A stretch of 64,000 nucleotides of DNA from Tetrahymena thermophila SB210 (Eukaryota; Ciliophora; Oligohymenophorea; Hymenostomatida; Tetrahymenidae): NCBI RefSeq assembly GCF_000189635.1, contig NW_002476025.1, positions 186,001 to 250,000 on the forward strand, given 5' to 3'. The notes below the pieces were generated by a model, which was not told the DNA's origin, did no database searches, and saw only the letters and a program-made list of their open reading frames with translations. Position numbers and translations under genes: made by a program. Position 1 is the stretch's first letter. Each line of letters starts with the position of its first letter. This document shows, piece after piece, positions 1 through 64,000 of this stretch.

Positions 1-136
1 AATAAAAAGTTATTCATTTAAATAAATATTCTTAAAAAACTTACACATTAAATTGCTAAATTATATGAATAAATTTTAATATAAAATTATTCTTACGAAT
101 ACAAATTATATTTTTCTTTTTTGTTTATTTTATTTG

Positions 137-2683
137 TCATGATGCTATTTTTGTAGAAACTTTTTCTAACTTTTCAATAAAACTTGGAAAAAAGTACTAA
201 CCAGAACGAGAGAGCTCATTTATATTATAATCCTATGATATAATTTCATAATTATTCTACTTTTAAGGTATTGGCATAGTATGAAAATTATCCTTTGATT
301 GAGATGATTGCATGGAATACCTCTTATTAGCTGCTATTAGGTTATGATTTTAATATATAGAATAAAAAGAAATAAAATTTTACTGTATTCCTCAGGCTAT
401 CCTTAAACCATTTTGATAAACTGTTTATTTTTACTTTGTAGAACTTATTTTTTTTCTTCCTCAAACTTATTTTTTCCTACAACCTAAATAAATAAATAAT
501 TTCAAAATTAAAAAAAACGAATTAACTTTTTATTAAAATTACAATAAAATCATTTATGGGTTATTCGAGAATGACCATTTTTCCTTTTAGTTTTTGTTAG
601 CTCTCTCTGACTTTGCTTTCAATATAAAACTGGCTTGAAGTTCTTTTGTAAGCAGAAAATGCGCTCGAGGAAGATAAGTGAAAATTATTTGGATCTTGTG
701 CATTTCTAATTACTTCTATTTCTTTATTTTAATCAAAAATAGTGACAGTCATAAATCCACTAAATATATCAGATTAAGTATTTTCTTTTGTGTCAATTAA
801 ATCTTTTAGCTTTACTTTTTATTTATTCCTTTCATATTAATCTTCTATGCTAGGAAGATTCAATACAACTTTTGACTTCTTTACTTAAACAGGGTCTTCA
901 TCATTGCTCTTTTTATTTATGTCTTCTGTATATGTCCTCTTATGAGGTTTTTAATCATCTTATTCTTGTTTTTTATCTTTTGGATACTTTCTTAAATACA
1001 TGTACCATATTCTTCAATTTTTTTTAAAATTAAAATTTATGAAATTGTAAATTAAAAAAAATTATTATTTCATTTAAATAATTATTTATCAAATTAATTT
1101 TTTTTCCTGGAATAAAGCTAAATAATTTTTTGGGTTCAGAAGCTTTATCTTGCATTTTTATTGTTAAATTTAAATAAATTTTAAAACTTATTTGAGTAAA
1201 TTACCTTTTACCAAACCTCTCATCCTCTGTTTTAAGGTTATCAAAAGCCTATGCATATTCCACTTTTCTTCTGTGTTATTCTCCTCGTAGCATACAAGAA
1301 TCTGTAGGTTATCTTTAACTAAGGATAGCTAGCTATTTTATTTATTTATCCCAATCATGTAAATGCTTTTAATAATTATCTAAAACCCTTTCTTCTCTTG
1401 TTATTATATTTTTTTATTCTAGTGGCATGTCATTAATTAATTTTTATTCCATTAGAGTTGACTGTTGGTGTCTCTCTTCTATTAGTTTTATATCTCTAAG
1501 AAGATCATCTTTAGAAACTAAATATAATTTATTTTTTTTTATTTTATAAATACTTTTTAATTTCAATAAAAAAGAAAAAAAACCTTCAATTTATGATTCG
1601 TTTCTTTTCATTGTTTTCTTTTTTGGTTGGACTTATTGCTTAATTACACTTTATGTTGTATCAGGTCTCATTACAAAAGATTTATCAGTATGAATTGAAA
1701 GCTACTTTATTAATAAAAAACTATAATTAGAATTCTTAAATAGATTTATTTGATTAAAAAGTATTAATTTGTTAGCTTACTTTCGCAAATGAGTTATTTT
1801 GATTATACTCACTACTACTGTTTTTAGTCTAAAACATTTATCTTTTAATTGCACTTTTATTTTCATCTTCTCCCTTTGAGAAAGATTCTTTTTAAAACTA
1901 TGAAGCTCTGCGTGCTTTGCTTAATTATTTTTCTTGCATTTCCTTTTGTTTCATATACCATTAAGGTTATCCAACTAATGTATAATTTACTAGCTTTCCA
2001 CTATTATCTATGCGAGGCCCTACATTAAATTCTTTATACATGCTATGATTTATAGGATTATTTTTCTCAAGGAAAATATTTTTCTCTTTTGTGCGATCAT
2101 CTTGAGTTAAGGGATTTGGACCTATGAACTTACTTACTTGAAATGCTGTATCTTGTTTGCAAGACTATAAACTATTTTTAACACTTAAATTATTTGAATC
2201 TTCTCCTAAACCTTTCTTTTCTGAATTTTTCTAAATATTCCCTTGAGTTACTGTCAAAGATACGGTCTTTTTGACATCTGTACTTCCTCCAATAGTCAGA
2301 ACTCTATTTTTTTACACATCTAAAGGAGAAAGAAAATTTTTTTGATTTTATATTGGTTGCTTATTTTGATTTTGAATGCCCTTAAGTCCTATTATAGAGT
2401 TATAGGTATTAACTTTATCATTCTTTTATTCTACCGAAAAGTAATTCGATCTATCTGTAAAAGCAGCAGAAGTACCTAATAAAGAATTTTACTGATCAGT
2501 TGTTTATGTAAGTTTTTATTCGTTTTCATACTTCTTAATATCTTTAGCTAATATATACTTTTTTGACTTCTCAGATACAAGAGAGTTATTATCTTTTCTG
2601 ATATTGCTTTCTACCATTTGAAAATAATCAAAATTATTTTAAGAAGATATTGTAGAAATATTTGTTTGTATTTAACTCTACAT
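137..2683 (-). CDS. Asn/Gln-rich hypothetical protein, six exons
   Basis: The product is about 699 residues and I do not recognise a family. Exons on the minus strand are 2683-1781, 1701-1584, 1517-1205, 1011-543, 483-384 and 333-137. All junctions are GT-AG and keep one frame to TGA at 137-139. The first exon (about 300 residues) is low complexity, rich in Asn, Ser, Gln and Lys. The middle part is charged and probably helical: about 50 residues begin at EERVLDNYQKHLHDWDKQIK and contain WYMYLRKYPKDKK. A more ordered block contains LKDLIDTKENTQ and GFMTVTIFDQNKE. No signal peptide or membrane segment is visible. The start is the first ATG of the open frame. The gene model is fairly secure because of frame consistency; the function is unknown. 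Confidence 0.75.
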
Positions 2684-3743
2684 TTTTAGTTATTAAAATA
2701 AAAAACCACTTTGATTTTTAAAATGAATTATTGAGTTAAAATTATATTATTTATTTATTTATCTATCTAATATATTTACTACTGTTCCAATAAATATAAA
2801 AGCTTATTATTTATTTATTCTATCTTTCTTTTAAATTTTTCAATCAAATTGGTTTGATTAACCAAAAAAATCAACAAAAGTTATAATCTACTCAAAATAA
2901 AAATAAATAAATAATCGTTTTTTTTATATTATTCTAATCATATCATTAAACTATTATTCAAATCATTAAATTTGAACATCACAAAAAAGTTATTTGCAAA
3001 TTTATAATAAAAAAAATATTTTTCAATAATAAAAATAAAATGAATAATTATTAAATATGCACTAAAAAATTACCCATTTGATTATTTTACTACAAATAAA
3101 ATTGAGATATCATAAACATTTTAAGTAGAGTCTCTAATAATACCCTAAATTCCTGCATTAATTATCAAAAATTAAATCACGAATCTTTAACAAAATAGTT
3201 AATTTATTTTCTTTATTTGTTAGGAATAAAAAATGACTAAAACTAAACAAATTATTTTATTACAGTTATTTTCATAAAATTTTATCAAAAAATAAAAATT
3301 ATTTTTTAAAATTTATTTAAATTATTTGTATTTTATATAGATTAGATAAAATATTATCATTAATTAGTGGAACGTTTATATCAGATATTATATCATTTTA
3401 GTTTATTGAATAACATAAAAATTAAAAATGAAATTAATCATATAATTAAAATCTACTTTGTGGTTTATATTTTAATATGAGAAAAAAATCAATTTAAAAA
3501 ATTACACTTAGCTATTTTGTTTTTATTCAAAAATATATCAGATTCAGTAGATTTTTTATTTATAAACGCTTGATATCACTAACTTTAAATACATAAATTT
3601 TATAACTTTATTTGTTTTATCAATTAGATTGAGCTATCGCTAAAGTTTAGAATAAACATTATTAAGAATATCAGATAAGCAATATAATTAAGCTAATTAG
3701 TTAGCTCAAATAGATTATTTTATTTCCAAATTTAGATAAATTT
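2684..3743. other. intergenic, very AT-rich
   Basis: This is the divergent spacer between the minus-strand gene ending its 5' side at 2683 and the plus-strand gene starting at 3744, so it must hold both promoters. It contains short TTTA/AAAT runs. I see no coding frame, tRNA or clear motif. Confidence 0.6.
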
Positions 3744-6700
3744 ATGATCGGCACTTCAGTTTTAAGTCAAGCTGGCTAATAGCTGCTTACTCCAGCAAGA
3801 AATTTGCAAATGAGTCCTTAAAAGAGTGGTGAAAATATGAAGAACCTACTTTAATATGATTTAAGAGATAGCCAAATAAATAATTCAGCAAGTAGATTCA
3901 AATAAAAGCAGCCTCTTTCTTATTCTGATTATTACTTTAGTTAAAACCCAAATAGCAAGGAAGAATATGCTAAAATGCTAGATGCTTAAATTGAACAAAA
4001 AAAGTAGTATTAAAACATTCAAAAAGAATATTAGAGAAATAATAAAGATTTAGGGAAAGTAAATAACATTAATCCTCACTTGATTCCTGAACCTTAAATT
4101 GCGACCAACTATGGATTTTAGAATACAATGTAAACCTAGTAGACAAATCAAGGTTTCAGTTAGCTAATGAAAAGTACAGGAAATTATGACAATGTATTCT
4201 TTCCTAAAAATGAGCTTTAAAGAACTAATAAGGACAAGTTTTAAGTTGATAGATAGACACCCTAGTAATCAAATGCATTGCTAAAACTAACTGGCCAATC
4301 TACAAACACTATAATCCCTTTAAGATTGTCACAGAGCCAAATGAATATATAAGATTAAGGGTAACCCTTTTTGCAAAGCTAGATGAGTTAAGCAAAATTA
4401 AGTAAATAATGAATGAATGATTTAAAATAATTTTAAAAATATAATTTTTTTATTAATGCATATGTAATGCAATGAAATGAATTATCTTTTTTTTATTAAA
4501 CTAAGCGAACACTTTGTAAAATCAATACTCAATTACTGGAGGAACTATTTAAAAGAAGACTGTCAATTTTAGCATGCCTTACAATAGCCAAAAATAGACT
4601 TTAGGATAAGAAGATAAGGAAACATTTTTCGATAAATGGAGAGAATAAAGTAATAGCTATTGGAGTAAACCATAAAACTATAGAGGAATATTGAAAAAAG
4701 AGAATATAGCTGAAAGTTAACTATTAGAGAAAGAGAGGAAGCAAAGAGAACTTAACTAGGCCTTGTAGGAGTAAATTTTATACAAAAAAAAAAAATAAGA
4801 ATTGGAGGAAAGATAGAGAAAGTTAGAAGACTTGGTTTTTGCTGAGAAGCTGAGAGCCGAGCAAAGAAGTGAACCAAGACCTTTGAGCTCAGTTAATGAT
4901 TTGAAATAAATCAAAGCAGTTGCTGCTCAGCAAGACCGTCTGTAGTAAAGAAATCTAGTGAGTAGAAAGTTAAATTCAAATAGCTAAAATAAATAAAACT
5001 TTGAAGATGTTAAAGAGTTGCCGAGGACACCACCAAACCAAAGCAACAGAAATTCATTACAAATGGAAGGGCCAATGGTGAGAATTGAAAAAATTATAGA
5101 TTTTTCTTCTAACAGAGCTAAGGCACCTTCTCCTAGAAATAGAAAATCCTCACAAGGTATGAATTAGCAAGATTTAGTATTGAGTGAAGTTAGGGAAGCT
5201 GCAGAGCTTGATATGGACTACATCAAGGATTATTACGAATTTTAAAAGAAGGTTTTTAACAGGTAGATGGCTAGTTTGCAAAAAGAAGTAAAAAATTCAT
5301 TTGATATATTTTATTGAATTCAATATATTAAACACTTTATCTTACAATACCAAATATTATCAGTGAGTGTATGGTTGGAATTCACATCATTTTATTCAAA
5401 AATTGACATACATTTTTCTGAAATAAAAGAATAGCAAATAAAATTTTTTTATTTTTTCTATGGTTAGTATTTCAAATTAAAAAATTTGTATTTGTGATCA
5501 ATTTTCCTATGTTTTGTTTGCCATGCTCATTAAATTTTTTTCATATATTAAAATTTCAGGTCTCGGGATTTAATGACTAAAGGACATAAGTTTTTAAAGA
5601 TATGCTTTAGCTAAGAGAAAAATCTAAGTAAGACCACTTATTAAGTTTAATGTAACCTAGAGATGTTTTAGAAGATAGTAAATATATAATGGCATAGAGA
5701 AAATAAAATTTATATAACTTTCACTAACTAGAGGATATAAAAAGCTTGAATGAAGGCAGTAACCCATATCTTTAGGGAATTAAATATTTACCATCAAGCA
5801 ATTATAACTTCTAAAATTACTATAGTGACAAATAAATAAACTAGCTTGTTAGTCACAGCTAATTGGTTCCTCAGTCTCAACTTGCAAAACACAAAGGCAA
5901 AAAGAAAAGAGCTTAGTAAGATAACTACGATGAATAAATTATTGGAGAGGTAAAAAGAAAATTAGAATTTTATGAAAGAATAAATAGGAAGAAACCTCAT
6001 TCTGCTGGATCTAAGCCGCAAAAAAATTTAAATGAAGAAAACTCATCTAGCCAAAATTATTAAGAAAATGGCTAAAACAAAAACTAAAAACCAAAAAACA
6101 AAAAATAAAAAACTGTTGAAAATGAATTTTTAGAAGATGAATAAGATGCTAACTAATAATCATTAAATGCCTCTACATTATAGATAGAAAAATAAAAAAG
6201 GCCATAATCATCAAAGAATTATGTGGAATTATAGACAGTAATAGACCTTGAAAAATTTAGGAAAGAAGCTTTTAATGGGAGAAAATTAGATTTTGAAATT
6301 CTATAAGAAAATGAGAAAGAGCATCAAAGTTAGGTAGAATAATATATATGGGATATCTTGAGCTAAAACAGTGATGAGTATGATGAATTAGACCAACAAA
6401 TTGATGATTGTATGAATGATATTGAAAAAATGGTCAACAAAGAAGCTATATAAAATCCTCCATAAATTGAAGATAAAAAGTTAAGCGAAATAGAAATGCA
6501 AAGAAAAATGAAGGCCTTTTTGAAAGGTAAAGAGTTGTAAAATGAACATCTTTAACTACTTCTTAGAGAATAGGCAAAAGAAAAGCTCAGACAGATAGAG
6601 AAAGAAAATTTATAATTGTATGGTTAGTTCGACAAAAACTTTTAAAATACTCCCAAAGATTATGTCAACTTATACATATAAAATGCAGATATAAATATAA

Positions 6701-7242
6701 AAAGTTAGAATCATGAAAATACAAGCTAGTAAGGGTTACAATAATAAGAAAATTTTGGTTAACATTTTGATAATTAAGAGAGTGTCAAATAAGAGAATTA
6801 AGATTAATAAAATGAAGAGAGCCAGTAAAAATAGGCGTATAGCATCTAGGAAAATAATAAAAATGATGAAAATGGGAAGAATTAAAATTATTCATCTCAA
6901 AGAGAATTTCATAAAATTGAAGAAATAAACGAATCTGGATTCTCGGAATTTAAAGAATAATAGAGTTAAAAAGATGATAAAGAAAATGAAGAGTAAATGG
7001 AGAATTTGAAAAATAATACCTTTCAATAATAAAATCTAGTTAATTCAAATCAAACATAAAGCTACACCCATAACAAAGATTAAAGAAAAGAGATTAGAAA
7101 TGATTTAATCAATTTATATGACAATGTTATTAAAAGTAATAAAAAAGCTTATGATAAAGACCTTTTCTAAACAAGCTTGAATAACATAGATGAAATGCTA
7201 ACTTATTTTAGGGAACCTCCTTAAAAGAAAAATTTATATTGA
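3744..7242 (+). CDS. coiled-coil, Gln-rich hypothetical protein, three exons
   Basis: The product is about 1040 residues. Exons are 3744-4401, 4506-5287 and 5560-7242, ending at TGA 7240-7242. The N-terminal 220 residues are Gln/Asn/Ser-rich. Exon 2 then opens with a conserved-looking stretch (DKWREQSNSYWSKPQNYRG) followed by a strongly charged helix with heptad character (LLEKERKQRELNQALQEQI, then KKKKQELEERQRKLEDL). A second helical block contains EVREAAELDMDYIKDYYEFQ. The C-terminal third is Glu/Gln/Asn-rich and ends with a short ordered tail (IDEMLTYFREPPQKK). Coiled coils with Pro-rich linkers are common in ciliary and centrosomal scaffold proteins, but that is only an inference. The frame holds over both introns. 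No membrane segment is visible. Confidence 0.8.
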
Positions 7243-7789
7243 AATAATTATTTATCTGTTTGTTTATTAAGCTTTTACTCACAATCAAAATTTTTTATGC
7301 TGTTAATAAGAAATAATTAATTTCTCTAATTAATGCTTAAATAGAGACTAAAAAAAGGGATTTTATGAATAGATTTAATTAGTTTTAATTATTTTTCATT
7401 ACTTACACAATTATTGGTCAGCGTTTTAATTAACATAATTTTTAGTCATTTAAATTAATTTGTTTATTTTTCAAATAAATGATTTGACAGTATTTTTAGA
7501 CTTTTATGTTTAAAAAAATATAAGTATGATTGATTTCTTTACTTTCGAATTATATTCATATTCTACAATTTAAAATAGAGATAAAACTATTAATTCATAC
7601 ATACATACACACATTACATAAACAAATTTTATACAAATAAAGGTTTTTACAATTATTACTTAAAGCTAACATTTTAGTTTTGTTAATTATAAAGAGTATT
7701 TTTTATTAGTAATAACTATATTGTTTGAAAGAAAGAAACAAACAAACAAATAAATTTATTAAGATTAAAGCAATAATTTGATTAGTTTG
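7243..7789. other. intergenic between convergent genes
   Basis: This is the 3' side of both neighbours, AT-rich with short CATA and AAAC simple repeats near 7595-7620 and 7735-7755. I see nothing coding. Confidence 0.5.
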
Positions 7790-8182
7790 TCATTATTTTT
7801 AAAATATTAGGATTATTATATTTATTTAATTTTTTGTTTATATTAAATGAGCTTCTTTTAAATCATAAGGAAGAAAATACATTTTAACAAATTCAATATC
7901 AATAACATTTTTAAATACCATTGCTGTTTCTGTTTCTGATTTTAGTATTTCAATTATTCCTTCATAAATTTTATCCAATTTTTCTTATGTTATCAAGTTT
8001 TAATCTGCAGAAGGAAATTTTTTTAATATATATTGGTTAATTTTTTCATAAGAAAGGATATTAGCAATTGTTACAGGTTTTTTATTATTCTTTAATTCAG
8101 CCTGCATGAACACAGGTAGTATGTTATCTAGAAGTTATTTTATCTGATTTTTATCAAAAGTTTTAACAGTATTTTGCTACAT
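7790..8182 (-). CDS. small hypothetical protein (about 130 aa)
   Basis: This is a single open frame of 131 codons under the TAA/TAG = Gln code, with ATG at 8182 and TGA at 7790-7792. The product begins MQQNTVKTFDKNQIKQLLDN and contains KKPVTIANILSYEKINQYIL, EKLDKIYEGIIEILKSE and FVKMYFLPYDLKEAHL. It looks helical and soluble, with amphipathic Leu/Ile spacing and normal use of Glu and Lys codons, unlike the AT-rich noise around it. The last 15 residues are Ile/Asn-rich and may really be intron or 3' UTR, so the C-terminus is uncertain. I do not recognise the family. It lies alone, with about 2 kb of empty sequence on its 5' side. Confidence 0.6.
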
Positions 8183-10265
8183 TTTCTTATTTGTTATTTT
8201 TTTTCTTTTTTTAACAATTTCTATTAAAATTAATTATTACATTTACTTTTTTAATTATTTTTCATTTAAAATTTATTTTTAAAGATAATAAATGTATTTT
8301 ATTATGTATATCAATTAACATTAAATACAAATATTTCTTTTTCTACTCTTCGATTTTAGATAATTATATTCAATTTTATTATTCATTATCATTATTTCAA
8401 TATATAAAATTTTTATAAAATATTTCAATAAAAAAAAATTTAATTAAAAATCTAAAATAGTAAAAATGTTATAAAATAATGTTTTTCAACGTAGAGATAA
8501 ATATTGACATCAATGCACTCTTCAAGATATTAAAATAAATAAAATGATTTATGGATTAATACTAAATCTACATTTAAATTTAATACACTTAAAATCTGAG
8601 AATTAAACATTTCTAATAAAAATTAAAGTCAAAATAAAAGAAAAATACAAACATCATTATCATAATAAAACAATTGATCTCACAAAAAGTAAATTAATTT
8701 ATAGTTCTAGGTCACAAATTTTTATTTTATTTATTCATTCTTTTAAAGACTTTTCCCATTAGAGCTAATTCTAGTTTATTAAATATGAAAATTAAAAAAT
8801 TTTAGAATCATATTTGTACTAAAATAAATATTATTTATTAACGGTTTAAAACATTTTTAGGTTCCATAAAATATAGCATTTATTTTAGGTTAATGATAAA
8901 TTAAAAATAAATGTTTAATGACAATAATTTCTTAACTAAAAAACAGTGAATATAAATCCCCTTTTTCTTATACTTTTAAATTTTAATAAAACTTGTTCTA
9001 AAATTTTGAAATGTAATAATGATACTCCTTGATTATTGATATTTATTAAAAAAAAAGTATTTTAATTAATAGAAAAATCAAATGTTTCTGAATTTTCATA
9101 CATAAATTTATTGCAAATGAGATACATTCGTACTATCTTAAATGTGTAAGGTTAAAAGAATTTATATCTTATAATAAAATCAATTTAAATTTTGCTTAGT
9201 TTGTATTTATATCAACTAAATATATCATTTTATTGAAAACAAACTATTTAACATATAAATATTTTATTTTAGATTCAAAATAAGTTAAGCGAGTCAATTT
9301 CTCTCTTCTTATTTACAACTTTTTTGATGAGCCTCACATTAAAAATAAAATAAATTCTTTTATTATAATTTCCTATTATATTTTTTTTCATAAAAATATT
9401 TAATATCAATTTTATCAAATGTGAGTAAAGAAATTACCTTCACATATTGATTTCAACTAATTAAAATTCAAAATATTTTCTTAATAAATGTATAATTTAC
9501 TGATAAAATGTTTAATAAAGTCAATAAACAAAATAAATCCTAAAATATAGACAAAACCCTATATGAATTATCAGAAAAAGTATTTTTAACAAACTGTTAA
9601 CTTACTAGAGAAGTCATTTTAATTTTTTTGTCTTTTTTAATTAACGTTGAACAAATAAGCACATAAATAATTCCAAAATAAATAATTTTTATCTGCAAAT
9701 TTTTTTTTATTTGATTAAAAATTTTAAATCAATATATCTTAGTAAATATATTAATTAATTAATTTAGAAGAAAAGCTTCAAAATAAATTTATAAAATTGA
9801 GATAAACAAAATATTAATTTCTTTATTGAATATTCAGATTTCCTTTAAAAAAATAATTTTTTTATTCAGAGAAATTTAAAATACTGAAAAGGTAAAAATA
9901 AAAAATAAAATAGCTAACTTAGCGCAAATATGAAAGAAATACTTTTATTAGCTTTTTATTTTTTAACAGAGTTAAATTTATATTAAATCTTTGGTTATTA
10001 TTTATTTTATTTAAATATTCATTTTTAATAATAACTCTATTTATCACTCTAAATATAATTATTTCGTTTTTACAAAAAATATTTACTTGCTTAAAAAATG
10101 TATTTTTTATTTTATTAAATTTAGAAATAATTAAGAACTTTTAAACTAAACTAAACTATACTTTTTAACTAACTAATTTCACAAAAAAAATAAAATAATA
10201 TGAAAAATAAATAACAGTATTAAAATGAATAATTTGGGTTGCTTTATTTTATTTATATTTATGAA
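8183..10265. other. 2-kb AT-rich intergenic stretch
   Basis: No reading frame with coding-like codon use was found on either strand, and no small-RNA signature. The sequence is almost entirely short A and T runs. Confidence 0.5.
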
Positions 10266-13200
10266 TCATGAATGCTCTTTCATGGATTATTGGCTTTGAA
10301 GAGTTTAAAATGTTGAAAGTGACTTATCTTTAGTAGAAACGGGAGTTAAATCTTTTTTTATTTCCTAACTACCAACTTACTGTAAGTTTTGCTTTTAAGA
10401 TCTTAAGAAGCAAAAGTTGTTAGCTTCATTTATTAATGTTTAGAAACATCTAGTATTAAATTCACCTTTTATAGCCAATTCTGGCTTTTCTTACTTCTCA
10501 TGAATTTGCATTACTATTTCTAATGCATCATTTACTACTTATGGAATAACTTAACTTTACACAACAGTGTCTTTTTAATATATATAAAAAATCATTTAAT
10601 TTTTAGAAAATGTAATCCAATAAGAAAGAGTTTATTATTTCATTCATATTAAAAATATTTCAAAAATTTCAGCAACGAATTAAGAAAAAAAGTTATTAAT
10701 TATTTTTAATTAAATTAATAAAATTATTTCAAATAAGTTTAATTAATTTTTTACCTAAATGAAGAGCCGGATTATGATTCATTTCAATCAAGTAAGGAGT
10801 AAAATCGCTTCCTAATAAGATATCACAACCTAGTAATTCAAAGCAGCCTTATTTTTTATCTAATTTTTTCTCAGCTGAACGTATAACATAAGTAAGAACA
10901 GATTTTATTTTCTTTTTTAATTCATCTAGTTATTTTAGAGAAACGTTGTAGTTTTACATGACATATTTCTTTTTTTATAAAGTTTTTTTATTGAATTTAT
11001 AGAAAAGCTAAATTAATTTTAAGAAAATTAATAATATTAATCGAAAGCAGCATTTTATGTGTTAGCATTTAAAACTTTAACAATAAAAGATATTTTTAAT
11101 TTTATAAATTAAACTATAATAAGGTTATCAAAAAAATATATTCAACTAAACTCATAAAAAGTAAAATTAATTTTACTTCAAACCTCTCTACACTCCAGAT
11201 AGTGTTTTCTTTGTTTTTTTAGAAATTAGGATGTTTCTTTTAAATAGCAGCATTAGTTAAGTGAGTGAATTTTTCATTATTATCATCAACATTTTCTATT
11301 TTACATTATAATAACTTATTAATAAATATTTAAAATATCTACATAAATTGCAAATATTTCATATCAAAAAATATATTTTGATTTTTTCAAAATATTTATA
11401 TTCATATTTTATTTTTAACTTTATCATTTAAAAAATAAAAAAATTATTTTATTAAATATTTGTGACTAAATTTTTACTTATAAATTTCATTGATTGCTTT
11501 GTGTTACTTATTTTACATTTAATTAGATATTTAATCATTCATCAAAGAGATAAAAGTTTAATAACTTTTTAACATATCTCATTTAATTCTCTAATCAAAT
11601 TAATTTATATTTTTACGAATTATATGTCAGTTAATTTTTTATTTTATTAAATTCTTTCTCTAATTTTATTTTTGCTTTATTTAAATCTGAAGATGTAAGT
11701 TGGAAAAACAAACATACTTTAAACAAACATTTTAATTTAAAAGAATTTATTAAATCATAATAAAATAGAAAACAATTCAATTATTAAAAAAATAATATAC
11801 CTTTATTGTAGTCATTCATGGAGAGACGAAGGTACCCAGGATTATAGAGGACAAGAAGAGGATCAGTGCATGCAATAAAAACGTAGACACGCATATCAAA
11901 TTTCTTTTTATCAAGTAGTAATGGGCTTTCTATATATCTTTATATTATACATTTCTTATGGAAGACTTAGAATTTAGTTGAAGCAATAGACTTACCTTAC
12001 CTAAGGGAATAACTCTAAGACTTTAAACGAGTAAATTCATCTTTAAACTTTTTAATATCAGACACCATTTAAATTCCTTTACCACAATTAAAATTGGTTG
12101 GTTTGTTTATCCATAAACCAGTATTTTTCTAGTTCAAAAAGTTCTATTCTTCTATGGAATAATCGTCTCTGGTCACATCTAAGCGAAATGTTTCAGGCAT
12201 AAACTAGGAAGAATGAATACCATAGGAGCTAGCTAAGAATTTATCTTTTGACTCAAAATCTTTTATAGTTTATACAAGCCCTGACTTAGTTGCGATAATG
12301 GAAATATTTTGAATGTGATTAACCTTATTAAGAAAGATAATAATATAAATTTATTAATAATTAGATTATAATAACAGAACTTTTATTTAAATTTTCTATT
12401 ATGAAAAAGTTAGTTTCAACACTAATATATAGATAGATAGATTGATAATTTGATAGATTCTGGATATAAGAAAAGACAAAATGATTAATTTGAAAAAAAC
12501 GCCAAATAAAAATGAAAGAGCATAAAATAAATTAAATAATTTTTGCTCAATTTCACTCATTTTTGTTTTAAAAATAAACAAAAAAATGGTTTTGGCGTTA
12601 AATTTCTTTAGCTATTTTCTTTTAAGATTACAATATTTTTTTGAAATTTTCAGAAATATAGCGAAATTTAATAAAATTTTACTATTTATTATCCATCATG
12701 GAAGAATTGCCAATCTATTTCGTTGATTGTTTATACCCACTTAAAATTAAATTTTGTCCAAAACTTCAAGCTGCTATCTAATACATTCCATCCCCTAATT
12801 GTTATTAAGGTATTATTTAATGAATATCAATTTCTTAGACTATGTAAGATGTGGTATTTTTTAAAAATTGTTTTTTGTTTCTTAGAAATAACTTATTGAT
12901 TGATTAATTGCTACTGCGTTCTAATTGTTTGTTAATTAATATGCTTTAATTAGCATGAAAAGAGTTTGAATATTAATAAATTGCATTATTTTAATAAATA
13001 AGTCTTGGCCTTTAAAATTTTAAGCTAACAAAATAGGATTTACAGAAAAAAATTATTACTTTTTTTCAAAGAATTCTCTTATTAATTGATCATTGTTGCC
13101 TTTCCCAATGAATACACTTTTTTTTTATCCTTAAGGAACTGCGCTTTAAGTCATTATTGGTGGCAATTAGGTTTTATTTTAAGGCTTAATTTGTATTTAT

Positions 13201-13451
13201 AATTGATTGCCTCCATATACGTTTGTCATTGTTTTAATAGACTTTATTTAAGGAGAGGTGTATTACTTAAATTTCTAACCACTTGTTTTAACTGGAGTAA
13301 GAGCTCTCTTTTGAGCATCTTTCTTTTAAGCATAAATCTATGACGAAATATTTTGACCATTTTTTATCACCCTTTTATTACTTTAAAGAGCAGCATAGTC
13401 ATACGCCTATTGTTGCTACAATTTTTATTAATTATTAATCTGTAAAAGCAT
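10266..13451 (-). CDS. tubulin tyrosine ligase-like (TTLL) enzyme, seven exons
   Basis: TTLL enzymes are ATP-grasp ligases that add Gly or Glu to side chains of tubulin and a few other proteins, mainly on axonemes and basal bodies. Exons are 13451-13060, 12794-12683, 12323-12001, 11937-11801, 11295-11177, 10968-10755 and 10570-10266. They give 533 residues, all in frame. A Gln-rich N-terminus of about 100 residues precedes FIGKGNNDQLIREFF. Then come DGQQIVNHIQNI, LWINKPTNFNCGKGIQ (nucleotide-binding Lys and Gly-rich loop), RYIESPLLLDKKKFDMRVYV, FTHLTNAAIQKKHPNFQ, ENTIWSVERFE and FELLGCDILL...YLIEMNHNPALH, with the Glu and Asn metal ligands. All hallmark TTL motifs are present, so the enzyme is probably active. 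The FIGKGNN start and MNHNPALH end resemble the glycylase groups (TTLL3/8/10), but the subtype is an inference. Confidence 0.92.
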
Positions 13452-14763
13452 TTGTTTGATTTTGCAATACCAATCAAAAATTTATTAATTTAATTATTAT
13501 CTATCGTTAGAAATTGATCAATAGTACTAATTTAATAAAAAAAATTCTTCATGCCTTAATTTTTTTCTAAGATAAATAGATAGAAAGATAGATAGATCAT
13601 CATTCAATATACTTTCAAATTCTAAACAGTTTGTTTTTTTTGCATATAACCAAAAATTGTTGCTTAGCAAGCAAGTCTATTTTCTTATGAATTCTAGTAA
13701 TTCAATTTAAAAATATTTCTAGTAAAAACAATCAATAACACTCAAAATGTAGCCATTTCAAGTATTTATTAAAAACATATCTTCATATTTAACTTTTTAA
13801 TTTATTTCATAGATAATCTACTCAAGATTTAAGCTTTTTAAATAATCAACAACAGCTTTAATTTGAATACTTTCATATTTTTTCCTAAAATTCTATTACA
13901 TATTACTATTATAAATTTTTAGAATCTTCATTGAATTTCAGTAAGTTTTTATTTACATGTAAACACTGTTTAAAAAGTAACTCAAGGTTATTGAATTTTA
14001 ATATTTAAATAAAAAGAATATTTTACAAACATTTCAAGACTTGAACTTGAATTAATTTATTTATTTATTTATTTGAGAAATAGATTTAATCGTTTAAAGA
14101 ATGTTAATAAATTTAAATAAAAATATTTAAATTAAAAATAAATTATTAAAAAAATATAAATTTTCATATCTTAAAAACGAAATTTACAATTTATATTATC
14201 GTAATTAAATCAATTTAGTGCTATCAAATATTTTTGAACAGTTAAAAGTAGATATCATTTTTAAAGTATTCTAGTAATAATTTTAAATTAACTAATTGTT
14301 TAGCTTGTTTAACTAACAACTATATATTTAATTTGATGATAATTTCAGATATAGATTTTTCTTTTTGTTTAGATTTTAGATTTATGACTAACATAAAAGT
14401 TGTTTCTTAAAAGTGATATTTAAATTTTAATAACTATTTTTTTTATAAAGAATGGTACATACAATTAAAAAACTATTTCTTTGAAGTCATATCCATAAAA
14501 AACAAAAGATTATTGGAAGTAAATTATAATATTTTAGCATATTTTAAATATAAAATCAACTCTAATATAAAGCTTTGGAATTAGATATTTGATTAAAATA
14601 TTAAAGGAATTGTTAATTGAATTGATAAGTAAATTAATTAGTTTACTAATTTAAAAACAAAAATGGTTTTTTTAAACATTAATAAAATGAAGTAAATATA
14701 AACAATTAATATTTTTTATACTCAATCAATTTTATTTTAGATAGTTTTTTATGTTTCAAATCA
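13452..14763. other. intergenic, AT-rich with short TTTA and GATA runs
   Basis: This is 1.3 kb between the TTLL gene's 5' end and the 3' end of the RRM gene, so it should hold the TTLL promoter. Short simple repeats occur (GATA near 13580, TTTA near 14056). I see nothing else. Confidence 0.5.
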
Positions 14764-15877
14764 TCATCTTCTTCTGTTGAAAGCTCTTTAAATTAACAAA
14801 ATTATGTGAGATTTTTAAACACAAATATCGAAAATTACTTGCTTTGCTTCTAAATTTTTTTAGTTTTTTTGATATAATGAACATCGTCGTTTGATGCATA
14901 ATGAGCACTTAAAGTTTACTCTTCAATAGAAGAACCTTTAGTAAATAGTTTATTACAAATTTATTTTAATAAATATTAGACTAATTAAAAAACCTTCTAA
15001 ATCTTCAATAGCTTCTTTAGCATCTTCTTCGTTTTCAAATTAAACAATTGCCTTTTCCTAAACCGCGAAATAAAGAAATTTATTATTCGTTTGTTAACTT
15101 CTAAGATACGAAGATATTAATTTCGTAACAAATAAAAAAATGTGCAAATAATATGTTTTACTTTGCTTCTTCCATTTTCATCCCAAAAGATTTTGCATTA
15201 AATTACTTCACCATATTTACTAACATGTTCCTAATTAGATAATAAATTAAAATTTTAACTAAATACTTATTTACTTTTCTGTTTAAAGTTTGCTTTTTAA
15301 TCAATATGATAAACTACCAAAAAAATACTAAAAATAGTTAAAAAATACTTATAATTCTTCTTCAGTTACTGAATAGTGCAAATTTTCAATAACTACAAAC
15401 TTGCCAGTTGTTCTTTCTTCTTCTTCTTTATTGTTGAATGATCCTTTTCTTTGTCTTCTCTGATAAATTGATATTAGAATTTCATTAGTTGATATTATTT
15501 TGATAAATAAATTATTAATAAAAAGAGTGGAAAATATTATTGAAAAGACATCAAAACTAATTTATTACATCGAACTTGTTGTCATTCCAGTTGTTCGAGT
15601 CCCTCTATTTTTTATATAATTCTTATTATGAATGAGTTAATCAAATGATTTTTAGGAAAATTGCCTAATTATCTCTTCTGTTTCTATTTTGGTGTCTTCT
15701 TCTATCGTCATTGCCACCTCTACTTCTAAATCTGTTATTTCCTCTTTGATTTTTACCTCTTCTTTCATTATTGTTATTGTCTCTATTTCTATTCTAGTGC
15801 CCCTTATTATTTTTTTCTGTTTTATCTGATTTTTTATTTGTTGAGATATAAGAATCTAAGGTAATTTAATCTTCCAT
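14764..15877 (-). CDS. RRM protein, ALY/REF (mRNA export adaptor)-like, seven exons
   Basis: ALY/REF proteins bind RNA and hand mRNPs from the UAP56 helicase to the export receptor in the nucleus. Exons are 15877-15665, 15604-15569, 15459-15349, 15230-15162, 15057-14994, 14935-14839 and 14785-14764, giving 203 residues with perfect phase. The N-terminus (MEDQITLDSYISTNKK) resembles the short acidic UAP56-binding motif. It is followed by an Arg/Gly/Asn-rich tract (NNNERRGKNQRGNNRFRSRG). One RRM follows: RNP2-like KFVVIENLHYSVTEEEL, then HVSKYGEVIQCKIFWDENG and RNP1-like KAIVQFENEEDAKEAIEDLE. The tail is basic and ends AFNRRR. Intron 1 (15664-15605) begins with GC rather than GT. A Y14/RBM8A-type protein is an alternative, but the N-terminal motif and RG tract favour ALY. 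Confidence 0.82.
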
Positions 15878-18800
15878 TTTTACTTCTTGCTATTTAATAC
15901 TAACTTATTATTTTTAATATATTTGATATTTAAAACTATTTAATTTTACAAATAAAATTACAAAAACAAAAACAGACGAATTTATTTTTATTATAAAGAA
16001 ATAATAAAATATTTTTTTGTAATAATTGATTCTTTTTTTATTTACAAAGCATATATAAAAAAAATTTTTTATAAGTTATTTATCGTAATTTGTAAAACAT
16101 ATTTTTAATTTTCTAAGTTGTTAAAGTTTTTACAATCAGTTATTGGTAGATATAAATCATTTATATTAATTGATAAAATAATATTTAAAATTAAAATAAA
16201 TACAAAATGTTTTAACAAATAATATAAATATAGCCAATAAATTTTATTATTAAGTGTAATTTTGGCAATATTTTTTTTACAAATGAGAATTAAATTTTGA
16301 AAGGAAGGCCATTTACTTTTTTTCTTAATTCCAATTAAAAATCATCTAGTTATTTATACTTTCTTTTTTCAATCTTTCATTCATTGAATTACAAGTAATC
16401 AAATCAAATAAATACTTTTTTATTTGTTTAAACCTTTAATTAGTATAAAGACCTCTTTCTATTTTATTTTTTATTCCATTATTGGAATGTTTGATTTGAT
16501 TTTTAGATATGGATATTATCATTATAATATTTCTATTATTATATTGATATTTTTAACTCTTAATTTTAGTAAAACTCATAATTTATTGGGTTACTTAAGA
16601 TCTAGTTTTAAAGCTAAAGTATGTCTTAATTTGTTTTATAAAATGAATTGATATTACAAGAGATTTATAAAAATAAACCTAAAAAACAAAATATTTAACA
16701 GGAGTAATATTAAGAATTTAATAACCTCAGAATTATTATACAAGTTTCATTTAAAATGGTAGAATTTTATATAATTTTATTTTAGCAAGACCTAAAACAA
16801 ATTTCTATTCAATTTTTTAGTTTTTCTTTAGGGCTGTCTTAAAATTGTAAATAATAGATTTGTTATATTAGTTAAAAGAAGTGTCTTTAATTATGTCTTA
16901 GTGACACAAGAAGAATTTTGATACAAAATATGAAAAAAAAGTAATTTAAGACATCAATCAAAAAAACATTCCCTTTTTTCTATTAGAGAGGAGATCAAAA
17001 CTTTGATAGTTATTTAATTATAAGGAGGGTGGAAAAAAATCTAATCAAATAAATCAAAATAATAATAAAGCAGATCAGGCAAATATTGTTTGTAAATTTT
17101 ATAAAATTATGAATATATTTATTTATTTTCCTTATTTTTTATTGAAGCAAATATGATATTTATTCAAGTATTTAAATTTTAACAATGATTATGTAATAAT
17201 AAAATTTATTTTATTTTATTTAAAAGGAGGGAAAATAAAAATTTAGCTATCAAAATTATCTTTTTAAATATTTTGCTTTATGTCCATTATTTTTATTATC
17301 TTTTGGAGCGGGAGCTCGATTGTATTAATTTCAATTGGATGGTTTGTTTTATAGTTTTTTAAATCCGCAATGAAAGATTATAAGCATCACCAATAAATTA
17401 ACTTTTTCACTCAACCAATAGCTCACTCAATTATTTATTATTTAAGCTCAAAAGAAAACAATTTTTTCTTATTTCAGTTCAAACAACATATTCGTTTTTC
17501 TAAATTTTGAATAAGAAAATCAATTTAATACATTGAAATTTTTATATCCATAAAATAATAAGCTTTAATGCGACACATTAACACATTTTTTAGAACTTAA
17601 AACAGATAAAAGTAAATTATGTTTAAAAGGATTTTTGATGAAAAAATACCTTAAACTAATTAGAATAAAATTATTTTTTATGCATAAAATAGTTTTTGAT
17701 GAATAAATATTTGAAATATTATTATCCATAAAGGAGTAGATTTTTTTCTAATATAAGACATTAGGTAGTTAACCAGCCTTACATAATATAGATAAATAAG
17801 TAGAAAGTTAGGTAATCTTACATGTATTTACAAAAGAGTTTGTCTGTTTTAAGCTATTAATATTATTTATATTCAATCTTTTTACTGCGAATCGATTCTA
17901 GTTTTTAAATCTACTCTTTTTTTTCATATTAATCCTAAAGACTAAAAACGATAATTATCTGACTCTAATTGATTGATTTTTTCTAGCAGTTATAATGATC
18001 TCTCTAATAATTTGATGTATGGAACAATATAGCATACTTATTTACTCCAAAAAAGGGTCTCAAAATGGTAATGTTATTACTTTTACTAGGTGCATTAAAA
18101 TTAAACTAGAAAAATATAAAGTATACTCCCGTTTATTTAGGTAGAAACTATAATTTACTAGATATTTATAAAAGAAATATAATTTAGTAACTTTATTTTA
18201 TATATTACATGAATCATACGTACCTTCATACATACATAGATAGATACATACATACAAAAAAACAAACAAAAAACATAACACAGGATAAATTTACCACTAA
18301 AAAATTATTATTGATACTACTAATAAAAAATTTAAAATGAATAAACTTACTTTTTGTGGGAATAATATAATAATATAGAAAGCTACCTTAACAAATATCA
18401 AGAATATAGGTATCGAGCTGGTTGGATGGGCAATTTTTTAACTCTTTACGCTTGTCTAAATGGTTAAAAAAATAGTTTTATTTTTAGTCTTTTAAAATTT
18501 CTAATTATAATAATATATATACTGTGTGTAAAAGAAATTTATTATGATGAAGTAATCTGATAAAGCACACTTTACTTTTTAGAATTAATTCTTATATAAG
18601 GGAATGAGCTACTAAAGTAGAAAATTTTCTATATAAAGATAGAAGTGAAGTATTGGCTATATATTATCAAGCAATCTATCTTAAAACTGCTAGAGGTATA
18701 ATAAATAAGAATTTATTATATTATATCTTCTACTTGAATATTATGCAATTATTTCATTGAGGTTATAAAAAAACAAATATAGTGTGAAATATTTAAATTT

Positions 18801-19960
18801 CTATTCAGATTGTAATAAGAGGTCATTAATTAATTAGTAAACATTAGATAGCAAATTAAAATTGCTGAAACTAGACAAAAATTAGAAACCTCATGAATAA
18901 AGACAGACAGACTGACAGACCCCCAAATAATTTGATAAAAAACATCCTAAGATTAATCACAATAAATTCCCCAAATCATCTACTCCAATACTTTATTTAA
19001 AAACTTAAAGACAGTCTTCTTTTTGTTAGTTAATTAAAACAATTGTAAAATAGTTAACAAAAAATTATAAAAAGGAAATAGTAAATAAATTAATAAATAA
19101 TAAACATTAAATTCATAATAGGGAGAAACTTAACTTAGTTAGAATTTTTACACTAAATATTAAAAGTATAATAGCGGTCCAAAAAATATAAAAAATAGGT
19201 TGTATTATAAAAAAAGGGAAAGGCTAGTTTTATGATTCAAAATAAATTGATTGATAATCTACTTACTTTCTTTGAGGCGTAATCAAGGAGAGAAAATTTA
19301 AAGACAAAATTAAAATACAAAAAGTTAAGCAATAAATCAATAAAGCAAGCATGTATGAATATATATATCAAAATAAATAGATGATTATAATAAAATAAAT
19401 AGGTTTAAAGTAATTAAATTAAAGTAGGTGATGAACAAAAGTAAAATATATAAATTTAGTGTTTTCATAGATATTAGTTAAGCAAATCATGTGTCAAATT
19501 TATTAAAGTATTAAGTATAAAAGTTTTTAATAGGATAACCAAGTAATAACTTATAAAATAGGAAATATATATAATAGGGATCATAAATAAAAAAATTAAT
19601 TTAGCAAGCATATTTTATAGGTAGAATCCATAGGTTTTATAGCGTATTTAAGATAAAAAGGGAAATAATGATATAAAATATTTTATTATAGTTAGCATTA
19701 TTTTGATTAAGATAATTTATAGGCAGATTACTTATCCATATTTATTATAGTAAGATATAAGACTGATTAATTAATTAGCTTAGCTTAGTTATTTAGGTTT
19801 AAAAGCGATTTTAGTTTTGATTTCTTTGATTTGTTTAGAGTGATTATTAAAAAAAGGAATTAAGTAGGAATTAAGTTTTTTAAAAAAGGAATGAATTGAA
19901 TAGCATATATAAATATTAGCTCAATAGATTAAGTGTAAATAAATAGGCAAACGAAGCTCT
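15878..19960. other. 4-kb gene-poor stretch
   Basis: There is no supportable gene. A short hydrophobic frame at 16424-16651 has no neighbouring exons or recognisable motif. Simple CATA and GATA tracts lie near 18215-18260. A CAGA run lies near 18901. A small palindrome GAGC-GGGA-GCTC lies at about 17306-17317. From about 18.9 kb the plus strand becomes noticeably A/G-rich with many TAGC and TTAG words, leading into the hairpin region. Confidence 0.45.
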
Positions 19961-20100
19961 TTAATACTTCATATACAATTATTCAAAGTCATACTTAGCC
20001 ATCCTAGCAGCAAAGGGTGATCAAATTAGTTTAATACTTCATATACAATTATACAAAGTCATACTTAGCCATCCTAGCAGCAAAGGGTGATCAAATTAGT
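19961..20100 (+). repeat. 70-bp direct tandem duplication
   Basis: Bases 19961-20030 and 20031-20100 are the same 70-base unit with a single visible mismatch (ATTCAAAG versus ATACAAAG). Each unit carries one CATCC-TAGC...GGGTG hairpin. The near-identity in an otherwise drifting region means the duplication is recent or maintained. Confidence 0.93.
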
Positions 20101-20563
20101 TTAAAGGAATATCTTAGCTAGAATAATTTTGCGAAAACATCCTAGCGAAAAAGGATATAAAAATTAATTAGAAAAATAACTAAAAAGCTTAGCTGCTTCT
20201 TAAAACTCTTTAAAATTAACCTAGCTAGCATAAACATTTTACTCAAATAAAAGCTCTACTTAAAAAACTTAGCTTAGTTAGCCATTTTAATCCTAGCGTA
20301 AAAGGATGAAGTTATTACAAAAAAAAGATAAAAGTAAATCATAATGTAGATAGTTGCTTTTGTTTTCACTATCCTAGCATAATGGATGGTTCTAGGATAA
20401 TAAAGTCTATAAAATAGCTATTAGAAAATTAGCATAAAAATTAAAAAATGAATTATTTTAGTTTGTATTTAGCTAGCTAAAATTTAGTTAAAAACTAAAG
20501 ATAAAGTGATTTAATTAAGTAGTAGTTTAAGCTCATATTTAGCCATCCTAGCGTTAATGGATG
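20000..20563 (+). repeat. family of six small hairpins with a TAGC loop
   Basis: Six short inverted repeats share the pattern (C)ATCC-TAGC(A/G)nnnAn-GGAT(G). They lie at 20000-20019, 20070-20089, 20139-20156, 20290-20307, 20371-20387 and 20544-20563. Stems are 4-5 bp and loops 9-10 bases, always beginning TAGC. The first two use GGGTG as the 3' arm, keeping pairing with one G-T wobble. Flanks are often TTAGC or ATTTAGC. The conserved loop start suggests one repeat family with an RNA or DNA structural role. No coding frame crosses the region. Confidence 0.7.
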
Positions 20564-22204
20564 ATAATTGATTGTATTTATTTATTTATTTATATACCTA
20601 AAAGTTAAATATTTATAGATGACTAATAAAGCTTTTCTTAAAGGATAAACATAGCATTAAATAATTTAGCTTAGCACTTTACAATAAATAGCAAATTAAA
20701 TAGTTAGATTTAGTATAAATAGGATTTAATAGCTAAAAGCTTTTAAAAAGATAAAAAGACTTAATTGATTTTTCAAACAAAGTGGCATAGGAGGAGTTAA
20801 ATATATTTATTAGGTATTACTTGTTTTATAGCATAAATGAGCAAAATTTTAGGATAGATAAATAAATAAGTTAGTTAGTTAGTAAGTAAGTAAGTTAATT
20901 AGCTATAGTTAAAAAATAAATAGATTTTAGATAGATTGATTATTTTCATGAAAATGAATGACGACTAATTCACATTTTATTTTGATCGGTGGTATTTTTA
21001 TTTTATTTGTTTTTTTTTGTATTATTTTTTTAATTGGTTTTTTTAGGAATGTTAGTTAGTTAGTTCATTATTACTTCAATTCATCCATTCATTATTCTTC
21101 ATTTACTTCATTTAATTATTATTTATCATTATAAATTTATTAATTATTTAGATAAATTTATTTATTTATTCTTTTGAATGTATGCTTTTATTTATCTTTC
21201 ATGTTTGTTACTTTATACTTTCTCTTCTTTTTTCTTTTTACAACCAAATATCTTTATATAAATTACTATTTCTATGTATTTTAGAATGTATACTTAACTA
21301 TCTTATCATATTAAAATATTCTTTAATTTATTATTAATCTTATTTATCCTAAAATCTCCTTCACTATATTTATGAAACAAAAAATACAAATCTTAAAATA
21401 AATATACGATTTCTACTTACTTACTATTTTACTCACATACTTATTTTGTTTATTGGCTCAATACTATTTAGTTTTATAAATGATTATTTTAATTTCTTAT
21501 ACTTTACTGATAAAAATATTTTTAAAACTCAAATATAATAATAAAAAAGTTAATTTGATTATAAAATTTTTAAAACATTTTCTTGTTAAAAAGCTTATCT
21601 TTATACAGAACTTTTTCATTAAATATTAATATCTATTTTAACTCAATATTTAATTTACATCCTAAAAGATTTATTTTCAAATAAACTACAAATTCAAAAG
21701 AGCTTTGGAAACCTAATTAAGTATAATAAATACCTTACGAAATTTAAGTGTATTTCTTAATTGCAAAATTTGATGTTATAAATGTATCCAAATTATAAAA
21801 ATAATACTTGAATATATTAAAGTTTATCTAATTTAAAATAAATGTGTATAAACCTAAAATAATATTGGTTTATCAACAATATTTCAAACTAATCAAATCA
21901 TATTAAAATGCTTTTCTTTAATAAAATCAAAAGTTAATTGATCAAAATCATATTGTTTAAATTTTTTTTAATTAAATTAAAACAAAATAAATGGAAGAAT
22001 TTCTTGCTCTTTTAAAAGAGAAATTCATATTTTTTAACAAATAAAATAATAAATAAATAAAGAAGATTTTATTCTAAAAAAATATTCAGACATTTACTAG
22101 TAAACAAATAAAAATATATGTTTATTTTTATTAAGTAATAAAATTAGCTGTTAATTATCATTTTGTAATAATTTTATTTTAATTTTTGACCTAAAGCTAA
22201 TTTA
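20564..22204. other. intergenic with a strand-composition switch
   Basis: Up to about 20.95 kb the plus strand is A/G-rich, with TTAG repeats near 20868-20900. From about 20.98 kb it turns abruptly T/C-rich, with long T runs and TTCATT words to about 21.5 kb. No gene was seen. Confidence 0.5.
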
Positions 22205-22262
22205 GGGTATTTACTCTGTAGCAGTATAAAATCCTATATAATATCAATTTTTAAATCTAATA
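22205..22262 (+). pseudogene. decayed copy of the tRNA-like small RNA
   Basis: The segment aligns with the intact copies: AAAGCTA upstream, then TTAGGGT, ACTCTGTAGCAGTA, AAATCCT and TAATATCAATT in the same order and spacing. It has lost the D-arm pairing, the GGTTC B-box and the CCCCCC plus T-run end. It sits 371 bases before copy 1, matching the array period. It is probably a dead first unit. Confidence 0.75.
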
Positions 22263-22521
22263 CTTTGAAAATAGTTTAATCTATTTAATCTTTATTTCAA
22301 ATAAATTTACAATCTAAAATTAATAAAAATGTAATGTTTTTAATATCTAAAAAATTTGTAGAATACTAGGTACTAGCTCGTTTTAAAGTTTTAACTGATT
22401 CATTTTAATTATCAAAATATTAAAATTTAGATTTAAATAATAAAAATACTATATTGACTGTCACTTCAATTTTGTTGTTCATAAGCATTTAATTAACATT
22501 AAATAAGTGTCTAATATAAAT

Positions 22522-22575
22522 TAAGACACTTTAAATTGATCTTATTTTAAAATTTTGAATTAAAAGCTATCTTAA
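22522..22575 (+). promoter_or_regulatory. conserved 54-bp upstream block of the small-RNA genes
   Basis: The block runs from TAAGACACTTTAAATT through CTTATTTTAAAATTTT to AAAAGCTATCTTAA and abuts the RNA core. Equivalent blocks precede the other copies at 22913-22966, 23315-23368, 23752-23805, 24182-24235, 24612-24665 and 25066-25119, with few changes. DNA further upstream diverges, so this looks like an external promoter element of the kind used with Pol III small-RNA genes (TATA-like plus distal part). The assignment is an inference. Confidence 0.65.
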
Positions 22576-22652
22576 GGGCGCTAGCTCCGGTGAGCAGTAA
22601 TAAATCCTCATTAATATCAATTGGTTCAACTCCAATGGTGCCCCCCTTTTTT
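22576..22652 (+). ncRNA. tRNA-like small RNA, copy 1
   Basis: The core at 22576-22643 folds as a cloverleaf. The closing stem is GGGCGCT with GGTGCCC (7 bp with G-U pairs). The D-like arm is GCTC/GAGC with a four-base CGGT loop. The weak third arm is TAAT/ATTA with an eight-base loop AAATCCTC. The T-arm is perfect: ATTGG/CCAAT with a canonical TTCAACT loop. GGTTCAACTCC (22623-22633) fits the Pol III B-box consensus and TAGCTCCGGTGA an imperfect A-box. CCC and six Ts follow, a typical Pol III stop. The short D-loop and lack of a normal anticodon loop argue against a decoding tRNA. I do not recognise the family. Confidence 0.8.
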
Positions 22653-22966
22653 ATTTTAATTTTTAACATATTAAATAAATTTAGAATGAGATTAATATAA
22701 TTAACAAATCTAAAAGAACAATTGCTACTGTTAAAACGGAAGTTTAAGTTAGTTAAAAATATAAGTTATTAAAATAAGAAAATATATTTTATGTCACAGA
22801 TAAATTATTTTTTTTTAAATTAAAAAAATTTAGATCAAATAAAAATCTTTTGAAAATTTTAATTACTAAAATTTACTATTTAATTAATTGTAAGTTATTG
22901 TCTAACATTATTTAAGACACTTTAAATTAATCTTATTTTAAAATTTTGAATTAAAAGCTATCTTTA

Positions 22967-23043
22967 GGGTGCTAGCTCCGGTGAGCAGTAATAAATCCTC
23001 ATTAATATCAATTGGTTCAACTCTAATGGTGCCCCCCTTTTTT
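22967..23043 (+). ncRNA. tRNA-like small RNA, copy 2
   Basis: This copy has the same architecture as copy 1 with two core changes. GGGCGCT becomes GGGTGCT in the closing stem, and CCAAT becomes CTAAT in the T-stem. Both replace a Watson-Crick pair with a G-U wobble, so the fold survives. It ends CCCCCC and six Ts. Confidence 0.8.
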
Positions 23044-23368
23044 CCTTTTAATTTTTAACAATTTAAATAAATTTAGAAAGAGATTAATATAATTTAAAAA
23101 ATCGAATATAACATTTTTTACTGTTAAAATGGAAGTTTAAGTTAATTAAAAATATTTTATAATTAGATAATATATATATTTTATGTTTAAAAATCGAAGA
23201 GTTAAATTATTTTTTTTTAAATAAAAAAAATTAAGATAAAATAAAAATCTTTTCAATATTTTAATTACTAAAATTTAGTATTTAATTAATTGTAAGTTTT
23301 TGTCTAACATTATTTAAGACACTTTAAATTGATCTTATTTTAAAATTTTAAATTAAAAGCTATCTTAA

Positions 23369-23445
23369 GGGCGCTAGCTCCGGTGAGCAGTAATAAATCC
23401 TCATTAATATAAATTGGTTCAACTCCAGTGGTGCCCCCCTTTTTT
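23369..23445 (+). ncRNA. tRNA-like small RNA, copy 3
   Basis: This copy differs from copy 1 by C to A in the linker before the T-arm (ATATAAATTGG) and by CCAAT to CCAGT in the T-stem, which makes a T-G wobble instead of T-A. The third-arm region is unchanged. It ends CCCCCC and six Ts. Confidence 0.8.
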
Positions 23446-23805
23446 ACTTTTAATTTTTAACAATTTAAATAAATTTAGAAAGATTAAGATTAATTTTAAA
23501 TTAAATTAAACAAGTATTATAATAGTTAAAATGTAAATATAAGTTAATTAAATTATAAATAAAAAGTAATAAAATATATTTTAAATTTAAAAACTGTTGA
23601 ATGAAATACATTATTTATAATATTATATTAAAGGAAATAAAGTTATATTTAATAAAAACTATCCTTCTAATCTTTTCAAAAATATCTCTTGTATAATTTA
23701 ATTAACAAATTTTACTATTTAATTAAATGTAATTTATTATCTAACATTATTTTAGACACTTTAAATTAATCTTATTTTAAAATTTTGAATTAAAAGCTAT
23801 CTTAA

Positions 23806-23883
23806 GGGCGCTAGCTCCGGTGAGCAGTAATAAATCCTCATTAATATCAATTGGTTCAACTCCAATGGTGCCCCCCCTTTTTT
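23806..23883 (+). ncRNA. tRNA-like small RNA, copy 4
   Basis: The core is identical to copy 1. Seven Cs instead of six precede the six-T stop. Confidence 0.8.
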
Positions 23884-24235
23884 ATTTTTTATTTTTAATT
23901 TTTAACAATTTAAATAAATTTAGAAAGATTAAGATTAATTTTAAATTAAATTAAACAAGTATTATAATTGTAGTTAATTAAATTATTAATAAAAAGTAAT
24001 AAAATATATTTTGAATTTAAAAACTGTTGAATGAAATACATTATTTATAATATTATATTAAAGCAAATAAAGTTATATTTAATAAAAACTATCCTTCTAA
24101 TCTTTTCAAAAATATCTCTTGTATAATTTAATTAACAAATTTTACTATTTAATTAAATGTAATTTATTATCTAACATTATTTTAGACACTTTAAATTAAT
24201 CTTATTTTAATATTTTGAATTAAAAGCTATCTTAA

Positions 24236-24315
24236 GGGCGCTAGCTCCGGTGAGCAGTAATAAATCCTCATTAATATCAATTGGTTCAACTCCAATGGTG
24301 CCCCCCCTTTTTTTT
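24236..24315 (+). ncRNA. tRNA-like small RNA, copy 5
   Basis: The core is identical to copy 1, with seven Cs and an eight-T stop. Its flanking spacer is very similar to that of copy 4, so these two units are probably the most recent duplicates. Confidence 0.8.
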
Positions 24316-24665
24316 AATTTTTAAGACTTTAAATAAATTTTGAAATACTAAGATTAATTTTAAATTAAATTAAACATGTATTTATTATAGTTAATATGTA
24401 AATATAAGTTACTTAAATTATTAATAAAAGTAATAAAATATATTTAGAATTTAAAAACTGTTGAAGTAGATTATTTATTATATTATATTAAAATAAATTA
24501 AGCTCTATTTAATAATAAATATCCTTCCAATCTTTTCAAAAATATCTCTTGTGTTATTTAATTAACAAAATTTACTTTTTAATTAATTGTAAACTATTGT
24601 TTAACTCTATATAAGACGCTTTAAATTAATCTTAAATTAAAATTTTGATTTAAAAGCTATCTTAA

Positions 24666-24742
24666 GGGCGCTAGCTCCGGTGAGCAGTAATAAATCCTCA
24701 TTAATATCAATTGGTTCAACTCCAGTGGTGCCCCCCTTTTTT
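24666..24742 (+). ncRNA. tRNA-like small RNA, copy 6
   Basis: The core equals copy 1 except CCAGT in the T-stem, the same wobble change as copy 3. It ends with six Cs and six Ts. The upstream block has a few substitutions (GACGCT, CTTAAATTAA). Confidence 0.8.
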
Positions 24743-25119
24743 ATTTTTTATTTTTAATTTTTAACAATTTAAATAAATTTTTGAAAGATTATAATTACTT
24801 TTAAAAGATAATATTATTAAATGAATAGAATAAAACATTTATTTCTATTAAAATGTTAATTTATAAAAATTACAAATTAAAATAATAAAAAATATTTTAT
24901 GATTAAAAAGTGTAGAGATAAATTATTTTTTTTTAAATATTAAAGCAAATTATGCTCTATTTAGTAAAAACTACTCGTCCTATTATTTGAAATAAAAATA
25001 TCTTGAACATTTTAATTTATAAAATTCACTTTTTAATTAACATTAAAAATGTGTCTAATAAAATTAAAGACGCTTTAAATTGATCTTATTTTAAATATTT
25101 GAATTAAAATCTATCTTAA

Positions 25120-25198
25120 GGGCGCTAGCTCCGGTGAGCAGTAATAAATCCTCATTAATATCAATTGGTTCAACTCCAATGGTGCCCCCCATTTTTTT
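25120..25198 (+). ncRNA. tRNA-like small RNA, copy 7
   Basis: The core is identical to copy 1. The end is CCCCCC, one A, then seven Ts, so the transcript might be one base longer. It is the last unit of the array. The upstream block carries GACGCT and AAAATCTATCTTAA variants. Confidence 0.8.
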
Positions 25199-25792
25199 AA
25201 AAACTATATTTTTAATAAATATTTTACTATTTTAAAAATAACTAAAACTTTTACTTTCCTTAGAAGTATTTATTATAGTTAAACTCTAATAATGTATTTA
25301 AAATATTTTATATTTAAGCAATTAGAAGCTAATAACTTTCTAATAATTATATTAAAATAAAGTATTTAACCTAATTAAAGATAAAGGAAATTAACCTATT
25401 AAATGGATAATATCTAATATCATATCGTAAATTTAGACTGTTTTCAAAACTTATTTTGATATTAATAAATTTAAATTTATTTTGTTCATTTACTAAAGTA
25501 TATTTTAAATATTATGTTTTTAATTTAAATTATACAAGATTAAAAATTTATGTAATTTTTTAAAGATATTTAAACAATAATACATAATTATTTTAATTTA
25601 AGATAATTTAAATAGGTGATTTTCTTTGTCATCTTTTTGAGTTTTAAATAACAAATATTTATAATAAGAAAAATTGATTTAATAAAGTAAATTTTTTTCT
25701 TAATTAAATTAGTTTTTATTATAAATATTAAATAAATAAATTATATATATAAAACTCTTTGATTATATTTACAAAAGGCATTTTTTTAAATT
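25199..25792. other. intergenic between RNA array and RING gene
   Basis: AT-rich sequence downstream of the last small-RNA copy and on the 3' side of the minus-strand RING gene. No further copy or motif was seen. Confidence 0.5.
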
Positions 25793-27280
25793 TCAATTTT
25801 ACTAATTTTCGATTGAATTTATTTGAGAATTAGACTGATTTTGTTATTAATTTATTTAGTTTTCATTTTAAATTTAATTATTTTATCCATTATTTTCTTG
25901 AGACTCTAAATCATTATTTACTTGAGAAAAATTTTGATTATCAAGAACTAAATATGATGGAGCTCCATTAGTAGAGCGAATATCATCTATTATTTTTCCA
26001 AGCTCTTTCCTGCATAGAGGACATGATGGTGATATTTTAAACCATGTTTTAATACAGTTTGAATGAAAGTGATGAAGAGAACTACATGGAAGAATTTTTA
26101 TATTTACTCCAAGTGCATAATCTATTCTACAAATAGAGCAAGAGTGTTCATCTCCTTATAAAGTATTAGGGTGATATTTAAAGCTCTAAATTATTTTTAA
26201 GCACTATAAATTTTTGATCCTCTTCTATTTATTTTGTTTCATCAATTTTATAGGTAATAAGCATACAATAAATGGCATAGCTTTTAATTTAATAAAAAAA
26301 TTTAATTTATTTTCCAAATAAAACTGAAATTTTAATATGGTTTTTTATGTAAATATCTATTTTTAAAAAGGAAATTAATCCTATTTAAATTTATTTATTT
26401 AAAGCGTTTTTGTCTCTCAACAATTTAAAAGCTAAAAGCTAAATTTGGATTTCAAATTAGAAATATTTAAAAAGCAATATTTGTTTGTATTTTTCAAAAC
26501 TTTTTAGAATTAAAAATATTAAAATTAAATGTTTGAAATGATTATTTGATGATTTAATATAAAAAAATACTAAAAATAGTGTTTTAAATTTTAAGGAATT
26601 AAAATGTATTTAGTCTTACATATTATTGCTATTAGGACTAGTTAAAAGGCATTTTTGCGAGAAATGCAAAGTAGAACTATACTCCAGAACATAATCCATG
26701 CTGATGAGAATTAGCAATCATCACTAAAGCCTTCTGTTTTGTTCAGACTTAGCATAAATCTAAAGTAGTCATTTATTGAAAAAAATACAACTCCAAGAAT
26801 AGCAAGTGTTAAGTCACCAATAGTTAATATAATATCAATATACCAATACCCTTTCTTGTAATATTTGAAATGCTATTTGATAATCTATTCTAAGATCTTA
26901 CGTTTTTTTATTCTTTCTTTTCTGGAAAGTTAATAGTAGGGATCCTCATCACCTAAAAATATCACTTCATGAAGCTGCTCAGCAAAATAGAAAACTTTTT
27001 GGGTGTTGTAAGCAGGATATATAACCATTATATAAAATATTAATTAGATAAAGAAAATAATAGATGAGCAGAGCATCCAAGTTGCGAGATAACAGTCACT
27101 ACACTAGCGAATATATTAAACTGTAAAAAGAGAGAATAAAAGTAAATTCATGGCCAGAGCTACAATGTAGTAAATTTTAAACTCTTTAATAAGCTAAGAA
27201 AAAATATAATTGGGTATTTTCCTATTTAAGAGATTCTATTATTAAACTAGAGATACATTTAAATCATCAATTTCATTCAT
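25793..27280 (-). CDS. multi-pass membrane RING-H2 finger protein, paralogue 1
   Basis: This is a likely membrane-anchored E3 ubiquitin ligase: the RING binds an E2 and the membrane part sets location or substrate. Exons are 27280-26620 and 26280-25793, in frame, 382 residues. Four to five hydrophobic helices lie near residues 36-57, 67-89, 146-168, 190-206 and 208-232. The loop after helix 2 has the motif FYFAEQLHEVIFLGDE and a basic stretch. RING-H2 spans about 268-311: CSICRIDY, ILPC, HHFHSNCIKTWF, CPLCRKEL. The tail is Asn/Gln-rich. The paralogue at 29707-31053 has the same order of parts and the same intron position at the last helix. The substrate is unknown. Confidence 0.88.
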
Positions 27281-29706
27281 ATTTTAAACTATTAAGCAGT
27301 TGATTGACTAAACTTTTTTTTCTTCTATTTGCTTATATAAAAATATGTATTTTCAGTCTTGAGATTGCTTGCTTGCTTTATAGCCAATTACTGATTTATT
27401 TTTTTTTGTTAAATTATTTCTTCTATGTAAAACTAATCTTTGAGATATATTGAATTATCTATATAAATGAATGACTCTGTTAGATTCAACGATGTACTTC
27501 AAAAAATTTTTACTAGCCTATTAATTTTTTAGTTGTTTGCAAAATTTTTTTGATGTCTAGGATTTATAACTCAGAAGATAAGCAAAATAAAATATCAATA
27601 AAATATATAATATGCTTAAAGAAAATATCTAGTTGAAGTCTAATAATTATTCTAATCAATAATTATTATGATAAACTATTTAGAGAAAGATTTCTTAAAT
27701 AGACTCTGATTTAGTTATTATGGATGGAGTCGATATCTTTACAGAGTTTCTTTTAGGAGAGATTTTTTGATATTAATTTTTTGTTTTTCCTTTAATTATA
27801 AATGAAAATTGTCAAAATATAAATAAATAAAGATATTTATTTTGATGGAATTAAAATTTAAATATAGTTCTAATCAATTAATATATTAAGATAAGTGTAA
27901 TGTATATAAAAGAAGATAACATAATCTTTGTAAATTAGCTAAGTTTGTGTGTATGGATGTATATAAATCAAAAGATCGACCGACTTTAATTAAAATCAGA
28001 GGCAAGAAAAGTATTGAGATAATTAATTTCCTTATTAATTTATTGATTCAAAAAAGTTCTCTCAACTATTTTTGATAAATTCTAACCTTAAAAATTGAAG
28101 TTAATTAATAATATTATTACTGCTTATCTAAAAATATTATGTTGTAACTACTTATTAATTCAATTTCATTCAAACTAAAAATTAATTCATACATAAACTA
28201 AAATGATTGAAAGATATCCTAGAAGCGCGATAATATATATTTCAAATTGTACAAATATAATCTTCAAAAAAAATAAGATATGCAATACTGCGCTAATTAT
28301 GACGTCATCTATTAAAATCATCTAGCCCAAAATTTTTCGAAATATTCTTTTCAATTTTCTATTTGAGTGATCCTTTTCAATTTAATTCCACGAATGAATT
28401 GATAAATTCTTTTTTTAAGGAAATCAAACACACATAAATAAATAGATATATAAAATATTCAAAGTAAGATTATCTTTTGAATTTACAGGCTTACTTATTT
28501 TAAGTACAGAGTTGACTTTATTTTTTATAAAAGAATATTTTCTTATACTATTAGTCTTAAGTAAGAGTTAAAATTTTCCAAAGGAAAACATAATCTTTAA
28601 CTTACAAGAAATTAGGGAATAATGAATTGTAAGCTTAATCTATAATTGACAAAGTATATAAAATTTCATCACCAAAATACTTTAAACATTCAAAATTTAA
28701 GTAAAAATCCTACATTAGAATGTTTCTATAAGCCATATAAAAATCATCTGGTTAATTAGAGATTGCATCAACATTACATTTTTACTCTAACATTGATTAA
28801 CTACATCTAACCTTAAAAATAGATTATATTTTTCTTGAAAAGTTTTATTATAAAGTAATATAACCGTTTTATTTAATTATAATATGTTGCAATTACTAAA
28901 ATATTATTTGTTATTTAACAACATTTAAATTTTCCATAAAGTTCTAAAAAGTGAAAAAGTATTCGATTTCTAAATTATTTGTGGTTTTTATCATAACCAA
29001 TTATTATAAAAAGAAAATTTAGTAATATATATAACAAATTTAATCATTAAAAACAAATATTTTTAAATATTTCCTATATTTTTAAGAATCATAATTAATA
29101 AGCAATATATCCAAATAGATATATGGTCTGAGTCTTATCAATATCTTAATTATTAAACATAAATCAATTAAATATAGAGATAATTAATTATCTAGTTTAA
29201 ATAAATAAAATGAAATTGTTTTTTATTTATCTTAACTAAATATAAATAAACATTTTTCTGGATAAGTTTTTTTATAAAGTATTTAATAGAAAAAATTGAA
29301 TTAATTTTAACATTGAATTATTTTAACCTTTTTTTTAATTAAAAAATATTTAATCTTGAAAAGGTTGTTTAAAAAGTTTTACAGTTTATAATCTTAATTA
29401 AATTTCCCTATTTATCATTCAAAGCATTTACAAATAATTCTCATCTTTTTTTCTAATTATAATTTGGATTTTATTTATTCAAATCATTGATTATTTTTAT
29501 ATTTAATTGTTGGTTTGAATTTTAAAAATGGAATAGCTATTTTATTTATTGTGATTCCTTTATTTAATTCTATTAATTGGATAATATTACACATTTATTT
29601 ATATATAATAAACTAATACTTTAAGATGAATAAATAATTTCTTTTTTATCAATAATAAACTAAAACGTTGAGACTAATAATTAAAGTGATTGATTACTTT
29701 ATAAAT
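27281..29706. other. 2.4-kb intergenic between the two RING paralogues
   Basis: AT-rich with no supportable gene. It should hold the promoter of paralogue 1. I could not see remnants of a third copy. Confidence 0.5.
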
Positions 29707-31053
29707 TCATTACATATCTACTTAATTATTTTAGTTTATATTATTGTCGAGATTATTATCGTTTCTTTATTCTTAATTTTGGTTATTATTGTCAAACGAA
29801 TGGGCTATTTACTCAATAACAAGATAAGAATTTGCATCATTTGTTGATCTAATATCTTCTATTATTTGTCCAAGCTCTTTCCTACATAATGGGCAAGTAG
29901 AAGAGATTTGAAACCATGCTTTTATGCAAGAAGAATGAAAATGATGAAGGTCGCTACAGGGAAGAATTTTTAAGCTGTCTCCCATAACATAATCCATTCT
30001 GCATATAGTGCATGTATGTTCATCACCTTTTATTAAATGGGGATCATACTTAACACTATTTAGTACCTTAAGGAAATTAAAGTTCATTTTCTACTTATTT
30101 TAATCTTATTTAATCCATTTAATTGGTATATAGAATATCAAGACAGGTAGAGCTTTTTTTAAAAAATAAATATAAAATTAATTATTTTGTTTCAGTCAAA
30201 TGGTTTATTTGTTATATGTTTTATCTTTTTATTTGTATTTGTTAAATTTTAAAAAATATATTTTCTGAAATAGATAGATAGTCAGTCATATTAGAGTAAT
30301 TAATGAATAAATATCTATTGTAGTAATTTAATTATAATAAATTAATTTATATTTTATATTACCAAAAAGAAGCAATATAGCTATTGAGATTGTTTATTTT
30401 CGAGAAATAATCAGCAAAATCATACACCAGAAAATAATCCAAACATCAGCAAATTCGCAATCTTATTTAATTGTTGAAGATTTTTAAGATGAGAACATAT
30501 ATTTAAAGTAGTCATTTTTAGAAAAGTAGATTAATCCAAGTATAATAAGTCCCAAATCACAAATTGTTAACAAATAATCTATATATCGATATATCTTGTG
30601 ATAATTTTTAAAATGTGCTTTAATTAAGTTTTCAATTCTTTTACGCATCTTACGCCTTTAACGCTTATCTAATTAAAAGTAATATTCTTCCTCACCTACA
30701 AAAATAACTTCATGCAGTTGCTCTGCAAAATAGTATGTCTTCGATTTATTGTAAGAAGGCAAAATGACCAAAATATAAAAAATAAATTATAGTGAAAAAA
30801 TAACTGCAGCATATATCATCCATATATTTAAATCTTTGGTATTGCAAGCACTTATGTATTAAACATAAAATAATGCAGCAAATAACAAATTCATTACAAT
30901 AGCAGCCAAATAATATAATTTAAATTCCTTCAAGAGCTGACTAAAAAGCTATGTAGTTTTCATATCATTTTATTAATTTTGCCCATTCATCAAGGGGTTA
31001 TGAATACTTTGAACATGATTTATATAGTTATTCCTATTGTTATTAGACTGCAT
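29707..31053 (-). CDS. multi-pass membrane RING-H2 finger protein, paralogue 2
   Basis: Exons are 31053-30363 and 30152-29707, giving 378 residues in frame with TGA at 29707-29709. The N-terminus is Asn-rich (MQSNNNRNNYINHV). The hydrophobic helices match paralogue 1, with YYFAEQLHEVIFVGEEEYY in the same loop. The RING-H2 spans about 278-321: CTICRMDY, ILPC, HHFHSSCIKAWF, CPLCRKELGQIIEDIRS. The zinc ligands are complete, so E3 activity is plausible. The intron interrupts the last hydrophobic helix exactly as in paralogue 1, which shows that the pair arose by duplication of the whole gene. Membrane parts have diverged more than the RING. Confidence 0.88.
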
Positions 31054-31816
31054 TTGTTTAGTATACTTATTTATGCACTTCAATATTTAAAATAACTAAA
31101 GGAATATCTAACTTATTAAATTATTTCAAATACATTATTTATGGAATGAATTAGCAAATTGATAAGTAAACAAAATTATACATACTTACCTAAAAAAACA
31201 ATAAGGATTAAATAATAGTTAAAAACACATTTTTAGTATTTTAAAAATTTAGCAAAATAAATTTGTATTAAAAATTTGTTGAATTAATCTATATTTAAAT
31301 AAATTTAATAATCAAAAAGATATTTAGTTCTATGCAAAAATAAGAATAATACCTGATAAAGAAAGAAATATTTACTACTTTATATGAGAATAATTTCAAA
31401 ATTTTAACTTTAAAAAATAAATCTTTTATAAATTGATAATTTTATACTAATTAAAATATTCTTTTACATATTAATTAAGAAAACTATTTATTTTTTCAAT
31501 TAACAAATCCTTTTTATTTTAAAAAATGAATTTAAATGTGTTATTAATATTGATTAACAAATTTTTTTTCTAAATAAATAACTTTAATAAATTTTATTAT
31601 TTTAGAAAATCATTTAACTAAATTCTTAATAGCTCAAATCATTCAAAGAAAAATATCAAACTATAATCCTTCCATTTATTTTATTTATTTTTTTTTGAAT
31701 AAAAAATATTAAAATTTAAAAAAATTACAATTTAAATAAAATTTTTTTAATACCTATTTTCATTTTTTATAAAATAAATGAAAGCATTGAATTCTCGAAA
31801 AGAAAAATGTATTTAT

Positions 31817-31877
<61 letters not shown>

Positions 31878-32394
31878 GAATACTTATGCATTTATTAAAA
31901 CCAATTTATAGCTAAAGTTTTTTTGGGATAAACTTAAATAAAGAAAATCTATAATTAAATATTAAAAATGTCTTTTATTGATGTAATGAGTTTATATTTA
32001 TGGTTTCTAAATAATTTAATTTAAATCATTAATTAAATTAAATATTTCCACTTTAAAAAGTATTACTTAAAGATAAGAGAAATTATTATTTTGGATTGAA
32101 AATATTTATGAATTTAAAGGATTTTGTATTAAAAATTATAAATAAAATATTGATTTGTTCAACACATTTTTTTATAGAAAAGATATATGTTTTCACATAA
32201 TTTGCTTCTAGTAAAAAAGAAATTTCATAAGATTTTACTCAAAAATATTAATGAATTTGTTTGCATATATACTATTCCCAAATTAAATTACATATATACA
32301 TACATAAAATTGTATATCTAAAAAACATTAATTTTGTAAATAATTAATGCTAATTAGTAAAAAAATAATAAATAAATTCTTAAGTTATAGGGTA
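31054..32394. other. intergenic with a GATA microsatellite
   Basis: This divergent spacer holds the promoters of RING paralogue 2 and the SelO gene. Apart from the GATA tract at 31817-31877 it is featureless AT-rich DNA. Confidence 0.55.
31817..31877 (+). repeat. (GATA)n microsatellite, about 15 copies
   Basis: An uninterrupted run of TAGA/GATA tetramers of about 61 bases. Short imperfect relatives occur near 13580 and 51270. Confidence 0.97.
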
Positions 32395-34584
<2,190 letters not shown>

Positions 34585-35602
34585 TTATTTTCTTTGATTT
34601 AAAAATCATAAATTTGTGGAGTGATTATAAAAGTAAAACTTATTAATATAATAATAATAATTAAATAAATAATATATATATTGTTTTCTTCAATTTTTCT
34701 TTAATTTGTAGCCAGCTTAAGTTAGGTTTAATCTCATGTATTACTTTAGCTGCTTTAAAGTTAATTACAATAGATCATGATTTAAATAAATACACTTGAT
34801 TTTTTTGAAATGATATTTAAAATTTAAATAAAACTCCTTTTTATTTTTAATATTTTTAAAAATAGTAAATTATTATTTGATTTTTAGATGATCTTTTAAT
34901 ATTTACTTACTTTATTCTAATTCATTACAATCACTATTTATTAATTAATTAATAATGTTTGCTTAGTAGTCAGATATATTATTTTTATGTTTTTCTTTTT
35001 CTATAATTAAAATTAAACGCAAAAATTACATTTTAGATTGATTTCTTCAAGTCAAATTTGTAAAGAAACAGTCAAAAGCCTTTTTTTACCAAAAAAAAGA
35101 CTATCAAATGCTAGATTTTAAATTAAAAAACAAAAAAAAACTGATAATTAAATTTAGTAAATTCTATTTTAAAATAATTTAATTTAAAAAAGCAAAAATA
35201 AATAAAATTCAAGAAAGAATCAAAAAATGGAAAATTTTATTGAAAAGATGAAAATTTAACTCCTATTTATTTAATTAATTAATTCAATCAATCGAAAAAC
35301 TTAAATATTGTTAATATTACTTTTGTGTATAAATTATTTATGTGCCTTAATAATTGCCATCACATTAAAAACAATAATTATTAAAAACTAAAAGTAGATT
35401 TATTACTATCAAGTTTTATTAAAAAAATAATAAGTAGGAGTTCAAGCAAATACTAAAATTTATTTATTTATTAGAAAGCAAATAAAACAAACAAGTATTT
35501 AAAACAAACAGCATTTGACATTTATAAAAGAAAGCTTAAATTAGCTAAAAGCAGACAAAAATATAAGAATTTAATTTATTAATTTGATACAATAAAGGTC
35601 AC
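34585..35602. other. intergenic, AT-rich
   Basis: Spacer between two plus-strand genes. No gene or repeat was seen; it should contain the promoter of the LRR gene at 35603. Confidence 0.5.
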
Positions 35603-38600
35603 ATGAGTTTAGTAGCAAGCGATAGTCCATTAAAGCAGTAACGTTAATTTAAAATGAAGTAGGCATAAGACCTAAAAATTCTTAGATCCTCTCAAGATAA
35701 TAGTTATTCTTCTATGAATGATAGTGAAACTCCAGAAAATTAGGGTAAAGCCTTCTTGAATTAAACTAATACAAAAGTAAATTTATAGCCTCACACACCT
35801 AAATCTTCTTTTAGAAATAGTAAGATAAATTTTTAATCTCTAAGAGGGTCTCCTAATTAATCATTCTACAATTCAGATGATTAACAGTAACAACCCCTTA
35901 GCAAGAATTAAGATGCAATAATTAATATTTAAGACCAATTTTAGAACTCAAACCTAAATACTTACTCTTAACCTAACAAAGGTCTTCATGATTAAGTAAA
36001 TAAACCTTAGCAAATATCAAGAGATTTGAAAAGATAAACATCAAAATCCTTATATAATGATGTCAATAATGCGTCTCGCCGCTCATATTTGTAACATTTA
36101 CAAAATGGTATGTGCTTAAAAAAATCTTAATAAATTATTTAAAAAATAACAGAAAATAAAATCTTTTTTCAAAAAAATTTTAATTCAGCTTTTAATGCTA
36201 GAATAAAACATTTTAATAGCCACTTATGAAGAATATTTAATTAAATTTTTATATATAAAATAACAAAATAGATGAATAAAAGCTTTTTTTGCAGGCCTTT
36301 GAAAACAGTAAATCTAATTAAGACAATAAAGCAATTATAAGCTAACCTTTAAAGCTTAATTAAATTAAATAATCTTAATCTGCAAGAAAACTTGCACCTT
36401 ATAAACAACAAGTAGATGGAATAATCAAAGATAACTTATTCGTCAGCTAGGACTATGATAAATTAAAAGACATAAAGGGTTCGATAAATTAATCTCAATA
36501 ATAATTTTCTTAGCAATTTAACCTTCCTAAATCTGCAAGTTCAACACCTCTTAAAAATTAATCTATTTTGAACTTAGCAGGAAGTATTTTGCTAACACCG
36601 ACAAAAAGCAATAACAAAAATAATAATATAGCTTAGAGTACTATTTTTCAATCAAATAAATAATAGAATTCTGGTAAAGATATGTCAAAAAATTTTACTT
36701 ATAACACGTTGGGTCAAAACTTAAATATAGATAAGCTAAAAATGCAATTTTATTAGAAATTAGGAACTTCTTCACCTTAAAATAGTTAAATTCGAATCCA
36801 AGAAGGAAGATAGATTATTATTGATGAAAAAAATTAGAAAGACTAATTGGCGTTAGGCATAAATTAAACTCTTAAGGAGATGTTAGATGAAAAAAATGTT
36901 TTTCATGAATTAATTTCACCAGAAAGTCCTGATGGCTTAATTGGTAAATCTAATAAAAATGATAATAAAATAATCTTTTCATTTCAATAAAATTAATTAA
37001 ATCTAAATGGAAATTTTGGATTAAACAATTAAAATTAATCAACTCTTTCCTTTTCTCAGGCTTTGCAAACTAGGATTGGAGAAATGAATTCCTAAGGCTA
37101 TGATAATACGGAGAGTTTTCATTCAACGTATAAGAATATTTATAAAATGTAGCAGCAAGCAGACCATTTTAACTAAGGCACTGATTTGCAATAAGCAATT
37201 CTATATAAGGCTTACTAATCAAATGTATTACCTCGTAAATTAGGTTTGATTTCTAAATCAGGAAGTGAGAATTCAAAAACCTAAACTATAAAAAATGGAA
37301 AAAAATATTTAAACCTTTCTCATTTAAATATTGGAAGCACTTATTAAAGCATTGTGGCATCAGCTCTTGCCCATGTAGATTTTTCTGATTTATACTCATT
37401 AAACCTCTCTAAAAATAATTTAACAAATGCATCTGTTGAACTTATCCTATAAAATTTACCAGAGAATATTACTAAAGTGGATATTTCAAATAATAATATT
37501 GGAGTGAATGGTGCAGCTTCTTTAAAATAGGCCTTCAATAGTAAAAAATATAGTCATTTGAGATACCTAAATATATCTAATAATCAGTTAGGAGATAATG
37601 GCATAAAAACATTAACTGAAGCTATTTAAAATAATACTACTATTTATTCTCTTGATCTTTCTTACAATAAATTAGGTGACTAATCTTGTATTTATTTGCA
37701 GCAAATTCTTCAAAATAATTCATATATTTAAGAACTTTATCTTTAATGGAATAAAATATCTTCAAGAGGTGGCTTATGCATTGCAGAAGGTCTAGCTTTG
37801 AATAGCAATATGAAAGTAAATTAATATAATTCACAATAAACATAAATATTAAAAAATATATTTTTTTTCTCCTGAAAATAATAATGTTTTTATTTAAAAT
37901 TTAAAAAAAGGTTATTGACTTAAGCCATAATGGTCTAGGATCTTTAAGCAAATTATAAACTGGCATAAAAATTTTATAGAGCTGTTCAATAGTTGAATCA
38001 GGGATGAGACATCTAGACTTATCATACAATTAATATGTAAAGTCTGAAGCTCTGTAGATAGCAGAGATTCTTGCTAATAATAACAAGCTATTTGGGTTTC
38101 ACTTTATGGGAAATTAATGCAATGCTATAATTGATCCCAGAGGTTTTATGTTTTTCTAAACAGATCAAGATATCTTAAGAAGAAATATTTTAGATTTTCA
38201 TATGCAATAAAGATCAATTTAGAATGTTAATTCAACAGGTCATAATAGGTAATAAACTTTTTTAAAAATGTACTATGATAGGGGGAGAAATAAGCAAATA
38301 AAGATTATCTTCATTACCTCAAAATTACTAAATATTCTATCAAAAATTTTATAAAAATTCTCAAAATTAATTATAATTTAATATTAAATTATTTTCAACA
38401 AAAAAGTTCATTTTACCCATTAAAGAAAAAATATTAATTAAAGTAATTATTTTAAATTAATTAGAGCTTAATCTTTTGACTGTAAAACTGTTGATAATTG
38501 TTGGCTTTGTGATGGATGGCAGGAAATCAAGTTTGAAATAAAGCCAGGTTGCAGTGAGTTATTTACTGGCGAGCCTGCATTTTTACATTTAGATTTTGAG

Positions 38601-40488
38601 GATTACCAACCATTTTATATGGAAAAAGATTAAGATGACTAAACTAAATTTATTCTATACAGAATGTGCCCACCTGGGAGATAAATCTCATTTTTCTTTT
38701 CAGACCCTTGTAAAAATGTAGTATATTCTTCAAAAGACTACAATAGAGTGGATTTTTTTATTCCTGAGGGATTTAATACTAATTTCTTTAAAGATGATGA
38801 AGAATTAATTACAGATGGCACTCTTAAAAAGAAGTTCACAGTAAAATATCTTGATGGGTCTATAATATCGTACCCTACTCCTCCCAAAATAAATGTGATT
38901 ACAACTCAACAATAAAGTCCATCAATTTTAAGTAGTGACTACGAGTCTAACATCAAATGCATCCCAAGAGAAAAAGAAATATTTTATAAAATTAATTTCA
39001 GTGATTAATGGCATAAAGGAATTTCTTTATTCAGAAACTATATTGAAGACAGTGAAGAATTAGAAGATAAATGTTTTGAAGAAGACTGGAATAATAGTAA
39101 GATATCTTATATAGTGCAGACAGTAAAAGGAAGCAACGTTGATGAATGTAAAAAAATGTTGCGCTTAGCATATCCTCAATTAAGAATAACTTACAAAATG
39201 CTCTCAGTGCACGGAATGTCAGGAGACATATTCTGCATTTCTTAGAATCCATTTTCATAATTTGTCTAAGCTACAGAAATATTTGATAACAACTATATAA
39301 AAATACGTGATATTGATTTGAATTTCACAACATCAAGTTCAAAAGCATTAAAAAATAAAACATATCGTGCACCTGATAAAACTTTAGTGCGTAATGAATT
39401 TATTGAAGTTATAGTGCGTCTTGCTGTAGATAAGTATAACAAATCAAAAATTTATGCTACTGCTCAATAAGCGATAGAAGCTGTGCTGACAAGCAATCCG
39501 TTTTTAGAATATCTCATGCAATTCGAAAACTCTCAGATTTGGAGAGATGAAAGGTATTCTTTTAATTTCAAATTAACTTTTATTCAAATAATTAACAATA
39601 ATTTATTCAATTTTTTTTAAAACATGTTTTTTATTTTAACAAATTTTATAATTTTTACTATCTTGGTTTAATTAAGTAAGTACTGCCTTTCTTAGTTTTT
39701 TTCAATTTCAAATTTTTATTTAAATAATTTTAAATAGGTATTGGAATTAATAATGTGATGCCATATTTAAGAGTTATCTGGAACTTGTCAAGACTCTATG
39801 GAATTAGTATGCTGATTCAAGGAAAGGAGAGAAGAGGTATTATTCAAGTATAAAAACAATGTCGATTTATGAGTTCAAAGATTTCGTTCTTTAATTTGAA
39901 TTGGTAGATGATTTCTATGCAGAAAAAGAAATTCCATTTACATATAGCTTGTCCATAATGACTTAAATTGATGAACTAAATAGTGATAGATATTTTTAAA
40001 TGAATTTTGATGAATTTTTAGAGGCGTTAGCTAGGATAGCTGAAAAAAAATCAATGATTCCTGTTGGTGAAGTCGAATCATAGTATGATGAATAGGAAAG
40101 AAGGTAGCTACATTTAAGGTATAAATTAGAAAGCTTTCTTTACTCTGTTAGCCAAAAATATGATAAGCTATTTTCAAAAGACAAAAAAAAGTAGGCATTT
40201 AATCACTCTTAAGCTGCACTTGATATCAAAGGTAGCAAAAATCAGAGCAGTTATTCGAGTTGGGAGGAAGTTAAAAATGAGAAAAAAGAATAATTAAAAT
40301 AAAAAATAAAAAGTGTAATAAAGGCAGATAATATCTAATAATAGCTAGAACAAAGTTTTGATGCAAAAGAACCAACAGATTTTGAAATAAAATTAGAAAA
40401 TAATGACCAAAATACTCAGCAATAAAATCTATAAAATTAAATGAATTCAACAAGTAATGCTTAAGTATTTAACTTAAATAAAAAATGA
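35603..40488 (+). CDS. large LRR (ribonuclease-inhibitor type) protein, paralogue A
   Basis: The product is about 1408 residues from exons 35603-36107, 36272-37815, 37911-38248, 38465-39553 and 39738-40488, in frame. The N-terminal 550 residues are disordered, Gln/Asn/Ser-rich. RI-type leucine-rich repeats follow (LYSLNLSKNNLTNASVELIL, YLNISNNQLGDNGIKTL, SLDLSYNKLGDQS, VIDLSHNGLG). A cysteine module comes next (NCWLCDGWQEIKFE), then AFLHLDFEDYQPFYM, RMCPPGRQISFFF, FKVKYLDGS-type and QWHKGISLF segments. A helical domain (NQQCDAIFKSYLELVKTLW, MNFDEFLEALARIAEKK) and a Gln-rich tail close the protein. Gene 45515-51080 has the same parts. Such LRR proteins often serve as scaffolds in cilia or the cortex, but that role is inferred. 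Confidence 0.87.
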
Positions 40489-41611
40489 TTGGAATAATTT
40501 GTAAAATAAAGCTATAAATTAAGCAACTAAATAATTTTTGGTGTTTTTTATATTTTTAGAGTGAAGAAGATAAAAATAAGTTTATTTTATTTAAAAATAA
40601 TCTTAAATTTTCAATAGAAAACGTTTGGAATTGTAAATTAACCAAATTGATGAAAACAAACTATTTTTAAATTGACTTTTCGAAATTTTCTTTTCTTTAA
40701 AAATTATTGTTTGTTTAATTTATGTTTATTCATTTGTTTATTTTGCTTCTGATCTATTTATTTAGATTGTTATATGTATTCTTTGAAACTTTGTGAAATC
40801 TTAATTTATTTATATGTTTAACCATAAAGATAAATATGAATTGATAATAAATTTTAATTTAGTTAATAAATATACTTCTATTATTAATTAAAAGGAGAAC
40901 AAATATTGTGATAAATTAGTGGGGGCATTAATTTTAAAAGAAATTCTAATTCTTTTATGAGCTTTAAAGAAAAAATCAACAATTATAATTATTCATATTT
41001 CAGATTAGTGAATTATTTATCGATTTAGACATAATATGTTTCAGTAAGATAGAATCATTAAAATTTCTATATATTTATTAAAATAAGTATTGAAAAAACG
41101 AATTATTATTTTATTCTTTATACTAAATACTACTTTATGATGCTCTAAAAATAATAATTGGTATTTGCTTAACTCATAAATGGAGCTTCTTTTCTAATAA
41201 TTAAAAGATAAATTAAAATACCTAATACTAAGTAATTTACTGGAAAAATAAATTACAGTTAGGTTTTAAATAATTAATGATACTAACTTATCATGGAATT
41301 TACTTTGTTTTATTTTTAAATTAAACAAAAAGTGACTTTTACTAAAAGAAAAACTAATTTTTCAATTTTTAAAAAGCAATAAAAAGTTAATATGAATAAA
41401 ATTTTTGTGGATTATGTATTGTAGTTAGCTAGCAGTAATAGGTTTTTAAATTAATAATTACTTTACCTGTAAAAATAATAATTAATTTAATAAAATAACC
41501 AAAAAAAAATTAGGAATTGCTAATATCAAACAAAAAGTTAGATTAAAAGTAATAATTAGAAGAAGTATAATCAACAAACAAACAAGTAGAAAAATAATTA
41601 GTTAGTTATCA
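40489..41611. other. intergenic, AT-rich
   Basis: Spacer between plus-strand genes, with no supportable feature. Confidence 0.5.
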
Positions 41612-44356
41612 ATGTAATTAGGTTCTTAGTTTTCTAAACCCACTTTTTTGGAACAAATTGATATATTTGGTATTGCTATTGCTATTAGATTTAACACGTC
41701 TCCTAGCCATAACACTCGCTTTGGAGGTTTCATTACGCTAGGAATTTTAGGAATCTTATTTTTTTAGCTTATATCTGTACTAGAAGTTCTATTTAAATAA
41801 GCTAACCCGCAAGTTATCTAATCAAATGATTATGTTTATCAACCAGAGCCATTTTAGATTACACCTAAAACATTCAACTTTGCTATAGGTTTGCAAGACA
41901 TTAATTTTAACTAATTTATGGATGAGACTATCTATGTAGTTAAAGGTGTTTAGTAAAATTTAATTAAAACTAAAAACGAAACAACAGGAGATTATGATTA
42001 AAAATGGATCATCAAAGACATTTAGCTTGTCTAATGTACTGAAGAAAATTTTCAGATAGAAGATACACAGTAATATTTTTTATAGCAGCTCTATCAAAAA
42101 ATGTACTGCTTCAATCTTGAAGAAGATAATGCAACAATTGAAGGAGAATTTTCAGCATTAATTTATAGATCAATTGTTCTACATTTTGATGAATGTATAG
42201 GAAATGGCTGCGCTACTAACCAAACAAAAATGAATTACATTAACTAGCCTACCCTTGCATTGTTTATGTCTAATAACATTATCCAAATTAAGGATAAATA
42301 CAAACCTTATTAGACAATTGGAAAGAATCTTTATTGGGTATCTGGTCCAGAATTTAATAAGTATGTTACACTTAATTTTGTGAACAATTACATAAATTCG
42401 GATTTTGCTTTTTACGGAAATAAATGGCAGAAAGACAGAGTAGTGTCTCTAAGTACATCAGGAGAATCAGTTTTGCCTAGAACAAGTAATACTATGTTTA
42501 GTCTAACACTAGTTTATGAAAAGAATTTGGAAATTAATTATTACAGATCATACTTAAAGTTAGATTAGGTAGAATTAGTTTATTATCTATGTTTATTAAT
42601 TACTGATTTAAATAAAAAGAAGAAATATTATTTATCATTAATTAATTTATTAATTAATACAATACAAATTCACTTAATTTTAATACCATTCAATATTTAT
42701 TTACAAATAATTAGGCTTTTTCATAATTAGGTGGCCTCTTTAATGGTTTACTTGCAATTGGGTTTATAATATGTAAACCATTATCATAGCTAGAATTGAA
42801 CAGAAAGTTGTTGAATTCTATCTTTAACATTAGCAAAGAAGATCAAGAAGAAATAGAAAAAGATTAGATACATGCACCAACAGCCTAATAGAAAGCTGAT
42901 AGTCCTTAATAAAGAGATTAATCTTAATCTTAAGTATTAAAAGAAAGCTAAAAAATGAAAGCTTCTAAATCTGAAATAAAAAACAGTACAGATATAATAA
43001 ATTAAATTAAAAATCAAGCAAATACGAAGAAAAAAGGGGAGATTAACAATGATGTCAACAACTTTTTTAAAGTTTAATTTTCTGAACTGTAAATAAAATT
43101 TAGAGATTATTTATCTTATTACTTAAGATTCTTTAAACGATTTTAATCAGTCAAGTAAAAAATTATAACGTATGGTACAGATAAGCTTTACAGCTAAATT
43201 GACATATTTTATATTATCAACAAAATGATTGAACTTGAAAAATTAAAGCATTTATTACTCAATCAGCACCAAATTAAATTATTTGAGTATTTACCAAGAC
43301 CGCAACTAAGATTGCAAGATATGATCGAACAGGAAAATGCCAATAATGATCCAAATGAAAAAGAAAAATCTCCTTAAATTACTGATTTTAATATGAGCAT
43401 GAACAGTCCAGATATAAAAAAGAATTAAAAAGCTAAAGAGAAAGATAAGTTTACAATTTTTGCATTAGATGATAAAGACCCTTTATAGAAAGCGCAAGAT
43501 GCTTAAAGAGCATTTAATTACATTTAGAGAAGAGCCTAAAGAGGAAAGAAAAGTCAAATAGATGAAAAATTAGTCAGAATGCTTGACCCAAAGCTTGTAA
43601 ATATGTTTAAAGATAATTCTTTTGATTTTGGAACATAGCCGATTAACCTCGATGAAGACTCTGATGATAATGAAGGTGAAAATGATGCTAAAAAAGGAAT
43701 TGATAAGCAATCTTCTGTCCTTAAAAAAAGTATTTTCCAGGCAGATGCCACATTTAAAATAGATAAAACTATTCTTGAATAAGAAGAAGAGGAGGAAAAC
43801 AAAGACTTATTTAATGTAAGCAACATCCCAATAAAATAAGATAGAAGCCAATAAAATTAAGAGGCCATAAATTAAATGGATTTAAGCTAGATAAATTAAA
43901 AGTCAGTCCTTTTATTAACTTAATCATAATCTATTACACCAAAGCAATCAGCTAAATAAAACAAAAGTAACACAAATATCTAAAAAGGAGCTTAAAACTA
44001 AGGCGATATTACAGATTATTTGGATTCTAACAATATATCTTTAACTCAGTCACCTTTCACTACAAATAGGTAGCTTTAGGATAAAAATCAAGATGGTATT
44101 TAGGAAAAAGGTAATTGATATTTCAAAATCTAAAACTTTAAAAATAAAAAATTAAAGAAAATTATTTTTAGCATTTATTAATTATTTATTTATCTCTATA
44201 TTATTAGGTAAAAATGATTATTCGTAAGAAAATCATCACGATTAGTAAGATATAATTGAAGATGATAAAAGAAATGAAGGTGATGAAAATGGTATTTAAG
44301 TAACAAGACCATCTAATGCTAGAAAATATTTTGATAATTCTGATCATCATTAATGA
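41612..44356 (+). CDS. two-pass ciliate membrane protein with acidic cytoplasmic tail
   Basis: The product is about 833 residues from exons 41612-42568, 42715-44110 and 44208-44356, in frame. A short N-terminus (MQLGSQFSKPTFLEQIDIFG) precedes a first hydrophobic helix near residues 40-60 (FITLGILGILFFQLISVLEV). A domain of about 260 residues follows, with paired cysteines (CIGNGC) and possible N-glycosylation sites. A second hydrophobic segment lies near 322-340 (FNGLLAIGFIICKPL). The long tail contains TYGTDKLYSQIDIFYIINKM and LEKLKHLLLNQHQIKLF, then Gln/Asp/Glu-rich low complexity. I know this topology and KLYSQIDIFYI-type motif only from ciliate proteins without assigned function. It lies between the two LRR paralogues; any functional link is speculative. 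Confidence 0.82.
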
Positions 44357-45514
44357 AGAAAGGAATTTTCTTACTAGAGTAAATAAATTATTCATTTTTA
44401 TTTAATATTCAATGTGTAATGAATATTTGTTCATTTTTATGTTTAAACAATTTTATTTTCTTATACTTGCAATAAATTTAAATCATTCTTTAATTCATTA
44501 ATTTTTTTTTATAAATTATAATCATTTTGACATTTAGTAACATTTTTAAATAAAATTATAATTTTTATTTACAATTTTCACATAAAAAATATTTTTTTTG
44601 TTTGATTTGTTAAAAAATTGTGTGAATGTCAGTTAATAAGAAATTATTTTTTCAAATAAAAAATTTTATAATTAAACAAAAATAATAAATTAATAAGGAT
44701 TAAGAAACAAAATTTTAAATCTTAATTATCATTTTACTTGACACATTTTAAATATCTCAAAACCATAAAATAGTCTAATTTTCATTAGTAAAATTTCTAA
44801 ATAGTTAAGAAATTTAATAATTCGAGTGGCCTATCAATCAAAAAAAAGAAATAACTGAAAAAATTGAATTATATCAAATCCTTCACTTAATAAAAGAAAG
44901 AAAAAATAGGATTTACAAAATAATATCTTTCACAAATAAAATTTTGCGATTATTCAATATGCGATGATAAAATATTTTCATAATTTAGACTATTTATTTA
45001 TCTCATAAAAAAATCATTTAAGAAAAAATAGAAAAAGGAATTTTTTACCAGCAAATATTATAATTAAATCTTATCTTAATGAATCTAAAATTTTTAAAAA
45101 CAAACATACACATAAAAATTAGAATTACTCTTTGTAAAGTTATTTTAAATTATATTCTTATTAAAAAAAATAAGTAATTGATAAACTGTATTGATTAATT
45201 AATATTTAAATAGAAAAAAATACTGATTGAAAATTAATTAATTTGAATATGAGTCTTTATTATTATTTAGTAAATTGGCTATTTATTTATTTATTAATTA
45301 TTTTCCAAACAAATTTTCATTTTCATTAAAAAAAGTATCTCATTCACTAATATCAGAATATTACAAATAAAAGTACCTTTATAAATAGTTAAATTAATCT
45401 AAATAAAAAGTGTTTGTTTCTATTTATCATTGGTGAGATTAGAATTTTAAAAAATTAGTACTGTAATATCTAGGTGCTACAAAGGATTTTTAGAAATATA
45501 TTTTAATATATTGT
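44357..45514. other. intergenic, AT-rich
   Basis: Spacer between plus-strand genes. Only A/T runs were seen. Confidence 0.5.
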
Positions 45515-48500
45515 ATGAACAGACTCAATTTAGCAGGATAGAATATTTTATCTAATCCTGATTATAATCATTTTAAAGAAATAAAAAAACCTGTTTCTAA
45601 TTAAGATACCCCTACATCTTAATCTCAATATTCTTATAATTAGAAATATCAAAATTAAAGCTCTCTTACCAATGGATTAGAAACTACTTTTACTTCAATA
45701 GCAAATTAATAAACTCCAATGAGTTATAGGCATGCTGATTAATTTGAATAGCTTAAAACTTAAAGGCTTTCTCAGATAGTTAATGGAAAGTAGATGCTTT
45801 CTCCTATTCCTATGAGTAAAAAATAATAGATGGATTAAACTGCTAGCAGTAACATGAGTGGATTAAATTCTTCGTATTTACCTTCAATAGCGTCTTAAAC
45901 AGGCTCTAATAATTTAGCTTTAAGCAGCTTAAATAGAACAGAACGTAATTACTTTTAGCAACTGAATAGTAATTTATTGTAATAAGACAGCTTTTAAGAT
46001 TAAAAAGACTATAGCATGTCGAATACATAATAGAGGTTTATATATAGCAGAAATGGTAGTGAAAAGACTCTTTCTAACAATACTTTCTACCCTTAGTTTA
46101 ACTAGCAGAATTAGAGTATTTTTACAGTGAATACAAAGTAAAATCTAGATAGTATTCTCATGGAATCTAAGATTTAAAGTCATCCTATCTCTACAAAGTA
46201 TAAAGTGAGATCGTGCGTTAATATAAAAAGCAGTACAAAGAATGTTCATGGAGATCTTACTTTTTAATCTTAAGTTCAAGCAGTTAATGAATAAATTATG
46301 TAATCTCCTAAACCAAGAGACGAATAGATTTAAAAGAAAAACTTCGTAGACAGTTCTTTGCTTCAAAATAACAACATTACACCTATTTCTAATAGAAGAG
46401 AACACAAAATTCATTCATCAATTAATATTTTAGACGTTTAGTCTACATCTTCTATTATGAATCCTAACACCTCTTCAGTATCGAATTTAAAACAGATTTT
46501 TGATAAGAAAGATATTTTAAATTATGATAACGAAATATTAATTTAAAACAAACTTAATTTTACTTAAGCAAAAGATTCTTCAAAAATTTTAAATGCAAGT
46601 ATTTAAACTGACCGTTGCTCATAAATTTTTTAATAAGTTTCTAACCTAAAAAATACTCTTGATTAACAACAGTCATCTTCTTTATCTTCTGCCACTCTTA
46701 AAAATGTTTTTTATTAGCAACTAGCCACTAACTCTCATATCGTTTAAAATAGAAAAGAAGATAAGTTACAAAAACTCAATTACAACAACTCTACTAATAT
46801 AATGCAAAATGAGTATAATAATACTTCTGATATTTAGTCAATTATCTACAAAGAAAACGATAAGAAAAAAATAATTTATTCAAGGTAAAATTCAAATGAT
46901 GATAGTGATGAGGATCGTAGAATGTATAACGAGCTATTAGAATTGAGTCCATTACCAAAATCAAGAAAATTAGACCAATAAGATACAAAAAATTAATTAC
47001 TTATAAAAATGTGCAAAGTAGATAACCCAGTAAAGGCAGAATAAAATGAGAACAATAATAAAAATGAAATATCAAATTTAGAAAATACTACTAAAAATTC
47101 AAAACCTAAATCAGAGGTTTCTGTTACCTCTGAAAGAAACATAAGAAAATTATCAGCTTAAGAATAAATAAATATCACTTAAAAAAATAATGCTGCTGTT
47201 CATGGATCAAAATCTTCTATAAATATAAAATCAATACCTAAAAAAGAGTCTTAATATTTAAATGAATATTCACTCTTAGAATAAGCTTAAACTACAAACA
47301 ACTTTGCTATTGATTATAAAAAAATAGATCATATAGTTGATGAAGCCAAGCATTTCAATGATAAAATGGATATAGGATAAGCCATGCTATCAACAACTAT
47401 TACAAAAAATGTACTACCTCGTAAACTTGGAATAGTGGCTAATTTAAATACCAATAAAAAGAGCATAAATGATGCAATTAAAAAGAGGAAAAAACGTTAA
47501 TCGTTTGATGCTAATGGAAGTCCATTAAAGTAGGAGGAAAAAGGAGAATTACCTGCCTTGTTAGCCTCTCAAGTGAAAGGCAAAAGAGTTTCAGAATTTA
47601 TGTATAATACAAATAATGACTCTTCTCTAGATGAATAATAATAAAGTATTATAAATTAATAAGTTAAAATTTTTACACCAATAAGTTAAAAAGAAAATAA
47701 ATCATTCACACCATAAAATTATGGTAAACAAGTATAGGCAGCAACAATTAAAAGAAATGCTTCATTAAGTCAGCACTTAAAGAAAGCCCCTAGCAATTTA
47801 GTTAGTCATAAAAACGGGCTTACTGAAAATGAAAATAAAAAACCATTTGATAAAGTTGCTTTTTAAGACAGCAATGAAATAGCAAAATATCTTTAAAAAA
47901 ATATGATTTCCTCTGAAAGTTAGAACGATGAAGAAAATAATCAAGAAGAAAAGTAAAATCTCAATCTCTCGAGACTGTAGATCAGTAAGACGTATTGTGA
48001 AATGTTAGCTTAAGCTTTGAAGCATCCTGATTTTGAGAATTTGAATTTTCTCAATTTGTAAGATAACAACTTAACAGGTTCGGCTTTGTCATTAATTTCA
48101 CAAAATCTACCTAAGCATTTGAGAAAAATAGATTTATCTAACAACTTCTTAAATAACAATGATAATATTGCAATTTGTAACATTCTGTATAGCAAATAGT
48201 ACCCAAGTTTAATTTATCTTAACTTATCTAATAATTTGTTAGCGGATATAGGTTTGAAATCTATTTCAGCTAGCTTATAAAGAAACTCAACTCTTTAGCA
48301 ACTCAACTTAAGTCATAACAAATTAACAGATCTTTCAAGTCCTTATTTAAAAGAGATTTTATTACAAAATAGTGGAATATAAGAGCTATATTTAAGCTGG
48401 AATAAGCTGAGCTCTAAAAGTGGTTTTGATATATCCATTGGTTTAAGTAATAATGTTAACATTAGGGTAAAATGCTTTCTGAAAATTAATTATTATTTAC

Positions 48501-51080
48501 TTATATTTTATATAAAAAGGTATTAGATTTAAGTCATAACAGCTTAGGATAAAATCCAAATTTGCATTGTGGAAAAAAGCTTATTGAAAGCTGCACTAAA
48601 TTAGAATCTGGCCTAATACATTTTGATCTTTCTTACAATCTTTTTACAAAGGAAGAATGCAAATAAATAGCAGAGGCCTTAACAAAAAATTAAAAACTTT
48701 ATGGGTAAATAGTTAGATTTAAATTATCAAGCAAATTTTTAATTTAATTTTTACAATAAAAAAGCTTCCACTTTGAAGGCAATGAATCGCATGCAACCGT
48801 AGATTCTAAAGGATTTTTATATTTTCCAAATGAAGAAGAAATTTTATAAAAGCATGTTTCTACTCATACTTTAATGAGGAGAGATATAAATTCAGTGAAG
48901 TGTCTAGGATAAAATAAGTAAATTACTCTTATGAATTACAATTAATAGTTATTTATTTTTATTGAATTTATTATAGATTGTAAAATTTTAATTGTAACGT
49001 AACTGATAATTGCTGGATATGTGATGGTTGGTAAGAAATTGAATTTTAAATTTCTGAAGGAAGCAGTGATGTTTTTTAGAGTGAACCTGCTTTTTTGCAT
49101 TTAGATTTTGAAGATTTTTAACCTATGTATATGGACCGTGACCCTGAAAATCCAACAAGATATTTTTTGAGAAGAATGTGTCCTCCTAACAGGAGAATTT
49201 TGTTCTTCTTTACTAATCCATGTACAAAGTTGTTATTCGAATCCAACGATTATGAAAAAATAGATTTCCATGTAAATGATTAAAATCTCGCAATTTATGA
49301 TGACGATGATGATACAACTTAATAAAGCGAAAACACCTTTTCTGCTCATCATTTACAGAACAGTAAACAGAGAAAATTTAATGTTAAATACTTAGATGGT
49401 ACTGTGATGGAGTATATAGTTCCTACAACAGTAAACGTGATAAGCACTAAACTTCATTAAAATATTTAAAAGAAAAAAGGAGATTATGAAATTCAAATAA
49501 AATGTTTACCTAGATAAGAAGAAACTTACTATAAAATAAACTATACTAATCAATGGCATAGAGGTATATCTCTATTTAAATCGTTCATACCTGACAATCC
49601 TGAGTTAGAGTAAAAGTGCTTTGAAGATGATTGGAATAACTCAAAATTATAAAATATATTTTAGCAAGCTGATAAAACTGCTAATCTTAGTGAGTGTAAA
49701 CGAATTATTTTAGATTAATACCCTAAAATAAGAGTTTTATACAGATATCTCTCGTGCTTTGGAATTATTAATGATGTATTTTGTGTTACATTAAGTGCTT
49801 TTGCTCACTTTGCTTAAGAAAGCAAGATAATTGATAACAATTTAATGAGGATGAGAGATGTAGAATGTATTTTTATAGCAGCAAGCTCAAAAGCTCTCAA
49901 AGTTAAAAACTATAGGGCACCTGAAAAAACAGTTATAAGAAGTGAATTTGTAGAATTGATGGGAAGGTTAGCATTAGATAAATTTATTCGTACTAAGGTA
50001 GCCAAAACACCCTCTGAAGCACTTAATCTTCTCTTGAATAATTAGAAATTCTTGTAATATACAGCTGAATACGAAGATCCTTAGTAATGGCGTAATATTA
50101 GGTAAGAACAAATATTTTTCTAAATCTTTTTGTTAATTTTTTTTTTGATAACAAACAGATTTTGGACCAAGCAATGTGATGAAATGATGAAAAGATATAT
50201 CAATTTTATCAAAACTCTATGGAATGAATATTCTGATTCTAGAAAATCTGAGAAAAGAGGTGCACCTTCGAATTAAAAGACGATGAGTTTGCAAGAATTC
50301 TAAGATATGGTTGAAGAATTCCATCTAAAGGATAGCTTATTAACAGAAAGAGATGTTGTGCTTAGTTATAATCTTTCTCTCTAAACTTTACAAGATGAGA
50401 TAAATAGTGAAAAATATATGGCTATGAATTTTGTAGAATTTTTAGAAGGACTTGCTCGTCTAGCCGAATTTAAGTCAAGAACTCCAGTTGGAGAAAGAGA
50501 TGAAGCATACAAAGATAGCGAAAAAATACAAATACGTTTAGAGTACAAAATAGAAAGCTTATTAGAGTGTATGAGTATAAAGTATTAAGATGTCATGAAA
50601 ACCAAACGCAAAAAGTAGATGATCATGCTATAAAAGCAGCTTTTGTAAAGAAGTGGTTCAAGACTTTTATCTCTTAAAGTGAAAAAATCATTTATTTAGT
50701 TCAGTTAAACTGAGCTAGGAGAATAAACCCCAAGCAATAAATTTGCAAGTACAGTTTAAAGAGTTGTAAACACTATGAGTGTAATTAATGCATTTAAGTC
50801 AAAAGTATAAGATACGAGCTTGAGCAGTTCTGAAATTCTTGATGAAGAAAATAATTAGCAATTTACTAAGAATAGTTTTCTTTCTATCGCCTCTTAACCT
50901 GAGATAAATAAAATGAATAGTAGATAACTTTAAAGGATAGATTCAGAAATGGACGAGTTTGAAGATGAAGAACACTCATTTACTTTAAGTAATAAAAAAT
51001 AAAAAAATTAATAAAAAATGAAGTAATAAAACGAAGAATCTTAACCTGTATCTTTAAAGAATATTGAAGAAAACAATTGA
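45515..51080 (+). CDS. large LRR (ribonuclease-inhibitor type) protein, paralogue B
   Basis: The product is about 1778 residues from exons 45515-48466, 48520-48704, 48765-48917, 48977-50101 and 50159-51080, in frame. The first exon is 2952 bases and encodes a very long Gln/Asn/Ser-rich region of about 810 residues, then RI-type LRRs (LNFLNLQDNNLTG, LRKIDLSNNFLNNNDNI, LIYLNLSNNLLADIG, QLNLSHNKLTDLS). The rest matches paralogue A: GFHFEGNE, NCWICDGWQEIEFQ, AFLHLDFEDFQPMYM, RRMCPPNRRILFFF, KYLDGTVMEY, QWHRGISLFK and the helical module (WTKQCDEMMKRYINFIKTLW, MNFVEFLEGLARLAEFK). Introns sit at equivalent places, so the two genes are duplicates. The disordered N-terminus is much longer here than in A. 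Confidence 0.88.
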
Positions 51081-52556
51081 TTGATTGATAAGATAAATTT
51101 AAACTTAACAAAATCTAATTTAATTTTTTGTCCTTAAAACAAATATTAAAAAAATAACAAAATAAATGAATAAAATAAATATTTATTTTAATCCAGTAAG
51201 TTAAATAACTCTTATATATTTATCAAGTTTTAACAATTTAATTCTTACTTACGATCAATCTATTTATCTATCTATCTATATCCTGAACCAAATAAATATT
51301 ATAAGCAAACTAATCTTTCTTGGTAATTTAATAAAATAAAAATACTATTTAATAATATTTTAATTAAAATAATCTATCTATTTTCTGAGTAATTAGCATC
51401 AATTGTTTACAATTTTTAGAGTATAAATATATCATTTTAAAATGTGTAAATAATTTCAGTAAAATTTGTAATTTTTTAACCAATGAAAAATCAAGAATAC
51501 TTAAATTACTTTTTTAAGAAATTATTAAATAACTAAAAATTGGGTAATCAAAAAATTAAAATATATTTTTTATTTTTTGATTTACTTAGATTAAGTTGAA
51601 TTTATTATATGTCTATTAAAAATGACATTATTTTAAAAATCTGTAAATGATATCAATAAAGTTTGTAATTTTTGATTGAAAAACAAATCAAGTATACTTT
51701 TATCATTTTTATAAGAACAAAAAAAAAAGCAAAAAAATTGGATGATTAAAATTTTGAGAAATCTATTTTTTTATATATTTTGATTTACTTTTTTAAAGCT
51801 TAACTCCTTCTATGTTTGCTTTCACATGATCATTCAATTTAATATAAACAAAAATTAGCAAAGTTAAGCTTAACTTACTATTAATATCAGTATTAATTTG
51901 CATTTAGGAATATGTAAAGTAAAGAAGTCACAAAAAGTAGGGAAAATATTTACAAGCTAGATAAAAGTTATTGATTGATAAAAGATATTTTTTAATTAAA
52001 ATAGAAAGTTTAATTTGATCACAATAGAAAGCTGAAATGAAATTTATTATTAATTATATGTAAAAAAATAAAATATATATATAATACAGTTACTGTGCAA
52101 AAAATATATGATACGTCGATAGACTATCTGAAATTTAAATATTTGAATATTAAATTGACTGAGTAGATGTAATCAAATTATTTTAATACTTGAATTAAAC
52201 TCAAAATTTTTCTATGCTTTTAATATTTTTATATATTTATATAAATTTATATAAATTAATTTATATAATTAAATATTACAATTAAATTTTTTATTTGTTT
52301 TTCTGATTGGCTAATGTCCATCAAAAATTTTTTTATAATTAGTATATAGTGCTTCTGCTTTTTTAACTTTTATAATTAATTAATTTATTTATTTATTTAT
52401 TTTTTTTACTAAGTGAATGGTAGTTTAAGTTCTGGAGATCACTCTCTCTCTTTATTATAATTGAAACAGATATTGATAAAAAAATTTATTGATTTGCTTT
52501 GGTTTTATTCTTACAGAGTTTATTTAACTTTGTTATATTTTAGCTATCTTCATTTT
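51081..52556. other. intergenic between convergent genes
   Basis: This is the 3' side of the plus-strand LRR gene and the minus-strand gene 52557-55127. It contains the degenerate duplication at 51419-51800 and short ATCT/TTTA simple repeats. Confidence 0.5.
51419..51800 (+). repeat. degenerate tandem duplication, unit about 190 bp
   Basis: Two segments (about 51419-51600 and 51609-51800) share ordered words: CATTTTAAAAT/CATTATTTTAAAAAT, TGTAAATAATTTCAGTAAA/TGTAAATGATATCAATAAAG, TTTGTAATTTTT, AAATCAAG, AAAAATTGG and TTTTTTGATTTACTT. Identity is patchy, so the duplication is old. No function is apparent. Confidence 0.6.
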
Positions 52557-55127
52557 TCATTTTTAACTAAAATTACGGTTTCTTAACATTTTACTGCTTG
52601 TGTTGCTGTAAATTTCTTCAGGTATTACTTCTTGGATAAATTTTATATTTATTTGCTTAGAATTACTTTTGGTATCAACTTCTTACAGCAATTCTAAATC
52701 TTTCAGAATTTTTTTATCCCCAAAAATTTTAGAAGCTGTGGTTCTATTAAGAATATCTTCATCAAAGCTTCCTTAAGCTTGTTTGTTTGATTTGAAGCCT
52801 ATGTGTTTATTCCTAGTTCCTGATGTATAATAATTTAAACTAGTTTATTTAGGACGAATCCTTGTTGCTATTCTTGGCTAATCTGCCGATTAGTTATTTA
52901 TATTCTAGTGAGATTCCCTATTTGAATTACTTGTATCACTAGGAATTTCTTCAATAGGTTGGCTGCTCAATTGTTACTGTTATTATTTTACTACTGGAGG
53001 TGTGTTATGGTTTTATTATGTTAGCATTGGCTGAGATGTTTAAGAGTTTTTTTCTCCGAAATGAAGGTTATCTTAATCAGTAGTTGTCTAGCTTTAATCT
53101 TCATAGTCAGATGGGGAATACATTTAGCCTAAATTAGAGTCATTTTTTTCAATTGTATCGTCTAAATTAAGTTTGAAATATTGGGAGTTTTTCCTGAAAA
53201 ATTCTTTAAAATCCAAATTATTTGATTGTTGATTACCCTTTTTATTATTCTCATTTTTTTTATTTTTTTTCTGTCCTTAGCTTTTTTCTCCCTTTTAAGA
53301 TCCATTTTTAGGAGATATAACTGCGTTAGCGTGTTTAATAAGATCTTATTTGAGAAAATGATTAACAAGAGTTTGAATAAATTATTGCTATATTATATTA
53401 TTTTTGAGCATAACATCTATAACATGTGTACGATAATAGAATATATTATCTTAAATTATAAACTGGGTATTTAATTCTTTTAAAAAATTATAAAGATTTT
53501 TAAAGCAAGCTTAACCTATTTGTGAAACATATTCGTCCTCAAAAAACTCAGATATAGGCTTTTGATTTGCATTTATCACTTTACCTGCATGAGAGTCTTC
53601 TTCAGCTATAAACTCATCTTAGCTTCTTTTTGCAGTGTCAGATTTAACACTATCTTTATTACTTTATTTTTCTGAATTTGTATCAACTAATTACTACTAT
53701 CTGACTTCTATTTTATTAGATTTCTGACTTTCTTCTAATCTCTTTTATTTGCTTTTTTCTAGCTACTTGTTACTCTCATCTAACTTCTTTTTTGGAGAAA
53801 GGCAAAGGGTAGGAATGGTAGGATTAATGTTCGAAAAGACTCTTTGTGATAGGGCTGCGACAGTCTCTAGATGCTAGTTCTCGCTAAACTAAATCACTAT
53901 GCACTCTACTTCGAAGAATTCATCAGAAAAAGAATGAAATTGAATACCAAAATTTAACTCATATATAGTAAGGTTGCTCTTATAGAAACAGTCATAAATA
54001 ATTAGCATTAATTCTCTTATTTTACAATACTTAGGAACCACAAATAATGTTTTATTTAATATTTCAATGTGGTTCATCAATGCTTCCTAAAACGAATGAC
54101 GAAACTCTTGTCTCATATTAAAATTGCCATCAAATGAATTCCCTTATTATTTTAAACTGGCAGGTATTACTAAAATCTTATCAAAAAGTTCTAAATTCAT
54201 CGTATAATTTAAATCTTAGCAATACAAAAATTCAGTATTATGAAGATCGTGCTTTTAATATAAATCATCAGGTATTTTAGTGTACTAATACAAACCCTAG
54301 CCACTAGAGCTTGAAGAATTATTTAGTTTTGTTGTTGCTTGACCACTACTACCTTGCATATTTTAATTATACTAAATAACTCCATTAACAGCATAATTTG
54401 CTGCTATTGCATTAGGTGGAGGAAGGCTAGTTAAATAAGAAGAAAAAGCACAAAGAACAAATTCATATCCTTTTGAGATGCTACCAACAAAGTCCCAATC
54501 TAGGTAAGCTTAAACGACCAAGGCATGTTCTCCTGAAAATATACGCGAAAATATATCAGAGAATTGCTTTCTTGTAGTATATTGGTACTACTCAAATCTT
54601 ACAGGTATCTATAAAAAACTATAATGTCCAAAGCACAATTAAGAATATCCACTTTAGCAAAAGGAAAGAATATTATAAAGTTACGGATTTGAATTGCTTG
54701 TATTTCTGAATTGCAATCCTATTTGGCTTCCACTGCTTAATTTTGCTTCACTATTTGATCCGCTTAAATGATCAGCTGCAATCCACTCTGCTTAATTGCT
54801 TTTAAAACTTTTACAATTTGATAATTTTGCTGTAGAAGAAGCATTTTCTGCTTCTACATCACTTTCATTATTATTACAACAAATAAAATAACTTAAAAAG
54901 CGATTCCATCTACTTGGTCTTGCTACTCTTTTATCTATTGATGGTTTGTGTCTTGAAGAAAAACTTGCTGGAGGAGGTGGAGGTGCAGAAATTTAGCTTG
55001 CAAGAGTATCATGCTTTTTAGAAAATTAAAATTCACTTGTCTTGCTTATAGGAGAAACAGGAGCAGCTTATGGCTTATTTTAATTATTGTCAAATTCTAA
55101 TTATCTCTAAACACTTTGGTTGTTCAT
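52557..55127 (-). CDS. hypothetical protein, intronless, tandem paralogue 1
   Basis: One uninterrupted frame of 857 codons (856 residues) from ATG at 55127 to TGA at 52557-52559 under the TAA/TAG = Gln code. The N-terminus is low complexity with a proline run (SAPPPPPASF) and a WNRFLSYFICCNNNESD motif. An ordered region (about residues 150-460) contains LCFGHYSFLQIPVRFEQYQY, VVQAYLDWDFVGSI, NHIEILNKTLFVVPKYCKIR and IYELNFGIQFHSFSDEFFEV. A second conserved region contains IGQACFKNLYNFLKELNTQF and YRTHVIDVMLKNNIIQQQF. The tail has Lys- and Gln-rich tracts and ends with KFIQEVIPEEI. No membrane segment is visible. The neighbour at 56783-59173 has the same order of blocks. I do not recognise the family. 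Confidence 0.87.
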
Positions 55128-56782
55128 CCTTTAATTGAAGTAAGCTAGAGAATTTTATTTTTATTAAACTTAGTGAGCAGATGAACTATACTATGTTAAA
55201 TACTTGAAGTATCTTACTTATCTAGTGAATGTGTGTGTGTGTTTGTTTATTAAGTTGAGGGCAATATATATTGATTATTAAATTATAAAATCAATTAATT
55301 GTCTTGTTTGATTATTTTTTCTTTCTCCTTAATTATTTTGTAATACTTTTATAATATTAGTTTTTAATTTCTCAATCAATTTCAATCATCTTAATTAATC
55401 AGATTCTCCATGGCATTTATCAATAACTCTCATAATTCTTCACCTTGATTTAGATGTTGACCTACAAATAAAAAGAAACACCAAAGAATAGTAATAAACT
55501 GGTATAATAAAAAAAATATTTGAAAATATTAGCTAAAGATTTATCCCAAGACGACAGAGAATTATCAGAATTTATGTTCTAATATTTGAGCTAAATTTTT
55601 GCAAATATTATAATTTTAGGCGATATATGATCAGTATAATGAAATTAATTAATTTTTACTAAATCAACATTTTTAATTACTTATAGGTAATATTCTTTTA
55701 CTAAATTTTTATATTTATATTTAGATCTGAAATCTCTAATATCATAATTATTATTAGGGTAAAAATAAAATATTTATTCAAAAGATTTATTTAATGCAAA
55801 TAAATTTTTTTTTTAGTGTTGACTATACCAAATTTAAATTAAACCCAAATATTTTAATTAATTTACTTTGACAAATTTATTTCGTTTAGAGTGTGTAACT
55901 AATTTTGTTTTCAAAGGCAAAATAGTTAAGTAATAGTTTGAATTATTTCAATTATATTTACGTAGTAAGCTTTTTTTAAGATTTCTACAAATAATCTAAA
56001 ATTTACAAACACTTTTAATATTCTCCTCTCAAATTATTTGTTAATTGGCATAGTTTCTTTTAAATTTTAAAATATTTTCATTAATTAACAAAAAAAATGA
56101 ATTTAATTTAATTTTCATTTTCATTTTCAAGAAAATATATCAAATTTCATCTTAGATTCCAAATTAGCTAAAAAGTATCTTTTTTATCTTAAGATACAAA
56201 TTAGCGTTAGATAGCATTTTTCTATACCACAAAATATAAATTAGTTAATAAATTATATATTTATTTTGTATCCAAATTTTATTTGAAGAAGTAGTTTCTG
56301 TTTTATATAAAAAGGGAATAATGTTAGCTTAAAATTGAAAAGGAAAATTAACTAAATAAACTGAAAACTAACAAACAAAAATATATTTTTTTAAAGAAAA
56401 AAATATTAGTCATTTTAAAAAAATAGATTGAAGAATGTATGTATACCTATCAATATATTAAACTAAATGATAGATTATTCCTTAATAAGAGAAAATAAAT
56501 AATAAAAGAAAACGTGAAAATAAATTTTTGTTTTCAATAATAATTAAATAGATAAAGAGAAGAAAATTAATTGATAATAAATACAATAAATAAATAAATC
56601 AATAAAATTACAAATTAATTTTGGCTTTTTATTTTTATTAACTTTTAGCAACAATAAGAGATTATTAATTGAGTCACTTTTAAATATATTTGGAAATAAA
56701 TAAAAACTTAATTGTAACAACTCACTTTTAAATTGTAGGATTTAAAAGTGAATTATTAACTTGATTTTTCTGATAAAATCCT
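55128..56782. other. intergenic between tandem paralogues
   Basis: It holds the promoter of the gene at 52557-55127 and the 3' end of the next gene. A GTGT run lies near 55228. An 11-bp-stem hairpin at 56723-56750 is listed separately. The rest is AT-rich with nothing seen. Confidence 0.55.
56723..56750 (-). other. hairpin just past the stop of paralogue 2
   Basis: CACTTTTAAAT (56723-56733) and ATTTAAAAGTG (56740-56750) form a perfect 11-bp stem with a 6-base TGTAGG loop. The hairpin lies about 33 bases beyond the TGA of the minus-strand gene, so in its 3' UTR or end-processing region. Another CACTTTTAAAT at 56675-56685 could pair alternatively with the same arm. Confidence 0.6.
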
Positions 56783-59173
56783 TCAACTAGAACTTAATTT
56801 ACTATTTTTTAATGCTTTGCTCTAATTTATCATTTCTTCGGGTATTACCTCTTGAATATATTTTATATGGCTTTATTTCAAACAGTACTTGCTTTCTGTT
56901 GCCTGAACCGATTTTAGTTCCTTCAAAATTTTAATCTAATCTTGAACTTTATTTGCTGTTGTGTAGTTAAAAATATCTTCGTTGATGATACTTTTAGACA
57001 GTTACTTTTTATTTTTGCCAATTTAACTTTTTTTTTAAAGGTCCTCTGTTTTGCTCAATTTATCGCTTTGTTTAGATTACCTATTCTTTGAGCTATTTTT
57101 ACCCCTAGAATTTCTTAAAACTTCATCTTAATTATTTGTTTCTTCTTCTATTTGAGAAATTATCTCTGTTGGGTTACTCTAAGCATTATTATTTCTAGAA
57201 AAGGAATTGTGTGTTTAATGATGATTTTCATGAGTATTCTAATTTTAGACATGGTCAGCAGTCGAATTCTAACAGTCATCAGTCGCTGATTGATACTTAG
57301 CGATTTTTTCACTACTTTCTTCATTGTAGATATATTATTGAGAATATTTTAAAAAATATTTTTTAAAACTTGAATTAAATTCTGCAGCCAACTTTTATTA
57401 ATTACTGCTGCTTTACTTTTTATTAGAATTTTATTTTGAATCAGATTTCTTTTTTGAATTTGAATCACGAATTATGCTTTAAATGAACAATTCTGAATTT
57501 GATTATTTTATTTCATCTCTTTTTTGCAAGTTCTTTACCAATGTAAGCACAAAAGACTATTGAATAATATTATTTTTTAGCATGGTATCTATTATGTGAG
57601 TGCGATACTAAAATGCATTATTCTGTATTATAAATTGCTAGTTTATTTCTTTTAAAAAGGCTTAAATATTCTTTAAGGATGCTTAACCTATTTAACTAAT
57701 ATATTTAGCATCAAAAAACTTATTTTCTAGTTTTTCTAATTTTATTTTTTGTTTTATATCAGAACGTCTAACTACTTGATTTGAAGCTTTAATTTATTCA
57801 TTTTTTTCCTTATTTAATTTAGGATCAGATGACTCTGTTTTTTTAAAAGAATTGACTTGATGGACATTAGAAAAAATTTTATAAGTGATAGTAGCTAAAG
57901 TCTAATGATGCTAATCTTAATTGAATTGCAGTACGATGTACTCAACTTCAGCCAATTCATTCTAAAATGAGTAAAATTGCAAACCAAAATTCAGTTCTTA
58001 TATTTAAAGCGTCGATTAAGAGTAGCAGTCATAAATTGTTTATACAACCTCTTTTATCTTGCAATATTTAGGTAGAATAAAGATTACTTTATGTAATTAT
58101 TCTATATATTCCATAAATATTTTTGAAAAGAGTACACGAAATTCTTTTTTCATACTATAGCTTTAATCAAATGAATTTACTTAGTGTTTCAAACTAGTGG
58201 GGATTATAATTATTTTATCAAATAAATTTAAATTTAATGTTGAGGACAAATTTTAACAATTTAAAAACTCGGTGTTTTGCAGTTCTTGTTTTTCAAAAAT
58301 TTAATCAGAAAATTTATTACTGAAATTAATATTGTAATTGCTATTATTCGATGACGATGATGAAAGTCGCGATGAATTATTATTGTATTGTATAGTGGAA
58401 CTGTAGTGATTAGATTCCTTTATGTTCTAATTGCTTGATTACTATATTTGAGGTTCATTGTAAAAGTATTGGATAAAAGTGCAAAGAACTGAAATATATG
58501 ATTTCGCAATGCTGCTGACGAACTCCCAATCAAGATAGTTTTATACAACAAGAATTTAATCACCTGAAAAGCATGCACCAAATAAATCACAAAATGATTT
58601 TTTTGAGTTGTATTAACATTGCTCAAACCATATTGGGAGTTGTAAAAAACTGAAATGACCAAAGTTCATTTATTAGTATCCTTTGTTAGGGAAAGTGAGA
58701 ACATTATACAGTAAAGACTTAAGAGCTGTAGAGTTACTGATAGTTCTGAACTAAAAAGCTAAATAACTTCCATTACTCTTAGCATCACTATTGTTGCTTT
58801 GAATATCTGAATTCTAATCGCCATAAAATTATCCTTTAAAATTTTTCAAAATGGCAGAATTCGAAGAAGGAGCTTAAGCTTATTTTAATTAACTTAAAGC
58901 GTCATCATTTTTATTACAGCAAACAAAAAGGTCTAAAAATCGTTTCCACTTGCTCTTCTTTTTATTTTGAGTATTGAGATTATCTGTGCAAGGTGGTTAA
59001 GCTCTCGCAAGCGGAGTAGGATAAATTTCATTTGAAATTTTGGATTATATAGAAGATTTTTACAAGCTCTTTTCCATACTGGCATTACTTTCAGAGGTAA
59101 TAGAGCCTACTTACGATTAAATTGAAAAAGTTTTTGAAACATAAACACTCTTTTCAATAGAAGATTAAGACAT
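56783..59173 (-). CDS. hypothetical protein, intronless, tandem paralogue 2
   Basis: One uninterrupted frame of 797 codons (796 residues) from ATG at 59173 to TGA at 56783-56785. It parallels the gene at 52557-55127: WKRFLDLFVCCNKNDD, MNFGHFSFLQLPIWFEQCQY, VVQNYLDWEFVSSIAKSY, FIEQ-type helix then VIFILPKYCKIKEVV, ELNFGLQFYSF, then IGQASLKNIQAFLKEINQQF and YRTHIIDTMLKNNIIQQSF, ending KYIQEVIPEEM. These shared blocks mark the ordered parts; the linkers have diverged in length and are Ser/Asn/Lys-rich. The absence of introns in both is unusual in this window, where most other long genes are split. One possibility is that an intronless ancestor was duplicated. The function is unknown. Confidence 0.87.
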
Positions 59174-62100
59174 TTTTTTGTTGTTTTATTTATTTAATAT
59201 TTTTTATTTGAGTTTTATTTAGTTAAGTTGCTTTAAATATTTTCTTAATAAAAATTCAACCTTAGTAAAATTTAGAACAGCTCGAAGACTTATTACAAAA
59301 AACCCCCCATCGCGATATTTGTAAGCTATCTATAAATCTTCTAAATTTAATCAAATCTAAAAGCTGGTTGGGAGAATATAAATTAATTCATTAACACAAA
59401 CAAGAATGAATAAGTACACTCCAAACATTATTATTTCGAAACAGAGTTGATAATCAATCAATCAATCTATCTGATAACTTAATAATAAATTTTTTTAGTG
59501 AATTCATAAATTCTATTTTAATAAAATTTAAAATTAAATAATTAGTCATTTAAGTAGTAACTATGATAGCTATGTTTAAAAACTTAATCTTTTTTTTGAT
59601 GTAACATATAAAATTGAATGAATTTTTATAGTTATAATCTATTTTAACTTGTCTTTTTTCTATTTTACATCCCCCTCAGAATTTAATCAATCAAAGGAGT
59701 TGATAATGCATAATATAATATATACTTTCAACAAGACTTTTAAATTATATTTTCGTCAAATCTTAAGCTCAAAGGGGATAATATTTGATTGCTTAACTAA
59801 CAATCAATGTAACATTAAAGTCATCATCTAAAATACCTCATATATTATGAATAATATATGTAATATCTGTATTATTATATGATTGCAGCCATAAATTTTT
59901 AATTATAAGAATAGAATTATAAAAACTATTTAAATATTCTGTCTAATTACTTTCCTACTACTAGAAGGATATTTTTATTTAATATAAAATTAAGTTCTAA
60001 TTGTTTGATAACTCGTCATAGACTATTAATTTTTCTCTTCATATTTTCACTTTATGAAAAATAATATTTTATTTCTAATAAAACTTTTTAAAGCCTGGGT
60101 TAAAATTAGAAATATAATTTAGTTGCCAAATAATATTCAAGAAACCATTTAAAAAATATTTAACCGTTAAAAATTTATTTTTGTAATCTAAAATCAAATT
60201 TTATCTTATAGTATTTTTTAGTTTAACATGCAATATATATCATTTACCTGTATGTTCGTTTATAATTTAATTTTTAACTTCATATAAATACGATCATACA
60301 TTTTTGTAAATTTTTAAAAAATATAAAAATCTAATTTAGTAAAAATAAATTTCTTTAAATGCAAAACAACTTACATTTTATATATATTTATTTTTAATTG
60401 ATCATCTTATTTTAATATGGTTTTTATATGTGGTTTGTTTAATAGTGAAATGAAATGAAAGGTCTTGGAGATTTCATATTCTTTTATTAAATTATATCAA
60501 TTAATTTACTTTAAAAATAGTAAAATAATCCAAGAATGCTTAACATTATAAAAAATGATGATCTCTTTATTTAGTATAAATCCTACGATTATTATAATTT
60601 GTCTTAACTTTTATAACGTCAAAGATTTTTTGTGTGCTTAGAGAGCATCATTTTTATAAAACTTAGAAAGTTAATTTTTATTAAATATTAAAAATAATTA
60701 TTTTTTACTAATAAATAAATAAATGTCTAACTAATAGGAAAAGTATCAAATATTATATGAAGATAATAAAAATGCAAAATATTTTAACAAAAAATAAATT
60801 ATTTCAATTTATCTAATTTTATTTTTTAGAAGATAGCTACAAATTTTTATTTATAAAAATATTACTATAATCAATTGAATAGTTTAAAATATAAATTGCT
60901 TTTTGTTAGCTTTTTTTCATTCAAATTTTTATGATTAACTTAGTTATAAAAAGATATTACTAAAAATTGAATAAAATTAAAAAGATGCAGAATAGTTCAA
61001 AAAATTTTGTTTTTATAAAATATTTTTCAAAATTAAAATGCTAATAAACAAATTTAAAAATATTGCTAAAAATGATTGATCTAATAAATATAAGTTGATA
61101 ATTAATCAAATTAGAAATTTTTTATTATTGGAATTCAATTGTATCCTTTTAAAAATATACCACTATAAGTTATAAATGAAAAATAGATCTTAATAAAAGA
61201 ATTTATGGAAGCTAAATAATTAATTTAGATAGCTTAAGGTAAAAAGGTTAAGGAATGAATAATAGAGTTATCTACAAATTTATGGTTAATATAATATCTA
61301 ATTTGTTCAATAATAAACTAAAAAATGAATATAACAATTACTTCTTTCTTAAAATACAATAAAATAATTTTTATTTTTCAAAAGAAATGAAATTAAAGTA
61401 TAAATTTATACTTTTACTTTTTTAATTAGTTTCTTCATTTTAATTGTAATCATTAACATATAAGGAAGGATATAAAAAAAGGTATTTAAATGTGATTAAT
61501 TTCTCTATTACCAAATATTGTATTTTTCATAAAATGTGCGTTATATTAAAATAAAATGTCTAAATATGTCTTAAAATATGTATATAAAAAGTTTTACAAA
61601 GATCATTCAGTTTATTTTTTAAAATATATTAATTTTAATCATTTAATTCTTTATATTATATTTAACTATTTATTGATTTTAGTTCACAAAATTCTTTATA
61701 GATTTTAAAAATACAATTATTACTAGTAGATTTTAAATATTTTATGGTAAATGCTGCTCCAACCAATTTCCTAAGTAAAGATAACTAAATAAATATGGGA
61801 ACACAACTAATTAAATTTTGCTAAAAAACTTAAACATATAAATTAAGGTAAGATAATGTAAGGATAGCATTATTTTTGTGTGGTGATGAATGAAATAAAT
61901 TAGAGGATCTCAATAGGTTCGATTTAAGTTAAGGAAGATAGTTTATTTATGATTTTTCAATTGATTTTTGTAAATTCATATTATCATTATATGTTGTTAT
62001 ATACCTTATTGATTTATAATCGTAGGTTAATTCTCTGACAATGGTTAAAAATTTAAACAATAAAACTAAGATTAAAAATTAGTAATAAGTGCATTTGTTA

Positions 62101-62295
62101 TTTTATCATCAATCAAAGAAATTTGAGTAAAAAAAAAAGTGATTAGAATTTTTATATTATGTATAATCATTGTAAATCTATATAAATTATCTATACTTTT
62201 AAAGATACATTAAAAGTAAGAGTAAAGTCATAAATCGTTATTTAAAACTATAAACTTTAATATCAAAAGACATACACTAGATTAATTCGCTTTCC
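59174..62295. other. 3.1-kb AT-rich intergenic stretch
   Basis: This divergent spacer lies between the minus-strand gene ending its 5' side at 59173 and the plus-strand gene at 62296. A short frame at 59649-59831 shows no coding-like features. A CCCCCCATCGCGAT word near 59302-59315 stands out by its GC content, but no associated structure was found. Confidence 0.5.
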
Positions 62296-64000
62296 ATGAA
62301 TCCGAATTAGGATTAGCACTTTTAATTATAAGACACCATTAAAATGGCGGAACACTAGTAATATAATTCTCCTCCCTTTTAAGCAAATTATTCATAGTAG
62401 TCTGAGTATATGCAAAGGATGACATTTAATCCCGTGCCATAGTTAAATATTCAATAAAGTAAGGATATGGCTATTAGCTATTTAAATCAATCTCCGTCTT
62501 ACTTTTTTGAAACAGGCTAGAGTTGGACAAACAATGAGAGCTCAAAAAAGTAATTTAATATAAATAGCGAAAGTGCAAGAAATAGCAGGACATTTAAGTT
62601 TCGTGAGTTTAACTTGAAATAGAACTAACTCTCTTAGTAAAAGCATTAAGAAGAGAGCGATCAAAACTAAGTTTCAAATTAGTTATAAGATAGAAATATT
62701 TCATCTGAATAAACAGCAAGAAGCGAGTTATAGATGCCTCTTACTGATAGGTCATAGCTGAAATACTATAAGAGCCAATAAAACTTTAGATCTCCAAAAA
62801 AATTGCAATTCTCTCCATAGATTTCTTAAAATAATAATTTATATTATCAATACATGAACCCTATGCCAACGAGCTAGAAAGAACCGCAAAATAGTGGAAA
62901 CTAGTTTGATATAAAATCTAGCTTGAAAAAGAAGAGTATTCTATTTAATAATAGTGAATCACAAATTAATAAATCAGGTGTTATAAATAGCGAGAATAAC
63001 ATATCAAATTCATTTAGAAAACAATAGGGCCCCTTTACTTAAAATAATCCTTTTGGTATTTAGCAAAAAAATGCTAAAACCACTCCTATTAATAACGAAC
63101 TTAGTAACAATTTTATGACAGAGAGATAGTAATTACTTATGCCTTAATCTGAGAAAGAAATAACCAATAATAATAAAAATATCGCAGGCTAATAGCAAAA
63201 GCGTTTGAGTATTTAAGAAGTATAGAACTACTATGCATTTAACTCCGCCGTTAGTTCTGTATAAGCTACTTCACTGACACAAATACCTCAGTAAATTTCC
63301 CATAGTATATTTAAAGGTAAATAAGAAGAAAAAAAATTGCAAAATGGTATTCCTTTAATAAAAAAGCAATAATAATCTACTTCTGTCTCTGAAAGAGAAA
63401 GCAGAGATTTAAAAAATAGAATTCATTTCAACATTAATGGTTCTTCAAATTACTAAATTTTTTCTAATTTATAGCACTCAATACACTCTCCCACAAAAGA
63501 TCTGACAAATCTATCAAATTCTTAATCTTATAAAGTCCCAAAGAATATTAATCTATCAAAAACTTTTTCTAGCCCCTTTTTGAAAAAAGTTTAATAGCAA
63601 AAAAAGTAGCAATTAGCTGAAGTAGTTAGTGGAGGAAAGACTCCTTAAAGTTATTCATAATTAACTTCTTAAAATTTTGCTGCCTTTCCATCAACACAAG
63701 TAGCTACACCAAATAATTAGAATGTTTCTAACTCAGCTACTACTTCTACTGCTAAAAGACTCTAAAATATTAACTTAAATTTAGAAAATATTAAGACTAG
63801 ATAATCAAGTTCCTCTTCTAGTAGCTCAAAAAGTGGAAAATCTCTTTTTGAATCTCCTTTAAGTCCTCCTCCAAAAAACAAACTTATGATGGAAATGAGC
63901 AAATTCAAAAAAGAATTAAAAGAATTAAATTCTATCAACAAATCAAACAGAAAAAGTTTGCAGTAGTAGAATAAAAATTCTCTAAACAATTTTATAAGAG
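62296..64000 (+). CDS. Ser/Asn/Gln-rich hypothetical protein, 3' end outside window
   Basis: The open frame from ATG at 62296 runs without TGA to the right edge (568 codons so far), so the gene is cut by the window. The product is low complexity throughout: Ser, Asn, Gln and Lys dominate, with repeated SP and TP sites (PKKLQFSP, SIHSPTKDL, FESPLSPPPKN) that could be phosphorylated. The last visible stretch is more helical (KLMMEMSKFKKELKELNSI). No domain, signal peptide or membrane segment is recognisable. The start is the first ATG after a T-rich region. The long frame is itself the main evidence; the function is unknown. Confidence 0.75.

Follow-up and report, generated by a model that had tools for sequence, protein, structure and literature searches.

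A tandem array in the window (the whole 64,000-nucleotide stretch of Tetrahymena thermophila SB210 analysed here, contig NW_002476025.1, positions 186,001 to 250,000 of the forward strand) belongs, in the reading that we favor with moderate confidence, to a family of 28 genes in three clusters for a structured tRNA-like small RNA of ~68-70 nt plus C-CCA, which would be made by RNA polymerase III (Pol III) and act as a tRNA mimic. The family, the conservation of its fold, the constraint on it and its common upstream elements are demonstrated at the level of the DNA. Clusters of closely similar genes point to a functional RNA, and this RNA is probably non-decoding.

Seven tRNA-like genes in the window

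The window array (C394) contains seven cores of 68 nt (Table 1), located exactly where the original prediction had placed seven near-identical tRNA-like cores. The core-to-core distances are 391, 402, 437, 430, 430 and 454 nt; the predicted period of 371-454 was therefore correct from 391 upward for the seven cores, but the value of 371 is the distance from a decayed copy at 22205. The alignment score of this relic with the core was 52, compared with a mean of 23.0 and a maximum of 37 in 300 shuffles, and its middle is a member of repeat family D5 in the repeat analysis of the window. Further decayed or truncated copies were observed in and beside the arrays at 2181-2220, 2454-2508 and 5950-6004 of stretch L026.

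The structural elements that had been predicted were present in the window copies: a 7-bp closing stem (with G.U at pair 5, U.G at pair 7 and, in copy 2, U.G at pair 4), a short D-like arm with a 4-base loop (GCTC-CGGT-GAGC), a T-arm of 5 bp with a TTCAACT loop, and, following the stem, a run of three or four C and then T6-T8. Copy 2 carries a C-to-T change at acceptor pair 4 and another in the T-stem, and a G.U pair remains at both. Copy 7 is the only one with C-CCA ahead of the T-run, the A of CCA being absent in 6/7 window copies. GC content was 49% in the core, 12% in the spacer and 23% in the whole window, and four of the five richest positions in a GC scan of the 64 kb (71-nt windows, 5-nt steps) were cores of the array.

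Table 1. Positions of the array features in the window.
Feature	Positions	Core	Strand	3' end	Family model (bits)	Remarks
Decayed copy (relic)	22205-22268 (end approximate)		+			D-arm, C-run and T-run gone
Upstream element of copy 1, GTGTCT	22507-22512		+			at -69; same position in most C154 and C157 copies
Upstream element of copy 1, CACTTTAA	22527-22534		+			at -49; same position in most C154 and C157 copies
tRNA-like gene copy 1	22576-22652	22576-22643	+	CCC, T6	96.2	
tRNA-like gene copy 2	22967-23043	22967-23034	+	CCC, T6	89.8	
tRNA-like gene copy 3	23369-23445	23369-23436	+	CCC, T6	94.2	
tRNA-like gene copy 4	23806-23883	23806-23873	+	CCCC, T6	96.2	
tRNA-like gene copy 5	24236-24315	24236-24303	+	CCCC, T8	96.2	
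tRNA-like gene copy 6	24666-24742	24666-24733	+	CCC, T6	94.6	
tRNA-like gene copy 7	25120-25198	25120-25187	+	CCCA, T7	96.2	

Genome-wide family and constraint on its core

We searched the genome with a family pattern of 18 specified bases, allowing at most two mismatches, and found 28 genes in three arrays: 7 in C394, 12 in C154 and 9 in C157. The array described at the outset as seven-copy is thus one part of a larger family. The pattern had no match on the other strand and none in both reversed-pattern controls across the whole genome, indicating that the family is not a product of chance. A scan of a viral contig collection gave no match. Two bacterial matches in a genome-contig collection were not accepted as homologues; one was a tRNA-Met that reached 26.6 bits with the family model, indicating that the model also responds to ordinary tRNA features.

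Mean core identity was 98-100% within each of four sequence groups, and downstream-flank identity within groups was 61-75% (54% for the single C157a pair); decayed copies were excluded from the averages. Between groups, mean identity was 75-88% for the cores (shuffled, 46-49%), 61-72% for the last 70 nt upstream (shuffled, 52-57%) and 56-60% for the outer flanks (shuffled, 54-61%), the last differing by 0.03 or less from the shuffled values. Strong constraint on the core while the spacers diverged is supported; uniform cores could instead reflect short gene-conversion tracts rather than selection. It is extremely unlikely that the arrays are dead tRNA pseudogenes or a tandem DNA satellite that yields no product. 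Decayed or truncated copies do lie in and beside the arrays (22205; three in L026), but 11 of the 12 C154 cores are identical while their flanks are near random, most stem changes preserve pairing, and promoter-like elements stand at a fixed distance in most copies.

Fold of the family RNA

In the family alignment, 94.8% of acceptor cells and 96.4% of T-stem cells were paired, forming a 7-bp acceptor stem and a 5-bp T-stem with a TTCRA T-loop as in tRNA. The unpaired exceptions were C157b rows: of the 11 distinct rows in the alignment, four failed at acceptor pair 7 and two at the outermost T-stem pair. The D-arm was invariant in a chosen set of 12 aligned sequences, and all 28 cores have a 4-nt CGGT D-loop and a 1-nt linker (A or G) between acceptor stem and D-arm, departing from the D-loop of ~7-11 nt and the 2-nt linker with U8 of canonical tRNA. 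Acceptor pair 5 varies among GU, AU and GC, and T-stem pair 50:62 between UA and AU. Covariation in the alignment is modest: a single pair changed on both sides, which 175 of 500 shuffles matched, and the covariation score was matched by 3 of 500. Folding z-scores lay only between -0.9 and -2.0, and for both C157 types the minimum-energy fold deviates from the cloverleaf.

The third arm can be drawn in more than one way. The eight-base loop proposed originally is one possible drawing, but an anticodon-like 7-nt loop pairs equally well and can be drawn with an invariant U33-C34-C35 in all types. Of the five pairs in the corresponding stem, four form in three of the types and three in the remaining type, and three other registers tie with this one.

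Comparison with known RNA families and decoding tRNAs

As predicted, an Rfam search of the window gave no match to a known RNA family at the gathering score. Under permissive settings, five of the seven window copies weakly resembled tRNA-Sec, at ~17 bits (cut-off, 47; E 7.7-8.6), and a single copy resembled freshwater-1, at 16.5 bits (cut-off, 72; E 3.7). With the other two arrays included (window plus L025 and L026), tRNA-Sec scores were 16.8-26.7 bits. The family shares with eukaryotic tRNA-Sec (RF01852) this recurrent sub-threshold match and a 4-nt D-loop with GG (UGGU in the tRNA-Sec consensus); it differs in scoring 17-27 bits against the cut-off of 47 and in having no 6-bp D-stem, and the long variable arm and UCA anticodon of tRNA-Sec are absent from the cores. 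Vertebrate tRNA-Sec genes also have upstream promoter elements. The true tRNA-Sec of the genome lies elsewhere (L027, 68.6 bits). No description of the family RNA appeared among the matches listed in the open-access literature (titles and starts of abstracts). The suggestion that this may be a new Pol III small-RNA family is supported in part, by the absence of an Rfam match at the gathering score and of an ARAGORN tRNA in the window, the constrained core and a Pol III-like T-run in 28/28 genes.

With default settings, ARAGORN called none of the seven window copies a tRNA; over the family it called 2/28, both among the nine C157 copies, as tRNA-Trp(CCA). With -ps90 it called 26/28 (9/9 C157, 12/12 C154 and 5/7 window copies) and nothing else in those three stretches. 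ARAGORN missed the true tRNA-Sec of the genome and is therefore an incomplete test for tRNAs. The two default calls, together with the 7-nt loop carrying U33-C34-C35, weaken the original claim that the RNA does not look able to decode. They raise the possibility of a decoding tRNA of odd form, with anticodon CCU (C394 and C154) or CCA (C157), which we nevertheless consider unlikely. The -ps90 calls were Arg(CCT) for 12/12 C154 and Trp(CCA) for 9/9 C157 copies, and CCT was assigned in only 1/7 window copies. In the tRNA register, 11/15 stem pairs form, a result matched by 10 of 2000 shuffles; however, 11/15 pairs also form in three other registers, and 192 of 2000 shuffles matched this when all registers were allowed. 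The short D-loop and linker, C at position 37 in C394 and C154, and at least one anticodon-stem mismatch in every type also argue against decoding. UGA is the only stop codon in Tetrahymena, and the CCA type, whose anticodon stem is imperfect, could decode UGG or, as a near-cognate, this sole stop. Against this variant, ciliates in which UGA serves as stop only (Stentor, Fabrea) are reported to lack the short-stem tRNA-Trp. Matches to GACTCCARATC cluster (five on C99, six on C270), but the reversed control also gives 20, and the single copy read per cluster proved to be a canonical tRNA-Trp(CCA).

The family resembles canonical T. thermophila tRNAs, such as tRNA-Trp(CCA), in lying in tandem arrays and in having a T-arm, an acceptor stem, a short trailer and a T-run; the trailer habit has been described (PMC9705548). 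The canonical tRNAs differ in having a normal D-loop and a 5-bp anticodon stem, and GTGTCT was absent from 46/46 tRNA upstream regions, which sample few isotypes. Descent from a particular tRNA was considered and rejected; the best pairwise scores were 29-38, compared with 88-114 within the family, in a rough comparison with 34 strings that represent few isotypes and include some joined records or records with extra letters.

Upstream elements, terminator and CCA end

GTGTCT at -69 is exact in 19/28 genes (23/28 within one mismatch), and YACTWTAA at -49 is exact in 18/28 (25/28 within one mismatch). Among the window copies, GTGTCT is exact in copies 1 and 7 only and has two mismatches in 3/7. 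The spaced pair has 15 exact matches in the genome, 12 of them at family genes; inspection by eye found no core within ~200 bases downstream of the other three. ACCCATAA lies ~60-75 nt upstream of the model match at 4/4 U6 genes, at both SRP RNA genes read (of three found) and at the one telomerase RNA gene (U6 and one SRP gene by eye). By eye, this telomerase RNA (L080) matches that of T. thermophila, in agreement with the Tetrahymena label of the genome. ACCCATAA was found within 130 nt upstream of 0/28 family genes, which rules out a promoter of the U6/SRP/telomerase RNA kind with this element.

All 28 genes have a T-run of T5 or longer, and C-CCA precedes it in 22/28. A gene-encoded CCA is not specific to the family; tRNA-Arg(UCU) genes at three loci also have CCA before the T-run. 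Twi12 is the name of a Tetrahymena Piwi protein, and the genes could be a dedicated source of 3' tRNA-like fragments for such a protein, with only the T-arm/CCA half of importance. The T-arm and the 3' strand of the acceptor stem are kept along with the C-CCA, and publication titles indicate binding of tRNA 3' fragments to a Tetrahymena Piwi protein. However, the 5' half, the D-arm above all, is conserved as well as the 3' half, and a fragment source would not need it; we therefore regard this explanation as improbable.

Candidate RNA partners and other Pol III RNAs

The trypanosomatid sRNA-76/85 suggests a further role, that of a second SRP RNA pairing with the SRP Alu domain. sRNA-76 is a tRNA-like SRP component (PMC9283944) that was once labelled tRNA-Sec in a genome database (PMC3091756), and the family gives the same weak Rfam match. 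Alveolate SRP Alu domains are variable, T. rostrata being named with a short helix H3 (PMC8137916). On the other side, full-length SRP RNA matches occur at three loci, 28 family genes stand against three SRP RNA genes found, and the third-arm/SRP duplex energy, from two SRP genes read, was no better than shuffles in 3/4 types and was matched by 6-9% of shuffles in C394. Pairing of the third-arm loop with SRP RNA was rejected for this lack of gain in 3/4 types, a result for the third arm only. The PF02290 (SRP14) profile gave no match, and neither did the control profiles. A second SRP RNA is very unlikely.

Pairing of the third arm with the 18S rRNA 3' tail was likewise rejected. The tail was taken as the eukaryotic consensus, the rDNA pattern having not been found in the assembly; the summed energy was matched by 62% of dinucleotide shuffles for a 27-nt tail and by 55% for a 17-nt tail, indicating no 18S pairing signal.

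It is highly improbable that the genes encode a vault RNA, a Y RNA or another known Pol III RNA diverged past recognition. Ends resembling A and B boxes together with upstream elements are typical of vault RNA genes, but Rfam showed neither vault nor Y matches in the window array at thresholds up to E 10, or in L025/L026 up to E 5, and a full tRNA-like D-arm with a T-arm/acceptor stack is not known as a vault RNA feature. The PF01505 (MVP repeat) profile had no match, nor had the control profiles.

Discussion

On the favored reading of a Pol III-made tRNA mimic, transcription would start at or just before GGG, from a promoter presumably comprising an internal B box, a shortened A box and the family-specific upstream pair at -69/-49, and would stop at the T-run. 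In the predicted fold of the transcript, an acceptor/T-arm helix is combined with a short D-arm, and the GG of the D-loop could still pack on the T-loop; La, 3'-end trimming and CCA repair could therefore treat it as a tRNA. The third arm would be a weak AU stem whose UCC loop, rich in pyrimidines, hardly varies inside a group but differs from one group to the next. The RNA has most likely lost any decoding role and is a stable tRNA mimic that binds a putative tRNA-handling protein or RNP, as sRNA-76 does in SRP.

Several tRNA-like RNAs provide parallels. MascRNA and menRNA (MALAT1, NEAT1) are tRNA-like and CCA-ended with a poor anticodon arm, as is the family RNA, but are cut from long Pol II transcripts, whereas the family consists of separate genes with T-run terminators. 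The bacterial tRNA-like Y RNA YrlA is also a tRNA mimic with no decoding role; unlike the family RNA, it is part of a longer, Ro-bound RNA. The trypanosomatid RNAs are alike in being tRNA-like with a role outside decoding, a likeness drawn from the published description (PMC9283944); the Tetrahymena family differs in its multi-copy arrays with their own upstream elements, and SRP pairing is unsupported in it.

With less than even confidence, we propose that the family is an undescribed Tetrahymena Pol III RNA class of three paralogous tRNA mimics with a common scaffold, a private two-part upstream promoter and encoded C-CCA, whose array-specific UCC loops would choose different partners. In the boldest form of this proposal, the type with the CCA loop and a weakened anticodon stem would be dedicated to near-cognate reading of UGA, the sole stop. 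If expressed, the family would give a classic RNA-biology model a multi-gene tRNA-like RNA that Rfam and a standard tRNA finder pass over, and would be a new case of a tRNA scaffold taken up for another role. It would also provide an upstream element pair that serves a single family of RNAs, and would allow a direct test of the limits within which a tRNA can diverge while still being made, matured and kept.

A tRNA-like gene family at three places in the genome

The original prediction described one tandem array of seven tRNA-like small RNA genes with periods of 371–454 nt. The seven 68-nt cores were present in the window (C394:186001–250000), each followed directly by a C-run and T6–T8, at spacings of 391, 402, 437, 430, 430 and 454 nt; the value of 371 nt is the distance from the first intact core to a decayed copy, whose alignment to the core scored 52, whereas the best of 300 shuffles scored 37. 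GC content was 49% in the cores vs 12% in the spacers.

The array is not alone. In the assembly (101.0 Mb, 445 contigs), BLAST with the core gave 24 matches in three places, and a pattern of 18 specified bases, allowing two mismatches, found 28 genes on the forward strand (12 on contig C154, 9 on C157 and 7 on C394, the window's contig), 27 of them exactly. The same pattern had no match on the reverse strand, nor did either reversed-pattern control in the genome. The 28 cores comprise 11 distinct sequences of 68–70 nt in four groups: C394, C154, C157a (two genes) and C157b (seven genes). Cores for these analyses were chosen by exact D-arm match, so that D-arm invariance is partly due to this choice; the search tolerating two mismatches gave the same 28 genes. 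Copies decayed past this tolerance (window 22205; near 2181, 2456, 5958 and 6440 of L026, the stretch holding the C157 genes) were excluded from all counts. A covariance model run on five sources recovered all 28 genes, three weak L026 pieces (27.2, 18.2 and 12.3 bits) and two further matches near 10 bits; it also matched the bacterial tRNA-Met of stretch L074 (26.6 bits). More divergent members may exist in the genome.

Features located in the window and in related stretches
Feature	Location	Strand	Remarks
Seven 68-nt cores	window 22576–25187	+	intact array
Decayed copy	starts window 22205		371 nt before first intact core
Half copy	L026 2181–2220		truncated/decayed, between and beside C157 genes
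Decayed copies	L026 2454–2508, 5950–6004		as above
True tRNA-Sec gene	L027, C396:319831–319916		68.6 bits; missed by ARAGORN at default
Canonical tRNA array	C394:86991–89373, outside window	−	six top-scoring tRNA matches in tandem; ARAGORN tRNA-Thr(tgt) for three within stretch L041
Ciliate-code open frame	window 36112–37875		leucine-rich repeat matches
Ciliate-code open frame	window 45515–48877		leucine-rich repeat matches, below Pfam cut-offs

Constraint on the core and the tRNA-like scaffold

Within groups, mean core identity was 98% (C394), 99% (C154), 98% (C157b) and 100% (C157a, one pair); in the same order, it was 67%, 61%, 75% and 54% in the downstream 70-nt piece, and the segment from −140 to −71 gave 72%, 62%, 79% and 66%. 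Cores of different groups were 75–88% identical vs 46–49% for shuffled sequences, the last 70 nt upstream gave 61–72% vs 52–57%, and both outer flanks lay within 0.03 of shuffled values. Gene conversion confined to the core may also be a source of the core identity; the simplest reading is selection acting on the core and a promoter-like piece.

Pairing was analyzed in 12 aligned cores, 11 of them distinct. Paired cells reached 100% in the D-stem, 96.4% in the T-stem and 94.8% in the acceptor stem. Changes at three T-stem pairs and at the fourth and fifth acceptor pairs preserved pairing; pairing failed at acceptor pair 7 (four C157b rows) and the outer T-stem pair (two C157b rows). The covariation score was matched by 3/500 shuffles and the number of paired cells by 18/500; covariation by itself is weak because a single pair changed on both sides, a number that 175/500 shuffles attained as well. 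Minimum-energy folds contained the acceptor, D- and T-arms in C394 and C154, and both C157 types departed from them; folding z-scores were −0.9 to −2.0. By analogy with tRNA structure, the GG of the D-loop (CGGT) and the T-loop (TTCRACT) could form an elbow.

The third arm and decoding

The third arm had originally been drawn as TAAT/ATTA with the loop AAATCCTC, and 72.7% of cells pair in this form. An alternative tRNA-like drawing has a 7-nt loop with invariant UCC at positions 33–35 and anticodon-like triplets CCU in C394 and C154 and CCA in C157. This register gives 11/15 pairs over three types, reached by 10/2000 shuffles for that register alone; three other registers tie with it, and over all registers 192/2000 shuffles reach 11. 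ARAGORN at default called two of the 28 genes, both C157a, as tRNA-Trp(CCA). At -ps90 it called 26/28, with no other call in the three array stretches, and five window copies were among these calls, four of them in a different anticodon register; -ps80 added many calls outside the family. Given these register tests and calls, decoding looks unlikely, yet possible. GACTCCARATC matches cluster on C99 (five) and C270 (six), and one copy was read per cluster, in both cases a canonical tRNA-Trp(CCA).

Known RNA families

Rfam gave no gathering-score match in the window, in line with the prediction of an unrecognised family. Permissively, five of the seven window copies resembled tRNA-Sec (16.8–17 bits, E 7.7–8.6; cut-off 47) and copy 2 resembled freshwater-1 (16.5 bits, E 3.7; cut-off 72). 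In the other arrays, tRNA-Sec reached 21–27 bits for 9/9 C157 and 1/12 C154 copies; an unrelated sub-threshold Rhino_CRE match in the C154/C157 search lay outside the genes. The family is claimed as novel only relative to Rfam 15, ARAGORN and the papers listed by searches of an open library. Functionally, the nearest precedent is the trypanosome SRP component sRNA-76 (PMC9283944, PMC3091756). Pairing of the third arm with SRP RNA was unsupported by a pairing test, and searches for SRP14 and MVP carried no information, as even control genomes gave no match.

Upstream elements and 3′ ends

GTGTCT at −69 was exact in 19/28 genes (23/28 with one mismatch) and YACTWTAA at −49 in 18/28 (25/28). The five GTGTCT misses were window copies 4, 5 and 6, C154_1055 and C157b_3714, the last of which has both elements apparently displaced by one base. 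The spaced pair had 15 exact matches genome-wide, 12 at family genes; the other three (stretches L071–L073) had no core in the stretch read. With one mismatch the pair is non-specific, since the reversed control gave 226 matches against 130. ACCCATAA, which may be a promoter element shared by small-RNA genes of Tetrahymena, lies ~60–75 nt upstream of U6 (4/4; L037–L040, C424), SRP RNA (2/2 read of three found; L078–L079, C78) and telomerase RNA (1/1; L080, C67) genes and upstream of 0/28 family genes. The L080 telomerase RNA matches, by eye, the Tetrahymena thermophila one. Upstream regions of 46 tRNA genes contained neither ACCCATAA nor GTGTCT; four had YACTWTAA, at positions different from those in the family.

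A T-run of T5 or longer follows all 28 genes, immediately preceded by C-CCA in 22; all six exceptions are window copies. Gene-encoded CCA has precedent in this genome, since tRNA-Arg(UCU) genes at three loci (L068–L070, C10) read G-CCA directly 5′ of the T-run, and their CCA end thus appears to be encoded.

Proposed role

The best-supported reading is a tRNA mimic, made by Pol III, CCA-ended and maintained by selection. The sequence data establish the family, the constraint on it, its scaffold and its private upstream element pair. From these we infer that Pol III would transcribe the genes, that the RNA would mature without serving in decoding, and that its array-specific loop probably contacts a partner, either a protein or an RNP.
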